Positions 1 through 64,000 are shown, counted from the first letter of the stretch. The stretch is DNA of 64,000 bases from Mesoterricola silvestris (GCF_030295405.1 NZ_AP027080.1:2728001-2792000), one strand, 5' to 3'. Made by a program: numbers and translations. The notes: generated from the sequence alone by a model not told the origin.

Positions 1-12
1 AAAGGGTAAGCC

Positions 13-318
13 ATGAATTACGCAAAGACCTGCCTCCTGGCCTCGACCATCCTCCTCAGCCCAGCCATTGCCTCGGCCCATACGCACAAGGAGATCATGG
101 GGACTGTAAAATCCTTGAATGCCAGCCAGATCGCCCTGGTGTCCCGGGACGGCAAGGCCATCACCATACCACTCGCCAGGACAACAATGTTCATGAGGGG
201 AAAGGACATGGTCGGCGCCGATCAGGTCAAACCCGGTCAGCGTGTGGTCGTGGTCCTCGGGGAAGACGACAAGACTGCGGAGACGGTCAAACTGGGGCCC
301 GTCCCCAAGGGAAAGTGA
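13..318 (+). CDS. Small exported protein, DUF5666-like
   Basis: A 101-residue protein with a classic signal peptide (hydrophobic stretch about residues 5-20, ending SAIASAHA-like at about residue 22). The rest is a compact beta-rich segment with alternating hydrophobic residues (GTVKSLNASQIALVSRDGKA), of the kind found in DUF5666/OB-like periplasmic domains. The start is preceded by AAAGGGTAAGCC, a usable ribosome site. It lies 112 bp ahead of a two-component system and at the start of a copper region, so a periplasmic metal-related role is possible but not shown. The function is unknown; the call rests on the fold-like pattern only. Confidence 0.7.
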   Translation: MNYAKTCLLASTILLSPAIASAHTHKEIMGTVKSLNASQIALVSRDGKAITIPLARTTMFMRGKDMVGADQVKPGQRVVVVLGEDDKTAETVKLGPVPKGK

Positions 319-430
319 CTTTGGGAATCCGGTTCTAAGGGTTTCCTAAGATTTCGTCCCTTCTCGGGATTTATCACCGGTCATGGAGACCCGGCTGGTT
401 TCTGGCCAGGGTCAATCGGAGGAATTGGGC

Positions 431-1111
431 ATGCGGGTCCTCATCATCGACGATGAAGCCAAGTTCGCGCGGGTACTGGAACAAGGGCTCAAGGAGCATG
501 GGATCACAGCCGAGGTGGCTTTCGACGGGCTGTCGGGACTGGAGAAGGCTCTCGCCAGGACCTTTGATGCCATCCTGCTGGACGTGATGCTGCCGGGCAT
601 GAACGGGTTCGAAGTGCTGAAAGCGATCCGGGCCGCCGGTTGTCCGGCCCCAGTCCTCATGCTGACCGCGCGTGGAACCGTGGACGACCGCGTCCGAGGT
701 TTGAACCTGGGAGCAGATGACTACCTGCCCAAGCCCTTCGTCTTCAAGGAGCTTCTGGCCCGCCTCCAGGCCATCACCCGGCGCCCCCAGGTGGAGCCCC
801 AGACCCTTCTCCGGGCCGGGGACCTGGAGATGGATCCCCAGAAGCGCGAAGTCAAGCGGGGCGGTCAGCTCATCGACCTCTCAACCAAGGAATACGCGCT
901 CCTGGAGCTGCTCCTCCAACGGAAAGGCACGGTCGTCACCCTGGCTACGGTCATGGACCGTGTTTGGAATTCCGACTACCGCGCCACTGAGGACAGCAAC
1001 GTTGTGGCCGTCTACATCACCTACCTGCGGAAGAAGATTGACAAGCCCTTTGGCTCGAATCTGATCCAAACCGTGCGAGGCACGGGTTACCTTTTGCGCG
1101 AGGAGGCGTGA
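431..1111 (+). CDS. OmpR/PhoB-family response regulator
   Basis: A 226-residue regulator with an N-terminal receiver domain (VLIIDDE acidic pair, phospho-acceptor in LLDVMLPGMNG near residue 51, conserved K in LPKPF) and a C-terminal winged helix (about residues 128-224, ending TVRGTGYLL). I chose the ATG at 431 because GGAGG sits 7 bases before it; a start at 383 would add 16 residues absent from the family. Its stop overlaps the start of the kinase gene that follows, so the two are translated together. Being next to CopA and YHS genes suggests control of copper or silver resistance (CopR/CusR type), which is inference. Confidence 0.93.
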   Translation: MRVLIIDDEAKFARVLEQGLKEHGITAEVAFDGLSGLEKALARTFDAILLDVMLPGMNGFEVLKAIRAAGCPAPVLMLTARGTVDDRVRGLNLGADDYLPKPFVFKELLARLQAITRRPQVEPQTLLRAGDLEMDPQKREVKRGGQLIDLSTKEYALLELLLQRKGTVVTLATVMDRVWNSDYRATEDSNVVAVYITYLRKKIDKPFGSNLIQTVRGTGYLLREEA

Positions 1112-2517
1112 TGCGCCTGATCCGGACTCTCCGCCTACGCCTCACCGTCTGGTACGGGCTCATCCTGACGCTGGTCCTGGCCGTCTTCGGCTCCCTCGTG
1201 TACCAGGCGACGCGCCATCGCATGCTCCAGCACCACGACGAGCCCCTGCGCGAGATGGCGGCGGCCGTCGTGCACATCCTCAACGAGCACGAGGACTGTC
1301 ACGATCTTACCCCTGACCAGCTCAGGACACTCGACCAGCTCGGCCACTTGGTGCTCGTCCACGAGGTGGAAGGGGGACGCGAAGTCTTCTACCAATCCCC
1401 GGAGATGCGGGCCAACGTCTTGGCTCCCGCCGTGGGAGCCTTGGGCTGGGAGGCCGTGCCCACCGCCCGCCTCGTGACAATCCGGCAGCAGGGCGCACCC
1501 TGGCGCGTGTTGTCGATCCCCTACCGCTCAAGGTCGGGGCGGCCCGGCATCGTCCGGCTCATGGAAAATCTCGGAGACATCGAGCTGACCTTGACGAATC
1601 TCCGGCTGACCCTGCTTCTCATGACGCCTGCGGGGCTTCTTCTTTCCCTGGCTGGGGGTTACTGGATCGCCGGGAGGGCGCTGGCTCCGGTGGACAGGAT
1701 CGCCCGCCAAGCCCTTGCGATCGAGGCCAGCCAGCTCCATCAGCGCCTGCCTCATCCCGGGGTGGACGACGAGATCGGCCGTCTGGTGGATACCCTCAAC
1801 CGCATGATCGAAAGGCTCGAGCAGTCCTTCCAGGCCATGAAGCAGTTCACCGCCGACGCCTCTCATGAACTGCGCAGCCCGTTGTCCACCCTCCGGAACA
1901 CCATCGAGGTGCTGCTGGACCAACCCCGCACGGTGGAAGAACACCGGAAGGGCCTGGAAAGCCTGGGCGAAGAGGTGGACCGCCTGCACCGGATCGTGGA
2001 AGATCTCCTGCTCCTCGCCAGGGCCGACACGGGGCGCCTTTCCATGTGCCGGGAGACGGTGGAACTGGGAAAGCTGACCTCCGCCATCGCCGAGACCTTC
2101 GAGCCCCGCGCCCTTGAGGCGGGAATCGTCATGAATGTGCGGACCCTGGGGGATGCGAGAGTGCTGGGCGACGAGCGCTGGCTCACCCAACTTGTCATCA
2201 ATCTGCTGGACAATGCCCTGAAATTCACCCCTGGAGGGGGCGCCATCGACCTTGACGTCGAAACCGGGGAGGGATGGGTTCGCCTGACGGTGAGCGACAC
2301 GGGGCCCGGCATTCCGGAATGCGACCTGGTGCGGGTCTTTGAGCGGTTCTACCAGTCGGATCCCTCCCGATCCCGGGAACATCAATCGGGCGCGGGCCTG
2401 GGATTGGCCATTGCAGCCTGGATCACCCAGAACCACGGGGGAACAATCCGGGCGGCGAACTGCCCTGGGGGAGGCGCACGCCTGGAGGTCAGGCTTCCGC
2501 TGCAGGACCGGGCCTGA
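1111..2517 (+). CDS. Sensor histidine kinase, heavy-metal sensor type
   Basis: A 468-residue membrane kinase. Two transmembrane helices (about residues 11-33 and 165-187) enclose a periplasmic sensor of about 130 residues that contains HHDE and HEDCHD, side chains able to bind metal. HAMP follows, then HisKA with FTADASHELRSPLST (phospho-acceptor His about residue 253) and an ATPase domain (N box LLDNALKFTP, DTGPGIP, GAGLGLAI). The start is the ATG at 1111, whose first base is the last base of the regulator stop; AGGAGG lies four bases upstream, and a GTG three bases earlier is also possible. It is the partner of the preceding regulator. The signal is probably Cu or Ag by context. Confidence 0.92.
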   Translation: MRLIRTLRLRLTVWYGLILTLVLAVFGSLVYQATRHRMLQHHDEPLREMAAAVVHILNEHEDCHDLTPDQLRTLDQLGHLVLVHEVEGGREVFYQSPEMRANVLAPAVGALGWEAVPTARLVTIRQQGAPWRVLSIPYRSRSGRPGIVRLMENLGDIELTLTNLRLTLLLMTPAGLLLSLAGGYWIAGRALAPVDRIARQALAIEASQLHQRLPHPGVDDEIGRLVDTLNRMIERLEQSFQAMKQFTADASHELRSPLSTLRNTIEVLLDQPRTVEEHRKGLESLGEEVDRLHRIVEDLLLLARADTGRLSMCRETVELGKLTSAIAETFEPRALEAGIVMNVRTLGDARVLGDERWLTQLVINLLDNALKFTPGGGAIDLDVETGEGWVRLTVSDTGPGIPECDLVRVFERFYQSDPSRSREHQSGAGLGLAIAAWITQNHGGTIRAANCPGGGARLEVRLPLQDRA

Positions 2518-2526
2518 TCCGCCGAT

Positions 2527-3114
2527 TCAAGATTTCCCTCCGGCCATCGCTGCCAGGAGCGACGTAGCCTGTTCCGCCTGGGTCGAGGCAGGGGCCATCT
2601 CGATGACGCGCGTGAAGGCCTGACGGGCAGTAGGCAGATCCTTGAGGTCCTGATAGCAGACGATCCCCAGGTTGAACACGCTCTGGACGTGCCCGGGGTT
2701 CGCCTTGTTGGCCTTCTTGAAGTTGGCCATGGCCTTGTCGAACGCCTTCAGCTCCCGGTACATGATCCCCTGGTCCGTGAGCACGTCAGCGACGTGCGCG
2801 CCTTTGGGCTCCAGTTCGAGGGCCTTGTCGTAGGCCTCCACGGCCTTCTGAGGCTGGTGGGTATCGAAATAATCGTTGCCCAGGGAGATCCAGGCTTTGG
2901 CATTTTTCGGATCCAGGGCGAGGCTGGCCAACACGCCCTGGATGCGCTGGTAGGCATCGACGGAGCCGGCCGCCGACGGCGCTGCCGGCCCTGGAGGAAG
3001 CGGGCTCTGGACCTGCGCCACCGGCTGGGTGGTCCTATTGTTGGCCAGGAGAAAGCCGGCGACAAAGCCGGCGATGACGCCCGTAAGAAGAGCAATGGTG
3101 ATGTCGCGATTCAC
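2527..3114 (-). CDS. Membrane-anchored TPR protein
   Basis: A 195-residue protein: one N-terminal transmembrane helix (about residues 5-24, ALLTGVIAGFVAGFLLA), a Pro/Ala-rich linker, then about three tetratricopeptide repeats (AWISLGNDYFDTHQPQKAVEAYDKALELEP, then two more). TPR arrays bind proteins; this one may scaffold a periplasmic complex, as in c-type cytochrome assembly (CcmH/CycH-like), but no partner gene is nearby. I chose the GTG at 3114 because GGAGGT lies six bases upstream; the longer upstream frame encodes a basic, low-complexity lead that does not look like protein. It converges on the sensor kinase gene with a nine-base gap. Confidence 0.85.
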   Translation of the reverse strand: MNRDITIALLTGVIAGFVAGFLLANNRTTQPVAQVQSPLPPGPAAPSAAGSVDAYQRIQGVLASLALDPKNAKAWISLGNDYFDTHQPQKAVEAYDKALELEPKGAHVADVLTDQGIMYRELKAFDKAMANFKKANKANPGHVQSVFNLGIVCYQDLKDLPTARQAFTRVIEMAPASTQAEQATSLLAAMAGGKS

Positions 3115-3206
3115 GAATGGACCTCCGGCCCGACGTTGGTGGGCCACATGTGGGTTGGGCCGAACCTCGCGGCGAGGTCCAGGTGGAAGAGAGGAACGCT
3201 GGCTCA

Positions 3207-3311
3207 TCAAGGCGCACCGAAAGCAAGGTAGAGAAAGATGCCCCCGACGATCATGCAGGTGATCCACACCATGGTCGGAGATCGTGTTTCGTTGCAGCAG
3301 GGCTGGGACAT
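3207..3311 (-). CDS. 34-residue one-helix membrane peptide
   Basis: A short frame starting MSQPCCNETRSP and continuing into one hydrophobic helix (about residues 13-31), ending FGAP. The Cys-Cys pair just before the membrane is what a small metal-binding membrane peptide would show. It lies between two genes of the same strand, the YHS protein and the TPR protein. No strong ribosome site is visible, so the call is tentative. Similar tiny one-helix proteins occur at 6,123 and 13,476 in this same metal region. No function is assigned. Confidence 0.45.
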   Translation of the reverse strand: MSQPCCNETRSPTMVWITCMIVGGIFLYLAFGAP

Positions 3312-3390
3312 GGGAAGCGCAATCACTTGGAGATCACGACGGTGATCAGGTGCTCTTGAACAATATGCAAACGATCCGATTGAACACGAA

Positions 3391-3657
3391 TCAGTACCGG
3401 TCCCGCAACTGCCGGCCAGGTCCGCTCTGGGAGGCGTTTTTCGGGCTTCCGTCCTGGTTCAGGAACTTTTCGGGATTCTTTTCGAGATCGGTGCGGCATT
3501 CATCGCAGCAGACCCGGTACGAATGGTCCCGCACGGTGGTGCTCTGGTTGCGCTCGGATACGGGATTGCCGAGGACTGGGCATCGCCCGTTGGTGGGGGG
3601 TTTCGATGGGCTCGGGCTTGCGAGCATCGTCAAAGTGATCAGGGTTGCAGTCAACAT
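3391..3657 (-). CDS. Exported YHS/TRASH-like metal-binding protein
   Basis: An 88-residue protein with a short signal peptide (MLTATLITLTMLA) and a YHS/TRASH-type core: CPVLGNPV, then YRVCCDECRTDLEKNPEKFL. That is the pattern of small Cys-rich domains that bind Cu or other soft metals through thiolates. The ATG at 3657 is preceded by GGAG at seven bases; an in-frame ATG four codons upstream lacks a site. With CopA, the second YHS protein and the two-component system nearby, a role in periplasmic copper handling is likely. The TPR gene and the tiny membrane peptide lie downstream on the same strand. Confidence 0.8.
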   Translation of the reverse strand: MLTATLITLTMLASPSPSKPPTNGRCPVLGNPVSERNQSTTVRDHSYRVCCDECRTDLEKNPEKFLNQDGSPKNASQSGPGRQLRDRY

Positions 3658-3790
3658 GGTCGACTCCAAAGAAAGGTCCGATTCCGGGCCTCAGGCATCC
3701 GCTGATCCAAGGGCTGGATCCCGCGTGCCATCAACGTCCCAACATGGAGCCACGCTGGATTCAGGGCAATGCAATCCTGTTATTTTTAAT

Positions 3791-3805
3791 GATTCTTTAA
3801 GAATC
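3791..3805. promoter_or_regulatory. Palindrome upstream of the YHS gene
   Basis: GATTCTT-T-AAGAATC is a perfect 7+7 dyad in an AT-rich patch (TATTTTTAATGATTC) about 135 bp upstream of the minus-strand YHS gene and 150 bp upstream of the plus-strand nuclease-like gene. It could be a regulator site or part of a terminator. The rest of 3,658-3,952 shows nothing coding. Confidence 0.35.
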
Positions 3806-3952
3806 ACCAGGATCAGCCCCTTAGAGCTAGTGGACCAGTAGACGCGCCCGTCCCTGGTACAAGTGAATTACTTTTCGATCCCCAATTCCAAGAAAGGGCC
3901 ATTGATACCCCAAACCTCGGTACTCTAGGCAGGTCTTGTCCGGAGTCGAATC

Positions 3953-5209
3953 GTGCCAATGGATTTCAAAAAGGCAGTCGTTGCGCTCGCAGAGCGGTAC
4001 CGGCAGGACCCGGAATCGGTTCACCGGACATGGTTCCTCGGTGATGAGCGCCTAAAGGCATTCCGGACCATCCGGCGGGGAGTCCAGATCGTAGTAGATG
4101 ACATCCTGGCAGGGAGATTCCCCCAGGACTACCGTGGCTCCAGCCTTGAAATGGTAATGGCCGCAATCACCGAGCAAAAGCAGGTCTTTCAAGGGGCCGC
4201 GCATGCCTTCTACTGGAAACCCAAGCTGCGAATCCCGGATATCTATGAGGATCGAGAGAACCAAGTGGCCTTCGGGCGATTCCTGGCAGAGGCCCTCAGG
4301 GCCACTCGGGAAGACCAGCTCCTACAGGCTATCGCCGTCCTGGAGGCAAAGAAGATCAAGGGCTTGGGCCCAGCGGCTGCAAACATCCTCTACTTTCTGC
4401 ACCCAACACGGATCCCACCCTTCAACACTGCCATCATGAGGGGCTTCAATGCTCTAACTGGGGCTAGGCTTGGCCTGGGCTCCTGGAGTGACTACATGTC
4501 CTTCAGGCAGGCAGTCCTGGAACTGAACGAAGGGAACCAAACCTTGTTCTCAAAGGACCTGGGAGCCTTTGCCGGGTTCCTGTTCGAGGTTGGCATCGGC
4601 AAGGTAGCCACGAATGGGAACCTTGAGACAGCACTGGCCTTCGAGGCCGGTAAGTTGGAAAAACTGCTCCGAAAGCGCCACCTCGAAGTCGAAGAGGATG
4701 CAGCAGAAACGGGCGTTCACGCACGAATGCAGGCCCACCTGCTCAGGATCGGGCAGTCGCTGGGCATGGAAGTCTGGGTGGCGAGAAACGACCGAAACGC
4801 TTCAAACCATTATGGAGGGACACTTGGAGAGCGTTCGCTCCAGACCCTGCCCCTGAAGGGTCTGCCGCCTGACACCCTTTCGACGGTGGAGTTGATCGAT
4901 GTACTTTGGCTCTCAGAGGGCCAGGTCGTATGCGGCTTCGAGGTAGAGAAGAGCACCTCCATCTATTCGGGCATCCTCAGGCTCCAGGATTTGAGCCTGT
5001 CCATCCCGGAACCCGCTCCCGAGCTTTACTTGGTAGCCCCCGACAGCCGCGAAGGGGAGGTCCGGGCCCAGTTGTCTCGGCCCACGTTCTCCGGTCTCGC
5101 CAATCGCCCATCCCTGGTCACCTTCAAGGACCTGGAAGCCCACTGCGAGGCTATCTGCCGCTTCGGGGCGGACAGGGGCGTCATGCAGAAACTCGCACGA
5201 CGGATCTAG
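3953..5209 (+). CDS. Helix-hairpin-helix protein with PD-(D/E)xK-like C-terminus
   Basis: A 418-residue protein. Residues about 130-150 hold a helix-hairpin-helix-like DNA-binding segment (KIKGLGPAAANILYFLHP). Near residues 310-345 is VELIDVLWL, about 12 residues, then CGFEVEKSTSIYSGILRLQDL: an Asp followed by ExE-K, which is how PD-(D/E)xK nuclease folds look. It therefore resembles a restriction-type or repair endonuclease family usually labelled hypothetical. The GTG start has CGGAG seven bases upstream. No methyltransferase or other defence gene is adjacent, so it is an orphan. The nuclease activity is inferred from the motif only. Confidence 0.6.
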   Translation: MPMDFKKAVVALAERYRQDPESVHRTWFLGDERLKAFRTIRRGVQIVVDDILAGRFPQDYRGSSLEMVMAAITEQKQVFQGAAHAFYWKPKLRIPDIYEDRENQVAFGRFLAEALRATREDQLLQAIAVLEAKKIKGLGPAAANILYFLHPTRIPPFNTAIMRGFNALTGARLGLGSWSDYMSFRQAVLELNEGNQTLFSKDLGAFAGFLFEVGIGKVATNGNLETALAFEAGKLEKLLRKRHLEVEEDAAETGVHARMQAHLLRIGQSLGMEVWVARNDRNASNHYGGTLGERSLQTLPLKGLPPDTLSTVELIDVLWLSEGQVVCGFEVEKSTSIYSGILRLQDLSLSIPEPAPELYLVAPDSREGEVRAQLSRPTFSGLANRPSLVTFKDLEAHCEAICRFGADRGVMQKLARRI

Positions 5210-5494
5210 GCATCAGGAAGTTCAATCGGGATCCGGAGCCGCCGCCTCTGCGGTTGAGGCAAAAATTGCGTCCGTGGTCAAAGAATTCGTCGCAGATCAC
5301 CTTCCCAGGCTCAGGAATCTCGACTCGCGGTGCCAGGTGGCACTCCAGGAACTTCTTTTGCTTGGTTTATTATCATTTCGACCGGAATGGTTCGACAGCC
5401 ACTGGCACCAATCGTATAACTTATTTAATTAAACCACTTTATATTATGGCATAGCTAATGCGTTGCCCTCTCTTGAGAGAGGAGGTGTAAGCCA
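5210..5494 (+). other. Intergenic; possible gene fragment at 5,223-5,432
   Basis: No complete gene is seen here. In a frame one base off from the preceding gene, 5,223-5,432 reads as protein-like sequence with amphipathic Leu-rich helices (VVKEFVADHLPRLRN, then QELLLLGLLSFRPEW) up to a TAA, but with no credible start, so it may be a remnant. An AT-rich stretch (5,415-5,460) and a small hairpin CCTCTCT-TG-AGAGAGG (about 5,467-5,482) follow. Confidence 0.35.
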
Positions 5495-5659
5495 ATGGGG
5501 ACTTTCGAGCAAGTCAAAGTCCTCACACGGAGGCTATACCTCCGGTCAACGCGAAGTGCTCAAAGCGCGCCTTACCTTGGCGCAGACCAGTCCCAACCGG
5601 CTTGTCCTTCACCATCAACCACGAACAGTAAAAGGGGCGATTATGAAAATCCAACTTAG
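5495..5659 (+). CDS. Possible 54-residue leader ORF before the copper operon
   Basis: ATG at 5,495 is preceded by GAGGAGG nine bases upstream, one of the strongest ribosome sites in the region, yet the product (MGTFEQVKVLTRRLYLRSTR...) is basic, Ser/Pro-rich and resembles no family I know. It ends inside the first codons of the next gene, so its translation could influence that gene as a leader peptide would. A dyad (5,528-5,544) lies within it. It may equally be a degenerate gene start. Confidence 0.35.
   Translation: MGTFEQVKVLTRRLYLRSTRSAQSAPYLGADQSQPACPSPSTTNSKRGDYENPT
5528..5544. promoter_or_regulatory. CGGAGG-N5-CCTCCG dyad
   Basis: Six-base arms CGGAGG/CCTCCG flank CTATA, about 100 bp upstream of the Met-rich protein that opens the copper operon. 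It could be an operator for a metal regulator, or an RNA hairpin that traps a ribosome-site-like sequence. It does not match the CueR or CopY consensus that I know. Confidence 0.35.
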
Positions 5660-6077
5660 AAAGAATCCTGGTTTCCATTTTGGCCTTCCGCTGGCCATGG
5701 CTTTGGCCATCTGGACACCATCGCTAGCACAATCTCCTGAACCTGCGAAGGCGAAGAAAATGGCTGTGGAGGGCAAGGCCGTGGAGCACTCCCAGATGAT
5801 GCAGGAACATTGCAAAACCATGATGGCCGAGATGAAGGCCCAAGACACTGAACTGACTGCACTGGTCGCCAGAATGAACGGTGCGTCCAAGGAAGCAAAG
5901 ATGGATTTGATGGCCGAGATCGTTACGAAAATGTCGGAGCAACGGGTTGCCATGAATGATCGAATGGGACAGATGCACATGGAGATGATGAAACACATGC
6001 AGATGGGTACGGGCCCCCATCATTCAATGATGAAAGGCATGGATAAAAAGCCGGAAGCCCCCATAGACAAGAAATAG
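5643..6077 (+). CDS. Exported Met/His-rich metal-binding protein
   Basis: A 144-residue protein with a signal peptide (GLPLAMALAIWTPSLAQS, cleavage near residue 31) and a helical body rich in Met and His: HSQMMQEHCKTMMAEM, then MNDRMGQMHMEMMKHMQMGTGPHHSMMKGM. Thioether and imidazole clusters like these bind Cu(I) or Ag(I) in the periplasm (compare CusF/PcoE/SilE-type proteins, without clear homology). The ATG at 5,643 has AGGGG upstream; the longer open frame reads through a leader region and is not protein-like. It is the first clear gene of a run leading to copA, with short gaps. Confidence 0.82.
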   Translation: MKIQLRKNPGFHFGLPLAMALAIWTPSLAQSPEPAKAKKMAVEGKAVEHSQMMQEHCKTMMAEMKAQDTELTALVARMNGASKEAKMDLMAEIVTKMSEQRVAMNDRMGQMHMEMMKHMQMGTGPHHSMMKGMDKKPEAPIDKK

Positions 6078-6122
6078 TGGATACGCAATAACGTCTTTCA
6101 GTTCAGGGGGGAGATTTCCTTG

Positions 6123-6245
6123 ATGGATCAAGCAAGTGGGCATATGAACGGGTGGCCGGGCGGGGGGATGTGGCTATGGACAATCATCGGCGCGCTGATG
6201 ATCGCACTGGCAGTTGTCTTGATCAACCGGTCATCAAAGAAATAA
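6123..6245 (+). CDS. 40-residue one-helix membrane protein
   Basis: Encodes MDQASGHMNGWPGGGMWLW followed by one hydrophobic helix (about residues 18-35) and a basic tail (NRSSKK). GGGGGAG lies about nine bases upstream of the ATG. The Gly/Trp/Met-rich lead resembles the small SHOCT-type membrane proteins often found in copper loci, but the SHOCT tail is missing. It sits in line with the genes before and after (gaps of 45 and 47 bp), so it is probably co-transcribed with copA. Confidence 0.6.
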   Translation: MDQASGHMNGWPGGGMWLWTIIGALMIALAVVLINRSSKK

Positions 6246-6292
6246 TCCTCACCTTTAATCCCTGACTTTCCAAACATCCAAGGATAGGGAGC

Positions 6293-6484
6293 ATGACCAT
6301 GACCGAAACGAAAACAACTGCCAAGGACCCCATCTGTGGGATGTCCGTGGACACCACGAAAGCTCTTCACATTGAACGCGATGGGATTACCTCCTATTTC
6401 TGTAGTGAAGGTTGCATGGAGAAGTTCCTTTCCAAATCCGCTGGTGCCATGAAGCCTGGAGCGTCCGGATCATGTTGTGGGTAG
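6293..6484 (+). CDS. YHS-domain protein
   Basis: A 63-residue cytoplasmic protein consisting of a single YHS domain: DPICGMSVDTTKA, then YFCSEGCMEKF, and a Cys-rich end (SCCG). YHS domains bind soft metals and are often fused to or encoded beside copper ATPases. The start ATG is preceded by AGGGAG. It precedes copA by 60 bp, so it may hand metal to the pump. Confidence 0.85.
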   Translation: MTMTETKTTAKDPICGMSVDTTKALHIERDGITSYFCSEGCMEKFLSKSAGAMKPGASGSCCG

Positions 6485-6544
6485 GCTCCAGATGAAAACG
6501 TTGGGGAAGCAAGTTAAGCCTGCTCAAGGTAAGGGCTCCCAAAA

Positions 6545-8734
6545 ATGATTGACCAAAGCCCAAACTTGCCCGCGGCAGAGAGTTCTTCGGCTGTGGGCGC
6601 GCCTGCATCTGGAACTCCGATATATACCTGCCCTATGCACCCCGAGGTGCGGCAAGACCACCCAGGGGCGTGCCCCAAGTGCGGCATGGCGCTGGAATTG
6701 GAGATCCCCATAGCCAATACGGATCAAGCCGAGAGCCACGAACTTCGGGACATGACAAGGCGTATATGGGTAGGCGCAGCGCTGACCCTTCCCGTCTTTA
6801 TGCTTGCCATGGCCCACCTCGTGCCGGCGCTCGGTAGGCAAGCCTGGGTCACCGGCGACGGTTCGCGTTGGTTGCAATTCGCCCTCACCACACCCGTTGT
6901 TTTTTGGGCGGGATGGCCATTCTTCACCCGTGGCTGGAATTCCGTCCTGACACGCCAGTTGAACATGTTCACGCTGATCGCCATTGGCGTGGGTGCAGCC
7001 TTCAGCTTCAGCGCCGTGGCCATGCTGATGCCCCAAGCTTTCCCCCATAACATGCAGCACGGAGGCAGGGTCGCCATCTACTTTGAAGCGGCAGCGGTGA
7101 TTGTGGTTTTGGTACTCCTCGGCCAGGTGCTCGAGCTTCGCGCCCGCAGCCGCACGGGCAGTGCCATCAAAGCTCTACTGAACCTCGCCCCGCCCACCGC
7201 ACGTCAAATTGCACCAGGCGGCGATCATGAAGTCCCACTTGACCAGGTGAAGGTCGGTGACTGGTTGCGCGTGGTTCCCGGCGACAAGGTACCCGTGGAC
7301 GGCACGGTGGTCGAAGGTCATTCCAGCGTAGAAGAGTCCATGATCACGGGAGAGCCACTCCCGGTGGAAAAGGCCGAAGGCGACAAGGTGACGGGCGGTA
7401 CCATCAATGGCCCCGGCAGTTTCGTCATGCGGGCCGAGCGGGTGGGTACGGACACGATGCTTGGTCAAATCGTGAAGATGGTGGCCACTGCACAGCGCAG
7501 CCGCGCCCCCATCCAGGGCCTTGCTGATCGCTTTGCAGGGATCTTTGTGCCAGTAGTCCTTGCTATTTCGTTGCTCACCTTCTTTCTCTGGATTTGGTTG
7601 GGGCCGGATCCAAAACTCGCCCACGCTATCATCAACGCCGTGGCAGTCCTCATTATCGCCTGCCCCTGTGCGCTTGGCCTAGCCACCCCCATGTCCATCA
7701 TGGTGGGCGTCGGACGGGGAGCCCAGGAAGGAGTGCTCGTGAAGAACGCAGATGCACTTGAACGGTTGGAGAAAGTCACCACCCTGGTCGTGGACAAGAC
7801 GGGCACCCTCACGGAGGGCAAACCCATGCTCATGGAGGTTCTGCCGAGCGAAGGCTTTGGCCCAAAGGAATTCCTGCATCTCGCCGCCTCCCTGGAGCAG
7901 AACAGCGAACATCCGCTCGCCGCTGCGATCGTGCATGGCGCGAAGGATCAAGGCATCGGCCTGGAGGAGGTCAAAGGCTTTCGCTCTGTGACGGGTGGCG
8001 GTGTCATCGGCACTGTCGCAGGTCGATCCGTGATGATCGGCAAGCCGGACTTTCTGCGCAATGAAAAGATCACTGGGTTGGAACCGTTGGAGGAGTCGGC
8101 AGCGAAGCTCCAGGAAGAAGGCAGGACCGCCATGTATGTCGCCATTGATGGCAAACCCGCAGGTGTTCTTGCTGTGACGGACCCGATCAAGGCCACCACC
8201 GCCGAGGCCATCAAAGACCTTCAGAGCCTCGGAGTCAAGGTGGTCATGGTCACAGGCGACAACCTCCGTACGGCTGCTGCGGTGGCCAAGATACTGGGCC
8301 TGGACGCAGTGGAAGCGGACATCGAACCCGCTGGCAAAGTTGCTCATGTGAAGAAGCTGCGCGCCGAGGGCAAGCATGTCGCCATGGCTGGTGATGGCAT
8401 CAACGACGCTCCTGCGCTCAGCGAAGCCGAGGTTGGCATTGCCATGGGTACAGGCACTGATGTGGCCATGCAAAGCGCCGGAATCACGCTCGTGAAGGGA
8501 GATCTGCGGGGCATCGCCAAGGCCATCCGCCTCAGTCGCGCCACCATGGGCAATATCCGCCAGAATCTGTTCTTCGCCTATATTTACAATGGGCTGGGAA
8601 TTCCGCTGGCTGCCGGGGTGCTCTATCCGTTCTTCGGGTTGTTGCTCAGCCCGATGATTGCCGGTGCCGCCATGAGCCTAAGTTCCATCTCTGTCATCGG
8701 CAATGCGCTTCGGTTGAGAAACACGAGGCTATGA
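6545..8734 (+). CDS. copA: Copper-transporting P1B-type ATPase
   Basis: A 729-residue P1B ATPase. The N-terminus carries a heavy-metal-binding domain of the YTCPMHP...CPKCGM type (residues about 22-46) in place of the usual HMA domain. Eight membrane helices are expected; the ion-site motif CPC is at about residue 372 ([13 protein letters not shown]), TGEP of the actuator domain near 265, the phosphorylation motif DKTGT near 415, and GDGINDAP near 616. CPC marks the Cu(I)/Ag(I) exporter subgroup. AAGGTAAGGG lies upstream of the ATG. Its stop overlaps the start of the UbiB-like gene, so the two are translationally coupled. Confidence 0.95.
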
Positions 8735-9111
8735 TGACGAGTCCAGGGAAAATAAGCCTTCTTCGAACCTCTCCCAGGCTCCTGCAAATTCTGTGTGTGC
8801 TCACACGGCACGGATTCCTGGGTGTGCTTCGCGGCAAGGATCACTGGCCCTCACCCAAAGACGTGCGGGAAGCCATCGAGGAACTGGGGCTGACTTTCAT
8901 AAAATTCGGCCAGGTTCTCGCCCTGCGGCGTGATCTTCTGCCTGGTGCCTACATTGAGGAATTGGAGCGGTTACACGACCAGTTGCCGCCGATGGATTTT
9001 CCAACGGTGCGCGCACTGGTGGAAGACGAACTGGGGGCGAAGCTGACGGTAAAATTCTCAGCCTTCAGTGACGGGGTAGTCCCAACAAACGTGCAACCAG
9101 GGATCGAGTAG
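8731..9111 (+). pseudogene. ABC1/UbiB-family kinase gene, 5' part, cut by transposon
   Basis: The first 114 codons of an ABC1/AarF/UbiB atypical kinase: LTFIKFGQVLALRRDLLP is the family's KxGQ motif, followed by LERLHDQLPPM. The native frame runs to 9,072; the last residues are encoded by the transposon end and a stop there. Joining it at one copy of GTGAC to the part beginning at 15,058 restores one frame of 537 codons (FSDRPLAAATIAQVHDA across the join). The gene starts inside the copA stop (ATGATGA). UbiB proteins support ubiquinone or related lipid metabolism; here the protein is inactivated, because the KxGQ part is separated from the catalytic lobe. Confidence 0.93.
9068..9072. repeat. 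Target-site duplication GTGAC, left copy
   Basis: GTGAC directly before the left terminal repeat; the same five bases follow the right terminal repeat at 15,053-15,057. Five-base duplication is typical of Tn3-family transposition. Confidence 0.95.
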
Positions 9112-9113
9112 CG
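9073..9113 (+). repeat. Left terminal inverted repeat of the transposon
   Basis: 41 bp beginning GGGGTAGTCCCAACAAACGT and ending AGTAGCG; it differs at three positions from the reverse complement of 15,012-15,052. It is the binding site for the Tn3-type transposase. Confidence 0.95.
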
Positions 9114-9120
9114 AACGAGG

Positions 9121-12045
9121 TCAGGCCTCCAGTTCCAACCGGGCTTCCAGATCCAGCTCGAACCGCCCGTAGGGGTTGATGTGCTGGGTCAGGAGGGGGC
9201 TCAAAGCCCCGAGATCCCTGGGGGTTAGGCGCTCGGACCAACCATCATCCGCGAGCACGCGCTGGATCATCAGCGTATTGATGTAGACGAGGCTGGATTG
9301 GAGCAGATGAAGGCTGAGCAGGCCCATCTCCTGGTCCTCCCTCCGGTTCGTCGAGAGTTCGCCGCCCCGTCCGTAGAAGATGAAACCGTTGGCCGCATTC
9401 CAGCTCTCCACCACGTTCAGGCCCTCGTTCACTTCCCGCCGCAGATCCTCGGAGGCCAAGTAGCGGCAGAGGAAGATCGTCTTGATGGCCTTGCCCAGCT
9501 CCGCCAAGGCCTTGTAGGCGGGATGGGGCGCGTTGGCCCGCGTGAAGCGACGGAGTAGGCTTTCCGCGTCGGCCATGCCGCGTTTCATAGCCACGGCGTG
9601 CTTCACCATGGCGTCGAGCTGCTGCTCAATTAGCTCCCAGTTGATGCTTCGTGAGGCCATCACCAGGTCGAGGTTCGGGTAACCCTGGCCCGCCTCAGGG
9701 CGGTAGAGCCGCTGACTATGGATGGCCTTGATGCGCGGCATCAGCTCGAACCCGAGCAGGCGGCAGAAGGCGAAGGCCACTTCGCTCTGCCCGTGGCTAT
9801 CCACAAACTGGCGTTCCACCTCCATCTCCGTGCAGTGGCGCAGGACGCCCTCGATCATGGCGGAGGCCTCGGAGGATGAGACGCGCTTGAACTGGGAGTA
9901 GATGCAGACGGACTTCTTCTCGACGTGCCAGTAGACCATCACGCCGCGCCCGCCGTAGCGATGGTGCCATTCGGTGAGCAGGTTCTGGTCCCAGGCGCCG
10001 AACTGCTTGGAATCCGAGGCGCACGCCGTCGTCCCTTCGCCCCAGATGTGCGGCAACCGCGCGGCCAGCGTGGCGTTCACGACCTGGGCGATGGCCTGCC
10101 GCAAGCCCTCGATGGAGAGGTAGCGGCGGCGCACGTACAAGAGACCCTTGTAATCGTCCTCCGGTTCGGCGGCCATGCTTTTCAGGCCCGTGTTGGTGCC
10201 CAGCCCGTAGAGGCAGAGCAGGAGGCGGCGCCGGAGGGTTGAGGGATCCATGCGCTCCCGAGGCGTGGGGCTCCGGAAGGACTGCGTGAATCCCGTCCGG
10301 AAATCGGCTTCCTTGAGCACGTCCAGGAGGCTGGTGGACGGCCACCGCTGCCCCACCTCCCGCTTCAGTCCGCCCAGGTTCTCGGGATCCGGAAGTGCCT
10401 CGAAGGGGGTGACGGAGATCCAGCCGTCCTTCTTGGGCAGGATCCTCACCTTGGGGTTGGCGGGCATCCCTTCGTCCAGGGCCTTCAGAGCCCCAGCCAA
10501 CTCCGAACGGATCGTGTCCGTGAAGGCCTTCGCGTCGAGGGGAATGCCCAGCTCCGCGTAGTAGTCGGGCCGCTTCGTCTCGAAGTCCTGGGGCAGGTCC
10601 TCCTCCGGATCCCGGTATCGGCGGCTCCCCTCCACCCAGATTTCGCGGCAGCGGAGGCGCTCCCGGAGCGCCCGCAGCACGCAGACCTCGTAGGCGATCC
10701 GGTTGATCTTTGGGGGATCGCCCTCCGCCTCCACGACGTGGGGCATCCAGGCCGGGCGCACCACGCCATCCAGGGGCACCTCCACGCCCTCGGGATAGGC
10801 CGCTCCCTTGGTCTTCAGGTGAGTCTTCAGCAAGGTCAGGGCCTCCATCACGGGCTGGTGACGCGGGTTCGTGCAACGGAAGGTAAGGGCCTCCAGCAGC
10901 TCGGGGAGCATTCTCCGGTAGTGGGCGCCGTAGGACCGCTTGAGGACCAGGCGCACCGTGCCCTGGTAGGCCGGGCCGGAGGTGCGGATTTCCTGAAGGA
11001 TCGACCGTAGAAGTTTCTCGGGAGCCACGGGGTAGATGACCTCCTTCACGGCTCCCTCTGGGGAATCCAGGGAGGCCTCCGCCATGCGGACCAGCACCCC
11101 GACCTTTCCGGGCACCTTCTGAAGCTGGCCCGCCAGCTCCTCCTCCACCTTCTTCTGCGCCCGCTTGGTCATCTTCTGGATGGTCTCGATGAGCAGATCC
11201 ACCAGGTGGTCGGTCAGCTCCTCGCCCCGGCGATGGAGGTAAGCGGCCAGCAGCGTGGCCCGCAGGGGGCCGCCGTGGCGGCGCAGCTCGTGCGGTTCTT
11301 CCACGGCGGCACGCATCGCGTACCGCTCGATGAGCTTGGGCGGCAGATCCTTGAAGAGACCCAGTGGGAGACCCACCGCCTTCACCTCGCGCAGGCGGGA
11401 GGCGGTCGCCTTCACACTCTCCACGCCCGCTTTCCCCGGATCGGCCTTGAGGGCCTGCCAAGGTGTCCACTCGGGTTCATCCTCGGAGGGTTGGGTCTTC
11501 AGGAGGCCGTCCAGGCGGTCCAGGGCCTTCCGGCCCAGTTTCCCGAAGCTGCCCTGGGTGAATGCTGTCTCGTGCCCCTGGAGGGCGGAATTCAGGATGC
11601 GCTGGCCGTGCTCCTCCGCTGGAGGTTCGATCCGGAGCCCCCGGCACCACTGGTTCATGGCTTCTGTCAAACGGTCAGGGCGATGTTCCTGGGGGATGAC
11701 CTCCTGAACGAGCCAGCCCTTCAGGGCCTCATGATCCGCGAGGGTGAACTCACGGAACCCACACCATTCGCGGATTTCGGCCCGGTGACGCTTAATCGTG
11801 GCTCCCTCCCATGGGTAGTGACCGAAGGCCGCCGGATCTACCTCAACCTGGCCAGCCACAAAACCCACGACCATCGGCGGGATTTCCTCGGCATCGCTCG
11901 GGAAGCGGCCCTCCAACTGAAAGAACTTCAGGAGAAGGGCGAATCCAAGGCGGGTGGCCCCTGTCTTGTTCTTCAGAAGCGTCCGCTCGGGCGGCCACAG
12001 GAACCACATCTCCGCCAGGTCGTCTTCAGACCACGCCCGTTTCAT
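9121..12045 (-). CDS. tnpA: Tn3-family transposase
   Basis: A 974-residue transposase, the usual Tn3 length (about 970-1,000). The N-terminus ([16 protein letters not shown]...) matches the DUF4158-type DNA-binding region; the C-terminal third contains the DDE core: [25 protein letters not shown], and a late Glu in [12 protein letters not shown]. It cuts and joins the element ends during replicative transposition. The ATG at 12,045 has GGGAGG six bases upstream; the 123-residue upstream extension of the frame lies over the divergent regulatory region and is rejected. It ends eight bases from the left terminal repeat. Confidence 0.96.
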
Positions 12046-12147
12046 CCCAGCCTCCCGAAATGCACCAATTGAAGTAGAGTCATATTGGCATGCTTCATCC
12101 CCCACGCCAGTCCTACGTTTCCGGGGGTCAAAATCCGAGGAGTTCAA
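12046..12147. promoter_or_regulatory. Divergent promoter/res region between tnpA and tnpR
   Basis: This 102-bp gap separates divergent transposase and resolvase genes, where Tn3-type elements carry res and both promoters. An inverted pair CAATTGAA (about 12,065) / TTCAATTG (12,143-12,150) brackets it. The exact res subsites cannot be delimited by eye. Confidence 0.6.
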
Positions 12148-12753
12148 TTGATACACAAGGTGGCCATCTACTGCCGGGTTTCCACGGCGGACCAGTCCTG
12201 CGAACGGCAGGAGCGGGACCTCCTCGCCTACGCGGAGCGGGCGGGCTTCGAGGTGGCTGGCATCTGGAAGGAGATCGCCTCCGGCAGCAAGGACCAGCGG
12301 CCCGAGCGCCGGAAGGTTCTCGCTCTGGCTCAAGACCGGCGCGTCGATGCCATTCTCGTTACCGAACTCACTCGCTGGGGACGCAGCACCATGGACCTGG
12401 TGCAGACCCTCCATGACCTCCAGGCCTGGAACGTCTCCCTCATCGCCCAGACCGGCCTCCAGTTCGACCTGAGCACGCCCCAGGGCAAGCTAATAGCCTC
12501 CCTCATGGCGGCGCTGGCGGAATTCGAGCGGGACCTGCTGCGGGAGCGCATCCGCTCCGGCATCGCAGCCGCCAAGGCCAAGGGGCGCACCTTCGGACGC
12601 AAGGCCGGGGAGCGGCCTAAGGCCGATCGCCTCGCCCCAAAGGTGCTCCACCTTCTGGAGGAGGGCCGCTCCTACCGCTTCATCGCCCGCGAGCTGGGCC
12701 TCAGCCCCACCACCGTCATGGGGATCGCCCATCGGCATCGGGACACTATCTGA
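12148..12753 (+). CDS. tnpR: Serine resolvase of the transposon
   Basis: A 201-residue serine recombinase: the catalytic Ser is in [11 protein letters not shown] (about residue 11), followed by the usual resolvase core ([38 protein letters not shown]) and a C-terminal helix-turn-helix ([25 protein letters not shown]). It resolves cointegrates at res. I chose the TTG at 12,148 because CGAGGAG lies five bases upstream and the length then fits the family; the longer frame from 12,085 begins in the regulatory region. Confidence 0.93.
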
Positions 12754-13462
12754 GCCTGGCACCTACTGGGCTCGGGACGCTTGCGGCCTCCCGCTTTACC
12801 TCTTTTCCCTCGAAACCAAGTTCCTTCTTCCATCGCGCCAGCGTGGCGTCCACCGCCGAGCCCGAATGGAACACGATGCGCGTTTCCCGCTTGTCGAAGT
12901 CCATCTGGACCGAGGCCACGCCGGGCGTCGCCGCCATGGTCTGGGGGAGAGTGCCCACGCATGGCGGGCAATCAAACTGGGGCGTAGAGAGCACGAGGAG
13001 CGTGCCCCCGGCGGGTGCGGGCGGCGCGGTGGCGGTCAAGGTGGTGCTTCGGCCCGAATGGAGGAGCCGGGGAGCAGCGGCGGCCCCCAGGAAGGAGAGG
13101 CCCAGGATGATTATCGGCAGCGTCGGGAAGCGCGGCGCCTCCGTGCAGCAGTTGTCCTTTCCAGAGCGACCGCCGTAGCGTTTCAGCGCCCACCAAGCGA
13201 TCACACCAGCCAAGAGAAGGGCCAGGGCCCCCAAGGCCCAAGGGCGGATCCAGGCGATCTTGGCGCCGAGGGTGCCCGTGGCCATACCCAGGCCCGCCAG
13301 GGTCAAGGGCAGCCAGCAGCAGGCGGAGGCCGCGACCCCCAGCAGCACGGCGGAAAGCACCGTTCGGCGTCCAGTCTTGGGGCTCAGGTCCGGCGGATCC
13401 GTGGGGCATCTGCCGGTTTGGGGTCCCGGGGGCGGGCAGCAATCATGGTCTTGGGTGGACAT
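12746..13462 (-). CDS. MerT-MerP-like mercuric/metal transport fusion
   Basis: A 238-residue protein. After a Cys/Pro-rich lead (DHDCCPPPGPQTG) come MerT-like helices with the Cys pair in the first (GVAASACCWLPLTLAGLGM, about residues 37-60), a second helix (about 70-88), a loop with NCCTEAP, and a third helix. The C-terminus (about 165-230) is an HMA-like domain (TPQFDCPPCVGTLPQTM... GVASVQMDFDKRETRIVF) with CPPC in the metal-binding position, like MerP. It would bring Hg(II) or a related thiophilic metal across the inner membrane. Fusion of the two proteins is known in some mer operons. It is the last gene of the cassette and overlaps the resolvase end by eight bases, convergently. Confidence 0.85.
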   Translation of the reverse strand: MSTQDHDCCPPPGPQTGRCPTDPPDLSPKTGRRTVLSAVLLGVAASACCWLPLTLAGLGMATGTLGAKIAWIRPWALGALALLLAGVIAWWALKRYGGRSGKDNCCTEAPRFPTLPIIILGLSFLGAAAAPRLLHSGRSTTLTATAPPAPAGGTLLVLSTPQFDCPPCVGTLPQTMAATPGVASVQMDFDKRETRIVFHSGSAVDATLARWKKELGFEGKEVKREAASVPSPVGARLR

Positions 13463-13475
13463 GGGGCTCTCCTTC

Positions 13476-13619
13476 TCAGCAACCGCAGCCGGGACCGGCC
13501 AGGATCCGCAGCACCACCAATAGGGCCACCAGGCCCAGGACCCAGGCCAGCAGCTTGAGCTGGCTCTGGCGTTCCTGGCGCCGGGCCTCGCGGATGGGAT
13601 CGAACGCAGCCGTGGCCAT
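13476..13619 (-). CDS. 47-residue membrane protein ending GCGC
   Basis: Starts MATAAFDPIREARRQERQSQ, has one membrane helix (about residues 22-41, LLAWVLGLVALLVVLRIL) and ends AGPGCGC, placing two Cys just outside the membrane. It sits ten bases after the thioredoxin/CopZ fusion and 13 bases before the MerT-MerP fusion. The position and the terminal Cys pair suggest a helper that passes metal to or from the transporter. It is too small for most gene finders. Function is not known. Confidence 0.65.
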   Translation of the reverse strand: MATAAFDPIREARRQERQSQLKLLAWVLGLVALLVVLRILAGPGCGC

Positions 13620-13628
13620 GGCATTACC

Positions 13629-14459
13629 TCAGCAGCAGGCGGGTTTCGAGGGGGCGCAGCAGTCCTGCGTGGGTGAAGGAACGGCCGGGTTCGCGGACAG
13701 GGCCTTCACTTCCTTGGTGATGTCCCCGAGGCAGCAGCCACCGCCGGGGTTGGTCACCTCGCAGTGGCAGGTTCCAGCTTTCACCTCGGCCTTGATGGAT
13801 TCGAGGACGGTGCTCTTCCCTGTCACGATCCACTCGTCCCGGACGCTCTCCGCGCTGTGCCCGAAGCAGTAGCAGAGCGGACGCGGCCCGCTCCGCTCTT
13901 TCACCCCCACCCGCACCGTGAGGTCCACCCGGGCGAAGCTCTGGGCGCCATCCGCGCTGAAGTACACCAGGGCGCAATCGGGGCTGGCGCAGAACCGGTA
14001 CATCTCGTCCTTCACCTCGGACCGAAGATGAGGCTGGAGCAAGGCGCGGAGGGTGACGGGCTTCACCGGCTTCCCCTCTGTCCTGCAGGCTGGACACGCC
14101 GACGCCGTCCTGGGCTTGGCGAGGGGCGTGCAGCAGGCGTGGGCCTCGGCGTCCTGGGCCCTGCGCAGGGCCTGCCGCACCCAGGCCGGATCCGGGAGGC
14201 CCTGGCGGCGCCCTTGGACCACATAGGTCCGGCATCCGAGCGCTGGCTCGAAGCCCTCCGGAAGGGGCGCCACGTCCTCGCCGTTCACCCGCAGGGTGGG
14301 CGAACCCGGGAAATTCCACTGGCGGGCCGCCTCCGGCGTCTCCACCCGGATCTCTCGCACCTCCCCCGCGATGCCCAGGGAGGCCATGCCCGCCTGGAGC
14401 AGCACCCGGGCCTGTTCCAGGTTGGGGCAGCCTTCAAAGACCAGCAGCTCGATCCGCAT
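13629..14459 (-). CDS. Thioredoxin-like / CopZ-type Fe-S fusion protein
   Basis: A 276-residue protein in two parts. Residues 1-75 are a thioredoxin-like fold (MRIELLVFEGCPNLEQ, then FPGSPTLRVNGEDV with the cis-Pro region), with one Cys at the active-site position instead of CxxC. Residues about 105-245 match the archaeal-type CopZ N-terminal domain: a Zn site (CPACRTEGKPV) and a [2Fe-2S]-type site (LCYCFGHS, then CHCEVTNPGGGCCLGD). The tail is again Cys-rich (DCCAPSKPACC). Such proteins bind and reduce soft metal ions in the cytoplasm. It follows merR by three bases. The fusion of the two domains is the notable point; the metal is inferred as Hg from the neighbours. Confidence 0.8.
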   Translation of the reverse strand: MRIELLVFEGCPNLEQARVLLQAGMASLGIAGEVREIRVETPEAARQWNFPGSPTLRVNGEDVAPLPEGFEPALGCRTYVVQGRRQGLPDPAWVRQALRRAQDAEAHACCTPLAKPRTASACPACRTEGKPVKPVTLRALLQPHLRSEVKDEMYRFCASPDCALVYFSADGAQSFARVDLTVRVGVKERSGPRPLCYCFGHSAESVRDEWIVTGKSTVLESIKAEVKAGTCHCEVTNPGGGCCLGDITKEVKALSANPAVPSPTQDCCAPSKPACC

Positions 14460-14462
14460 GGT

Positions 14463-14915
14463 TCACCTCCTTCGCAAGGGGCGCGCGCCCTTAGGATCCG
14501 GGACTGCGCAATCGGGGACGCATAGCTTAAGGAAAGCCGGGCAGAGCGGCCCCGGCTCTCCCTCGCAGGCCTGTCGCAGGCTGTGGAGGACATCCTTCAT
14601 TCCCTGAAGTTCCACCAGCCGCTCCGTAAGGGCGTGGAGCTTCCGGTCCAGCAGGGCCTTCATTTCATCGCAGGCGTGCTCGTCCCGAATGTCCGTGCGG
14701 AGGAGAATCTTGATCTCCTCCAGGATGAAACCGCTGCGCTGGGCTTGCTTGATGAAGCGCACCGTCTCCACCGAGGAGGCGTCGTACAGCCGGTAGCCCT
14801 TGGCGGTCCGGCCCACAGGCTCCAGGAGGCCCAGGCGCTCGTAAAGGCGGACCGCCTGGTCGCTCACCCCGCAGGCCTCGGTGAGGTCGCGCATCTTGAA
14901 GGCCCCAGGTGCCAT
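14463..14915 (-). CDS. merR: MerR-family metal regulator
   Basis: A 150-residue MerR protein: N-terminal winged helix (MRDLTEACGVSDQAVRLYERLGLLEP, then GYRLYDASSVETVRFIKQAQRSGF), a dimerisation helix, and Cys at residues 82, 117 and 125, almost exactly where MerR of Tn501 has its three Hg(II) ligands (82, 117, 126), plus two more Cys near the end. This supports Hg or a similar metal as inducer. The ATG at 14,915 has GGAGG five bases upstream. It is the first gene of the cassette operon and lies just downstream of a palindromic operator, so it probably regulates itself. Confidence 0.9.
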   Translation of the reverse strand: MAPGAFKMRDLTEACGVSDQAVRLYERLGLLEPVGRTAKGYRLYDASSVETVRFIKQAQRSGFILEEIKILLRTDIRDEHACDEMKALLDRKLHALTERLVELQGMKDVLHSLRQACEGEPGPLCPAFLKLCVPDCAVPDPKGARPLRRR

Positions 14916-14941
14916 GACCACCTCCCAGGTAGCAGGTTAAG

Positions 14942-14961
14942 GTCTATACCCGGGTATAAAC
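14942..14961 (-). promoter_or_regulatory. MerR-type operator/promoter of the metal cassette
   Basis: On the minus strand GTTTATACCCGGGTATAGAC is a 20-bp palindrome with one mismatched pair. It is preceded at once by TTGAG, a fair -35, and followed by CCTTAAC, a weak -10, giving an over-long spacer of about 19 bases. That geometry, an operator between widely spaced promoter boxes, is what MerR-family activators use. It starts 27 bp upstream of merR. Confidence 0.7.
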
Positions 14962-15011
14962 TCAAGGGGCCAAAGAAACTTTCTTTGGAGGTCCCCTCAG
15001 AAGCCACGGAG

Positions 15012-15052
15012 CGCTACTTGATCCCTGGTTGCACGTTTGTTGGGGTTACCCC
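15012..15052 (-). repeat. Right terminal inverted repeat of the transposon
   Basis: Reverse complement begins GGGGTAACCCCAACAAACGT; three mismatches to the left repeat over 41 bp. Confidence 0.95.
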
Positions 15053-15057
15053 GTGAC
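15053..15057. repeat. Target-site duplication GTGAC, right copy
   Basis: Matches 9,068-9,072 exactly. Confidence 0.95.
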
Positions 15058-16329
15058 AGACCGCTTGCCGCGGCCACCATTGCCCAGGTGCATGATGCAA
15101 TTTTGAAGGACGGTCGTCACGTGGCCGTCAAGGTGCAGCGCCCAGACCTGCACAGAATCATCGGCAAGGATTTTGCGGCGTTGTCCTACCTTGTCGCCCT
15201 CGGGGAAGGGCTCTTTCCCCGGTTGCGCGCCTTTGACTTGCCCGTGATCGTGCGGGAGTTCGCCAACAGTCTGGAACGGGAAACCGACTTCAGACATGAG
15301 GCCCATTCCATGGTGCTTATTCGCGCTGCCCTGGCAGATGTTCCCGACTTCTGGATTCCTGACGTTATTGCGGAAGCCTCGACTGGCAAGGTGCTAACGA
15401 TGGAATACTCGGCAGGCGAACGGGTGGACCTCTACGGAAAGAACCATCCCGAAGCGATGCCCAAGGCCATCAACACGTTGGTCAAGCTGATGCTGCACTC
15501 GATCTTTGAAGAAGGGTTGTTCCACGCCGATTCACATCCCGGGAACGTCTTCGTCCTGCCAGATGGGCGGCTCTCCCTGCTCGATTTTGGCATGACCGGC
15601 GAACTCGACGAGGCGATGCGCGAATCTTTAACTCGCCTCCTCGAAGCCGTCGTCAACGGCGATGCGCGGGCCACCACCGAGGCCTATCTCGAGATGGCCC
15701 CGGCCAACGAACAGGTCAATCGTGCAGCGCTGGTGGTGGATGTCAAGGCCGTGCTCTATGAAATTCACCGACACAGCTTGGCGGATGCCTCCATCGGCAA
15801 TGCGTTCGAGGCGCTCCTCCGTGCCGGCAGCGAGAATGGGGTTCACAACCCCGGAGAATTTTTCCTGCTCACCCGGGCGTTTATCATTCTGGAATCGATG
15901 ATCCGCCAGCTCTCGCCAGGCCATGACTACATGAAGTCCTTCCAGGAGGAGATCGCCCGCCGGAAAGCACAGCATTTCTCGCTGGGACGAATCCAGGACA
16001 AGACGACCAGGTTGGCGAGGGAGATGGAGCGATTATTCAGTGATGCGCCCAGTGATACGCGCCGCATCCTTCGACGTTTTGCCGAAGGCAATCTTGGCCG
16101 CGTGCAGTCACCCGGCATGGAGGCCCTCGGTGATCGTGTCAGCAATAACCTGGAGCGGCTGGCCAGTTCCGTTGCCTTTGGCTCACTGGTAGTTGGTGGA
16201 TCCCTCTTGTTGTTCGCACAGATGGGTGGCTGGCATCACCGGCTTGGCGAAGCCATGGTGATCAGTGGAATCTTGGGCATGGTCATCCGGAGCCTGGGAG
16301 CCTGGCTTCGAAACCGTCGTCGACCTTGA
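15053..16329 (+). pseudogene. ABC1/UbiB-family kinase gene, 3' part
   Basis: The remaining 423 codons of the kinase interrupted by the transposon. Visible motifs are AAATIAQVHDA (family A-rich loop), VAVKVQRPDL (ATP-site Lys), FHADSHPGNVFVLPDG (catalytic loop) and LLDFGMTGEL (metal-binding DFG), then two C-terminal membrane helices (about 50 residues from the end). An ATG-like start used by the open frame lies inside the transposon end, so a truncated protein lacking the KxGQ part could be made but is unlikely to work. The native gene would encode 537 residues. Confidence 0.92.
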
Positions 16330-16389
16330 TCCCCCAATTGGTGGCTCTTGGCGGTTGTTGTGGCGTTGGCAATGGGGATGGTTAATAAG

Positions 16390-17387
16390 CTACAGCCCCG
16401 ACTTTCGGGCCAATCCTGTTGGCATTACCAATTTGCCGGATCGCCAGGACCATCTAGGTGGACTACAGCGCCCTGCGGCCCAGGCCCGGGGCATGGCCCC
16501 CAGCGATTCGTGGATGGAGCGAGCATCCCAGTTCCCCGGCTCCACCAGGAACCGGCAGGACTCCATGCCCTCGGCCATCCGCGCCCGTGTGGAACCTCCT
16601 TTGCAGGTTCAGGATCTCGTTGATCTTGTGGGAGGCCCACCGGAAGTCCTGCATCTGGGCGAACAGGTGCTGCTCCCGGGAACCCGCCAGCACGCCGAAG
16701 GGGTGCGCGCAGTAATGGCCGTTCAGGGCACAAGTGTCGGTAGAGAACAGGACGTACCCGCGCCTGTCCGGGAAGCGCCGCAAGCCCTGGAAAAGCAACC
16801 CAATCTTCTCTAGAAGCGCCAATTCCTTCATCTGGCGCCCGGAAGCTAGCCTCTGCACCTCGTCGACCGTGGAGCCCAGGCTGCCCTCGGCGCCCCTGTC
16901 TTCCACACGCTTTGGGCAATGGTCAGCCCCAGCACGGTGTCGCAGGCCTGCGCCCAGGGCTGGCTGCACTCTGGGTGACCATCCGGGTGCTCTTGAACAG
17001 GCAGAACACTATGGCCCGCTGGCTCACCGCCATACAGAGGCCAAGGGCAGCCCGGCCTCATTGGTGGGAAAGTCGCCCGCGACGTCAGCGCCCGACTGAG
17101 ACGTGGTGGCCCAGGGAGATGACCCCCGAATGCTACGAGAAGCTGTGGTACTCTGGGCTAGACCGCATCTGCTCGACCTTCGCCTTGCCCTGGTGGCCGT
17201 TGCCGATGCTGACCACATCGATCTTCAGGGTGCCCATAAGGCCCAGGCATTTCACGTGCGCCATGCGAACGTCGAAGTACCGCTCGCCCGGCACGCTCTC
17301 GCTCTCGCTCCCGCTCTTGGGGGAGCGCTCAAGTGTCGTGTCCACCACCTCGCCGCCGGCGTCCTGAACCGCGTGCGTGAACCACAA
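16390..17387 (-). pseudogene. Decayed coding sequence of unknown family
   Basis: Between the kinase gene and the diguanylate cyclase the minus strand has protein-like pieces in shifting frames: YFDVRMAHVKCLGLMGTLKI (17,200s), SQPWAQACDTVLGLTIAQSV (about 16,900-16,970), LEKIGLLFQGLRRFPDRRGY followed by VLFSTDTCALNGHYCAHPFG (about 16,690-16,830), and ESCRFLVEPGNWDARSIHES (about 16,500-16,560). They read in one direction and look like parts of one or two proteins broken by frameshifts. I do not recognise the family. The neighbouring frame at 17,479-18,135 may be the 5' part of the same region. Confidence 0.55.
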
Positions 17388-17478
17388 GATCGCTCCTTCC
17401 AGTTAGGGCTTGGGCAGGCCCCGGTTGGAACCGATCACGCAGCGAGGGCCGAACCCCTGGGGCAAGACCCACCGGATT

Positions 17479-18135
17479 TCATAGCCCCGTGGGGGCCAGC
17501 GGATTCAAGGCCCTCGGATCATCCTTCCCTAACGCCAAGTTACCCGCGGCGCTTAATTCCAGGATAAGCGCGTCCAGGATCGTAGACTGCAGTTCCAGGC
17601 GCAGATCGGCCCGCTCCTCATCGCTGGCATCCTGGAGATCCATTGTGAAAGCTCTAGCACAGCGGGCCGTGGCGGATTCCAGGGCGGCGCGGATTCCCTC
17701 CTCGGCCAAAGTCGCCGGGAAGGCCACGTGGTAGCCCCGCAGAGCCAGGTGCAGCGCCTTGGTGGTAGCCGCCTGGTTGCTCCGCAGGCGGCGGCCTTTG
17801 TCATCGTCCCCTTCCACCATCCCGTGGAAAGCCGAGATGCCCGCGTGGCCTTCCACGAGCCATTGCCATGCCCGGGCCTCCCGGGCCACCTCATCCAGGG
17901 GGTCGCTGAGGAAACGAGCCTGAAGTTGGGAGATTCCCGACTTGAGCCCGAGCCGCTGGGCCCTTTCCTCGCACGGCCCCATGGCCCGGAGGGCCAGGGC
18001 AGCCTGCCTTTCATCGCCCAGCCTACGATAGAGCCAAACCAGGTGGCCGGCGGCCACCAGCACCTGAGTGGTCCAGTCGTTGACGGTTTGGTTGATGGAG
18101 GAGGGGGCCATGGGAGTGACTCTTATGGCAGACAT
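17479..18135 (-). CDS. Hypothetical helical protein, possibly truncated
   Basis: A 218-residue open frame that reads like real protein: long amphipathic helices (QVLVAAGHLVWLYRRLGDERQ, then LDEVAREARAWQWLVEGHAG, then LRLELQSTILDALILELSAA). No signal peptide, membrane helix or known motif is seen. No ribosome site precedes the first start (18,135) or the second (18,111). The sequence downstream is degenerate, so this could be the 5' part of a broken larger gene rather than a complete one. Confidence 0.45.
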   Translation of the reverse strand: MSAIRVTPMAPSSINQTVNDWTTQVLVAAGHLVWLYRRLGDERQAALALRAMGPCEERAQRLGLKSGISQLQARFLSDPLDEVAREARAWQWLVEGHAGISAFHGMVEGDDDKGRRLRSNQAATTKALHLALRGYHVAFPATLAEEGIRAALESATARCARAFTMDLQDASDEERADLRLELQSTILDALILELSAAGNLALGKDDPRALNPLAPTGL

Positions 18136-18190
18136 GAAGGACCAAGTGCCACTCCATCATCACGTGGTGGAACTCGCCACTGTTTGATTT

Positions 18191-20614
18191 TTACTCCTGG
18201 GAAGGCGCAATGAATACTCTATTCCGTCCATTCTTCTTGGACTGATAAAGGGCACCATCCACCAGCTTCAGGAGGCGGGATGGCAGGGCATCCCCGCTCA
18301 GGTTGGTAGATGCCACACCGATACTCAGCGTCACGACCTCCGCGATTCCCGAGGCTTCGTGCGGGATCCCCGCCGCCTGGATGGCCTCCCGGAGTGTGGC
18401 TGCCAATTGGGCGGCAGCCTCGAGGGGCGTCTCCGGAAGGAGGATGGCGAACTCCTCTCCGCCGATGCGGGCGACCAGGTCGCCGCTTCTCTTGAAAAGA
18501 TCCTGCATGATTTCGGCCACGGTGATTAGGCAGGCGTCGCCCATGGGGTGGCCATAGTGATCGTTGTAACGCTTGAAGTAATCGATGTCGCCCATGATGA
18601 TGGAAAGGGACTTGCCTGCGCGGCGTGTGCGGCGAACCTCCGTTTCCAGCCTTTCGTTGAAGGCCCGCCGGTTGCCAAGCCCGGTCAAGGCATCCTCCCG
18701 CGCCAACCGGTCCAGCTTCGCGTTGGCGTCCAGGAGCCGCCTTTCTCCGAGGACCCGCTCCGTCACGTCTTCGATCATCACCAGCAGGTGTGGCTCCTGG
18801 CTCGCCTCGAAGGGCTCCATGCTCGTGAAGATCCACAGATGCTTGCCGAAGGTCGAGTCGAATTCCAGGGTCACCCGGGCGGTTTCATGGCCGGCCAGGC
18901 AGGCCTCAGCCGCGGCCAGAAGCCCCGACCCTTTCCAGGAAGAGATGGTCCGGAAATTCTGGGCCAGGAACTGCTCCTGGGTGCCCCCCAGGATCGTGGA
19001 TAAGGCGGGGTTGGCCAGGACGCATTGCCCCGTGTCCGCACGATATGCGGCGATGCCCAGGGGAGACGCCTCCAGGAGTTTCTGGTTGAGGTCCTGGGCC
19101 TCCTTCAGGCGGCGGGCAGCCTCCCGCTGTTCGGTGATGTCCCGGATGATGGAAAGGATGCACGTCTCGCCATTCACTTCGATGACCTTCGCCGACATCA
19201 GGCCGGTGAGGGGCCTCCCCGCCTGCGTCCTGAACACAGCCTCCAGCCCCAGGTACTCACCCTGCGCCTCCAGGACAGCCACCCAGCTCTGGCGATCCCC
19301 AACCTGGTCCCAGAGCTGGTTGGCCGGGTCCGTGGAGGAACGACCCAGGATCCGGTCCGCCGAATACCCGAGGATCCGGGTAAACCCGTTGTTGATGGCA
19401 ATGTAGACCCCGTCCTTGAGCCTGGAAATGCAGACGGCGTCGGGACTCAGTGAAAAGGCCCGGGAAAACAGCTCTTCGGACTTGTGCAAGGCTTCGTAGG
19501 CCGCCTTGCGCTCGGTGATGTCATGGCTCACGCCCAGGACCGTTGCGAACGATCCATCTGGTCCCGCCAGGAGCGTGGTCCGCACCTCCAGGGGGACGAT
19601 CACTCCGTCGAGGCGAATCAGGTCCAGTTGGTTGGTCTCGGTGAGCCTAGCGGCATCGCCCTCCCGCACGGTCTGGATGCGGACCTCCAGGCGGGCCCTA
19701 GCTTCCTGGACCGATTCGGCCGTCAGGAAATGATCCAGGGGATGCTGGAGAAACTCCTCCACAGTGTATCCGGTCACCTTGTGGACGGAGGGACTCACGA
19801 AGGAGAAGCGCTGACTGGGCAGATCCAGCAACCACACCACGTCCGCCGCGTTTTCGGAAATCAATTGGTAGCGATCCTTGCTCGCCTTCAATTCTTCCAA
19901 GGCGCGCAGGTTGGCGACCTGAAAAGCCTGATCCCGCTTCGCGGTGACCCAGAGTCCCCCGAGGCCCATGAACCAAAGGATCGCCAGGGCGCCCTGGAAG
20001 GCCATCTGGTGGCGCTGGGCGAGGGTGGCCCGGAGAGTATCCAGGGGCACGGCGATACTGATGCCGCCAAGCACATCTCCGGCGTGGGCGCCCTTCCCGG
20101 CATGGCAGTGCAGGCACCCGTCCTCGGCGGTGAGCGTCCCCATGTAGCGAAGGGTCGGTTGCCCGGCCATCACCGTTGGCGCGAAAACTTCCTGCCTTCC
20201 CTGGTTCAGCGCGAGCAGAGCCTCCCGCTCCCAGGCATCGGGGGCATCCTCTGGCCGGATGGGGTCCAGCGTGGCGAGGTGCCGCCGCTGACCCGTGGCC
20301 GTCCCCATGCGGCCCATGCCGACACCTTCGGGCAAGGTATGGACTTTCCGCCCGGGTGTCCTGGCGGCCGCACCTGGATCAACTTCCGGCCGACCAGCCT
20401 CCTCGCCAAGTTGAGTGATCCAGACCCGGTAAGATCGATCCATCAAAAAGGTATCGCGGGCGTGCCTGAGCGCAACTTCGCGATTCTCCCGGAGGGCGGA
20501 ATGGATTCCCAGGCCAAGAAACGCGCCCAGGACGACCGTCCAGAGCGCAGCCCGCCGCCAGAACTGGCCACCCGGCCCACTGGACGCCTGGAATTGCCGG
20601 AGCTGTTCGGACAT
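18191..20614 (-). CDS. Diguanylate cyclase with heme-binding DUF3365-like sensor
   Basis: An 807-residue membrane protein. A first helix (about residues 20-38) and a second (about 200-222) enclose a periplasmic domain with GTLTAEDGCLHCHAGKGA, a c-type heme motif CxxCH as in DUF3365/Tll0287-like sensors. Three PAS domains follow (about 250-620, each with its PAC segment), then GGDEF (about 645-800) with an intact RIGGEEF active site near residue 716. It makes c-di-GMP in response to a redox or gas signal. The ATG at 20,614 has GGAGG ten bases upstream; earlier in-frame starts are possible. No EAL domain is present. Confidence 0.9.
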   Translation of the reverse strand: MSEQLRQFQASSGPGGQFWRRAALWTVVLGAFLGLGIHSALRENREVALRHARDTFLMDRSYRVWITQLGEEAGRPEVDPGAAARTPGRKVHTLPEGVGMGRMGTATGQRRHLATLDPIRPEDAPDAWEREALLALNQGRQEVFAPTVMAGQPTLRYMGTLTAEDGCLHCHAGKGAHAGDVLGGISIAVPLDTLRATLAQRHQMAFQGALAILWFMGLGGLWVTAKRDQAFQVANLRALEELKASKDRYQLISENAADVVWLLDLPSQRFSFVSPSVHKVTGYTVEEFLQHPLDHFLTAESVQEARARLEVRIQTVREGDAARLTETNQLDLIRLDGVIVPLEVRTTLLAGPDGSFATVLGVSHDITERKAAYEALHKSEELFSRAFSLSPDAVCISRLKDGVYIAINNGFTRILGYSADRILGRSSTDPANQLWDQVGDRQSWVAVLEAQGEYLGLEAVFRTQAGRPLTGLMSAKVIEVNGETCILSIIRDITEQREAARRLKEAQDLNQKLLEASPLGIAAYRADTGQCVLANPALSTILGGTQEQFLAQNFRTISSWKGSGLLAAAEACLAGHETARVTLEFDSTFGKHLWIFTSMEPFEASQEPHLLVMIEDVTERVLGERRLLDANAKLDRLAREDALTGLGNRRAFNERLETEVRRTRRAGKSLSIIMGDIDYFKRYNDHYGHPMGDACLITVAEIMQDLFKRSGDLVARIGGEEFAILLPETPLEAAAQLAATLREAIQAAGIPHEASGIAEVVTLSIGVASTNLSGDALPSRLLKLVDGALYQSKKNGRNRVFIAPSQE

Positions 20615-20792
20615 TGGAATCCTGCCTCCGGGACGTACGTGAGCCATTGGATGGAACCGAACAGAAGCCGCCCCTGGACCAATCAAGGTTTGCTGGGGAT
20701 TCTATGCGGAGCTCCGGGGACCACCATCCTCCGCACGGATAGTGTATCAAAGGCGATAAGAAGGTAGGGTATTTTGCTTCCCCGGCCGTGGC

Positions 20793-23700
20793 TCAAGAAG
20801 GCGAAATCTCAGTAAGGCGCAGCCCCACTTCGAGGATCTTGTTCTGGATTTCCTTCATACTGAACGGCTTCGATATACTGAAAACATTCTGTTTATCCTG
20901 CAAAAGGGGGGCGATTTCCTGATCGCTGAACCCCGAGGCCATGAGAACGGGCAAGCCGGGACGGAGGTCGAGGATCCTGGGTAGGGCCTCGGGACCGCTC
21001 ATGCCGGGCATGTTCATGTCCAGTATCACCAGGTCGATCTCCAACCCGCCGCCCAGGAGTCGGAGGGCCTCGCCGCCCTCCATGGCTGTAGTGACGCGGT
21101 GCCCCATGATGCCAAGCATGGGCGCGAGGGAGTCCCGGATCAATTCATCATCATCCACCAGGAGGATGCGCAAGTTGCTGAGGGCAGCCGGCGTCTGGAC
21201 GGAAGCCGCGGGCACGGCCCGGGAGGACGGCGACACCCGGGTGTTCGGGAAGCGCAGGACGGCTTCTGTCCCTGAACCTGGTTGGCTGAACAATTCGAGC
21301 GTGCCGTCGTGGGCTTTCATGGTGCCATACGCCATCGCCAAGCCCAGTCCGGTCCCCTTCCCCTTGGGTTTTGTGGAGAAGAAAGGCTCCATGGCCTTGG
21401 CCAGGACGTCCGCCGCCATGCCCTCTCCCGTGTCCTTCACCCGGAGTTCCTGGCCGCCGTCCTCGGTCGGCCGGGTGGTGATGAGGAGGTCTCCCCCGTG
21501 GGGCATGGCATCGATCGCGTTTACGCAAAGGTTCATGATCATATGGCTCAGGGCTCCGCTATCACCGCGGAGGGCGTCCATCCCTTCCTGGAGGTCCATG
21601 CGGAGCTGAACCCGGTTCAACGTCGTACGGCTGAGCAGGTGGCTCATTTCCATCACGAGGTCGTTGAGATTGAAGAGTTGCTCCTCCTGCAGGTTCTTGT
21701 GGGCAAAATACAGGAGGCTTTTGACGACGTCCCTCCCGCGCAGGCAGGCCCCCATGATGGTGTCGAGACTCTTGGCGGAGAAGGAAGGCGCTTCGGCCCC
21801 CTCCCGGAGGGCGGAAGCAAGGCCCAGGATGGCCCCCAGCACGTTGTTCATGTCATGCGCCACCCCGCCGGCGAGACTGCCTAGGCTTTCCAGTTTCTGG
21901 GACTGCTGGAGTTGGGCTTCAAGGGCACGGCGCGCCTCTCCTTCCTCAAGCTGCCGGGTGATGTCCTCCTTGAGGGCGATGTAGTGGCTGATGACCCCGT
22001 TCGTGTCCCGGACGGGGGCCACGGTGGCACGCTCATGGAAAGGCTCCCCTCCCTTTTTCAGATTCTGGAATTCCCCGACCCAGACGTCGCCCCGGGTCAG
22101 GGTCTCCCACATCTCCAGGTAGTGCTCCGGCGGCGTGGTGTGGGATTTCAGAATGCGCGGGTTCTGACCCAGGGCCTCCGCTGGGGAATAGCCGGTGACA
22201 TGAGTAAATCTCGGGTTCACGTACTGGATCGTTCCGGCGGGATCGGTGACGACCACGCAGAGCGGGCTTTGCTCCACCGCCACCGAGATCAGGCGCAGGG
22301 TCTCCTCGTCCTTCTTTTTTTCCGTGATGTCCTGAATGACCCCGACGAGGTTGACCGGGTGGCCTTCAGCATCCCACTCGAACTCGCCCTGACCATGGAC
22401 CCAGCGGCGAACGCCGTCCGAAGGGCGGACCACGACGTAATCCAGATCGAAGACTTCCTTCTGGTCAATGAGCCTTGCGATATAGGCCTGCATCTGGTCG
22501 CGAAATTCAGGGGCGATGAGTCCGAGCCAGCCCTGCAAGGTTCTTAGATACTCAGGTCCGATCCCGAATATCCGGTCCAGGAAGGAACTACTGACCCAAC
22601 GATCTTGCAGGAGGTCCCACTTGTAGGTCCCGATCCCACCTGCTTCCTGAGCCTTCACGAGGAATCGCTCGCTGGCCATCAGCGCCTCCTCCCCCTCCCG
22701 TCGCAGCCGTTCGCTCTCGAGGTTGTCCAGAGCATAGGAAAGGTCCATGGCTACTTTCGAGAGCAGCTCGATTTCCCCTTGTCCGAAAATATCCCGCTCG
22801 TTGGAATAGACGGCGATGGCTCCGCGCTCGGAGCCCCCCTGAGAGATGGGAAAAGCGGCCGCGGAGGCGAATCCTGCTCCGGTTTTCTCCCCCGAATCGA
22901 GCGCCAGCATTCCCTTAATATCATTGGAGACGCTGGGCTGCCCCCGCCGGATGGCCGTCGCCATGGGTTCCAGGTCCCCTGGCGCGTCCTCGCAGCCCAG
23001 GGGTGCGCCGAAGGATCCGGCGATGCCGATGCGGCCGGCTCCGGGCTCCTCCCACCCGATCCGCGCGAAAAGGAATCCTCCCTGTTCCACGAGCGTTTCA
23101 CAGATCTTCGAGAAGAGGTCCTCCCGGGAATCCGTCCAGACAATTGTATGGTTCACCTGGCCAAGTGCAGAATAAAGCCGGTTCATGCGCCGGAGCTCAT
23201 GTTCCTGCGCGAGGCGTTCCGTGATATCTCGAACGAACGTGATGACGATGGGCTCCCCCCCGACATGCACTACCCGGGCGCTGACCTCCGCCTGAAATGT
23301 CGTCCCGTCCTTTCGCACGTGGGAAGTCTCGAACCGGATCGCGCCCAGGGTATTCAACCGGTCGAATTGCCATTGCGCACGTTCGAGCGTATCCGCCGAG
23401 CGCAACTCCATGACACGCATTTTCTTCAGTTCTTGAAGCGTATAGCCATAGAACGCCAGGGCCCGGGAATTGGCCTCTTGGATCCACCCATCGGAATCCA
23501 TGATGAGAATGATGTCGTTGGCCTCCCGCATGAGCCATTCGAACCGCTGAGACAGGTCCAACTGCTTGCGCACCATCTCTGCATCATGATGACGGACCAT
23601 CAAACCCAGTCCCGTGGCCACGATCACCACCATGCCGATCAGAACCACGCCCCCCAGCCAGATCTGCCGCCGAAGAGGAGCGTATATTTCGGCCTCGTCC

Positions 23701-25220
23701 ACCTTGGCGACCAGGCTCCAGGGCGTCCCCTTGATCCTGCTCAAGGCCGCGAGAACAGGCTCTCCGCGATAGTCCTTTCCAGCAACGATCTGGGGGGCCC
23801 CAGGGGCCGCGGCCAAGGACTCTGCCGTGAACATCCCATGCAGAGGCATGCGCAGACTCATGGGTGGGTCGGCCCGGTGCCGGAGCTCATTGAGAAAGAG
23901 CAGGTCGCTGCCGTCCTGCCTGACCAGCAGGGCTTCGGAACTGCTGCTGGGGGTAGGCCAGGCGCGGATCAGGGGGAACAGCAGTTCCTGGGGATCGATC
24001 ATCAGCAGCAGGGTCCCCTCAGCCTTGCCGCCGGGCGTGGGGCTAGCTCCAATGGGCACCCACAAGCTCAGATGAAGGTCCGGACTGCCGGGGTGCTGAT
24101 GGATGTCCCGGATGAAGGCATCCTTGGAACGTAACGCCTGAGCGAGTTCGAAAGGGTCCAGGTCATCGACCGGAATCCCGGCCCCGGCGGGTGCGGATAA
24201 CCGCACGCGTCCTTCCGCATCGAAAAGGACTACCCGCCGGTAGGTCCCCTTCTGCAGCTCTTCCATCCAGGCAAGGAGTTGGGAGGAAGGGGGTGCTTGG
24301 GGCGAACCCTCAAGGAACCACCGGAGGGGTTCCTGAATCAGTGCGGAATGGGATCGCCTCTCGGCGGCGGTCCGCCTTTCGGCGAACCATGACTCGATCT
24401 GGCGGGATTTGAACGTGGCGATGGTCGCAAGCTCGGCCTGCACGTGGCTCCGGGTTGCCTTGAGCTGGCCGCGCAGGAAGAATGATCCGCCGGAAAGGAC
24501 GAGTACCCCGAGGAGGAGGAACATGGCCAAAGGACCGGTGGCGAACCACAGCGATGTGGAGAGGTTGCCTCTACCGGGAATGAATCCGAACACGGCCAGG
24601 GGCCAAGTATCGAAGCCGGCCACCAGCATCAGGACGATGCCCAGAGTCACGGAACACAGGGCAGAAGGAAGCGACATCGGAATATTCTGCGACTCGTACA
24701 ACAGGGGGGCCCCAGCCGCATAACTGACCAGCACCACGGTCCCGATCACCAGAGGTATCTGGGCAAGGACAGATGCGGCCTGGCGCTGAGACCAACCAGG
24801 GGTGGAGGACCTCAGTCTGACCAGGGCTGAACAGGCGCCAAAGGACAGGACAATTCCGGTGAGCAGTGAGGTCGGTCGCCCAGGCATGCCGGCGGAAATG
24901 GGGCCGGGATGGTGGCCGCCAAGACGCCACGCCACAAGAAACAGTCCGGCCACCAGGACACCAAGGGTCAGTAAGGCGGCCAACCTCCGCGGCAATGGAT
25001 TCTTGCTTCTCATGGCCCCGAGCGGCAAGGCGAGGCCGAGGACGAACATGAGGATGGCGCCCGGCACGGACATGGGGATCAGTCCTTGTCCCAGAGCCGC
25101 AGCGTCCCTGATTCCAAGGAATTCGCCCGCGAGGGCCAGGGCGGAGATTCCGCAGATCGCAATGCAGAGCGCGACAACAGCGTGCCGAGTCAGTTTTCGG
25201 ATAACCACATGGTTGCTCAT
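20793..25220 (-). CDS. Large membrane hybrid sensor kinase
   Basis: A 1,475-residue hybrid kinase. The first about 245 residues form 7-8 membrane helices; an extracytoplasmic sensor of about 250 residues follows (starting RSHVQAELATIATFKSRQIE), closed by another helix near residue 540. Then PAS (about 560-690), GAF (about 700-850), two PAS/PAC domains (about 860-1,090), HisKA with GGVAHDMNN (His near 1,120), an ATPase domain with GKGTGLGLAM, and a C-terminal receiver with LVILDMNMPG (Asp near 1,399). I prefer the ATG at 25,220 (AAGG at seven bases) to the one 32 codons upstream, which has no site. No separate response regulator is adjacent. Confidence 0.88.
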   Translation of the reverse strand: MSNHVVIRKLTRHAVVALCIAICGISALALAGEFLGIRDAAALGQGLIPMSVPGAILMFVLGLALPLGAMRSKNPLPRRLAALLTLGVLVAGLFLVAWRLGGHHPGPISAGMPGRPTSLLTGIVLSFGACSALVRLRSSTPGWSQRQAASVLAQIPLVIGTVVLVSYAAGAPLLYESQNIPMSLPSALCSVTLGIVLMLVAGFDTWPLAVFGFIPGRGNLSTSLWFATGPLAMFLLLGVLVLSGGSFFLRGQLKATRSHVQAELATIATFKSRQIESWFAERRTAAERRSHSALIQEPLRWFLEGSPQAPPSSQLLAWMEELQKGTYRRVVLFDAEGRVRLSAPAGAGIPVDDLDPFELAQALRSKDAFIRDIHQHPGSPDLHLSLWVPIGASPTPGGKAEGTLLLMIDPQELLFPLIRAWPTPSSSSEALLVRQDGSDLLFLNELRHRADPPMSLRMPLHGMFTAESLAAAPGAPQIVAGKDYRGEPVLAALSRIKGTPWSLVAKVDEAEIYAPLRRQIWLGGVVLIGMVVIVATGLGLMVRHHDAEMVRKQLDLSQRFEWLMREANDIILIMDSDGWIQEANSRALAFYGYTLQELKKMRVMELRSADTLERAQWQFDRLNTLGAIRFETSHVRKDGTTFQAEVSARVVHVGGEPIVITFVRDITERLAQEHELRRMNRLYSALGQVNHTIVWTDSREDLFSKICETLVEQGGFLFARIGWEEPGAGRIGIAGSFGAPLGCEDAPGDLEPMATAIRRGQPSVSNDIKGMLALDSGEKTGAGFASAAAFPISQGGSERGAIAVYSNERDIFGQGEIELLSKVAMDLSYALDNLESERLRREGEEALMASERFLVKAQEAGGIGTYKWDLLQDRWVSSSFLDRIFGIGPEYLRTLQGWLGLIAPEFRDQMQAYIARLIDQKEVFDLDYVVVRPSDGVRRWVHGQGEFEWDAEGHPVNLVGVIQDITEKKKDEETLRLISVAVEQSPLCVVVTDPAGTIQYVNPRFTHVTGYSPAEALGQNPRILKSHTTPPEHYLEMWETLTRGDVWVGEFQNLKKGGEPFHERATVAPVRDTNGVISHYIALKEDITRQLEEGEARRALEAQLQQSQKLESLGSLAGGVAHDMNNVLGAILGLASALREGAEAPSFSAKSLDTIMGACLRGRDVVKSLLYFAHKNLQEEQLFNLNDLVMEMSHLLSRTTLNRVQLRMDLQEGMDALRGDSGALSHMIMNLCVNAIDAMPHGGDLLITTRPTEDGGQELRVKDTGEGMAADVLAKAMEPFFSTKPKGKGTGLGLAMAYGTMKAHDGTLELFSQPGSGTEAVLRFPNTRVSPSSRAVPAASVQTPAALSNLRILLVDDDELIRDSLAPMLGIMGHRVTTAMEGGEALRLLGGGLEIDLVILDMNMPGMSGPEALPRILDLRPGLPVLMASGFSDQEIAPLLQDKQNVFSISKPFSMKEIQNKILEVGLRLTEISPS

Positions 25221-25870
25221 CAAACAGCCTTGTTGGAGCCGGTCTGGTTGGGTCTTGTCAATGGACCGAAGCAGCACTTCCCGGTCGAGTAGTTCGAATT
25301 CTCTAATAACCGACATTCTTACGGCGACGGAATCCGGGAGGTAAGGTCACCAATGGGAGATGAGATTCTTCAGCCTTACAGGTTGAAGGAAGGAGCCGGT
25401 ATCCGTGGGTAAAGGTTTTTTCATTGGGCGAGAATGTGACACCAGTCACGGGCGGATCGCGCTCCCCGCGATGGATGTGGGTTTTCATGAGTCAGCACCA
25501 AGGAGGATGAAAAGCCAATTCCGGATCATGGAGGGAGTGGTCCATTGCCGAGGGCGACAACCATGGGTCCATCGCGATGGGGCCTTAGTGCGCATTAAGG
25601 TCGGCCCCCACGCATTCGCCAGGAAAGAAGTGGCCGTACGCAAGCGTATCTATGGCGTTGAGAAGGGCGTGTCGTGGGACCAAGCAGTCGCCTCTCCCAT
25701 ACCGCGTAGTAGGGTCTTGCCGGGGCGCTCAGATTGGAGGCTCTTCGCAGGTCCCATTCAGCGTTCAGGCCATTTAAGCCCTTCACCCACTCATACCCCC
25801 GCCACATTTTGGAGCATTTTGTGGAGCACGCCCACCCACGAGCAAGGCCAGTGCCGATAATAAACAAGGA
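25221..25870. other. 650-bp region without a supported gene
   Basis: Only weak open frames cross it; none has both a ribosome site at proper spacing and protein-like composition. Near 25,807-25,830 a direct repeat ATTTTGGAGC / ATTTTGTGGAGC occurs, of the kind seen as arm sites beside integrase attachment sites, though this is not shown. It separates the hybrid kinase from the tRNA-Glu fragment. Confidence 0.5.
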
Positions 25871-25892
25871 CACCCTTGATTTCTCAAGGGTG
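25871..25892 (-). terminator. Hairpin after the tRNA-Glu fragment
   Basis: CACCCTTGA-TTTC-TCAAGGGTG, a nine-base-pair stem with four-base loop, directly after the CCA end of the tRNA fragment when read on the minus strand. It is most simply the original terminator of that tRNA gene. Confidence 0.7.
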
Positions 25893-25897
25893 CTTGC

Positions 25898-25945
25898 TGG
25901 TAGGGCCAACGGGATTCGAACCCGTGTTATCGCCGTGAAAGGGGG
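25898..25945 (-). other. 3' fragment of a tRNA-Glu gene (att-like site)
   Basis: Read on the minus strand it runs from the anticodon loop CTTTCAC (UUC anticodon) through GGCGA, a full T-arm (ACGGG-TTCGAAT-CCCGT) and TGGCCCTA-CCA. No D-arm or 5' acceptor strand precedes it, and the 5' side of the anticodon stem does not pair well (GCCCC against GGCGA). A cut at the anticodon loop leaving the 3' part is typical of tyrosine-integrase attachment sites. The integrase gene ends 52 bp away. Confidence 0.75.
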
Positions 25946-25996
25946 CTGCTTTCGGTGCGCTCAAACCTCCGCTCTGCGTGGGACAGGCTCCACCCG

Positions 25997-27769
25997 TTAG
26001 GTTTCGATCAAGCCCAACCTCATCAAATACCCAACAAGTTCCTTCACTGCTTTTCCATTTCCGCCTGGATTTAGGTCCGAGCCCAGCCCTTCTTCGGGGT
26101 CCATGATCGCAGCACACAACTGGCTGGCCTTGCAGGCCACAAGGAACTGATCCTCCGGAGTCCAGGCCCCCTCCCCTGCCAGATCCGGGTTCATCGCCGC
26201 CCGGAGGGCCTTGGCCTCGCGCCTGACCCCGTCAGGGAGGGTCTCCAGGCGTTCCGAAAGGTGCGCTAGGAGGTCCCGGGCGTGGTCCACCACTTCCTGG
26301 AGCATGCCCTTGGCGTGGACGCCTGCCTTCGAACGAATAGGCCGGAAGGGTTGGGCCGCGCCCCCCTCCGCCGCGTTGATGCCCCGGGTCGCGATGATGG
26401 CTTCCGCCTTCAGGTGGGTCTCCTTGGTCACCACGTGCATGTACCTGTTCGCCGATTCCAGGCTTTCCCAACCCATATAGGCCTGCACCTCGCCACGGTC
26501 CATGCCCGAGCGGAGGAGGTCGGTGGCCATCGAGTGGCGCAGGTCATGGAGACGGGTCTCCTTGGGCAGGTCCAGTTGGTCCCGGATGGCGTCCCAGGTG
26601 CCCTGGATGTTGTCCCAGTGTTTTTCCGGTTGGAGATGGCTGGGGAAGACCCACCCCTTCTTGGGCTGGCCCGCGGTTTCCCAGAGCCGGGTCAGGAGGG
26701 TACAGGCCGGCGACGTGATGCGGATATGCTTCGTACGGGCCACCCGGGGCCTTTTCGCCCCGTACTTCGTGACCTTGATGCTAATGGTTCCCAGTTCGAA
26801 ATGGACGGAACTCCAGTCCAGTTTCAGGGCCTCCCGGTGACGTAAGCCTGTATGGAAGATCAGGTCGATGGCGTCCAGCGCAGTGCCGGCGAACTGCTTC
26901 TCGGCCCGGGAATAGGGCTTGCACCGGCTTTCCTGGGCTTCCAGGAAGGCGCGGAGGCTGAGAAGCTCGTGGCGATCCAGATAGACGAACTCCTCATTTT
27001 CCTGCTCCAGCGTGATGGCCTTGCAAGGGTTGTGGTCCAACCCCTGGCGCTGGTCGGGCTTTTTCTTCAACTGGTAACGGAACAGGCCGGATAGCATCGC
27101 CACGATCCGGTTCGCCTGGACAGAGGAGGGGGCCGACTTTACTTCGACGAAATTGATCTTCCGCCGGCGGGAGTAGCGAATGCCCCCCTTGCTCACGTTC
27201 TTCTGGATCTCCTGGATGTGGGACAACTCCACCTGGGAAAGCTGGAGCAGCTTGAAGGTTCTGGGGATGAACCGTTCCCAGAAGCGCTGGTACCGGGCCT
27301 GGGTGGATTCCGCCAAGCCAGTGGGCCAATAGTTCTCCTTCCACTCCTGGAAAAGGTCGTTCACGGTCGCCAGGGAAACATCCTGGCGATGCGCGTAGGG
27401 GTCCTTCCCGAGCCGGACATTCTCATCGATCTTCTGGGCCTCGCTCCTGGCCATGACCGCCGTCATGATGCCGAAACGTCCAATCCGGAAGTATTTCTCC
27501 TTCCCGTCGACGGCGATGGTGTAGCCGAAGATCTTGGGCACATCGTCGTGCTCGTCGGGCGCGTACACGCGCACCGAGAACCCGGCGATCCGGGTATCGC
27601 GCATCCAATAGTCCTTCTTGCCCGCCGGGGGCCGGGGCAGGGCTTCAACGAAGGCATCGGTCAACTGGGCCCGCCGGGGCTTGTTCCAGGTCGCCCCCTT
27701 CCCCTTTGCCCCCCTGCCCCCGAAGGGGATGCCCCTGTGACCCGCACCCAGAGCCGTTTTCACCGCCAT
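25997..27769 (-). CDS. Tyrosine integrase
   Basis: A 590-residue site-specific recombinase. The N-terminal part carries an arm-binding/DUF4102-like region (LTDAFVEALPRPPAGKKDYWMRDTRIAGFSVRV); the catalytic residues are R in HTGLRHREALKLDW (about 310), HxxR in LHDLRHSMATDLL (about 408), and Y in SANRYMHVV (about 441). About 140 extra residues follow the catalytic Tyr, an unusual tail of unknown role. GGAGG five bases before the ATG at 27,769 supports this start; an ATG at 27,850 without a site would add 27 residues. It lies between 3' fragments of two tRNA genes, the likely targets. Confidence 0.92.
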   Translation of the reverse strand: MAVKTALGAGHRGIPFGGRGAKGKGATWNKPRRAQLTDAFVEALPRPPAGKKDYWMRDTRIAGFSVRVYAPDEHDDVPKIFGYTIAVDGKEKYFRIGRFGIMTAVMARSEAQKIDENVRLGKDPYAHRQDVSLATVNDLFQEWKENYWPTGLAESTQARYQRFWERFIPRTFKLLQLSQVELSHIQEIQKNVSKGGIRYSRRRKINFVEVKSAPSSVQANRIVAMLSGLFRYQLKKKPDQRQGLDHNPCKAITLEQENEEFVYLDRHELLSLRAFLEAQESRCKPYSRAEKQFAGTALDAIDLIFHTGLRHREALKLDWSSVHFELGTISIKVTKYGAKRPRVARTKHIRITSPACTLLTRLWETAGQPKKGWVFPSHLQPEKHWDNIQGTWDAIRDQLDLPKETRLHDLRHSMATDLLRSGMDRGEVQAYMGWESLESANRYMHVVTKETHLKAEAIIATRGINAAEGGAAQPFRPIRSKAGVHAKGMLQEVVDHARDLLAHLSERLETLPDGVRREAKALRAAMNPDLAGEGAWTPEDQFLVACKASQLCAAIMDPEEGLGSDLNPGGNGKAVKELVGYLMRLGLIET

Positions 27770-27955
27770 TTCGCCCTCCGCGAACCAGCCTGATTTAGCG
27801 TAGGGTCTTAGCGTAGGGTTTTCAAGCTTGTAAGTGCCCTTTTTGGGCATTGACTTTGGCAGTCAGACGCCCAGGGGTCAACTCTCCAGCGTTTTCCTAA
27901 ACGGCTTGTTTAGTTTGCTTATATGGGCTATAAAAGCCATTCTGAGACACTCGGT

Positions 27956-28018
27956 TTTCAATAGAGCTAGGGTCTCATAATCCCTAGGTCGACAGTTCGA
28001 GTCTGTCTCCAGCCACCA
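27956..28018 (+). other. 3' fragment of a tRNA-Met(CAU)-like gene (att-like site)
   Basis: On the plus strand: TAGAGC, then an anticodon arm with loop CTCATAA (CAU), GGTC, a T-arm (GACAG-TTCGAGT-CTGTC) and TCCAGCC-A-CCA. The acceptor 3' strand would need GGCTGGA upstream, and none is present within tRNA distance, so the 5' part is missing. It is followed by its own terminator. It looks like the boundary left by an integrated element lying to the left. Confidence 0.7.
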
Positions 28019-28022
28019 CCAC

Positions 28023-28057
28023 GAAAGCCCCGTGAACAGTGAGTTCCCGGGGCTTTC
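28023..28057 (+). terminator. Terminator after the tRNA-Met fragment
   Basis: GAAAGCCCCG / CGGGGCTTTC stem of ten pairs with a 15-base loop, followed by CTTT. It probably served the tRNA and may also end recD transcription from the other strand. Confidence 0.75.
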
Positions 28058-28071
28058 CTTTACCACCTCTT

Positions 28072-29958
28072 TCAATCAACCCTGGCGCCGCTCCTTCTCT
28101 CCGACCTGTTCTCCATGGCCCATTCGACGCTCCGGGCGTCCCCGAGCAGGATCACCTGACGCCGCGCCCGGGTGATTCCCGTGTAGAGCAGGTCCCGCGT
28201 CAGGGCTGGATGGTCGCCAGCGGGCAGGACCATGGCGATGCGGTCGTACTCCGACCCCTGGGCCTTGTGCACGGTCATGGCGTAGCTCAGTTCGATCTGC
28301 GTCCGGAGGGCGTCCACGGGGAACACCTTGTGATCCTTGCCGGCCTCGAACACGACGCCCTGCCTCGGTTCATCCCCGAACCGCACCCGCACCACGATTC
28401 CCTGGTCGCCGTTGTAGATGCCGCGCCGGTAGTCGTTGGCGGTCATCATCACCGGCTCCCCGGCATGGAAGGGCACATCCTTCCGCAGGCCCGCGCCGGT
28501 CACCTGGTGCATCCACGTGTGCAGGGCCTGGTTGATGCCCTCCATGCCGCGCAGGTTGGCGGCCTCGCGCAGGGCGCAGAGGATCCGGGCTTTCTTGTGG
28601 TGTTCCAGGAGGGCGTGGAGGGCCTCGGTGTCGCCCCTGCCCCAGCCCGCGGGGCCGTGGCTGTATTCGCGGTTGGCCAGGGTCTGGAAGGAATCCAGGG
28701 CGAGCACGACCTCCTGGAACCAGCGGTCCAGGAAAAGGCGGAGACCTTGGTCGCCGGGCTCCCAGCGTTCCACGCCCCAGCCCTTCCACGCGTCCAGGCT
28801 GTCCAGGACGCGCACGCCTTCGGGTTCGGCGGTCCTGCCTTCCTCCAGCAGCGCGTTGGCCACGTCCAGGATATTGGCGCCGGCCTCGTCGCCGTTGGCC
28901 ATGCGGTGGTTCTCGCGGAGCCAGCTGGTGCAGTCCCCCTGGGTGGCCACGAGGTCGCGGAAGGCGCTGCCGGGCTCGACGCTGGGGAGCTGGCGCGCAT
29001 CGCCCAGGAGGATGATGCGGGCGCCGGGGGCCAGGGCCTGGAAGAGCCGCTCCATCATCTCCTGGCCGATCATGGACGCTTCGTCCACGATCACGACCTG
29101 GGCGGCGAGGGGGGAACCTGCGCCATGGCGGAAGGTCTCGGAGGCGGGATGCCAGCCCAGGAGACGATGCAGGGTGCGGCTTTCGGGGAAGTGCTTGAGC
29201 AGGGCTTCCACGACCTCGTCCCGCACCCGTACCTTGTTCAGGGCGAGTTGGATGGCCTCTCCCATGCGCTGGGCGGCCTTGCCGGTGGGGGCGGCCAGGG
29301 CCACGGACTCCAGGTGGACGCCCTGGTGGAGCAGGGCGCGCAGGATGGCCACCACGATCGAGGTCTTGCCGGTGCCGGGGCCGCCGGTGATGATCGCCAG
29401 GGGGCGGGACAGGGTCCGGGTCACGGCTTCGCGCTGGGCCGGGTCCAGGGGGACGGGGTCGGTGAAGATGCCCTCGGGGACTTCCCCGGGAGCGTCCACG
29501 GTCCGGGCGCGCACCTCCCGGACCCGGGCCGCGAAGCGCGCCTCGGAGCCGTGGAGGCGCCCGGAGCAGAGCCACGCGCCGTCGATGAGCAGGGGCTTCG
29601 GGGGGGCTGCCTCCCCTGCCCTGCCGATGAGGGTCGCGAGACGGTCGTCCCCGGCCAGGCGTTGAAGGTCCAGGTCGGCGCGGTCGAAGGCCTTGAGCAG
29701 CTCTTCGGCGGGGCCGCCGGGGCCGGGCTCCAGGGGCATGCGGGTGTGGCCCTGGGCCTGGGCGGCGAGGAGGGACAGGGCCAGGAGGATCACGTCCCGG
29801 CGCAGGGGCTCGTCCACCTCGGGGATGCGGGCCAGCTCCAGGGCGTGGATGGCGTGGGTCTCATCCAGGTTGAGGGCGCGCAGGGTCCGCTGGATGCCGA
29901 AGGGGAGGAGGTGGCGATCCGGGTGGCGGTCCAGGACGGAGGCGAGGGTCTCAGGCAT
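28072..29958 (-). CDS. recD: RecBCD subunit RecD (5'-3' helicase)
   Basis: A 628-residue SF1B helicase, normal for RecD. Walker A (ITGGPGTGKTSIVVAIL) is near residue 194; later motifs include VIVDEASMIGQEMMERLF, LLGDARQLPSVEPGSAF, and the C-terminal AMTVHKAQGSEYDRIAMVLP with YTGITRARRQVILLGD. It is the fast motor on the 5'-ended strand and gates Chi recognition. Its ATG overlaps the recB stop by eight bases and has GGAGGAGG upstream within recB, so the genes are coupled. It is the last gene of the recCBD operon. Confidence 0.95.
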   Translation of the reverse strand: MPETLASVLDRHPDRHLLPFGIQRTLRALNLDETHAIHALELARIPEVDEPLRRDVILLALSLLAAQAQGHTRMPLEPGPGGPAEELLKAFDRADLDLQRLAGDDRLATLIGRAGEAAPPKPLLIDGAWLCSGRLHGSEARFAARVREVRARTVDAPGEVPEGIFTDPVPLDPAQREAVTRTLSRPLAIITGGPGTGKTSIVVAILRALLHQGVHLESVALAAPTGKAAQRMGEAIQLALNKVRVRDEVVEALLKHFPESRTLHRLLGWHPASETFRHGAGSPLAAQVVIVDEASMIGQEMMERLFQALAPGARIILLGDARQLPSVEPGSAFRDLVATQGDCTSWLRENHRMANGDEAGANILDVANALLEEGRTAEPEGVRVLDSLDAWKGWGVERWEPGDQGLRLFLDRWFQEVVLALDSFQTLANREYSHGPAGWGRGDTEALHALLEHHKKARILCALREAANLRGMEGINQALHTWMHQVTGAGLRKDVPFHAGEPVMMTANDYRRGIYNGDQGIVVRVRFGDEPRQGVVFEAGKDHKVFPVDALRTQIELSYAMTVHKAQGSEYDRIAMVLPAGDHPALTRDLLYTGITRARRQVILLGDARSVEWAMENRSERRSGARVD

Positions 29959-32900
29959 GGCGGCCTCCTCCGGCGTGGGCGGGGATCAGGGACTCCACGT
30001 CCAGGCGGCGCAGCTCGTCCTCCCACCGCTGGACCTGGGTCCAGGTGGGGCGGGTGGTCCACACGCCCTCCTCCGGGAGCCCGCGGAGGAAGACGTAGAG
30101 GAAGCCGCCGAAGCCGGCCTCGTACGTGGCCTCGTCCCCAAAGCCCAGGAAACGGCAGGCGGTGACGGTGTAGGCCATGAGCTGGAGGCGGTATTTCTCC
30201 TGCACCGCCGCCCCGAGGGTTTCCGGGTCGAAGGCCGGGGATCGGTCGGTTTTCCAGTCCAGGACGTACGCGCGCCCCTGCCACTGGAAGAGCACGTCCA
30301 TGGAGCCGTTCAGGAGATCCTGCCGGCCGGGGTACGGGGTCAGGAAAGCCAATTCCCGGAGCACGTGGCCGGCCTGGGCCAGGACGGCGGCGGTGCCATC
30401 CGGCAGCGGCAGCGGCCCGTTGAGGGCATGCCAGGCCCACCGGGCCACGTGGGTCAGGGCTTCGCGGGGAATCTCCCGCAGGAGGGCCTGGATGGCGGGG
30501 TCCTGGCGCCAGGCTTCGAAGGTCCGGTTCCCGAAGCTGTCCAGGGGGATGACCTCCAGGAGGTCGTGCACGAGGGTGCCCAGGCGGGCGCCGCCGGAGG
30601 GGCCGTCGCCGGGGGTGGGGGTGTAGCCCATTTCGGTGCGCTCCTCGGCGTCGGCGGGGTCCCTGCGCTCGCGGAGGCCCCGCTCCAGGGACGTGTAGGA
30701 GAAGGACCAGAGGGGGCGGCCCGCCTGGGCAAGTGCGGCGAAGTCGGGCTCGGCCGCGGGTTCCGGCAACTGGGGGTTCCAGGTGGCGAGGCGGGCCTGG
30801 ACGGGCGGCGGCGGAGGGGGTTCCGTCCCGGGGGGCGGAATCCGGCGGAAGGCGGGGTGCGGGACGGGCTCCGCCTCGCCGGGCAGCAGGTTCCGCAGGC
30901 GGCGGTTGACGCAGCCGTAGGGGCCCTTGGGATCGCCTTCGGGGTGGAAGGAGCGGTTGCCGCCCCTGGCCGGGGGGGCCGGGGTGAAGTGGGGCAGGAT
31001 GAGCTGGCCCTTGGCGCGGGTGAGGGCGACGTAGAGGAGGCGCTCCCATTCCTCCACGTCCTCGCGGGCGATGGCGTCGGCGATGGCGCCGGGGGCGCCG
31101 TCCTTGCCGCCCACCCAGACCTGGCGGCGCAGGGCCTCATCGTGGTAGCGGTAGGCGGCGCCGCTGCTCCGGGGGGTGGAGATCCCGCCGTAGACCGCCA
31201 CCACCACGGCCTCCAGGCCCTTGGACTTGTGCATGGTGAGGATCTGCACGGCGCCCCCTTCGCGCTCCAGGCGCTGGACGTCGCCGTCCTCCACGGCGGG
31301 GCGCTCCAGTCCGTCGATCCAGCGCTGGAGGACGGTGGCCAGGTCGCGCAGGGTGCCGTGGCGGCGCACGGCCTCGGCCAGGAGGAGCTCGGCCAGATGC
31401 TGGACGTTGGTGAGGACGCGTTCCCCCTCCTCCAGGAAGAGGAGCCGCTGGGTGACGCCGCTCTCGCTGAGGATGCGGGCGAAGAGGTCGCCGTAGCGGC
31501 GCTCCCGGGCCAGGTCACGCCAGCCATGGAGGCGGCGCAGGATGGGGTGGGTCTCGGGCAGTTCCCGGCAGGCTTCGGTCTCGGCGAAGGTGAGCCCGAA
31601 GAAGGGTCCCAGCAGGGCCCGGCCCCGGGCGCCCTCGTCCAGGGGGGCGTCGATGGCCACCAGCAGGTCGCGCAGGGCCTTCGCCTCCTCCGTGCCGAAG
31701 AGACCCTCCTGCTTGAAGAACGCGTAGGGCACGCCGGCGCCCCGGAGGGCTTCGGCCACCTGCAGCCCTTCGGCGGCGGTGCGGGTCAGCACGAAGATGT
31801 CCTCGGGCCGGATGGGGGCGGCCTTGTCGCCGCGCCCGAAGAGGGGCGGTGCCTCCAGGGTTTCGCGGAGCACCTGGGCCAGGCGCCCGGCGAGTTCCTT
31901 CCGGGCTCGCGCGGGCTTGTCGCCGGGCGTCTCCAGGACGCGGATGGCGGGCAGCGGCGTCCCGTCCGGGCCGGTGAGGGCCAGGTCGCGCTTGCCGCAG
32001 GCCACGGCGCCCTTCCAGAGGCCGGCATTCCCCTCGGTGAAGAAGGGGCTTCCCGGGGCGCCCTCGAAGACCTGGCAATAGGCCTGGATGAGGGGCCCGG
32101 TGGAACGGAAGTTGGTGTCCAGCACCTCGGGGTCCCGGCCGGTCCTTGCTTTGACCTCCTCCACGGCCCGGAGGTAGGTGGGCAGGTCCCCGCTGCGGAA
32201 GCCGTAGATGGCCTGTTTGGGATCGCCCACGAGGATGAGGCGCTGGCCGGGGCCCTCCAGGAACACCCGGCGGAAGATGTCCCACTGCAGGTGGTCGGTG
32301 TCCTGGAACTCGTCGATGAGGGCCACCTGGAACCGCTCCCGGAGGCGGTCCACCATGGGGCTGCCCTGGGGACCCAGGAGGCCTTCGTGGACCAGTTCGA
32401 TCATGTCGCCGAAGTCGAAGAAGCCCTGGTCGCGCTTGTAGGCGGAAAGGGCGTCCCGGAGCGGCGGAAGGTAGCGCGCGCCGGCCAGGGCCAGGAAATC
32501 CCTGGCCAGGACGGCGCAGGTGCCGGCCAGTTCGCGCAGGCCCGGGTGGGCGGCGCCCTTGCCAAGGTAGTCCCGGAGGAGAACGAGCTTTTCCCGGCGC
32601 CTGTCCTGCCAGAGCAGGTCCGGGAAGCCGGAGGCCTTGTGCTCGGGCACGATTTCCAGCAACACCTCCAGGCGCTCCTGGAGGTGGTGGACCTGCGCCA
32701 GGCTGTAGCCGCCCTGGGCCAGGGCCGCCACGCGGGGGCCCTGGGTGCGCTTCTTGGGGTCCTTGACGGAACGGTAGAGAAGGATCTCCTCCAGCAGGGC
32801 GCGGGCTTCGTCCAGGTCGCAGCGGTCCAGGACGCCCTGGAGGTCGTCCAGGCCTTCCTGGTACAGGGCGTCCTTCTCCTTGAGGAGCTGCCGGAGGAAG

Positions 32901-33436
32901 TCGGCCAGCTGGGGCAGGCCTCCGGCGGCGTCCAGGACGCGCTGGAAAAAGGGCGTCTCCCCGCCCACGGCGAAACGGGTGCGGACGAGGTTCTTGAAGA
33001 CGTGGTCAAAGGCCTCCTCGGCGCTCACCTGCTCCTGGGTGAAGAGCCGGCCGCTCTCGAAGGCGCCGTCCTGGAGCACCTGCTGGCAGAAACCGTGGAT
33101 GGTGGAGATGCTGGCGCGGTCGAAGGACAGGAGGGCGGCGCGGAGCGCGTCCAGCTCCTTTTCGCCCAGGTCCCAGCAGGATTCGGCGGTGGGGTCGTCC
33201 ACCTCGAGATCCACCAGCTCCTGGAGTTTGGCGCGGATCCGGGTGCGGAGCTCCTGGGTGGCCTTCACGGTGAAGGTCACCACGAGGATCCGCTCCAGGG
33301 GGATGCCCTTGAGGACGAGGTCCACCACGAGGTGCTCGATGGTGAACGTCTTCCCGGTGCCGGCGCTGGCCTCGATGACGCAATGGGCGTCGCCGAGGCG
33401 CTCCAGGACGGGCGGTCTGGGATGGCGGAGGGTCAT
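29951..33436 (-). CDS. recB: RecBCD subunit RecB (3'-5' helicase/nuclease)
   Basis: A 1,161-residue protein. The N-terminal UvrD-type helicase shows Walker A (IEASAGTGKTFTIEHLV, about residue 20), LIDEFQDTDHLQWDIF, and late helicase motifs (LTMHKSKGLEAVVVAVYGG; LLYVALTRAKGQLILPHF). The C-terminal nuclease shows YVLDWKTDRS near residue 1,057, the Asp-x-Lys metal site of RecB nucleases. The ATG at 33,436 overlaps the recC stop (ATGA) and has AGGAGG upstream; the longer frame extends through recC in another register. It repairs double-strand breaks and degrades foreign linear DNA. Confidence 0.96.
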   Translation of the reverse strand: MTLRHPRPPVLERLGDAHCVIEASAGTGKTFTIEHLVVDLVLKGIPLERILVVTFTVKATQELRTRIRAKLQELVDLEVDDPTAESCWDLGEKELDALRAALLSFDRASISTIHGFCQQVLQDGAFESGRLFTQEQVSAEEAFDHVFKNLVRTRFAVGGETPFFQRVLDAAGGLPQLADFLRQLLKEKDALYQEGLDDLQGVLDRCDLDEARALLEEILLYRSVKDPKKRTQGPRVAALAQGGYSLAQVHHLQERLEVLLEIVPEHKASGFPDLLWQDRRREKLVLLRDYLGKGAAHPGLRELAGTCAVLARDFLALAGARYLPPLRDALSAYKRDQGFFDFGDMIELVHEGLLGPQGSPMVDRLRERFQVALIDEFQDTDHLQWDIFRRVFLEGPGQRLILVGDPKQAIYGFRSGDLPTYLRAVEEVKARTGRDPEVLDTNFRSTGPLIQAYCQVFEGAPGSPFFTEGNAGLWKGAVACGKRDLALTGPDGTPLPAIRVLETPGDKPARARKELAGRLAQVLRETLEAPPLFGRGDKAAPIRPEDIFVLTRTAAEGLQVAEALRGAGVPYAFFKQEGLFGTEEAKALRDLLVAIDAPLDEGARGRALLGPFFGLTFAETEACRELPETHPILRRLHGWRDLARERRYGDLFARILSESGVTQRLLFLEEGERVLTNVQHLAELLLAEAVRRHGTLRDLATVLQRWIDGLERPAVEDGDVQRLEREGGAVQILTMHKSKGLEAVVVAVYGGISTPRSSGAAYRYHDEALRRQVWVGGKDGAPGAIADAIAREDVEEWERLLYVALTRAKGQLILPHFTPAPPARGGNRSFHPEGDPKGPYGCVNRRLRNLLPGEAEPVPHPAFRRIPPPGTEPPPPPPVQARLATWNPQLPEPAAEPDFAALAQAGRPLWSFSYTSLERGLRERRDPADAEERTEMGYTPTPGDGPSGGARLGTLVHDLLEVIPLDSFGNRTFEAWRQDPAIQALLREIPREALTHVARWAWHALNGPLPLPDGTAAVLAQAGHVLRELAFLTPYPGRQDLLNGSMDVLFQWQGRAYVLDWKTDRSPAFDPETLGAAVQEKYRLQLMAYTVTACRFLGFGDEATYEAGFGGFLYVFLRGLPEEGVWTTRPTWTQVQRWEDELRRLDVESLIPAHAGGGRHA

Positions 33437-36400
33437 TTCGGCGCCTCCTGGGGCGCGGTCTGGGCGAGGAAGGCCCCCAGGCGCCGCCGCACCAGGGCGC
33501 CGGGATCCCCGGGGGGCGGGAAGCGGGTGGGATCGGGCACGGGGCCGTAGAGGGTGCTGAAGCTCCCGCCCTTGTCCCCGTCCATGTCCAGACGGTCCTT
33601 GACGAATTCCCGGATGGCCCGGGGGGTGATCTGGAGGGGGTCCTCCGCGGCGAGGACGGCCTCGATGGGCAGGAGCACCGCGTGGTCGCCGGTGAGGAGG
33701 TCCACGACCCAGGTGCCGAGGATGGCCTCGGCCTCCGCCTTCCCGACGGGGGGGAAGGTGAAGGTGAAGGCGCCCCCCTCCCCGAAGAGGAGCCGGGCTT
33801 CGCGGGGAACCGGGGGCTCCCCGAGACAGGCCAGGGCCAGGTGGTCCAGGTAGGCCCTGAGGGCTTTCTTGCGGTAGGAGGCGAACCCCTCCTTCCTGGG
33901 GGCGCCCGACTCCAGGAGGAGGGAGGCTCCCGGGAGCTGGGGCTGGAGATCGCCGCCCAGTTCCACGGTCAGGTCGCGGGTGCCCACCCTTATCTCCAGG
34001 CGGATGGGCGGAAGGGACCGGTCCGCGCGGGCCTTCGGGTTGCGGCCCGGGCCCAGGCGCCAGGAGGCGGGCTGGGCGCCCTCCAGGCCCTGGAGCCAGC
34101 CGCGGATGGCCTTCAGGTTCTCGTCCTTCTCGCGCTCGCCGAAGACCCCCAGGGGGGCCGCGGCGCGCTGGCGGAGTTCCTGGACCGCCGTATCGTAGAC
34201 CTTCCCGGGGTCGAGACCCTGCCGGGCGGCCTCCAGGGTCACGGAGCGCAGGAGGCCGTGCGCGTCCAGGAAGGCGGTGGCGAAGGGTTCGTCCTCGCGC
34301 CCGGCGAGGTCCTGCGTTTGGCCTTTGCGAAGGCCGAGGCGGACCCGGGCGGCCCCGGAAAGGGGGCATTCCAGGAACCCGCGGAGCTCGTCGAGCGTGA
34401 GGCGCAGGAGGGGCTCAGGGGGCGCGAGGGCGCCGCGGCCAGGGTGGGCGAGCCAGGATTCGAGGCGGGCCTGGAGCTCGGGGGGCGCCCCCAGTTCGCC
34501 GAGGGCGCGGGGCATGGCGACGGGACCGGCCTGGAGCAGGTCGCGTCGCAGCCAGAGGGCCCGGGCCTCCTGCCGCGCGATGGGCGCGTGGACGCGGGGG
34601 CCGGCCTTGCCGCCGAACCACTCGGGGAAGTAGCGGGGGTCGAAGCGGCGCAGGGGGTGGGTCTCCAGGAGGCCGCCGTCCACGTAGCGTTCGGCCAGGG
34701 CCTGGCATTCCTTGAAGAGGCTCCCGGGCTCCAGGGTCTCGCCGGAGAGCTCGTCCCGGGCGACGTAGCTGCAGATGAGCGTGTCCCGGGCGCTGAGGAG
34801 GGTTTCCAGGAACAGGTAGCGGTCCTTCTCGCCCTGGCTCACGTCCCCCCGGCGGCGGCCCTGGGCCCGCAGGTCGAGGGGCCTGCGCGCGTCGCGGCCG
34901 GGGAAGACGCCCTCGCCCAGGCCCATGAGGAAGACGGCGCGGCAGGGGATGGCGCGCATGGGGGCGTAGCTGGAGACCACCACGCCCCGCAGGAGGGTCG
35001 AGGGCGCCTCGTTCCGGAGGCGCTCCAGCATCTCCAGGGCCAGGTGCCGGGCGGCGGCGTAGGGCATGGCGGGGGTGGCGAGGCCGGCGGGGGCGGCCTC
35101 CAGGAGGCGGCGCAGGAATGTGCGGATGCGCGTCACGGCCCGGGCCACGGGTTCGTCGTCGCCCATGAGCCAACGCTCCAGGTAGGCCTCGAGGAGGCCT
35201 GCCCAGCCGGCGAGGTCGGCCCGGCGGCGGCCCAGGGCCCGGGCCTCGGCCAGGAGGCCCCGGGCCAGGGCCAGGAAGCGCCCGGCGGATTCGGCGTCGG
35301 CGGCGTTGAGGACGGGATAGGACTGGCCATCCACCGTCAGGGCCTCGCCTTCGCCCATGAAGGCGCCCAGGGCCAGGCGGCGGAGGCCCTGGTCCCAGTT
35401 GAGGGCGTCCTGGTCGACGTAGGTGTCCTTCCAGTCCTCCCGGTCAACGCCCCTCACGATGCCCAGGGTGTCGCACCACCGGGTCCAGGTGGCGGCGTCC
35501 AGGCCGCCCAGGGCCTGGCGCAGGGCGGGATGGGACAGGATGCGCAGGACGGCGGCGCGGGTGAAGCCGGTGGTGGGCAGCTCCAGGAGGAGTCCGGCGG
35601 CCTCCAGGGTCTGGGCCAGGGAGGTGGTGGCGCCGTCGCCCCGGGTCCAGGGGATTCGCCGGGTGCCGGTGAAGGCCGCCTGGAGGTGGGCCAGGTAGGT
35701 CTCCTCCTGGGCGGGGGGGACCAGGACGGCGATATCCGAGAATCCCAGGCCCGGGGTGGCTTCCAGCAGGTCCCACACGGCGCTGGCCACCACCTCCGCC
35801 TCCCGGAGGGGGCTGGGGCAGGCCACGAAGCGCACGCTGCCGTCGGCGGGGCACCGGCTCGCGGGCGCGGGGTCCTGGAAGCGCAGGATGTCGCCCTGGA
35901 TGCGCTGGAGCACCGTGGCGTCCCCGGGGTCCTCGAAGCAGGGCTCGAAATCGCAGTCGGTGACGTCGTTCAGGAGGCGGATGTTCTCGCGGCCGGGTCG
36001 GCCCCAGCGGCGAAGGGCCTCGGGGCCTTCGGCGGAAAGGCGGTAGACGTCGTCCAGGCCGTCCCCGGCGTCTTCCCGGAGGCAGCCCTGGCGCGCGTCC
36101 CGGCGCGAGGGGCGGCGCTTCTCCCAGAGGGCTTCGCCCCGGGTGGTCAGGTCCTCCCAGAATTCGCCGCAGGGGTTCAGGGCGTAGAGGTGGAGGTCCG
36201 TGAGCTCGCCGAGCCGGGTGTAGGCGTCGTGGTACACCTGGGCCACGTGGGTGAGCCCGAAGAGGTGCATGGAGGGGGGGAGGGTGCGGCCCTTGGCGAA
36301 TTCCGGATGGGCCAGGGCCTCGGCCAGCACGAGGTGGGGGCGGCCGGTGGCGTCCAGGCGCGCGACGGCCTCCCGCCAGAGGGCCCGCTGCCAGGGTTCC

Positions 36401-36873
36401 CGGGGGTCGTCGCTGCGGGACCGGTCGTCACGCCAGGCGGGGATCCAGTCCGGCCGGCTCCGGGCGTACTCCTCGAAGAGGGCGGCCAGCTCCGCGGAGA
36501 GCTGGACGGCCTTGAGGCCGTCCGTGTCCCCCAGCAGGTAGTGGCGGGCGGAGGCCAGGAGGGGCCGGCCCATGAATGCGTCATCGGCGAACACCGACAG
36601 GAGGGCCCCCTGAAGGCGCTCGGCATTGAGGAGCTGGAAGGCGACGCCGGGCATGAGGGTGCGCCAGGCCCCCTCCAGGTAGGAGAAGGTGACGTTGGCC
36701 ATGGCCCCCAGGCGCCGGGCCAGTTGGATGCGGAGGTATTCCTTGAGGTGGGGATTGGGGACCACCAGGAGGAAGGGCTCCCAGGGGCCGCGCTGGGCGC
36801 GCTCGGTGCGGACGGCCTCCGCGAGGCGGTCCAGGAGGGCTTCAAGGCGGTTGGAATAGGTGAGGTGGATCAT
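33433..36873 (-). CDS. recC: RecBCD subunit RecC
   Basis: A 1,146-residue protein beginning MIHLTYSNRLEALLDRLAEA, the standard RecC N-terminus, and continuing with PHLKEYLRIQLARRLG... FSYLEGAW. Middle motifs include VSSYAPMRAIPCRAVFLMGLGEGVFPGRD; the C-terminus has a nuclease-like fold without a catalytic site. RecC holds RecB and RecD together and reads Chi. The ribosome site before 36,873 is weak; upstream in-frame starts would add 76 residues of low-complexity sequence. It is the first gene of the operon; the promoter must lie in 36,874-37,100, a 227-bp divergent gap with no other feature seen. Confidence 0.94.
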   Translation of the reverse strand: MIHLTYSNRLEALLDRLAEAVRTERAQRGPWEPFLLVVPNPHLKEYLRIQLARRLGAMANVTFSYLEGAWRTLMPGVAFQLLNAERLQGALLSVFADDAFMGRPLLASARHYLLGDTDGLKAVQLSAELAALFEEYARSRPDWIPAWRDDRSRSDDPREPWQRALWREAVARLDATGRPHLVLAEALAHPEFAKGRTLPPSMHLFGLTHVAQVYHDAYTRLGELTDLHLYALNPCGEFWEDLTTRGEALWEKRRPSRRDARQGCLREDAGDGLDDVYRLSAEGPEALRRWGRPGRENIRLLNDVTDCDFEPCFEDPGDATVLQRIQGDILRFQDPAPASRCPADGSVRFVACPSPLREAEVVASAVWDLLEATPGLGFSDIAVLVPPAQEETYLAHLQAAFTGTRRIPWTRGDGATTSLAQTLEAAGLLLELPTTGFTRAAVLRILSHPALRQALGGLDAATWTRWCDTLGIVRGVDREDWKDTYVDQDALNWDQGLRRLALGAFMGEGEALTVDGQSYPVLNAADAESAGRFLALARGLLAEARALGRRRADLAGWAGLLEAYLERWLMGDDEPVARAVTRIRTFLRRLLEAAPAGLATPAMPYAAARHLALEMLERLRNEAPSTLLRGVVVSSYAPMRAIPCRAVFLMGLGEGVFPGRDARRPLDLRAQGRRRGDVSQGEKDRYLFLETLLSARDTLICSYVARDELSGETLEPGSLFKECQALAERYVDGGLLETHPLRRFDPRYFPEWFGGKAGPRVHAPIARQEARALWLRRDLLQAGPVAMPRALGELGAPPELQARLESWLAHPGRGALAPPEPLLRLTLDELRGFLECPLSGAARVRLGLRKGQTQDLAGREDEPFATAFLDAHGLLRSVTLEAARQGLDPGKVYDTAVQELRQRAAAPLGVFGEREKDENLKAIRGWLQGLEGAQPASWRLGPGRNPKARADRSLPPIRLEIRVGTRDLTVELGGDLQPQLPGASLLLESGAPRKEGFASYRKKALRAYLDHLALACLGEPPVPREARLLFGEGGAFTFTFPPVGKAEAEAILGTWVVDLLTGDHAVLLPIEAVLAAEDPLQITPRAIREFVKDRLDMDGDKGGSFSTLYGPVPDPTRFPPPGDPGALVRRRLGAFLAQTAPQEAPK

Positions 36874-37100
36874 TCGCCACGGGGGGAGGGGGATGGGCCG
36901 GCTGGAGCGCGAAGCGTGGAAGGCTTTCAGGGTAGCCGAGGCGCGAAGCCGCGTCAGGATGGCAGAGCCACCCTGAGGGGAGCGGCTCAGGTTTTCCAAG
37001 CCCATGATTACACTGCCGTAGCCACGGACCGGACCTCGCAGGAGGCCCCAGGTTGGCCGGATTGACCACAGACTGCCGATAACCCCAAAGGAGATCCACA

Positions 37101-37478
37101 ATGGCCAAAACCCGCAAAATCGAAATCGAATGGCTGCCCGATGTGGAGGAACACGATTACCCCTCGGCGGATTCCTACCTGCGCCTCCTTCATCCGGATG
37201 AGCAGGCCGCGGAAATGGTCGCGAAATTGAGAATTGCGCCCGTGGGACAGTTCAAGGCCAAGGACATCTTCCGGGCCTCGGGGCTTTCCCTGCTCGGCGT
37301 GAGCAATTCCCACGTGGAGAAGGACCGGCGGAAGATCATCAAGGGCATAGGCCTGTCCCCCCTGCTCCTGGTGAGGGACCCGAGGGCTGGCCGCCTTGTG
37401 ATCGCGGACGGCTATCACCGGTTGTGCGCCATTTATGGATTCGACGAAGACGCCGCCATCCGGTGCAAAATCATTTGA
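37101..37478 (+). CDS. ParB/sulfiredoxin-like small protein
   Basis: A 125-residue soluble protein. The C-terminal half (LSPLLLVRDPRAGRLVIADGYHRLCAIYGFDED) has the D-G-x-H-R pattern of ParB/Srx-type nucleotide-binding domains (usually 'DGxHR'), without a DNA-binding helix-turn-helix. AAAGGAG lies ten bases before the ATG. It is divergent from recC, with no obvious partner. Function unknown. Confidence 0.75.
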   Translation: MAKTRKIEIEWLPDVEEHDYPSADSYLRLLHPDEQAAEMVAKLRIAPVGQFKAKDIFRASGLSLLGVSNSHVEKDRRKIIKGIGLSPLLLVRDPRAGRLVIADGYHRLCAIYGFDEDAAIRCKII

Positions 37479-37583
37479 GGCGAGGCGGCCCTCACCGGGG
37501 TCAGGCGTCCACGGCCATGCATTAGCCCACGCCAGCCCCCCGCGGTGACCACGGCGCCCGGTGCCTCCATGAGGACCGGGTCG

Positions 37584-38000
37584 TTAAGCTTTCGTTTTCG
37601 AATCGGTAGAATGGTTAGAAGAATAGAATGCCAGTGTAATGACGGTCGGAATAATAAACCCCTTTAGGTAGGAGAGGGGGTGCCTGCCCTGAGTAAAATC
37701 AACGGGCAGATTTCCAAAATGGGCCCAATAGTGAGTGACAATCAAACCGGTAATCGCGATCCACATTCCCCACAAAGCTCGACGGCTGCCGAAGACGACG
37801 AGAAGCAAGCTAAGAGTGATGCCCACTCGCAGAGTCGACTGCACATATTCATAGTTTGTATGGACACTCGTGCCTGCACCCGAATACAAATCAAAGAGGG
37901 TATAGGTATGGTAGAAAATCAGCAGTCCAGCAAGGAACAGGATGATCAAACGCCAAAACACCAAAACCACTTTGCCCTGGGTTACACGCTGTGCGGTCAT
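37584..38000 (-). CDS. Four-helix membrane protein of unknown function
   Basis: A 138-residue protein with four predicted membrane helices (about residues 16-33, 55-73, 79-95, 116-133). The sequence is AT-richer than its neighbours. GGAG lies seven bases before the ATG at 38,000; a GTG eight codons earlier has no site. Conserved-looking residues such as Y, H and W sit between helices (FYHTYTLFDLYSG; VTHYWAHFGN). No family recognised. About 110 bp of featureless sequence separates it from the divergent ParB-like gene. Confidence 0.65.
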   Translation of the reverse strand: MTAQRVTQGKVVLVFWRLIILFLAGLLIFYHTYTLFDLYSGAGTSVHTNYEYVQSTLRVGITLSLLLVVFGSRRALWGMWIAITGLIVTHYWAHFGNLPVDFTQGRHPLSYLKGFIIPTVITLAFYSSNHSTDSKTKA

Positions 38001-38143
38001 CGAAATTCTCCATTTAATTGTCACAGAATGTAGCCATTCAAATATTCCTCAACTTAATGCCTAACTCAGATTGAGGATCGGCCAAGGGCGAGGGGTCTGA
38101 TCAGGGGCCATCCCCGATCGAGCGGCCATAAGAGATATGCGAT

Positions 38144-39058
38144 TCAAAGGATACCCCACTTCCCCAGCCGAACCTCGGCCCAGGCGCGCCACCCGCCCGG
38201 TACCAGCCCGCCGGCCTCCAGGTGCCGGGCGCCAGGGACCACCGTGAAATCCGGGTGGTGGGCGGCGATGGCCCTCACGCCGGACAGGGGGGTGATGGCG
38301 TCCTCGTCCCCGGCCAACAGGGCGATGGGGGTGCGGAGGTGCCGGGACGCTTCCAGGGGGGAAACCTCGGCGGGGCGGAAATGCGCAAGCCAGCCTGCCC
38401 TCGCCAGGGCGAGCCGCTCCCCGGGCCGAAGCAACCATTCGGCCGCCCCCAGGGTGCCCCGGAGGTGGTTCCGGCCCGCCTCCTGGAGGGATTCGAACGG
38501 GGATTCCAGCAGCGCGCCTCCCAGGGGGCCCTCCCCCTCCAGCCGTTCCAGGGCCAGGAGCGCCACCCCTGCCCCCTGGCTCGCTCCCACGAGAACGATC
38601 CTGTCCCGCCTGACCCCCTGGGCCTCGAGGTGGCGGACCACCGCCGCCGCATCCTCCCGTTCCCACCCGCCCAGGGTGGAGGGCGTGCCCGGCGCCAAGT
38701 CCCGGTTGCGGAAGGTGAAGACCACCGCGTCCAACTCCGGCAGGTCCCTGAGCCGGGAGGCTCCGCCCCAGGCGTCGTCCCCGAACCCGTGCAGGAAGAC
38801 CGCCACGCCCCGGGAGGCGGGCCGGTGCAGCCTCCAGATCATGAGCGGCCGGCCCTCGCCGCCGGGCAAGGTCTCGGACGTCCAGGCACACCCGGAGGGA
38901 CACAGGCTCGCTCGGATCGCGTTTCGCTCGGCCTCGGTCCGGGCCGGAAGGGGCGCGTCCAGCAGCATGGGCGGCAGGATGGCCCAGCCCACCAGGAGAT
39001 TGAGAGGAACGAGCAGCGCAGGTACCGATATTCCGAGCGAAAGGAGGGTGCGTTTCAT
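38144..39058 (-). CDS. Membrane-anchored alpha/beta hydrolase
   Basis: A 304-residue protein with an N-terminal signal anchor (about residues 5-28) and an alpha/beta-hydrolase domain: oxyanion-loop motif VFLHGFGDDAWGG, nucleophile elbow VGASQGAGVALL (Ser about 180), acid LLAGDEDAITPLSG, and a C-terminal GARHLEAGG His. The triad is complete. The substrate is not evident; proteins of this type act as lipases, esterases or peptidases at the periplasmic face. The ATG at 39,058 begins the signal anchor; the upstream frame lies in a repeat and is rejected. The ribosome site is weak. Confidence 0.82.
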   Translation of the reverse strand: MKRTLLSLGISVPALLVPLNLLVGWAILPPMLLDAPLPARTEAERNAIRASLCPSGCAWTSETLPGGEGRPLMIWRLHRPASRGVAVFLHGFGDDAWGGASRLRDLPELDAVVFTFRNRDLAPGTPSTLGGWEREDAAAVVRHLEAQGVRRDRIVLVGASQGAGVALLALERLEGEGPLGGALLESPFESLQEAGRNHLRGTLGAAEWLLRPGERLALARAGWLAHFRPAEVSPLEASRHLRTPIALLAGDEDAITPLSGVRAIAAHHPDFTVVPGARHLEAGGLVPGGWRAWAEVRLGKWGIL

Positions 39059-39090
39059 GTTCCAGGTTACGGCTGGGCCCAGGGCCCGCC

Positions 39091-39275
39091 TTAGGGTGTG
39101 TCGGCAAACCCCAGGTGCCTTGTATCCGTGATGAAGGGGCTCTTCCAGGTCGAGCCGATCCCCGTTCATCCCATCCATCGGCGTTCATCCCTGTTTCCGC
39201 AGGGCTGACGCCGAGGTGGGTCGGAGCGCACGTTACTCGACGTCCATGCCCCAAAGGTGCCGACAACTCCCGTCA
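39091..39275. repeat. Dispersed repeat with TGTCGGCAAACC end
   Basis: Begins TTAGGGTGTGTCGGCAAACC and continues with GATGAAGGGGC, then ATCCCCGTTCATCCCAT and TTCATCCCTGTTTCCGCAGG. The same order of motifs occurs, in reverse, in the right end of the element at 53,267-54,235, and the 'ttcatccctgttcccgcagggc' part recurs at 52,033-52,077. A degenerate mirror of the end (GGTGCCGACAAC) lies at about 39,256. The rest of 39,059-39,375 holds no gene. Confidence 0.6.
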
Positions 39276-39659
39276 AAGATCAAACGGGGATTAGCAGGAT
39301 CCATGGGAAAAGGCAGGATAAGGAACGTCAGGTCCTAGCAGGAACCAGATCACGAAGCACAACCCCGGGATTCCATCACCTGCGGGTCTTCAGGACGCAG
39401 GGGCACGAGCCGTGCAGAAGGGCGGCAGGGTCCGTGGCGAGGGGCATGCCGGCATCATCCCATGCGAGCATGCCGCCGTTGAGGCAGGCGATGCGGTCAA
39501 AGCCGGCCGCCCGGAGGGTTGCGGCGGCGGCCTTGGTGTATACGCCCGAGGAATCCGCGAGGATCAGGAGGCGATCCTTGGGGAGGGACCCCGTGTGCTC
39601 GATCAGTTCCGAATGGGGCACATGGATCTGCCCCGGCACGTCGAAGGCCTTCATGGCCA

Positions 39660-39663
39660 CTAG
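39660..39663. repeat. Target duplication CTAG, left copy
   Basis: CTAG before the miniature element; repeated at 39,929-39,932. CTAG is a YTAR-type target used by IS5-group elements. Confidence 0.8.
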
Positions 39664-39928
39664 GAGCCTGTCCAAGTAATATTCGGCCCCGCGATGGTGG
39701 CACCGGCCATGGCAAGGCAAGGCCCGCGAGGAGAGCGATTAGGTTAATCGTTCGACGAGCGGAACGCGGGATTGCCGTGGCCGCTGCCACCACCGGAGGC
39801 GGCGCCTGGAGGCCCGCCTATCGTGCGCAAGTCCCTTGAAAATATGACCTATATTTCCCGCGGGCCTTGCGCTCGATAATCGGGCCTCCAGGCGCCGTCG
39901 CGGGGCCGAATATTACTTGGACAGGCTC
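39664..39928. mobile_element. 265-bp miniature inverted-repeat element
   Basis: The ends (39,664-39,694 and 39,898-39,928) are perfect 31-bp inverted repeats beginning GAGCCTGTCCAAGTAA. Inside, a second inverted pair GGCGCCTGGAGGCCCG / CGGGCCTCCAGGCGCC can fold with a long extended stem. There is no coding capacity, so movement needs a transposase elsewhere. It sits in the rhodanese gene between CTAG repeats. Confidence 0.9.
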
Positions 39929-40059
39929 CTAGCTCCTCCATGCGCAGATCCACCAGGAGCGCGCCCTGCCTCAGCGCCTCCAGGGCTTCCCGCGGGGCCA
40001 GGAACAGCAGGCCCTGGATGACCATTCCGGCTTCGAGGGGGTCGTCCATGGCCTCTCCT

Positions 40060-41136
40060 TCACTTGCAGCAGCCAGCGTCCACCACCGTCTCCGGGGCGT
40101 CGGCAAACCACCGGCGCTTGAGCCAGAACGAAACGCCCACCAGGCTGATCAGCACCGGCACCTCCACCAGCGGCCCGATGACGGCCGCGAAGGCCGCGCC
40201 ATGGGCGATGCCGAAGGTGGAAACGGCCACCGCGATGGCCAGTTCGAAGTTGTTGGAGGCGGCCGTGAAGCTGAGGGTGGCGCCCTGGGGATAGGTGGCG
40301 CCGGCTTCCTTGGAAAGCCAGAAGCTCACGAAGAACATGACGACGAAATAGATCAGCAGGGGGACCGCGATGCGGATCACGTCGAAGGGAAGCTTCACGA
40401 TGGTGTCGCCCTTCAGGCTGAACATGACGACGATGGTGAACAGCAGCGCCACGAGGGTGATGGGGCTGATGCGCGGAACGAAGGTCCGGTGGTACCAGTC
40501 GAGCCCCTTGAGGCGCCCGAGGATGAAGCGGGTGAGGAAGCCCGCGATGAAGGGGATCCCCAGGTAGATGAAGACGCTCTGGGCGATCTGGCCGATGGTG
40601 ATGTTCACCACCGCCCCCTGGAGGCCCAGCTTGGCGGGCAGGACCGTCGCGAAGAACCACGCGTAGACGCTGAAGAACAGCACCTGGAAGATGGAGTTGA
40701 AGGCCACAAGCCCCGCGCAGTATTCCGTGTCGCCCTTGGCCAGGTCGTTCCAGACGATCACCATGGCGATGCAGCGCGCCAGGCCGATGAGGATGAGGCC
40801 CAGCATGTATTCGGGCCGGTCCCGGAGGAACAGGATGGCCAGCCCGAACATGAGCACCGGTCCAATCACCCAGTTCTGCAGCAGGGACAGCCCCAGCACC
40901 CGTTTGTTCCTGAACACCAGGTGCAGCTCCTCGTATTTCACCTTCGCCAGGGGCGGGTACATCATCAGGATCAGCCCCACCGCCAGGGGCACCGACGTGG
41001 TGCCCACGTTCCAGGCGTTGATGGCCCGGTTGAAGCCGGGGGCCCCGAAGCCCAGCAGCACCCCCAGCCCCATGGCCAGGAAGATCCAGAGGGTCAGGTA
41101 GCGGTCGAGGAAGGAAAGCTGTCGGGATTGGCTCAT
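40060..41136 (-). CDS. acr3: Arsenite efflux permease, ACR3 family
   Basis: A 358-residue protein with ten predicted membrane helices and ACR3 hallmarks: [23 protein letters not shown], the Cys in [18 protein letters not shown], and [20 protein letters not shown]. It exports As(III) (and Sb(III) in some members) using the proton gradient. It follows arsM by 112 bp and precedes the rhodanese by ten bases. No arsenate reductase (ArsC) is present in the window, so arsenate would have to be reduced by another enzyme. Confidence 0.95.
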
Positions 41137-41248
41137 GACGGTCCCTTGAAGGTTGGCCAGGGACCTGCGGGGCCCTGGGACCGGAAGTGGGGTTCGAATC
41201 CGTGGTGAAGGGGGGCGGTTCCACCATTCTAACCGCCTCGGCGGGGGC

Positions 41249-42106
41249 CTACTCGGTCATTGGGTCGGCGTCGGCGGGTTTCCGGGCCCAGATGATGAAG
41301 CTGCCGATGAAGTCCTCCGGCCGGGTGGGGTCCGGAAGCAGCGCCAGGAGCTCGCGCGCGGCCGGATCCTCCTCCGGAAGCATCGCGGCCACGGCGCCCT
41401 CCCTGGGGAGGATGCGCGCGTCCACCAGGCCCGCTCCCCGGATCATGGCGCGCAGATCCTCCAGGAGGGGGGCCCCGGCGATGCACCCGACGAGGGCCTC
41501 GACGCTCCGGCGCAGGGCCTCCGGCAGGGGCTTCACCAGGACCATGTCCGAGATCGAGACCCGCCCCCCGGGTCGCAGGACCCGCGCGATTTCGCGCCAA
41601 ACCGCCGGCTGGTCCGGGCTCAGATTGAGTACGCAGTTGGACAGGACCACGTCCACCGAAGCATCGGGCAGAGGGATGGCCTCGATCTGCCCCGGGTGGA
41701 ACGCCACGTTGTCCAACCCCGTGCGTTCCCGGAAGGCCACGGCGTTTCCCCGGGCCTTCTCCAGCATCTCGGGGGTCATGTCCACGCCGATCGCCCGGCC
41801 CTCCCGGCCCACCCGCTGGGCGGCCAGGAACACATCCAGCCCCGCGCCGCTGCCCAGATCCAGGACCACCTCGCCGGGTTTCAGCCCGGCCAGGGCCGTG
41901 GGATTGCCGCAGGACAGCCCCAGGTTCGCCCCTTCGGGCAGGGTGGCCAGTTCGGCATCCGAGTAGCCGAGTTGCAAGGCCACCTGGTCGGCGTTGCCCC
42001 CGCCGCAACAGGAGGTCCGGGGCCCGCAGCAGCCCCCGCCCTTGGTGGCCAAACGGCCATAGGCCTTGCGCACGAACGCATGGGTGGGATGGTGGGAGGC
42101 AGCCAT
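41249..42106 (-). CDS. arsM: Arsenite S-adenosylmethionine methyltransferase
   Basis: A 285-residue methyltransferase with SAM motif [17 protein letters not shown] and the ArsM cysteines in place: a Cys-rich N-terminus ([15 protein letters not shown]), [20 protein letters not shown] and LVGCIAGAP. These residues bind As(III) for stepwise methylation to methyl- and dimethyl-arsenicals. The ATG at 42,106 follows AAAGG; the longer frame upstream overlaps the CcdA-like gene and is rejected. It lies in the middle of the ars operon. Confidence 0.95.
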
Positions 42107-42201
42107 GGGGAATCCTTTCACGGGCGGTGGGAATTCCGGCAATTGGAGCCTCATAATTCTAGGTTTCTGGATTTTTCCATCAAGGGGCCTTTTGGGCCGG
42201 A

Positions 42202-42912
42202 TCAGGCTCCCGCCCTGGCCTGCCATGCCAGCCGGAGAACCCACAGGGCGCACCCCAGGAGCAGGACCCCCATGGCCTTCGGGAACCAGCGCCCCACGGC
42301 CCGGGAAAACCGGCTTTGGGCGTACTGGCTGGCCCAGCCCGAGGACGCGCCGGCCAGGAAGAGCAGGAGCCCGTGGCCCAGGGCGTACACAAAGAGCAGA
42401 ACCCCGCCCCAGAGGACCTTCTTCTGGAGCGCGACGAGGGTGAGAACGGCTGCCAGGGCGGGCGTGGCGCAGGGGGCCGACAGGGTCCCCGTCAGGCCAC
42501 CCAGGGCGAAGGCGCCGAGCAGACCAGCGCCATGGAACCGCCGCATGTGCTCGTGGGAGGGCGTCGGCAGGGCAAACAGGCCCAGGAGGTGGAAGCCGAT
42601 ACCCAGGAGGATCAGGCCCAGGGCCCCTTTCCACACCCAGCCGACGTCCCCCAGCAGGGTACCCGTCAGGGCCGCGACCAGCCCCAGGACGGTGAAGGCC
42701 GCCGCCAGGCCCATCACGAACACGCCTGAAAGCACCATGGGATGATGCCGGCCCTCCTTCGTTCCGCCGGTGAATCCAACCACCAGGGGGGCCGCCACCA
42801 GGACGCAGGGGTTGGCCGAGGTCAAGAGGCCGCCCAGGAGGACCAGGCCGAGCTGCTGGTAGGCCGGAGCCTGGGCCACCGTGTCCGCGAGCCGCTCGAC
42901 GAGCCCGTTCAT
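42202..42912 (-). CDS. CcdA/DsbD-type membrane thiol-electron carrier
   Basis: A 236-residue protein with six predicted membrane helices and the two Cys of the CcdA/DsbD core: LLTSANPCVLVAAPLVVG and LTGTLSAPCATPALAAVL. It moves reducing electrons from cytoplasmic thioredoxin to periplasmic thiol proteins. The start overlaps the stop of the preceding exported thioredoxin gene (ATGA), which makes that protein its likely partner. Presence in an ars operon suggests that a reduced periplasmic thiol is needed for arsenic handling; that is inference. Confidence 0.88.
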   Translation of the reverse strand: MNGLVERLADTVAQAPAYQQLGLVLLGGLLTSANPCVLVAAPLVVGFTGGTKEGRHHPMVLSGVFVMGLAAAFTVLGLVAALTGTLLGDVGWVWKGALGLILLGIGFHLLGLFALPTPSHEHMRRFHGAGLLGAFALGGLTGTLSAPCATPALAAVLTLVALQKKVLWGGVLLFVYALGHGLLLFLAGASSGWASQYAQSRFSRAVGRWFPKAMGVLLLGCALWVLRLAWQARAGA

Positions 42913-43289
42913 TTCAGGCCGGCCTGGGCCAGCGCCGCCTGGAATTCCCCCTTCTCCCAGAAGCCGACGTGCCTGCCCACCTCCCTGCCCGAGGGATCGA
43001 AGATCACCTGGGTGGGCATGGCCATGATCTTGTGCTCCCGGGCTTCCTTGAGGTGCTCCGTCACGTAGAAATTCCGGATCTGGGCGCGCTTTCCGTAGTG
43101 CTGCTGGAGGTCGGCGAGGATGGGCTGCATCTTCTTGCAGGGGATGCAGGTGGGCCCGCCGAACTCGATGACGGTCCAGGTCCCCGATTTGAGGATCTGG
43201 GCCAGGCCCGCCGGATCCAGTGCCGGCACCTGGGCGGAAAGGGCTGCGGAGGCGGCGAGAACGAGGGCGCTGAGGCGCGGAAGGGACAT
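42909..43289 (-). CDS. Exported thioredoxin-like protein
   Basis: A 126-residue protein with a signal peptide (LSALVLAASAALSAQ) and a thioredoxin fold: IEFGGPTCIPCKKMQPIL (active site CIPC) and MAMPTQVIFDPSGREVGRHVG (cis-Pro). AGGAGG lies before the ATG at 43,289. It is coupled to the CcdA-like gene by a four-base overlap and would receive electrons from it. Confidence 0.93.
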   Translation of the reverse strand: MSLPRLSALVLAASAALSAQVPALDPAGLAQILKSGTWTVIEFGGPTCIPCKKMQPILADLQQHYGKRAQIRNFYVTEHLKEAREHKIMAMPTQVIFDPSGREVGRHVGFWEKGEFQAALAQAGLK

Positions 43290-43321
43290 GGGTCCTCCTG
43301 GTATCGATCGGAACAGGGTCG

Positions 43322-43555
43322 TCAGGCCTTGATGAGGTCGAGGATCTCGGTTGGACTGGCGACCTTGCCCTGGAACTTGAGCTGGCCGTCGATGGCCAGG
43401 GCCGGCGTGCTGAGGATGCCCCGCGCGGCCATGGCGGCGTAGTCGGAGATCTTCACCACGGCGTGGTCCCCGCCGGACTGTTCCACGGCGGCCTTGGCGT
43501 TCCTGAGCAGGGTTTCGCACTTGGCGCAGCCGGGCCCGAAGACTTCGATGAGCAT
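43322..43555 (-). CDS. Small cytoplasmic thioredoxin-like protein
   Basis: A 77-residue redox protein of the 'redox-active disulfide protein 2' type: MLIEVFGPGCAKCETLLRNA with a CAKC active site and ILSTPALAIDGQLKFQG with the cis-Pro. Such proteins accompany DUF318/ArsP permeases in many ars operons. It lies ten bases after the permease gene and 32 before the exported thioredoxin. Confidence 0.93.
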   Translation of the reverse strand: MLIEVFGPGCAKCETLLRNAKAAVEQSGGDHAVVKISDYAAMAARGILSTPALAIDGQLKFQGKVASPTEILDLIKA

Positions 43556-43565
43556 GGGAACTCCT

Positions 43566-44639
43566 TCAGAGAATGGCGTTGAACAGATAACCCACCAGGA
43601 GGATGCCGAAGGCCACGACCGCCACGAAGGCGGCGATGAGCCGGGGGCGGAGGACCCGGCGGAGGATGACCATTTCGGGCAGGGACAGGCCGATGACGGC
43701 CATCATGAAGGCCAGGGTCGACCCCAGGGCCGCGCCCTTGCCCAGCAGGGCTTCCACGATGGGCATCACCCCCGCCGCGTTGGAATAGAGCGGCACGCCG
43801 ATGGCCACGGCCAGGGGCACGCTGTACCAGGACCTCCTGCCCAGCAGGCCGGCCATGTAGGCCTCGGGAACGAAACCGTGGATGAAGGCCCCCACCAGGA
43901 TGCCCACCAGGATGTACGGCCACACCTTGCCGACGATGTCCCGCACGCCCTGGACCGCCTGGCCGATGCGCCCGGAAAGGGTGGGCCGCTCCTCCTGCAC
44001 CTCGCCCAGGGCGGGCGCCTTGAGCGCGTCCTGCACCCAGCCTTCCAGGTGCCTCTCCATGTTCATGCGCCCCAGCACCAGGCCGGAAAGGAAGGCGATG
44101 GCCACCCCCGTGCCGGTGTAGAGCAGGGCGATCCTCCACCCGAACATCGCGAGGAGCATCCCCAGGGCCACTTCGTTGACCATGGGGGCGGCCACCAGGA
44201 AGCTGAAGGTCACGCCCAGGGGCACGCCCGCCTTCAGGAAGCCGATGAACAGTGGCACCGCCGAACACGAGCAGAAGGGCGTGAAGATGCCGAACAGGGA
44301 AGCCATGGCGTTGCCCAGGCCCGGGTTCCGCCGGGAAAGCGCATCCCGCACCCGGCCCGGGCTGACGAACGTCTGCAGGAAGGTGACGATGAAGACGATC
44401 AGCGTGAGCAGCAGCAGCACCTTCGGCGTGTCGTAGAAGAAGAAGGCCACCGCCTCGCCCAGGTGGGTCCTGGGGGTCAGCCCCAGCACCCGGAAGGCAA
44501 TCAGCTCCGACAGCCGCTGGATGATGGCGTAGAGCAGGACCCAGGCCGGCAGGGCCAAGAGCAGCCAGCCCCCCCTCCCGAAAAAGGCGGGCCGCTTCCC
44601 CCCCGCCTCGGGGCCGGAGCAGGCGCAGGCCTCAGACAT
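43566..44639 (-). CDS. DUF318/ArsP-type permease
   Basis: A 357-residue permease with about eight to nine membrane helices. It shows the family motif TPFCSCSAVPLFIGFLKAGVPLG and AAPMVNEVALGML, plus a second half with IGVPLYSNAAGVMPIVEALLGKG. The N-terminus is Cys-rich (SEACACSGPE). Family members (ArsP) export trivalent organoarsenicals, which would match the ArsM product; others have less defined thiol or metal roles. The ATG at 44,639 overlaps the end of arsR and has GAGGAGG upstream. Confidence 0.9.
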   Translation of the reverse strand: MSEACACSGPEAGGKRPAFFGRGGWLLLALPAWVLLYAIIQRLSELIAFRVLGLTPRTHLGEAVAFFFYDTPKVLLLLTLIVFIVTFLQTFVSPGRVRDALSRRNPGLGNAMASLFGIFTPFCSCSAVPLFIGFLKAGVPLGVTFSFLVAAPMVNEVALGMLLAMFGWRIALLYTGTGVAIAFLSGLVLGRMNMERHLEGWVQDALKAPALGEVQEERPTLSGRIGQAVQGVRDIVGKVWPYILVGILVGAFIHGFVPEAYMAGLLGRRSWYSVPLAVAIGVPLYSNAAGVMPIVEALLGKGAALGSTLAFMMAVIGLSLPEMVILRRVLRPRLIAAFVAVVAFGILLVGYLFNAIL

Positions 44640-45015
44640 GGGTGGCCTCCTCACGGGATACCAGATGCTTCCGGCAGACGTCCTGGACGGCAATCCCCTT
44701 CACGTCCATGGCGCGGCCAAGATCCTGGGCCGATTCGGGCAGCGAGGCGGCCTCCCGCAAAAGGATCGCGACCAGCGGCGAGGCCGGGTCCGGGATCGAG
44801 ACATAGACCCACCTCCCCTCCCGCCGTTCCGAAACGAATCCCGCCCTGCGCAGTTCCCGCAGGGCCTCCGAGACGGAGGAGGCGGGCACCGACAGCGTTT
44901 CCGCCACCTGGCAAACGCACATCTCGCCCGAGCCGAGCAGGGCCAGCACCCGCAGGCGCAGGGGATGGGCAACAGCTTTCAATTGTTCGACCAGGGATCG
45001 AAGATCATCCGCCAA
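44632..45015 (-). CDS. arsR: ArsR-family repressor
   Basis: A 127-residue ArsR/SmtB winged-helix repressor: LKAVAHPLRLRVLALLGSGEMCVCQVAETL, where CVC in the third helix is the As(III) site of classical ArsR, then PASSVSEALRELRRAGFVSERREGRWVYVSI. I chose the TTG at 45,015 because AAGGA lies eight bases upstream and the protein then begins at the normal point; other in-frame starts fall far upstream in the promoter. It is the first gene of the ars operon and lies just after a palindromic operator. Confidence 0.9.
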   Translation of the reverse strand: MADDLRSLVEQLKAVAHPLRLRVLALLGSGEMCVCQVAETLSVPASSVSEALRELRRAGFVSERREGRWVYVSIPDPASPLVAILLREAASLPESAQDLGRAMDVKGIAVQDVCRKHLVSREEATHV

Positions 45016-45075
45016 GGTGGCTTCCTTTCCATGCGAGCCCCCCGGCCAAGGCCCGGGCGCACCCTCAATATACAC

Positions 45076-45095
45076 ATTTCGGAAAATATCGAAAT
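45076..45095. promoter_or_regulatory. ArsR operator candidate
   Basis: ATTTCG-N8-CGAAAT dyad in an AT-rich stretch about 60 bp upstream of arsR, the only strong palindrome there. ArsR repressors bind dyads of this size over the promoter. Confidence 0.65.
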
Positions 45096-45412
45096 ATAAA
45101 AAAGCCTTCCCGCAGGAAGATTCTGGGGGTGATCGTAGTGCCCACCGGATCTGGTACTGGTGACCAGGATGCATTCGGAAGAATCTGACAAGATCCGAAT
45201 TCAGCGTGTACCCGCGCGCCGGCCTCGCTGCGAGACGAACTTGTTCAACCACGCCATTCAGGATGAGCCACCGGCGGCCACCGTGGACCCGCCTCAATGA
45301 CCAGCCACCCCCAAAGCCCATAAAGTTTCCGGCGTTCGGGCGGAACAGAAGAAGAACGACCAGTCATAGGAACGTAAAGTGAGGAGAGGAAACAGTCGAA
45401 AATAATGGGACG
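45096..45412. other. Intergenic, no gene seen
   Basis: Sequence between the ars operator and the terminator hairpin. Open frames here are short, lack ribosome sites and change composition; I see nothing to annotate. Confidence 0.5.
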
Positions 45413-45450
45413 GGCAAAGGCCCGAACGAAATCATGCCCGGGCCTTTGCC
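45413..45450. terminator. Bidirectional hairpin terminator
   Basis: GGCAAAGGCCCG / CGGGCCTTTGCC, 12 base pairs with a 14-base loop; T-rich sequence follows on both sides (TGTTCTGTTTTCTG on plus). It is about 100 bp after the small secreted protein gene. Confidence 0.75.
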
Positions 45451-45551
45451 TGTGTTCTGTTTTCTGCCCCAAAGATGCGCTGAAATTGGTAAAAATACGG
45501 CCTTAGCATGGCTGATAGCCAGGATGGCCAAAAGCCACTGTCAGCTCAGGT

Positions 45552-45776
45552 TCAATATTTGGTTTGCACGTGTCCCCCGCCACCGGCTCCGCCACCATAT
45601 ACTGTTATATCTCCGTTGCACCAGGTGATTATGGTGGTACCATCTGGGCAATTAGTTACATCCCAAGCGGATGTTGTAACACAATCACCAGGGGCATGGG
45701 TGCAATCATCTGCCCGTAGCCCTGGCGTTGTGAAAAGCGCCCCAACGAGGATTAACCGCATTATCGTTTTATTCAT
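45552..45776 (-). CDS. Small secreted Cys/Gly-rich protein
   Basis: A 74-residue precursor with a signal peptide (MNKTIMRLILVGALFTTPGLRA), followed by about 50 residues with four Cys (DDCTHAPGDCVTTSAWDV, NCPDGTTIITWCNGD) and a glycine-rich end (YGGGAGGGGHVQTKY). Two disulfides are plausible. AAAGGAG precedes the ATG closely. It follows the secreted 408-residue protein by 52 bp and probably shares its transcript. No family recognised; it could be a structural, adhesive or antagonistic secreted peptide. Confidence 0.65.
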   Translation of the reverse strand: MNKTIMRLILVGALFTTPGLRADDCTHAPGDCVTTSAWDVTNCPDGTTIITWCNGDITVYGGGAGGGGHVQTKY

Positions 45777-45828
45777 TCTTTTCTCCTTTAGTAGAAAATT
45801 GACCAAATCTAGACATGGGCGGACCAAA

Positions 45829-47055
45829 TCATCTTGGTTCCGCATTCAACTTGGTCATGGGTTCGGGTTTTGCACCAGAGATTGGAACAAAATCACCTTT
45901 TGTATTTTGGTATAAGATTGGATCAGGCAATTCATCACCCATTTGAATTTTCGATTTGATATTGGATGTTTCACTTGAGATAGTGAAACAATTCATTGAA
46001 TTTAGTGAATTGTTAAACATGAGTGCAGCAGCATGAACAGTCCCGTCAAATTCTGAAGCAAATGCAATTGATTCTGGTATTATTGGAGCTGATATATTGG
46101 AACTTCCATTTGTGTTTTTCCATTTTAAGGGAATATTCGGCTTCGTAAATTCCTGAACCATCCATGGAACATCCAAATCTTTCAGATTATATGATGTTAG
46201 GTTCATTCTAAAAATATGCCCTGTCTTCCGCAGATGAAAAATTAAATCTCCGGATGCAAAACAAAATTGAGGCCCAGCCTGTGCTGGATAATTAGCAGCA
46301 GTACACCCAAGAAAATCGTAATCAATTGATTTTATAATTTTTGAATCTACGGCTTCATCTCCCATTTCAACTATTTGAATAAAGAAATCCTCGCCACCAA
46401 ATAGTGCGATTCTTTTTCCGGGGAGCAAAATCACGCCGGTTCTCGAATAATTGGTCGATCTTCTTGATGAGAACTTTTCGGGAAATGAATAAACCAATTT
46501 CCATCCGTTCTCCAGGTGTTTATACAAGCCCGTCGACCCAACCCAGTAAATATTCCCCGACTCATCAAGTTGGTACCCCAAAATGGAGCCCAGGAAAAAA
46601 TACGCCTGAAAAAGTGCGTCCTTTGTCCAAATTTCTGTATAGTTAGCCCTTTCAGCAAATTCGAGCAGCCTTTCCGGTGGTTGTGGCGGCATTTTTTTTA
46701 TGCTTTCCAGGCTGAATCCCATATCTTTTTGGATAAAGCTGTATAATCCGCCGTGAGCTATTATATTTAATCTATTCCCAAATGATTCATATGGACCCAT
46801 AACAACAGGCATCCCAAAATACCCCGTCCGAAAGGCCATCCCGGGCGGGCTACCCAGGGACTCAAAAACAGTGATGGAGCCGTCCGGTCCTCGTTCTTCC
46901 AGCCGAAACACACGTGGGCGTGGCGATTCGGTGCTGGAGGCATTTCCAGTGGCAGCCGGAATGGTTTGAGGGGCATCTTTTGCTCGGGCTGCCAGGAGTG
47001 CCGAACTTTGGCCAACGGCCGTAAGCAAACAAAGGCCGAACAAGTAGTTGGACAT
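45829..47055 (-). CDS. Secreted AT-rich protein of unknown function
   Basis: A 408-residue protein with a signal peptide (about residues 1-23). The body contains short repeats of beta-strand type around Gly and aromatic residues (GNIYWVGSTGLYKHLENGWK, KRIALFGGEDFFIQI), as in beta-propeller-like proteins. Asn, Ser and Ile are frequent, and the gene is clearly richer in A and T than its surroundings, a sign of transfer. AAAGGTG precedes the ATG. The small secreted protein follows. No family assigned. Confidence 0.7.
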   Translation of the reverse strand: MSNYLFGLCLLTAVGQSSALLAARAKDAPQTIPAATGNASSTESPRPRVFRLEERGPDGSITVFESLGSPPGMAFRTGYFGMPVVMGPYESFGNRLNIIAHGGLYSFIQKDMGFSLESIKKMPPQPPERLLEFAERANYTEIWTKDALFQAYFFLGSILGYQLDESGNIYWVGSTGLYKHLENGWKLVYSFPEKFSSRRSTNYSRTGVILLPGKRIALFGGEDFFIQIVEMGDEAVDSKIIKSIDYDFLGCTAANYPAQAGPQFCFASGDLIFHLRKTGHIFRMNLTSYNLKDLDVPWMVQEFTKPNIPLKWKNTNGSSNISAPIIPESIAFASEFDGTVHAAALMFNNSLNSMNCFTISSETSNIKSKIQMGDELPDPILYQNTKGDFVPISGAKPEPMTKLNAEPR

Positions 47056-47257
47056 TAGTCACCTTTCCGTGATTGATGGGGCGACGGTTCAAAGGCCTGG
47101 TGATGATGGCCTTTCTGGATGGTGTTCACAGAATATAGCGATGGTAATTCGGCAATGCAATGAAATTCCCTGAACGGAAGAATTTGAGGTATGAACGGTT
47201 GGATGGGCCGGTCTCAGCCCGGTCCAGGGGGGCTTGAAACCTTGCTATGGTTGTCCA

Positions 47258-47839
47258 ATGCTCCCTGAATCCTTCGCAATCCTCGGCGCCATCATCGGTT
47301 CACTGGGCGGGTTCTACTACCTGTTCGAGACCCTCGCCGGCAGGACCCAGCCCAACCGCATCACATGGCTGCTGTGGGGCCTCTTCCCGATGGTCATCTT
47401 CGTGGCGCAGCGGGCCCAGGGAGTCCAGGGCCTGTCCTGGACGACCTTCGCCGCGGGCTTCCTTCCGCTGCTCATCGTCGGGGTGTCCTTCTTCAACCCG
47501 AAGGCCTACTGGAAGAGCGAACCCCGCGACTACTACCTGATGGCCGCGGCCGTGCTCGGCATCATCCTCTGGGGCCTCACCCACAACCCCAACCTGGCCC
47601 TGGTGTTCTCCCTCCTGGCCGATGTCCTGGCGGGCATTCCCACGGTCCTCAAGGCCTACCGCCATCCCCGTTCCGAGAGCTGGATCGGCTTCACCATCAG
47701 CGCCATCGGTTTCGGCATCAGCTTCCTGTCCATCCAGGTCCACAGCTTCGGCACCACGGCGTTCGTGGCCTACCTGGTCATCGGCAACGCCTCCATCGCG
47801 GCCCTGGCCTCCCGGGGGCGCGGGCATCGGCCCACGTAA
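47258..47839 (+). CDS. Six-to-seven-helix membrane protein, hypothetical
   Basis: A 193-residue integral membrane protein: helices at about residues 4-24, 36-53, 60-79, 91-107, 113-133, 142-160 and 165-185. Conserved-looking features are RTQPNRITWLLWGLFP and LLADVLAGIPTVLKAYRHP. Its size and topology recall small transporters of the SemiSWEET/PQ-loop kind, but this is a guess. No clear ribosome site precedes the ATG at 47,258; a TTG at 47,234 is the alternative. The 202 bp upstream (divergent from the secreted protein) show only AT-rich promoter-like sequence. Confidence 0.7.
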   Translation: MLPESFAILGAIIGSLGGFYYLFETLAGRTQPNRITWLLWGLFPMVIFVAQRAQGVQGLSWTTFAAGFLPLLIVGVSFFNPKAYWKSEPRDYYLMAAAVLGIILWGLTHNPNLALVFSLLADVLAGIPTVLKAYRHPRSESWIGFTISAIGFGISFLSIQVHSFGTTAFVAYLVIGNASIAALASRGRGHRPT

Positions 47840-47975
47840 TCGCGCGGGTCCCGGACCTTCGCCCCGGGCACTCGGCCTGGACCATCGGCCCGAAGGCCCA
47901 GGGACCCGGCAGGCGGGGTGACTTCGCCATGGACGGCCCCCAGCGACCGATCAAACTGGTGGCAGGGGGGATGCT

Positions 47976-48836
47976 GTGTGGCCGATTCACCTGGACCTGG
48001 GTTTCAAGGTCGTCTACTACTACGAGGGGTTCTACTTCCTCATCGCCATCGCCGCCGCGGCGGCCCTGGCGGCGCGCCGGCTGAAGCGGGCCGGCCTGGG
48101 CACCGCCCTCTTCCTGGACGGCCTTCCGTGGATCCTGTTCAGCGCCATCGTGGGAGCCCGGGTCTTCCACTTCGTGTTCTGGGACGTGAAGGCGCTCCTG
48201 GCCGAGCCCCTCTCCTTCTTCCGCGTCTGGGAGGGGGGGCTTTCCATCACGGGGGGCCTGGCCGGGGGCGTGGGTGCCGGCTATCTGTGGTTCCGCCGGG
48301 GGAAAGGCGACTTCTGGCGGGTCTTCGCCGTGGCCAGCCCGGCGGTCCTGGTGGGCCAGGCCCTGGGGCGCGTGGGCTGCTTCCTGAACGGCGACGCCTG
48401 GGGCATCCCCACCACGCTCCCCTGGGGGGTGCCCCTGCCGAAATACGGGACCCTCCTGCCCCGCATGACGCTCGATACCCGCCTCCCCAGCGATGCCTGG
48501 GCCTGGTGCGTCCAGCAGCATTCCATCCTCCCCACGGCCCTGGCCACCCTGCCCTTGCACCCGGTCCAGCTGTACGAGGCCCTGGGGGACCTCCTCCTGG
48601 CCGGAGGGGTGGTCCTGCTGGCCCGCAGGGCGGAGGGCGGTGGGGGCCGCTGGTCCCAGGTGTTCTGGTTCCACCTGGGCGGGTATTCGGTCCTGCGCTT
48701 TGCCCTGGAATTCCTCCACGGGGACCGGGACGCCCTGGTGTGGGCGGGCATGACGGCCCTCCAGATCGGGCTCCTGGGGTTCTCGGCCGCCGCCGCCATC
48801 CTGTTCCTGCGCGGGGGGCGCCGGGAGGCGCGATGA
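47976..48836 (+). CDS. lgt: Prolipoprotein diacylglyceryl transferase
   Basis: A 286-residue membrane enzyme. The Lgt signature GQALGRVGCFLNGDAWG (usual GRxGNFxN) is near residues 127-143, and seven helices are expected. HPVQLYEALGD and GGYSVLRFALEFLHGD are further Lgt motifs, the second with the conserved R and E. It transfers a diacylglyceryl group to the lipobox Cys of lipoproteins. The GTG start has AGGGGGG eight bases upstream. The signature differs from the consensus at two positions (CF for NF), so this may be a second, divergent copy. Confidence 0.88.
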   Translation: MWPIHLDLGFKVVYYYEGFYFLIAIAAAAALAARRLKRAGLGTALFLDGLPWILFSAIVGARVFHFVFWDVKALLAEPLSFFRVWEGGLSITGGLAGGVGAGYLWFRRGKGDFWRVFAVASPAVLVGQALGRVGCFLNGDAWGIPTTLPWGVPLPKYGTLLPRMTLDTRLPSDAWAWCVQQHSILPTALATLPLHPVQLYEALGDLLLAGGVVLLARRAEGGGGRWSQVFWFHLGGYSVLRFALEFLHGDRDALVWAGMTALQIGLLGFSAAAAILFLRGGRREAR

Positions 48837-49164
48837 CCTTCCGGGAAGGGACGAGGGGCGCCCATGGGATGTAACGCTCCCGGGCACGGGTGTCAGCCTC
48901 CGTGACATTCGATACAGTCCTCGAATTTTTGAGTTTTACTGTTTATATACAATAGATTATCAAAAGCCGTGGCCCCGCCGGGAACCCCTGCCCCTCCGCT
49001 TGGACCCCTCGTTGCGTAACGCGTTCGATCACGGGGCGCGCTGCCGCCCGGGCCCCTTCTTTCCCGGTGTGCCCATTTCCCGGGGGTTGCGGAGCATCCC
49101 GCCCGGCCGCCGAAGCATCTGGCATTGCCCATGCTTGGTCCCTTGCCATCCCCCGGAGGAACCC
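48837..49164. other. Intergenic with an AT-rich patch, no gene seen
   Basis: 48,905-48,960 is AT-rich amid high GC. On the minus strand it reads as a short tail ending DCIECHGG, a CxxCH motif, but with no start or other heme motif. A remnant is possible; nothing else is supported. Confidence 0.4.
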
Positions 49165-50034
49165 ATGGCCTTGACCCCCTCGACCCACCTGCGCCAAGCG
49201 GCGCCCGGGGACGCGCCCGCCTGCGGCCGGATCTGCTACGAGGCCTTTGCCGCCCTGGGGCTCGCGCACCATTTCCCCTGCGATTTCCCGAGCGCCGAGG
49301 CCGCCGCCGGCATGCTCGAGGGGCCCTTCTCGGACCCGGGCTTCCACGGCATGGTGGCCCTCCGGGAGGGGCGGATCATCGGGAGCGTTTGCCTGGACGA
49401 ACGCGGTCCGGTGGTCTGCCTGGGGCCCATCACCGTCGACCCCGGGGCCCAGAACGCCGGCACGGGGCGCCGGCTCATGGAAGCGGCCCTGGAGCGGGAG
49501 CGGGGGCGGGGCGCGGCGGGGGTGAGGCTGGTGCAGGCCGCCTTCCACAACCGCACCATGGCCCTCTACGCGAGCCTGGGCTTCGAGGTGCGCGAGCCGC
49601 TCTCCTGCATGCAGGGGCGCACCCGGACCCGGGGCCTTCCCGGGTGCGAGGTGCGGCCGGCGCGGCCGGAGGACCTGGACGCCTGCGACGCCCTGGCCCT
49701 GCGGGTGCACGGCCACCAGCGGCGGGGCGACCTGGAGCGGATGATCCACGCCGGCCAGGCCCGGCTGGTGGAGCGGGAGGGCCGGATCACCGGCTACGCC
49801 AGCGCCCTCGCCTTCTCCGGCCATGCCACCGCGGAGGAGACCCTCGACCTGAAGGCCCTGCTCGCCTCGGCCGATGGCTTCCAGGGCCCGGGCATCCTCG
49901 TGCCGACCCGCAACGCCGACCTGTTCCGCTGGTGCCTGGCCGAAGGGCTCCGGGTGGTGCAGCCCATGACCCTCATGAGCGTGGGCTGGTACCAGGAACC
50001 CGCCGGGGCCTGGCTGCCGTCCATCTCATCCTGA
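49165..50034 (+). CDS. Tandem GNAT-family acetyltransferase
   Basis: A 289-residue protein built of two GNAT-like halves. The first (about 1-145) has the acetyl-CoA loop VDPGAQNAGTGRRLMEAALE and the usual late strand-helix (NRTMALYASLGFEVRE); the second (about 155-285) is more degenerate. The substrate is unknown. CGGAGG lies before the ATG at 49,165. Not in an obvious operon: 61 bp separate it from the TPR gene downstream. Confidence 0.85.
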   Translation: MALTPSTHLRQAAPGDAPACGRICYEAFAALGLAHHFPCDFPSAEAAAGMLEGPFSDPGFHGMVALREGRIIGSVCLDERGPVVCLGPITVDPGAQNAGTGRRLMEAALERERGRGAAGVRLVQAAFHNRTMALYASLGFEVREPLSCMQGRTRTRGLPGCEVRPARPEDLDACDALALRVHGHQRRGDLERMIHAGQARLVEREGRITGYASALAFSGHATAEETLDLKALLASADGFQGPGILVPTRNADLFRWCLAEGLRVVQPMTLMSVGWYQEPAGAWLPSISS

Positions 50035-50095
50035 TCGGCGCCGGGGCCGGAGCCTCGGCTCTGGTATGGTTGAAGCCATCCACCCCGGAGACGAC

Positions 50096-51280
50096 ATGCT
50101 TTCCATTGCCCTGGCCGCCCTGGTTGTGGCGGCGCCGCCCGCCCCGGAAGCACCCCGGTCCATGGCCTCCTTTTGCGAGGAAGCGGTCAGGAAGTTCGGT
50201 TCGGGGGACCTGAACGGCGGCCTCGGGCTGCTGGACGCGGCCCAGAAGGCCCACCCCCGGGATTCCAAGCCCCACTGGCTCCGGGCCCAGGTTCTCCTGG
50301 CCATCGCGGCGAAATCCGGGCCGGTGGCGGCCGGATGGTATCGATGCCGGGCCGAGGACGAACTGGAGAGCGTCTACCTGGCCCCCGGCGGAAGCAACGA
50401 CGACCGGTCCACCCTCCAGGTGCTCCTGGATGACCTCCATGGCCGGGACTATCCCGATGTGGGATCCCGGCACCCCAAAGCCCGGGAGGCGTTCAAGGAG
50501 GCGGAAACGTTCTTCGGGGCCAAGGACTATGCGAAGGCCCGCACGGCCTATGCCCGGGCCCTGGCGCAGGACCCGGGTTTCGTGCTCGCGATGCTCTACA
50601 TGGGGGACACCTACCACGGCGACATCGGCGACCCGGAGGCCCTCGCCTGGTACCGCAGGGCCGCCCAGGCCCAACCCAACTACCCCAGGGCCTGGCGCTA
50701 CCTCAGCGACGCCTGCATCGCGGCCGGCCAGCGCCGGGAGGCCGAGGAAGCCCTCATGGCCAGGGTGGCGAGCCACCCCGGGAACCGCCTGCTTTGGCTC
50801 AAGCTCGCGGACCTCAGGGCGCAGGGGGGAAGGCCCATGAGGAAACTGGATTTCGTCCCCCCCTTCGTGCCGGGCTGGGACAAGGACGGCAAGCTTTCCC
50901 TAAAGGCCACCAACCATTTCCTGGACTTCGCGGGGAAGGAAATCTGGCCGGTGCTCCTGGCCGGTTCCCTGGGAGCCGTCAAGGTGGAGGCGAAGTCCGC
51001 CGGCCAGGAAGCGCCGCCCGTGGGCACCCCCTTCCAGAGGGAGATCTTCTTCTGGACCGCCGCCCTCCAGGCCCTGGACGCCGAGGCCCGCAGGACCGGC
51101 GAGCCCCCCCGGGACCGCATCCTGGGTGAGTTCCTGCGGTTCAGGAAGGACGGGCAGCTGGAGGCGGCACTCTTCCTCCTGCGGTACCAGGAGGCTTTCC
51201 GGCCGGAATTCGAGGCCTGGAAGAAGGCCCACCCCGGCGCCGTGCAGGCCTTCATCCGGGACTACGGCTACCGGCCCTGA
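50096..51280 (+). CDS. Exported TPR protein
   Basis: A 394-residue protein with a short signal peptide (LSIALAALVVAAPPAPEA) and TPR-like helical repeats (SFCEEAVRKFGSGDLNGGLG; FFGAKDYAKARTAYARALAQ; AWRYLSDACIAAGQRREAEE). The C-terminal 150 residues are not obviously repeats. GGAG five bases before the ATG at 50,096 supports the start. The next gene, a secreted phosphatase, follows after 30 bp, so the two may be co-expressed. Confidence 0.78.
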   Translation: MLSIALAALVVAAPPAPEAPRSMASFCEEAVRKFGSGDLNGGLGLLDAAQKAHPRDSKPHWLRAQVLLAIAAKSGPVAAGWYRCRAEDELESVYLAPGGSNDDRSTLQVLLDDLHGRDYPDVGSRHPKAREAFKEAETFFGAKDYAKARTAYARALAQDPGFVLAMLYMGDTYHGDIGDPEALAWYRRAAQAQPNYPRAWRYLSDACIAAGQRREAEEALMARVASHPGNRLLWLKLADLRAQGGRPMRKLDFVPPFVPGWDKDGKLSLKATNHFLDFAGKEIWPVLLAGSLGAVKVEAKSAGQEAPPVGTPFQREIFFWTAALQALDAEARRTGEPPRDRILGEFLRFRKDGQLEAALFLLRYQEAFRPEFEAWKKAHPGAVQAFIRDYGYRP

Positions 51281-51310
51281 GGCCGCCTCGCCCCCTTTTC
51301 CGGAGACCCC

Positions 51311-51919
51311 ATGCCCCTTCACACCTTGATCCCGCGGGCCCTCCTGCCGGTCCTGCTCCTCGGTCTCCCCGTGGCCGCCCAGGCCCCGGAAAGGCCGGCT
51401 TCCCAGGGGGCCGCCACCCCGAGCGACACGGAGGTCCCGGGCGTCGCCAACTTCGCCCGGCTTTCCCCGGCGGTTTGGCGGGGGGCGCAGCCCACGGCGG
51501 AGGGATTCCGGAATCTGGAAAAATGGGGCGTCCGCACCGTCATCAGCTTCAGGCACGACCACGACGATTTCCAGGAGCTGAAGGGAACGGGCCTGAAGTA
51601 TCTCCGCATCCCTTCCCTGGCCTTCGACCCGAGCCTGGAGAACATCGCCCGGTTCCTGAAGGTCGTGGAGGACGAGGCCAACTGGCCGGTGTTCATCCAC
51701 TGCGCCAAGGGGAAGGACCGCACGGGGTACAACGCGGCCGCCTACCGGATCGTGATCCAGGGCTGGACCCCGGCCCGGGCCCTGGAGGAGATGCATGCCT
51801 TCCGCTTCAACCGGATCTGGGTGCTCAACCCCGGCTTCGTGCGCCGGTTGACGGCGGAAGAGCTCCGGGCCCGGGTGGACCGGGAACCCCCGCCCCTTTT
51901 CCAGATTTGGGTGCCCTAG
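51311..51919 (+). CDS. Secreted dual-specificity/tyrosine phosphatase
   Basis: A 202-residue protein with a signal peptide (about 1-22, ending AAQA) and a cysteine-phosphatase core: the P-loop HCAKGKDRTG (C-x5-R, with the Lys/Asp typical of phosphoinositide and broad-specificity members) near residues 134-143, and the general-acid loop around SFRHDHDD. It resembles the bacterial secreted PTP family. GGAG precedes the ATG. The substrate, protein or inositol lipid/phosphate, cannot be told from the sequence. Confidence 0.88.
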   Translation: MPLHTLIPRALLPVLLLGLPVAAQAPERPASQGAATPSDTEVPGVANFARLSPAVWRGAQPTAEGFRNLEKWGVRTVISFRHDHDDFQELKGTGLKYLRIPSLAFDPSLENIARFLKVVEDEANWPVFIHCAKGKDRTGYNAAAYRIVIQGWTPARALEEMHAFRFNRIWVLNPGFVRRLTAEELRARVDREPPPLFQIWVP

Positions 51920-52032
51920 ACCGGCGTTCCGACCTACCCCTAAGATCACGACCGAAGCCGACAGATAGCTATTCCATGAAAACGGCGGTCCGGTCCCCTC
52001 AGCCGGGAACGGGCTACGTTTGAAGGCTGATC

Positions 52033-52184
52033 CCCTTCATCCTGTTCATCCATCTTCATCCCTGTTCCCGCAGGGCCGGTGATGAGGTGGGGTGGCGCGC
52101 AGGTGATCCGCATGCGCCGACCCATCCCTGCTCTGGCCCTGCGGGAACAGGGATGAAAACGGATGAACGGGATGCAGGGGATGA
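52033..52184. repeat. Long imperfect inverted repeat of 'ggatgaa' type
   Basis: The left arm (52,033-52,077) contains TTCATCCCTGTTCCCGCAGG; the right arm (52,135-52,184) is its mirror, beginning GGCCCTGCGGGAACAGGGAT and continuing ATGAACGGGATGCAGGG. A spacer of about 57 bp separates them. The same motif occurs near 39,190. No gene lies in 51,920-52,318. Confidence 0.75.
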
Positions 52185-52318
52185 AAGACGGGATCTACAG
52201 GATCGGGATAGCAATTCAGAGGATTGGGCAAAAGGGGGGCCCTCCGGCCCTTTAGACTAGGCTCTGGGGTCAAGGGGAATGACCCCTTCCGACCCTTGCC
52301 GATCCAAGGAAAATCACC

Positions 52319-53266
52319 ATGACTGGAATCCCGAATCCCTCCCAACCCTCCGACCTGAACGTGGAGACCTGCGATCTGGCGAAACTCGCGCGGCTGGTGG
52401 AGGCCCATGCCCCCTACGACGGTACCTTCGAGCTCCGGCTGCCGGGGGTTCACGTGACGAAGGTTTCCCGGGCCCAGAAGGACATGCACCATGTGGTGGC
52501 CTGTCCCTCCCTGTGCCTGGTCGCCCAGGGGGCGAAGCGGATCATGCTGGGCAAGGAGATCTACGAGTACGACGCCTCCCGCATGCTCGTGTACTCCCTG
52601 GACGTGCCGGTGACGGCCCAGGTGACGGGGGCCAGCCTGGACCGTCCCTACCTGGGCCTGCGGCTGGACATCGATCCCGCGCGCATCGCCGAGCTGACGG
52701 CCAAGGTCCATGCCCAGGGGCTCCCCGGGCGGGAGGACAGCCATGCCATTTCCGTGGACCGGGTGGATGCGCCGGTGATCAATGCGGTGGTGCGGCTCCT
52801 GGAACTGGCCTCCCGGCCCGAGGAAGCGGACCTGCTGGCGCCCCTCGTGCTGGACGAGATCCTCATTCGGTTGCTGCGCAGCTCGCTGGGCCTGCGCCTG
52901 GCGCGGATCGGGCGGGAGGAGAGCAAGGTCCACCGCATTTCCAAGGCGGTGTCCTGGGTGCGGTCCCATTTCCACGAGCCCCTGGATGTGGAGCGGCTCG
53001 CCCATTCGGTTCACATGAGCCCATCGTCCTTCCACCAGCATTTCAAGGCCGTCACGGAAATGAGCCCTCTGCAGTACCAGAAGGCCTTGCGCCTCCAGGA
53101 GGCCCGGCGCCTCATGCTCCTGACGCGGCTCGACGCCGGGATCGCGGGCCGGCAGGTGGGGTACCAGAGCGCCTCCCAGTTCACGCGGGAGTACGGGCGG
53201 TACTACGGCAATGCCCCCACCAAGGACATCGCCATGCTGCGCCGGCGGGCCGGGGTGGAGGACTAG
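52319..53266 (+). CDS. AraC-family transcriptional regulator
   Basis: A 315-residue regulator. The N-terminal about 190 residues match the AraC_N (AraC-type, EthR/YqhC-like) cupin domain (GVHVTKVSRAQKDMHHVVACPS, EYDASRMLVYSLDVPVTAQV). Two helix-turn-helix motifs follow (LDVERLAHSVHMSPSSFHQH and AGRQVGYQSASQFTREYGRY). AAGGAAA precedes the ATG. Its stop TAG is part of the CTAG repeat at the left edge of the inserted element. Before that insertion it converged directly on the galactosidase-like gene. The inducer is unknown. Confidence 0.93.
   Translation: MTGIPNPSQPSDLNVETCDLAKLARLVEAHAPYDGTFELRLPGVHVTKVSRAQKDMHHVVACPSLCLVAQGAKRIMLGKEIYEYDASRMLVYSLDVPVTAQVTGASLDRPYLGLRLDIDPARIAELTAKVHAQGLPGREDSHAISVDRVDAPVINAVVRLLELASRPEEADLLAPLVLDEILIRLLRSSLGLRLARIGREESKVHRISKAVSWVRSHFHEPLDVERLAHSVHMSPSSFHQHFKAVTEMSPLQYQKALRLQEARRLMLLTRLDAGIAGRQVGYQSASQFTREYGRYYGNAPTKDIAMLRRRAGVED
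53263..53266. repeat. Target duplication CTAG at the AraC stop
   Basis: CTAG here and at 54,236-54,239 flank the inserted element. The left copy ends the AraC gene; the right copy supplies the TAG stop of the galactosidase-like gene on the other strand. Confidence 0.8.
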
Positions 53267-53353
53267 GGGCTGTCGGCAAACCCAAGGCTATGAATAGCTA
53301 GGTTGTACTCATGGTTCGAAAGCGTTATCCAGGTTCCACAAGGAGGTGGCTGG

Positions 53354-53583
53354 ATGCCGAGGAGCTTTCTGACCGACGTGATGTGGGACAAGTTGGTTCC
53401 GTTGCTGCCGCCAGAGAAGGGCGAGACGGGGCGACTCTACAACGCGCACCGGCCTTGGCTTGAGGCCATTTGTTTGCCAAGATGAAGCATTTCCGCAGCC
53501 TGGCCACAAGGTACGACAAGACGACCAGGAACTACGCCGCCATGGTTGCGATCGCGTGTCTGGTCATCTGGCTCAAGCTTTGA
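53354..53583 (+). pseudogene. IS5-family transposase remnant
   Basis: The N-terminus MPRSFLTDVMWDKLVPLLPP up to LEAICL joins directly to the C-terminus FRSLATRYDKTTRNYAAMVA (to the TGA at 53,583), in a different frame. Both ends match IS5/IS1182-like transposases, but the DDE core is gone. AGGAGG still precedes the start. Confidence 0.85.
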
Positions 53584-53681
53584 CAAGTCAGTCTTTATCC
53601 TGCCTTTTCCCAAACATCCAATTCATCCCTGTTCGAACCCAGTAGCGGTGTGTCGACACTTTGGGGTTTTGGAGGCACGCC

Positions 53682-54098
53682 ATGCCTATCCAGGACCCGC
53701 TCACACAGCAAATCATCGGCTTCTGCTACCGAATTGCGAACACCCTGGGCCACGGATTCGTCGAGAAGGTCTACGAGAACGCCCTGGCCATCGAATTCCG
53801 AAAGGCGAGGCTCGCCTTTGCCCAGCAGCAAAAGGTCGAAGTGTTCTACGAGGGCGAAAGGGTTGGGCACTACAAGGCCGACCTCATTGTGGAAGGGCGG
53901 GTCATCGTAGAGGTTAACGCCATCCAGGCCCTGAGCGAGGTTGATGTCGCTCAGGGCCTGAATTACCTGAGGGCCACCGGCCTTCCAACTTGCCTTCTCA
54001 TCAATTTCGGCAAGGCGAAGATCGAGGTTCGAAGGCTGGGAATGAAGCCTGGCGAGGGTACCGGGGGCATGGAACTCGAGGTCAAGGACGTTCAATAA
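53682..54098 (+). CDS. GxxExxY-family protein
   Basis: A 138-residue protein with the name-giving motif GHGFVEKVYENAL (G-x2-E-x2-Y), followed by HYKADLIVEGRVIVEVNAIQ, an Asp-x(n)-ExN pattern reminiscent of PD-(D/E)xK folds with the usual Lys replaced, and LLINFGKAKIEVRR. This widespread family is structurally related to nucleases but has no firmly known role. GGAGG lies seven bases before the ATG at 53,682. It is intact while the transposase around it is broken, which suggests that it is, or was, useful cargo. Confidence 0.88.
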   Translation: MPIQDPLTQQIIGFCYRIANTLGHGFVEKVYENALAIEFRKARLAFAQQQKVEVFYEGERVGHYKADLIVEGRVIVEVNAIQALSEVDVAQGLNYLRATGLPTCLLINFGKAKIEVRRLGMKPGEGTGGMELEVKDVQ

Positions 54099-54235
54099 CA
54101 CGGACTGCGACTCAACCCTGCGTCGGCCCTGCAAAACGGGGATTAACGCAGATATATGGGATCAAAGGGGATATGTCCCACCTTGGCTTGCCCCTTCATC
54201 CTTGCACAGAAGCGCACCGGGTATGCCGACAGCCC

Positions 54236-56752
54236 CTAGCGCGCGGGTCCTTCAAGCACCGGCTCCAGCCACCCCGCGTGGGGGGCGTTGGCCCAGTCGT
54301 CGTCCTCGGGGGCGGCGCCGGGGGCGGTGGTGCGGAGCACCAGACGCCGCACCCCGGCGATGGGAATCCGGAAGGCCCGGGGGCCGCCGGCTCCCGTGAG
54401 GGCGCCGCTGGTCCACAGTTCCCGGCCGTCCCCCAGCACCGTGAAGGTGACCTTCGTGCGGCCCCGGTCGGAGTCGTCGAAGGCGGCTTCCCCGGAGAAC
54501 GTGGTGTAGAGGGCCTTCAGATCGTATTCCAGTTCGGCTTCCGCATGGGCGGGCAGGCCCCGCCGGTGGGCGCCCGCCACCGTGAAGGCGGCGGCCGCGG
54601 ACCGGATGCCGGTGGACCGCAGGGGCTCCAGGGTGCCCAGGTCGAGGCGCCCGGGCAGGAGCCCGGCCACCGTGAAGGTCAGCTCCGCCTTGCCGGGGCT
54701 GGCGCCGCCATCCTCCCACGCGGACCGCACCTGGGCGGTGTGCGGCCGCCGGGGGTCGAGGCGGGTGAGTGGGAAGGCCGGGCCGCCCGCGTGGCCCAGG
54801 AGCTGGCCGTCCAGGTACACCTGGTAGCCGGCGTTGAGGTAGTAGGCGTCCCGCCACCGCAGGATGGCGCCGTCCAGACCGGCGGGCTCCACCTGGAGCC
54901 CCTCGGGGGGACGGGTGGGGTAGGCGTAGGCGGGGGCCGGACGGAAGGTGACCTTCCAGGCCACCCGCTGGGTGCGGGATGAACGGATGCGCACCGTGGC
55001 CCAGCCCTGGTGGCAGGTGACCGACACGGGCAGCGGGCCGGAGGCGCCCCGGGCGGTGGCCGAGGCCACCTGGAAATTCCGGCCCCGGGGGTAGGCGAAG
55101 TGCAGGTCGTAGGGGTCGTCCCGGATGACCCTGCTGGCTCCGGACACCGTGTTCCCCTCGGTCCTCAGGGCCTGCACGTCCACCCAGCCCTGGGTGATGT
55201 GCCGGCTGGTGGACACCAGCTGGATGGCGCCGTCGCAGGGCACCAGGGCCAGGACCCGGCAGCTGGTGGGCGGCAGGTCCACGGCGAAACCCGCCTCCCA
55301 GGCGCCCAGGTACTCCTGGTTCCAGAAGTCGAAGACGTGGAGGGGCGCCTGGGCCGGCAGGCCCAGGTCCTTCCAGGAAAGGGCCACCTGGAGGGCCTGG
55401 AGGGTGCCGTAGTTGAAGACCCCCGCCACGTCGTAGGCGCGACCCAGGTGATGGATCTTGAGGTCCCAGATGCGCTTGGCCCGGGTGGAGGGGAACAGGT
55501 CCAGGGGCCGGATGTCGGCGGCGGGGAAGACCTTGCGCAGGATGTCCACCCGGTCCCGGGAGAGGTCCATGAGCCGGTCGCTGACGAACAGCGCCTGGCC
55601 CGTGAGCCCCTGGAGCGTGGCCCAGGCCCGGGCCTGGTCCAGGGTGAGGGGGGAGCGCACCAGCATCACGTCGGGATCCGTGTACCAGGCGATGTTGTGC
55701 TGGTAGTACGAGCGCAGGGTGGGTTCCAGGGCGGTGAGGAAGCCGTCCCAGCCCCGCACCACGTCGCCGCCGGTGCGGCACCCGTCCATGAGGCCCATGC
55801 CCTCCACGGGCAGGCCCCAGCACCCCAGCAGGTAGCGCCGGGGGCCGATGGCGTCCCGGATGGCCCCCACGGTGCGGCGGTACAGCGCGCCGGCCTCGCC
55901 GGGTTCGTGCATGAAGACCCGGGTGCGGCGGTATTCGTCCAGCACCACGGGCTGGCCGTCGATCTTGAAGTAGTCGAAGCCCCAGCCCGTGAAGGTGCCG
56001 AAGAGCCGCCGCAGGTAGTCCGGCGCCGCGGGGGCGGAGGGATCCACCAGCCACTTCCCTTCCCAGGTGTCCGAGGGGGAGGTTCCGTCGGGCTTTTGCA
56101 GGAAGACGCCCGGGTTGGCCCGCACCACCTCCGGGTTGGATTGCCCGTGGGGCGCCACCCAGAGCCCCGGGACGAAGCCCCGGGCCTTGATGTGGGCCGC
56201 CAGGGCCGCCATGCCCCCGGGGAAGTGCGCGTCCACGCCGCTCCAGTCCCGGGAGCCGTGGCCGCCGTCCTCCTTCTCCTTCTGCCAGGCGTCGTCCACC
56301 TGCACGATGCGGGCGCCGTAGTCCTTGAGGTTCCGGGCGAGCCAGTCCGTGCTGCGGCGCACCTCGCCCTCGTCCAGGTCCTGGTAGTAGTAGTACCAGG
56401 TGCAGAAGCCCGACGGCGGCTCCGGGAAGACCGACTTGTCCATGGGCTTGAAGTGGTTCAGGCCGAGCCGGTCCCGGTAGTAGTGGGGCAGGACGGAGCC
56501 GTCCAGCAGGGCGACCTGGTCCCGCAGGGGGTCGTAGATGCCCTGGGCCAGGGGCGTGCCCACGGGGCCCAGGGTCATGACGAAGAGATCGGGGTTGGGG
56601 CCGTCCTGCACCCGGGCGGGGATGGGGTGGGGCCACGGTTCCGCCGGGACGGCGGGAAGGGCCAGGAGGGCGGCGAGGGTCAGGGAGGTCCCCATGGCCC
56701 GGCCGCCGCGGGCGGGGTGGGGAGGTTGGGGAAGGACCTGGGCATGGGACAT
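54236..56752 (-). CDS. Secreted alpha-galactosidase-like glycosidase
   Basis: An 838-residue exported enzyme with signal peptide (GTSLTLAALLALPAVPAEPW). The catalytic barrel resembles clan GH-D (GH36/GH27): FCTWYYYYQDLDEGEV, IVQVDDAWQKEKEDG, FVPGLWVAPHGQSNPEV, and FDYFKIDGQPVV, where the Asp of KID is the likely nucleophile; a later Asp (GGDVVRGWD) may be the acid/base. The C-terminal about 150 residues look like an NPCBM carbohydrate-binding domain (FSGEAAFDDSDRGRTKVTFTVLGDG... RLVLRT). It would release galactose or a related sugar outside the cell. The start at 56,752 is the longer option; 56,695 is also possible. Divergent from the peptidase. Confidence 0.85.
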   Translation of the reverse strand: MSHAQVLPQPPHPARGGRAMGTSLTLAALLALPAVPAEPWPHPIPARVQDGPNPDLFVMTLGPVGTPLAQGIYDPLRDQVALLDGSVLPHYYRDRLGLNHFKPMDKSVFPEPPSGFCTWYYYYQDLDEGEVRRSTDWLARNLKDYGARIVQVDDAWQKEKEDGGHGSRDWSGVDAHFPGGMAALAAHIKARGFVPGLWVAPHGQSNPEVVRANPGVFLQKPDGTSPSDTWEGKWLVDPSAPAAPDYLRRLFGTFTGWGFDYFKIDGQPVVLDEYRRTRVFMHEPGEAGALYRRTVGAIRDAIGPRRYLLGCWGLPVEGMGLMDGCRTGGDVVRGWDGFLTALEPTLRSYYQHNIAWYTDPDVMLVRSPLTLDQARAWATLQGLTGQALFVSDRLMDLSRDRVDILRKVFPAADIRPLDLFPSTRAKRIWDLKIHHLGRAYDVAGVFNYGTLQALQVALSWKDLGLPAQAPLHVFDFWNQEYLGAWEAGFAVDLPPTSCRVLALVPCDGAIQLVSTSRHITQGWVDVQALRTEGNTVSGASRVIRDDPYDLHFAYPRGRNFQVASATARGASGPLPVSVTCHQGWATVRIRSSRTQRVAWKVTFRPAPAYAYPTRPPEGLQVEPAGLDGAILRWRDAYYLNAGYQVYLDGQLLGHAGGPAFPLTRLDPRRPHTAQVRSAWEDGGASPGKAELTFTVAGLLPGRLDLGTLEPLRSTGIRSAAAAFTVAGAHRRGLPAHAEAELEYDLKALYTTFSGEAAFDDSDRGRTKVTFTVLGDGRELWTSGALTGAGGPRAFRIPIAGVRRLVLRTTAPGAAPEDDDWANAPHAGWLEPVLEGPAR

Positions 56753-56817
56753 GGCGGGTTCCGGGATGGGGAGGGGGGCCGAAGGAGGGGAGGTTTCCGA
56801 AGTTGGCAGGGGGGGAT

Positions 56818-56845
56818 CTGATATATCATATATCAGATATCTGAT
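56818..56845. promoter_or_regulatory. Overlapping palindromes between divergent genes
   Basis: CTGATATATCATATATCAG (56,818-56,836, nine-base arms, one-base centre) overlaps ATCAGATATCTGAT (56,832-56,845, perfect). They lie 34 bp upstream of the peptidase ATG and 66 bp upstream of the glycosidase start, in AT-rich sequence within very high GC. A shared operator is likely; the regulator is unknown. Confidence 0.7.
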
Positions 56846-56878
56846 CCCAGCCCTGTCCGCCGCCCAAAGGAACGCCCC

Positions 56879-59110
56879 ATGCCCATCGCCGTGAAGGCCG
56901 CCCGATTCCTGCCCTTCCTCCTGGGCCTGGCCCTCTGCGGCCAGGGGACCCGGGCCGACTACGAGCGGGCCGCGCGCCTCAAAGGGGCCACGGCGGCCTT
57001 CTTCGCCCGGGCCTCGCTGCGCCCCGTGTGGCGGGAGGACGGCACCTCCTTCTGGTACCGCCGGGAGGACGCCCAGGGCCGCCGGGCCTGGGTGAAGGTG
57101 GCCGCGGCCACGGGCGCCCGGGAGCCCGCCTTCGACCACGGGCAGCTGGCGGCGGGCCTGGCCAAGGCCACGGGCCGGCCCTGCGACCCGGAGCGCCTGC
57201 CCCTGGAGGACCTCATCCTTCCCGCCGGGGGCCGCGCCGTTCAGTTCCGCACCGACGGGGGCTGGTGGGCCCTGGACCCGGCCACCGGCGCCGTGGCCTC
57301 CATCCTCCCGCCCCGGCCCCCCGCCCCGCCCGAACCCGGGACCCCGGCGCCCCGCGGCCCCGTGACGAGCCCCAACGGCTGCTACGTGGCCAGGGTGGAA
57401 GCGTCCAATGTCGTCGTGCGCACCCTCGGTGGCAAGGTGGTCCACGCCACCACGGACGGGGTGGCCTCGAACCCGTACACCGGCGCGGTGGACTGGAGCC
57501 CGGACAGCCGGCGCCTGGTGGCCCAGCGGGCCACGGTGGTGCCGCTGCACAGGGTGACCTTCGTGGAGTCCTCGCCCCGGGACCAGGTGGAGCCCCGGGT
57601 GCACACCCAGGACTACGCCAAGCCCGGCGATCCCCTGCCCGTGGTGCGCCCCGTGCTGGTGGACGTGGAGGCCCGCACCTGCGTGCCCGCCGACGAGCGC
57701 CTGGCCCCCACCCCCTATGCGGACTACGGGGACGGCCTGGCGGTGCACTGGGCGCCGGACGGCTCGCGCTTCTTCTACGTGTACAACCAGCGGGGCCACC
57801 AGGTGCTGCGGGTCATCGCCGTGGACGCGGCGACGGGCGCGGCCCGCACCGTCATCGACGAGCGCAGCCCCACCTTCATCGACTATTCCGGCAAGCAGTT
57901 CCTGGAGTACCTGGACGGCACCGGGGAACTGGTGTGGATGAGCGAGCGCAGCGGCTGGAACCATCTGTACCTGGTGGACGCCGCCACCGGCCGGGTCAAG
58001 AACCCCATCACCCGCGGGGAATGGGTGGTGCGCTCCGTGGTGCACGTGGATGCCAAGGCGCGCCAGGTGCTGCTCCTGGCCGGTGGCATCGTGAAGGGCC
58101 AGGACCCGTACTACCTGCACCTGGTGCGGGTGGGCTTCGACGGTTCGAACCCGCGGGTCCTCACCCAGGGGGACGGCACCCACACGGTGACCCTGAGCCC
58201 GGACCGCGCGGCCTTCGTGGACGTGTGGTCCCGGGTGGACCGGGCCCCCGTGGCCGAGCTGCGCCGCACGGCGGACGGGGCCCTGGTGGCCGAACTGGAG
58301 TGCTGGGACGCGGCGGAGCTGGCCCGGTGCGGGTGGCGCGCCCCGGAGCGCTTCACCGCCAAGGGCCGGGACGGCGCCACGGACATCCACGGCGTCATCT
58401 ACCGGCCTTCGAACTACGATCCTGGGAAGAAGTACCCCGTCATCGAGTACATCTACGCCGGGCCCCAGGGCTCCTTCGCCCCCAAGGCCTTCACCCGCGC
58501 CCCCCTCCACGCGGACCTGGCGGAACTGGGCTTCATCCTGGTGGCCCTGGACGGCATGGGCACCAGCCACCGCTCCAAGGCCTTCCACGATGTGTGCTGG
58601 AAGAACCTGGGCGACGCGGGCTTTCCCGACCGCATCCTCTGGATGAAGGCCGCCGCCGCCCGCGACCCGGCCATGGACCTGGACCGGGTGGGCATCTACG
58701 GCGGCAGCGCCGGGGGGCAGGACGCCCTGCGGGGCCTGCTGGCCTTCGGGGACTTCTACAAGGCCGGGGTGGCCGACTGCGGGTGCCACGACAACCGCAT
58801 GGACAAGGTCTGGTGGAACGAGCAGTGGATGGGCTGGCCCGTGGGGCCCCACTACGCCGAGCAGAGCAACGTGGCCAACGCGGCCCGCCTCAAGGGGCGC
58901 CTCCTTCTCCTGGTGGGGGAGATGGACACCAATGTCGACCCCGCCTCCACGATGCAGGTGGTGGACGCCCTGGTGCGGGCCGACAAGGATTTCGAGATGC
59001 TGGTGGTGCCGGGGTCGGACCACGGGACCCTGCGCATTCCCCACGTGGAGCGGCGCATGAAGGATTTCTTCGTGCGGGGGCTCCTGGGGGTGGAACCCCG
59101 GTGGAAGTGA
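56879..59110 (+). CDS. Secreted S9-family prolyl peptidase (DPP IV-like)
   Basis: A 743-residue exported serine peptidase with signal peptide (FLPFLLGLALCGQGTRA), a beta-propeller of about 450 residues (DWSPDSRRLVAQ, VHWAPDGSRFFYVYN repeats), and an alpha/beta-hydrolase domain. The catalytic Ser is in VGIYGGSAGGQDAL (usually GWSYGG in DPP IV), the Asp in LLLVGEMDTNVDP and the His in VVPGSDHGTLR. The family releases dipeptides after Pro or Ala. AAAGGAA precedes the ATG. It shares its promoter region with the glycosidase gene, so both may respond to the same external polymer. Confidence 0.9.
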   Translation: MPIAVKAARFLPFLLGLALCGQGTRADYERAARLKGATAAFFARASLRPVWREDGTSFWYRREDAQGRRAWVKVAAATGAREPAFDHGQLAAGLAKATGRPCDPERLPLEDLILPAGGRAVQFRTDGGWWALDPATGAVASILPPRPPAPPEPGTPAPRGPVTSPNGCYVARVEASNVVVRTLGGKVVHATTDGVASNPYTGAVDWSPDSRRLVAQRATVVPLHRVTFVESSPRDQVEPRVHTQDYAKPGDPLPVVRPVLVDVEARTCVPADERLAPTPYADYGDGLAVHWAPDGSRFFYVYNQRGHQVLRVIAVDAATGAARTVIDERSPTFIDYSGKQFLEYLDGTGELVWMSERSGWNHLYLVDAATGRVKNPITRGEWVVRSVVHVDAKARQVLLLAGGIVKGQDPYYLHLVRVGFDGSNPRVLTQGDGTHTVTLSPDRAAFVDVWSRVDRAPVAELRRTADGALVAELECWDAAELARCGWRAPERFTAKGRDGATDIHGVIYRPSNYDPGKKYPVIEYIYAGPQGSFAPKAFTRAPLHADLAELGFILVALDGMGTSHRSKAFHDVCWKNLGDAGFPDRILWMKAAAARDPAMDLDRVGIYGGSAGGQDALRGLLAFGDFYKAGVADCGCHDNRMDKVWWNEQWMGWPVGPHYAEQSNVANAARLKGRLLLLVGEMDTNVDPASTMQVVDALVRADKDFEMLVVPGSDHGTLRIPHVERRMKDFFVRGLLGVEPRWK

Positions 59111-59117
59111 CCCGGCC

Positions 59118-61064
59118 TCAGGCCGGCTCCCGGGGCACCAGCGCCCCCCGGATCACCGCCTCGAACTGGTGGTGCTGGTAGGGCTTCGGCAGGAACCCGG
59201 CCAGGCCGCTGCCCTCCATGTCCCCCACCGCCTCCCGCTCGTTGTAGCCCGAGGACAGGATGATGGGGACGGCGGCGGAGATCTCGCGGATGCGCTGGAA
59301 GGCCTCCTTCCCGTCCATGACCGGCATGGTCAGGTCCAGGAGGACGAGGGTGATCTCCCGCTGGCGCAGGGCGAAGGTGTTCACGGCCTCCAGGCCGTCG
59401 TGGGCCTCCAGCACCTTGAGGCCCAGGGTCCCGCTGAAGGCGCGGGCGATGGCCCGGGCGTCGGCGTCATCGTCCACCACCAGGACGGTGCCCTGGAGTT
59501 CCCCGGACGCCAGGACCGGGTCGGCCTCCGGGACCGGTTCCTGGGATTCCGCCACGGGCAGGAAGACCTTCATGCAGGTGCCGTGGCCCACCTCGCTGTA
59601 CACCTTGATGGTGCCCCCGTGGCTCAGGAGGATGCCCAGGAGGGCGGAAAGCCCCAGGCCCCGGCCGGTGAACTTGGTGGTGAAGAAGGGGTCGAAGATC
59701 TTGTCGATGGTGCCGGGGGCCATGCCGCAGCCGTTGTCCGACACTTCGAGGGTCACGTAGCGGCCGGGCTTGATGGGGTTGATGGGGGCGAGGCTCGAGA
59801 TGTCCAGGGCGTCGATGGTGCGGTCCCCGGTGCGCAGGGTGATGACGCCCCCCGGGTGTTCGGCCACGGCGTCCGAGGCGTTGGTCACCAGGTTCATGAC
59901 CACCTGCTGCATCTGGGTGGGGTCCGCGGTGATGTCGGGGACCTGGGGCGCCAGGTCGCAGTGGATGGTTGCCCGTTTGCTGATGGAGATGGACAGGAGC
60001 TTGGCCATGTCCGTGACGAGCCGGTTCAGGTTCACGGGGGCGATGACGGTCTTGCCCTTGCCGGCGTAGGCGAGCATCTGCCGGGTGAGGTCCGCGGCCC
60101 GCAGGGAGCCCTGCTCGATCTGGTCCAGGAAGCTCTGGGTGGGGCTTCCCGGCGGCAGGGAGAGGCTCGCGAGGTTGCAGTTGCCCAGGATGCTGGTGAG
60201 CAGGTTGTTGAAGTCGTGGGCGATCCCCCCCGCCAGCACGCCCAGGCTCTCCAGCTTCTGGGTCTGGCGCTGGGCCTCCTCGCCGTTCTTCCGGGCGGTG
60301 ATATCGGCCCGGATGGCCACGAACTGGATGGGATGCCCCTCGTCGTCCAGCAGGGGCACGATGGTCGTGTCCACCCAGTAGGGGGAGCCGTCCTTGGCCT
60401 TGTTCTTGATCTCGCCCTTCCAGACGTTGCCGCCCTTGATGGTGGTCCACAGGTCCCGGAAGAAGGCCTTGGGGTGGTGGCCGCTGTTGATGATCCGGTG
60501 GTCCTGGCCCAGGAGCTCCTCCCGGGGATACTTGGAGATATCGCAGAAGTAGTCGTTGACGTACGTGATCTTGCCCCGGTCGTCGGTGACGGCGACGATG
60601 GCGTGCTGGTCCAGGGCCCACTTGAAGTCCTTGAGCTCCTTCAGGGCCGCTTGGGTGCGGGGGTCCTCCTCCTCCCGGGGGAAGAATTCCCGGGTGAACC
60701 CCAGCACCGTCTCCCGGCCGCTCTTGGCCGCCAGGCCGCACACCAGGGGGCGGGCCAGCCCATCCTTGCCCTGGAACCGGGCCTCGGTGCTCAGGGATTC
60801 CTTCCCGGAAAGCACCTCCCGGATCATGCGCAGGATCCGGTCCCGGTCCCCCGGGGCGATGAAATCCAGGAACTCCCGGCCGTGGATCTCCCCGGCTTCC
60901 CACCCCCAGCAGCGGTCCCCGGCGGTGGCCAGGCCCTCCACGATGCCCTTGGGCCCCAGGGCGAAGAACACCTGGCTTTCGCCCCCCATGGCCCACCGGC
61001 GGATGGCATGCATGGCCTGGGAATTGGATCCCTCGATGCGGTAAGGAAAGGTGAGCCGTCCCAT
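59118..61064 (-). CDS. Soluble PAS hybrid histidine kinase
   Basis: A 648-residue cytoplasmic kinase: two PAS/PAC domains (about 20-125 and 150-265, the second starting DQHAIVAVTDDRGKITYVND), HisKA with LAGGIAHDFNNLLTSILGN (His near 280), an ATPase domain with GRGLGLSALLGI, and a receiver with LVLLDLTMPVMDG (Asp near 573). No membrane helix. The output module is the receiver itself, so signal transfer to another protein is expected. The ATG at 61,064 has only a weak site; a TTG two codons earlier is possible. Convergent with the peptidase, seven bases apart. Confidence 0.9.
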   Translation of the reverse strand: MGRLTFPYRIEGSNSQAMHAIRRWAMGGESQVFFALGPKGIVEGLATAGDRCWGWEAGEIHGREFLDFIAPGDRDRILRMIREVLSGKESLSTEARFQGKDGLARPLVCGLAAKSGRETVLGFTREFFPREEEDPRTQAALKELKDFKWALDQHAIVAVTDDRGKITYVNDYFCDISKYPREELLGQDHRIINSGHHPKAFFRDLWTTIKGGNVWKGEIKNKAKDGSPYWVDTTIVPLLDDEGHPIQFVAIRADITARKNGEEAQRQTQKLESLGVLAGGIAHDFNNLLTSILGNCNLASLSLPPGSPTQSFLDQIEQGSLRAADLTRQMLAYAGKGKTVIAPVNLNRLVTDMAKLLSISISKRATIHCDLAPQVPDITADPTQMQQVVMNLVTNASDAVAEHPGGVITLRTGDRTIDALDISSLAPINPIKPGRYVTLEVSDNGCGMAPGTIDKIFDPFFTTKFTGRGLGLSALLGILLSHGGTIKVYSEVGHGTCMKVFLPVAESQEPVPEADPVLASGELQGTVLVVDDDADARAIARAFSGTLGLKVLEAHDGLEAVNTFALRQREITLVLLDLTMPVMDGKEAFQRIREISAAVPIILSSGYNEREAVGDMEGSGLAGFLPKPYQHHQFEAVIRGALVPREPA

Positions 61065-61142
61065 AACCAAGGAAGATAGACGGAAACGCGAATGAGTCTA
61101 ATTATTATTCATGGTGCCTCGTTTTTTGCCCGGCCGGCCTGT

Positions 61143-61499
61143 TCAATCCTCGTAACAGGGCCCGGCCTCCCGCACCTCGAGGCTGGTCCATTCGGCGGCC
61201 GGACAGGCGCGCGCGATGTCCAGGGCCTCCTCCCGGGTGGTGCAGGCGAGGTGGAAGAAGCCTCCGATCATTTCCTTGGTTTCGGTGAAGGGGCCGTCCA
61301 CCAGGGCCGGGGCGCCCTCCCGCACCGTGACCCGGGTGCCTTCCCGGTCGGGACGGAGGGAGCTGACGCCCTCCAGGAGGCCCCGGTCCTTGAGGTCCTC
61401 GGCGAAGCGCACCATGCGTCCGTACACGGCGCGGCCCTCCTCCGGGGTCCTCCGGGCGCGCTGCTCCCGGGGTTCCAGAATCAACATGACGAACGGCAT
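61143..61499 (-). CDS. YCII/DGPF-domain protein 2
   Basis: A 118-residue YCII-family protein with the DGPF motif (VDGPFTETKEMIGGFFHLAC) and MVRFAEDLKDRGLLEG. DGPF proteins are the constant companions of ECF42 sigma factors, and this gene lies nine bases after one. Their enzymatic role, if any, is not established. Confidence 0.92.
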   Translation of the reverse strand: MPFVMLILEPREQRARRTPEEGRAVYGRMVRFAEDLKDRGLLEGVSSLRPDREGTRVTVREGAPALVDGPFTETKEMIGGFFHLACTTREEALDIARACPAAEWTSLEVREAGPCYED

Positions 61500-61508
61500 G
61501 GCTTCTCC

Positions 61509-62789
61509 TCAACACCTATCTGGGATGCCGCAGGCGGCGGACCGTTCCAGCAGAAGGGTGCGTTCCCGCCCATTGCGGGTGAGGGCCGCGGCCCGTTCGA
61601 ACTCCGCCCGGGCCTCGGCCATGCGGCCCAGCTTGTGGAGCAGATCGCCCCGCACGGTGGGAAGGAGGTGGTAGGCCTGGAGGGACGGCTCGGAACGCAG
61701 CGCGTCCACGGCCTCCAGCCCCGCGGCGGGGCCGTGGGCCATGCCCAGGGCCACGGCGCGGTTGAGCTCCACGATGGGCGAGGGGGCGCGCCGGGCCAGT
61801 TCCCGGTAGAGCTCCGCGATGCGCCCCCAGTCCGTGTCGCCGGCGGTGCGGGCCCGGGCGTGGCAGGCCGCGATGGCCGCCTGGAGCGTGTAGGGGCCCC
61901 GGACGCCGCCCAGGCGCTCCGCCCTGTCCAGGGCCGCCAGCCCCCGGCGGATGAGGAGGCCGTCCCAGGCGCCCCGGTCCTGGTCCGGCAGGAGGATGGG
62001 CTCGCCGCCGGGGCCGGTGCGGGCCCGGAGGCGGGAGGCCTGGATTTCCATGAGGGCGGCGAGCCCGTGGGACTCCGCCTCGCCGGGCGCGAGCTCCGCC
62101 AGGATCCGGCCCAGGCGCAGGGCCTCCTCGCACAGGGCGGGCCGGGTCCAGTCGGCCCCGGAGGTGGTGGCGTAGCCTTCGTTGAAGATGAGGTAGATGA
62201 CGCCCCGCACCGAGTCGATGCGGGCCCGGAATTCCGGGCCCCGGGGGGCCTCGAAGGGGGCCCGGGCCTCCGCCAGGGCCTGCTTGGCCCGGACGATGCG
62301 CTGGGCGACGGTGGGCACCGGCACCAGGAAGGCCCGGGCGATCTCCTCGGTGCTGAGGCCCCCCAGCAGCCGGAGGGTGAGGGCCACCCGGGCCTCGGGG
62401 GCCAGGACGGGATGGCAGGCGATGAACATGAGCCGCAGCAGATCGTCGCCAATGGGGTCGTCCAGCGCGGCATCCCGCATCTCCACCGCCGCCTCCTCCA
62501 GGGCCTCCCGTTCCCGGGCCATTTCCCCGTGTTTGCGCTCCATCATGCGGGCGCGCCGCACCTGGTCGATGGCCCGGTGCTTGGCGGCGGCCATGAGCCA
62601 GGCGCCCGGGTTGTGGGGAATTCCCGCTCCGGGCCACTGTTCCAGGGCCGCCACCAGCGCATCCTGGGCCAGCTCCTCGGCCAGCCCCACATCCCTCACC
62701 AGGCGCACGAGACCGGCCACCAGGCGCGCCGATTCCATGCGCCAGACGGCATCGATGGCGCGATGGACCCCGGTGCTAGGGTCTCGCAT
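61509..62789 (-). CDS. ECF42-type RNA polymerase sigma factor
   Basis: A 426-residue sigma factor. The N-terminal half has sigma region 2 (MESARLVAGLVRLVRDVGLAEELAQDALVA, AWLMAAAKHRAIDQVRR) and region 4 (LRLLGGLSTEEIARAFLVPVPTVAQRIVRAKQAL). The C-terminal about 200 residues form a helical, TPR-like extension (LAALDRAERLGG, GPYTLQAAIAACHARA, NRAVALGMAHGPAAGLEAVD), which defines the ECF42/SigJ-like class. No anti-sigma gene is present, as is usual for this class. It overlaps the first YCII gene by 14 bp and should act on the TGTCGA promoters at 63,253-63,331. Confidence 0.92.
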   Translation of the reverse strand: MRDPSTGVHRAIDAVWRMESARLVAGLVRLVRDVGLAEELAQDALVAALEQWPGAGIPHNPGAWLMAAAKHRAIDQVRRARMMERKHGEMAREREALEEAAVEMRDAALDDPIGDDLLRLMFIACHPVLAPEARVALTLRLLGGLSTEEIARAFLVPVPTVAQRIVRAKQALAEARAPFEAPRGPEFRARIDSVRGVIYLIFNEGYATTSGADWTRPALCEEALRLGRILAELAPGEAESHGLAALMEIQASRLRARTGPGGEPILLPDQDRGAWDGLLIRRGLAALDRAERLGGVRGPYTLQAAIAACHARARTAGDTDWGRIAELYRELARRAPSPIVELNRAVALGMAHGPAAGLEAVDALRSEPSLQAYHLLPTVRGDLLHKLGRMAEARAEFERAAALTRNGRERTLLLERSAACGIPDRC

Positions 62790-63201
62790 CCACCTGCGCC
62801 CTCAGGCAGGCTTCCTGCTCCCGGAGGCCGGGGGCGAGGTCGGGGCCGAAATCCTCCGGTTCCAGGAGGGGGCGGATCTCGGCCTCGCCCCATTCCCCCG
62901 TGGGATTGGGGCACCGCTTCACCCATTCGATGGCCTCGTCCAGGGAGCGCACCTGCCACAGCCAGTATCCGGCGATGAGTTCCTTGGTTTCGGCGAAGGG
63001 GCCGTCCACCACGGTGCGGTCCTTGCCCTGGAAGCGCACCCGGGCCCCCCGGGAGCTGGGGTGGAGGCCTTCGCCGTCCAGGAGCACCCCGGCCTTCACC
63101 AGCTCGCCGTTGAACCGGCCCATTTCGTCCATCAGGGCCTTGCCGGGCATGACCCCCGCTTCGGTGTCGCCGGTGGCCTTGATCAGGATCATGACTCTCA
63201 T
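62776..63201 (-). CDS. YCII/DGPF-domain protein 1
   Basis: A 141-residue YCII-family protein: MRVMILIKATGDTEAGVMPG, FNGELVKAGVLLDGEGLHPS and VDGPFAETKELIAGYWLWQV. GGAAGG precedes the ATG at 63,201; the longer frame upstream crosses the promoters. It is the first gene of the sigma factor operon. Confidence 0.93.
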   Translation of the reverse strand: MRVMILIKATGDTEAGVMPGKALMDEMGRFNGELVKAGVLLDGEGLHPSSRGARVRFQGKDRTVVDGPFAETKELIAGYWLWQVRSLDEAIEWVKRCPNPTGEWGEAEIRPLLEPEDFGPDLAPGLREQEACLRAQVDARP

Positions 63202-63252
63202 GGCGCCTTCCTTTCGTTGAAAGGGACGGGAGGGACCCATCCTACTCATGCG

Positions 63253-63279
63253 TCGAAGAACCGGAACCCTTTTCGACAG
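63253..63279 (-). promoter_or_regulatory. ECF42-type promoter for the YCII-sigma operon
   Basis: Minus strand: TGTCGA, 17 bases, CGAC, ending 51 bp upstream of the first YCII start. TGTCGA (-35) with CGA/TC (-10) is the motif reported for ECF42 targets. Confidence 0.72.
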
Positions 63280-63304
63280 CCCGGGCCGAAAAATTCCATC
63301 CCCC

Positions 63305-63331
63305 TGTCGAATCCCGCGGGGTCCGTTCGAC
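63305..63331 (+). promoter_or_regulatory. ECF42-type promoter for the VOC-fold gene
   Basis: Plus strand: TGTCGA, 17 bases, CGAC, about 80 bp upstream of the start at 63,411. It has the same boxes and spacing as the divergent promoter, so one sigma factor likely reads both. Confidence 0.72.
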
Positions 63332-63410
63332 GCATGGGTAGCCCCACCCTTCCAGGCGACGTCCTCGAAGGCGATACCAACCCCCACCCTTCCACCCCAG
63401 GAGACCCGCC

Positions 63411-63848
63411 ATGGCCCAGGTCAGCACCTACCTCAACTTCCCCCGATGCACCGAGGAGGCCTTCCAGTTCTACCGGAAGGTCTTCCGGAGCGAATTCCGG
63501 GGGCCCATCCTGCGCGTCGGGGACGCCCCCGGCTGCGGCGACCAGCAGCCGGCTGGTGAAGCGGACAAGAACCTCGTGATGCACGTGGCGATGCCCATCC
63601 TGGGGGGCCACGTCCTCATGGGGTCGGACGTGCCTGAGAGCACGAAGTTCAAGGTGGTCCAGGGCAACAATGTCCTCATCAATCTGGAACCCGACGACCG
63701 CACCGAGGCGGACCGCCTCTTCAAGGCCCTGTCCGAGGGGGGCACCGTCGAGATGCCCCTCCAGGAGATGTTCTGGGGGGATTATTTCGGTTCGATCGTG
63801 GACCGCTTCGGCATTCATTGGCTGTTCAACTGCGCCAGCAAGGTCTGA
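63411..63848 (+). CDS. PhnB-like VOC-fold protein
   Basis: A 145-residue protein of the PhnB/3-demethylubiquinone-methyltransferase-like glyoxalase fold: STYLNFPRCTEEAFQFYRKVF, GGHVLMGSDVPES, NVLINLEPDDRTEADRLFKA, EMFWGDYFGSIVDRFGIHWL. The substrate and metal are unknown. AGGAG precedes the ATG. It is driven divergently from the sigma factor operon by a matching promoter, so it belongs to the same response. Confidence 0.92.
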   Translation: MAQVSTYLNFPRCTEEAFQFYRKVFRSEFRGPILRVGDAPGCGDQQPAGEADKNLVMHVAMPILGGHVLMGSDVPESTKFKVVQGNNVLINLEPDDRTEADRLFKALSEGGTVEMPLQEMFWGDYFGSIVDRFGIHWLFNCASKV

Positions 63849-63866
63849 ACGCATACCATCCCCTGA

Positions 63867-63898
63867 CCGCCGCCCCTCGCTCCCGCCTGGGGCGGCGG
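63867..63898 (+). terminator. GC-rich hairpin terminator after the VOC gene
   Basis: CCGCCGCCCC / GGGGCGGCGG, ten pairs with a 12-base loop; only a short T-tract (TTTGG) follows, so termination may be partial. The last 100 bp of the window show nothing further. Confidence 0.6.
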
Positions 63899-64000
63899 CT
63901 GCCGTTTGGACATCCCGGCCCGCCCAAGCATGCCCTGCCGGGGGCCGCGGATTGATTCAGCCGGGTTCCCACCGGGGGCGCGACCCACCAGGGTCCCAAC

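Follow-up and report, generated by a model that had tools for sequence, protein, structure and literature searches.

A cassette of four metal-related genes in Mesoterricola silvestris appears, on balance, to serve the uptake and capture of a thiophilic metal, most likely Hg(II), under the control of MerR and with a cytosolic Fe-S/DF protein as the predicted acceptor. It lies in a 64,000-nucleotide stretch of the genome (hereafter the window; NZ_AP027080.1:2728001-2792000) and is carried by a Tn3-family transposon (9073-15052) that is complete and present in a single copy.

The transposon has Tn3-type ends, for which terminal inverted repeats of ~38 bp starting with GGGG were expected: the left repeat of 41 bp (9073-9113, plus strand) pairs with the right repeat (15012-15052, minus strand) at 38/41 identical positions, and both are flanked by copies of the 5-bp target-site duplication GTGAC (9068-9072 and 15053-15057). 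The element encodes a Tn3-family DDE transposase, TnpA (9121-12045, minus strand; NF033527 894 bits with a cut-off of 500, PF01526 460 bits), whose reading frame is open to 12414 and whose likely start is Met 124, judged from a related cassette in another family of the phylum (locus L001), and a serine resolvase, TnpR (12085-12753, plus strand; PF00239 137 bits), whose true start may lie slightly downstream of 12085. Insertion of the transposon split a UbiB/ABC1-kinase gene (8731-16329, plus strand), and joining the two flanks with a single GTGAC restores an open frame, as expected for an empty site. A repeat search found the terminal repeat as this sole pair in the whole 4.99-Mb single-contig genome, which points to one recent insertion. 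Among plasmids, Tn3 relatives of TnpA reached 65-70%, and the two best matches had no mer cargo. Both the transposon around the cassette and the position of the P-type ATPase (CopA) gene, which lies upstream at 6545-8734 on the host side and outside the transposon, had been overlooked in the preliminary description.

All four genes are located on the minus strand in the order merR, DF-CopZ fusion, 47-codon gene and merTP, and the order, strand, coordinates and gaps of 3, 9 and 13 bp given in the preliminary description proved exact. Each gene is preceded by a GA-rich, ribosome-binding-like stretch. A MerR-type operator/promoter (TTGAGT-20 bp-TAACCT with the dyad TTTATACC CG GGTATAGA; 14934-14965, minus strand) was identified upstream of merR, and a single promoter is predicted to serve the whole cassette. 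This type of operator (TTGA-n20-TA plus a GTACC..GGTAC-like dyad) is conserved upstream of many related merR genes, although not all, and its GTACC..GGTAC half-sites presumably resemble those of mer operators.

Family profiles identified merR (14463-14915, minus strand, ATG start) as encoding a MerR-family activator with Cys residues at 82, 117 and 125 when counted from the ATG, as stated previously; these form a three-Cys ligand set of the Hg(II) type and are conserved in 42/42, 41/42 and 41/42 relatives, respectively. The profile scores for ZntR (99 bits), TIGR02051 MerR (92 bits, cut-off 150.85) and CueR (89 bits) were all under their own cut-offs, and the protein is probably best described as a MerR-type regulator without a clear metal class by profile. 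The closest solved MerR structure was the Bacillus mercury regulator 4ua1. The Cys spacing of 35/8 matches the loop length of CueR, which counts against the mercury reading. CueR has no Cys at the first position of the triad (Ser in E. coli CueR); this feature of CueR was not found here, as Cys82 was present in every one of the 42 MerRs.

The second gene (13629-14459, minus strand) encodes a fusion of two domains. Residues 1-97, previously described as thioredoxin, belong to the DF family of NCBIfam (NF049942, 87 bits versus a cut-off of 70) and have the motif C-P-N-L in place of CxxC. The DF domain is apparently thioredoxin-like; however, a classical dithiol thioredoxin reductase role is unlikely because the dithiol CxxC motif is lacking. 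It contains C11 (in C11-P-N-L) and C76, which were kept in 16/16 and 14/16 sequences, respectively. In one cassette gene cluster (L068), the DF relative has an in-frame TGA exactly at the position of Cys76 and the genome has SelB over cut-off, suggesting that this codon may be read as selenocysteine, a chemically reactive residue. Residues 108-247 correspond to the N-terminal Zn/[2Fe-2S] domain of CopZ (NF047645 124.8 bits versus a cut-off of 100; PF18423 66.8 versus 28.4) and are followed by a Cys-rich tail, DCCAPSKPACC. Over a length of 124 residues it can be aligned to the N-domain of Archaeoglobus CopZ (PDB 2hu9, E=6e-18), all metal-ligand Cys residues of the solved domain are kept, and the Fe-S Cys residues C196, C198, C233, C242 and C243 are conserved in 59/59 sequences; by analogy, the domain probably holds a [2Fe-2S] cluster. 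The AlphaFold2 model of the fusion, built on a 5-sequence alignment, had a pLDDT of 43.5, and only its order of secondary-structure elements in DF (b-a-b-a-b-b-a) was used.

The last gene, merTP (12746-13462, minus strand), encodes a MerT-type three-helix importer fused to a MerP/HMA domain. Its scores were below the curated cut-offs (PF02411 21.2 versus 32.9 bits; NF033556 MerTP_fusion 29 versus 180), and for the MerP domain a match to the structure 1afi (E=0.003) and an HMA score of 16.9 bits, below cut-off, were obtained; the protein is probably a divergent family member, identified via its Cys pairs and its relatives. The Cys residues comprise a pair at 48/49 in the first membrane helix, a cytosolic pair at 105/106 and C165-x-x-C168 in MerP, and the aligned loci retain them to different extents (CC48/49 in 42/42, C105 in 33/41, C106 in 19/41 and CxxC in 37/38). 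The predicted topology has three helices with the N-terminus inside and the MerP domain outside, which would make the CopZ domain of the fusions cytosolic and place it next to the Cys pairs of MerT. The intervening 47-codon gene (13476-13619, minus strand) encodes one predicted membrane helix and the tail GPGCGC, and its product matched none of the curated families searched. One other copy was present among the loci examined (L001), from which it differs by 10 nucleotides and 3 amino acids, a pattern that fits coding and is weak evidence for it.

Related cassettes were examined as loci that encode CopZ and MerTP on the same strand and within 1.5 kb. In 31 of the 57 loci, CopZ and MerT-MerP are fused in the same frame, and a MerR is found within 3 kb in 44/57; as the loci were sampled by similarity to the cassette, these counts are not unbiased frequencies. 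L001 has the same four-gene order, with amino acid identities of 94.7, 87, 91 and 89%, and adjoins a TnpA (69%) and a resolvase (37%) that differ from those in the window; a terminal repeat of the same type lies upstream. A lone terminal repeat with 3 mismatches is located directly upstream of merR in genome G158. Copies from two families of this phylum gave dN/dS values of ~0.08-0.14 for merR, DF-CopZ and merTP, indicating purifying selection. DF-CopZ-MerT-MerP forms a single open reading frame in four acidobacterial copies (L002, L055 in G115, L056 in G158, and L071), and such four-domain frames of 479-495 codons directly follow merR in G115, G158, G333 and, as a second copy, G109. When the fused chain is aligned with the MerTP in the window, its linker (AHDCCPPQGPQTGACPTNPLDLSPKAGRR) corresponds to the Cys-rich N-terminus of the latter (DHDCCPPPGPQTGRCPTDPPDLSPKTGRR), implying that split and fused genes are equivalent. 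The DF part is absent in G053 and G142. With the 495-aa chain as query, a survey picked up 27 of the 246 sampled genomes of the phylum reached from the planctomycete locus L005 and 14 of 237 of that reached from the myxobacterial locus L007.

The absence of MerA, reported in the preliminary description for the cassette, was confirmed and holds for the whole genome. With a cut-off of 454 bits, no MerA was detected anywhere in this genome or in five close cassette-bearing relatives (G109, G115, G158, G053 and G142); the best match here, among flavoprotein disulfide reductases, reached 318 bits, and the same search gave matches in 14/14 control genomes, one of which was over the cut-off. In these close relatives no merA was seen next to the cassette, an arrangement named earlier as a sign of simple loss. 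Among the further cassette genomes, several of which are incomplete drafts in which absence carries less weight, 2/25 had MerA over the cut-off (G597 and G579), in both cases on the same strand beside the cassette of a planctomycete (L139 and L141). In addition, the acidobacterial locus L060 has the order merR-merT-merP-copZ with merA downstream in the same cluster. The occurrence of MerA beside the cassette or with CopZ argues for Hg(II), and MerA appears to be optional and in most cases missing. Flavoproteins near seven cassettes, that of L154 included, were also considered as MerA, and scores for six of them spoke against it: those near L062 and L070 scored below the cut-off as proteins, and for those near L058 (G142), L134 (G505), L147 (G415) and L005 (G357) all genome matches were below it. 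HgcA, the marker searched for mercury methylation, was not found. The MerB search gave no match and was likewise silent in the control, and the Pfam MerT search of the genome, silent even in controls, was not counted as a sign that MerT is absent.

Several known systems share features with this cassette. Classical mer operons (Tn21/Tn501 and Bacillus RC607 types) have in common with it the MerR Cys triad, the MerT Cys pairs, the MerP CxxC and carriage by Tn3-family elements; compared with merR-merT-merP-merA, the cassette lacks merA, is led by merR, has the CopZ Fe-S and DF domains in addition, and has a fused and divergent MerT/MerP. Archaeoglobus fulgidus CopZ, a Zn/[2Fe-2S] copper chaperone, shares a homologous N-terminal domain in which every aligned Cys is retained; unlike it, the CopZ of the cassette has no soluble HMA tail, and its HMA partner would be the MerP domain, on the opposite side of the membrane and separated from it by MerT. 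On a plasmid of Methylomonas sp. DH-1 (NZ_CP014361, ~85253-91106), a complete element with 39-bp terminal inverted repeats (95%) and the duplication ATTTT carries Tn3 tnpA and tnpR together with merR, merT, merP and copZ, and no merA. The best profile of its MerR is mercury MerR (140 bits, cut-off 150.85), and its CopZ scored 142 bits. In contrast to the element in the window, its inverted repeats are unrelated, its genes are separate, and it has neither DF nor the 47-aa gene. The presence of the same gene set in two unrelated transposons makes simple loss unlikely as a general explanation, and the missing merA does not appear to be a simple recent loss here. Each domain is already catalogued in NCBIfam (NF047645 CopZ_Nterm_CC, NF049942 DF_fam_seleno, NF033556 MerTP_fusion and NF045683 MerT/CopZ fusion-like selenoprotein), and selenoprotein forms of DF and CopZ have been listed (PMC13188914). 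In the literature searched, which covered few subscription papers, no description of a CopZ-coupled merA-less operon or of a DF-CopZ-MerT-MerP chain was found.

Tn5563a is likewise a merA-less mer transposon of the Tn3 family (merR-merT-merP), described as a deletion derivative of Tn5044 (PMC4447125), and differs from the cassette in having no CopZ or DF. With Tn5563a, the Hg MIC fell by a factor of at least 2 in six strains and rose in two (PMC4447125); the lowered mercury tolerance in those six strains speaks against the uptake-and-capture reading.

The preliminary description had raised, as one option, that the imported metal is handed to an exporter such as CopA. Close relatives often have a P1B ATPase nearby (less than 6 kb away in L001, L002, L056 and L057, and at ~8 kb in L055), and to this extent the option is possible; however, the CopA in the window lies outside the mobile unit and was rejected as a dedicated partner. 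The ATPases of L001 and L056 scored higher as Cd/Zn-type than as Cu-type, and that of L057 scored as Cu-type. In the Planctomycetota sample, L144 alone had a P1B ATPase within 6 kb, and the hand-off is not hard-wired. It is plausible that metal is passed to a neighbouring exporter in the close group, not as a fixed feature of the system.

Under the uptake-and-capture reading, MerR would repress transcription at the operator and, judging from its family, switch to activation when metal binds Cys82/117/125. The MerP domain would take up periplasmic metal and MerT would pass it inward via its Cys pairs, again by family analogy. The next acceptor may be the Zn/[2Fe-2S] domain of CopZ together with DF, both of them cytosolic and, in many relatives, fused to the importer. 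As a best guess for its fate, DF-CopZ would shield cell proteins and hand the metal to a P1B-type exporter of the host or to the thiol pool; reduction on the DF-CopZ chaperone is the main alternative.

In that alternative, the CopZ [2Fe-2S] cluster and a reactive DF Cys would reduce Hg(II) to Hg(0) with cellular electron donors, replacing MerA. The BFD-like character of the CopZ domain (a weak match to PF04324), its invariant Fe-S Cys residues, the TGA at the Cys76 codon of a SelB-encoding genome, and the 23 of 25 further cassette genomes without MerA over the cut-off are consistent with this, but DF lacks CxxC, the cassette encodes no NAD(P)H-binding partner, and an available MerA joins CopZ instead of substituting for it (L060, L139 and L141); such reduction is considered unlikely. 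It is also rather improbable that the metal is not mercury and that the cassette serves uptake and chaperoning of Cu, Cd, Zn or Pb together with neighbouring efflux systems. The homology to CopZ, the CueR-like loop length of MerR, and the gene neighbourhoods of G158 and G115, with Cd/Zn-type P1B ATPase and Czc-type RND systems, would fit such a role, whereas the first Cys of the triad, the MerA flanking planctomycete cassettes and the presumed likeness of the operator half-sites to mer operators disagree with it.

Decay of a mer operon, in which merA was lost and the remainder became useless or harmful, as has been suggested for Tn5563a in comparison with Tn5044, would agree with the lowered Hg MIC conferred by that published element (PMC4447125). 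Such decay is nevertheless very unlikely in view of the purifying selection, the repeated gene fusions, and the recurrence of the merA-less form in Acidobacteriota, Planctomycetota and the Methylomonas transposon. Least credible of all is a MerA encoded outside the cassette and acting in trans: the genome does have flavoprotein disulfide reductases, but none reaches the cut-off, and matches below it are common, as in the control genomes.

The occurrence of import parts without MerA, noted earlier for this cassette, is a real and recurrent arrangement, in which CopZ is often physically tied to the importer. As to the further suggestion of a distinct metal-handling system, the cassette is a variant of mer logic and not unrelated to it, as MerA adjoins it in two planctomycetes and adjoins CopZ in one acidobacterial operon. 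A tentative possibility is that it represents MerA-independent mercury detoxification, in which a [2Fe-2S]/DF acceptor, coupled covalently or operonically to the importer, would reduce Hg(II) or pass it on without harm; this route would have been spread by two or more Tn3 transposons unrelated to each other and would occur in several phyla. Published work regards the import of mercury in the absence of MerA as detrimental or as a form of decay. A module of import and Fe-S chaperone that is conserved, mobile and repeatedly fused suggests that cells may cope without mercuric reductase with the Hg(II), or a different thiophilic metal, that they import. Counts of mer genes in surveys are affected as well: a planctomycete gene already deposited as 'merA', on plasmid pK2D_1, is in fact CopZ-MerTP.

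Within the cassette locus L068 (G219:C144), a gene of the DF family (NCBIfam NF049942), located at 1635-1940 downstream of merR-merTP-copZ, carries an in-frame TGA precisely at the position of the conserved Cys76, and SelB scored above the cut-off in the host genome, which together point to selenocysteine as the likely residue at this position. At L148 (G365:C36), where a MerP domain (2107-2673) adjoins merR and copZ, the CxxC positions are occupied by two in-frame stops, the first of which was checked and is TGA; the motif looks like U-x-x-U.

The gene at 6049-7284 of L042 (CP036351.1, QDV81057.1) was deposited as merA "Mercuric reductase"; its product is a CopZ-MerT-MerP fusion, from which the reductase domain is absent. 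A Methylomonas plasmid harbours a Tn3-family transposon (L165, NZ_CP014361.1, 1754-7607) that is complete and carries merR-merT-merP-copZ, the copZ being annotated as hypothetical; merA is not among the transposon's genes. The transposon in the window interrupts a UbiB/ABC1-kinase gene (8731-16329).

One draft acidobacterial genome of a different family (G109) contains three cassette copies in different states (L001 split, L002 fused, and L054 without detected DF), with ArsR and a P1B ATPase adjoining the first two.

In the phylum reached via the myxobacterial locus L007, two loci (L160, 1086-1985; L161, 6505-7732) have a MerR-DF-MerTP arrangement lacking CopZ: as the importer's partner, the DF domain can take the place of CopZ.
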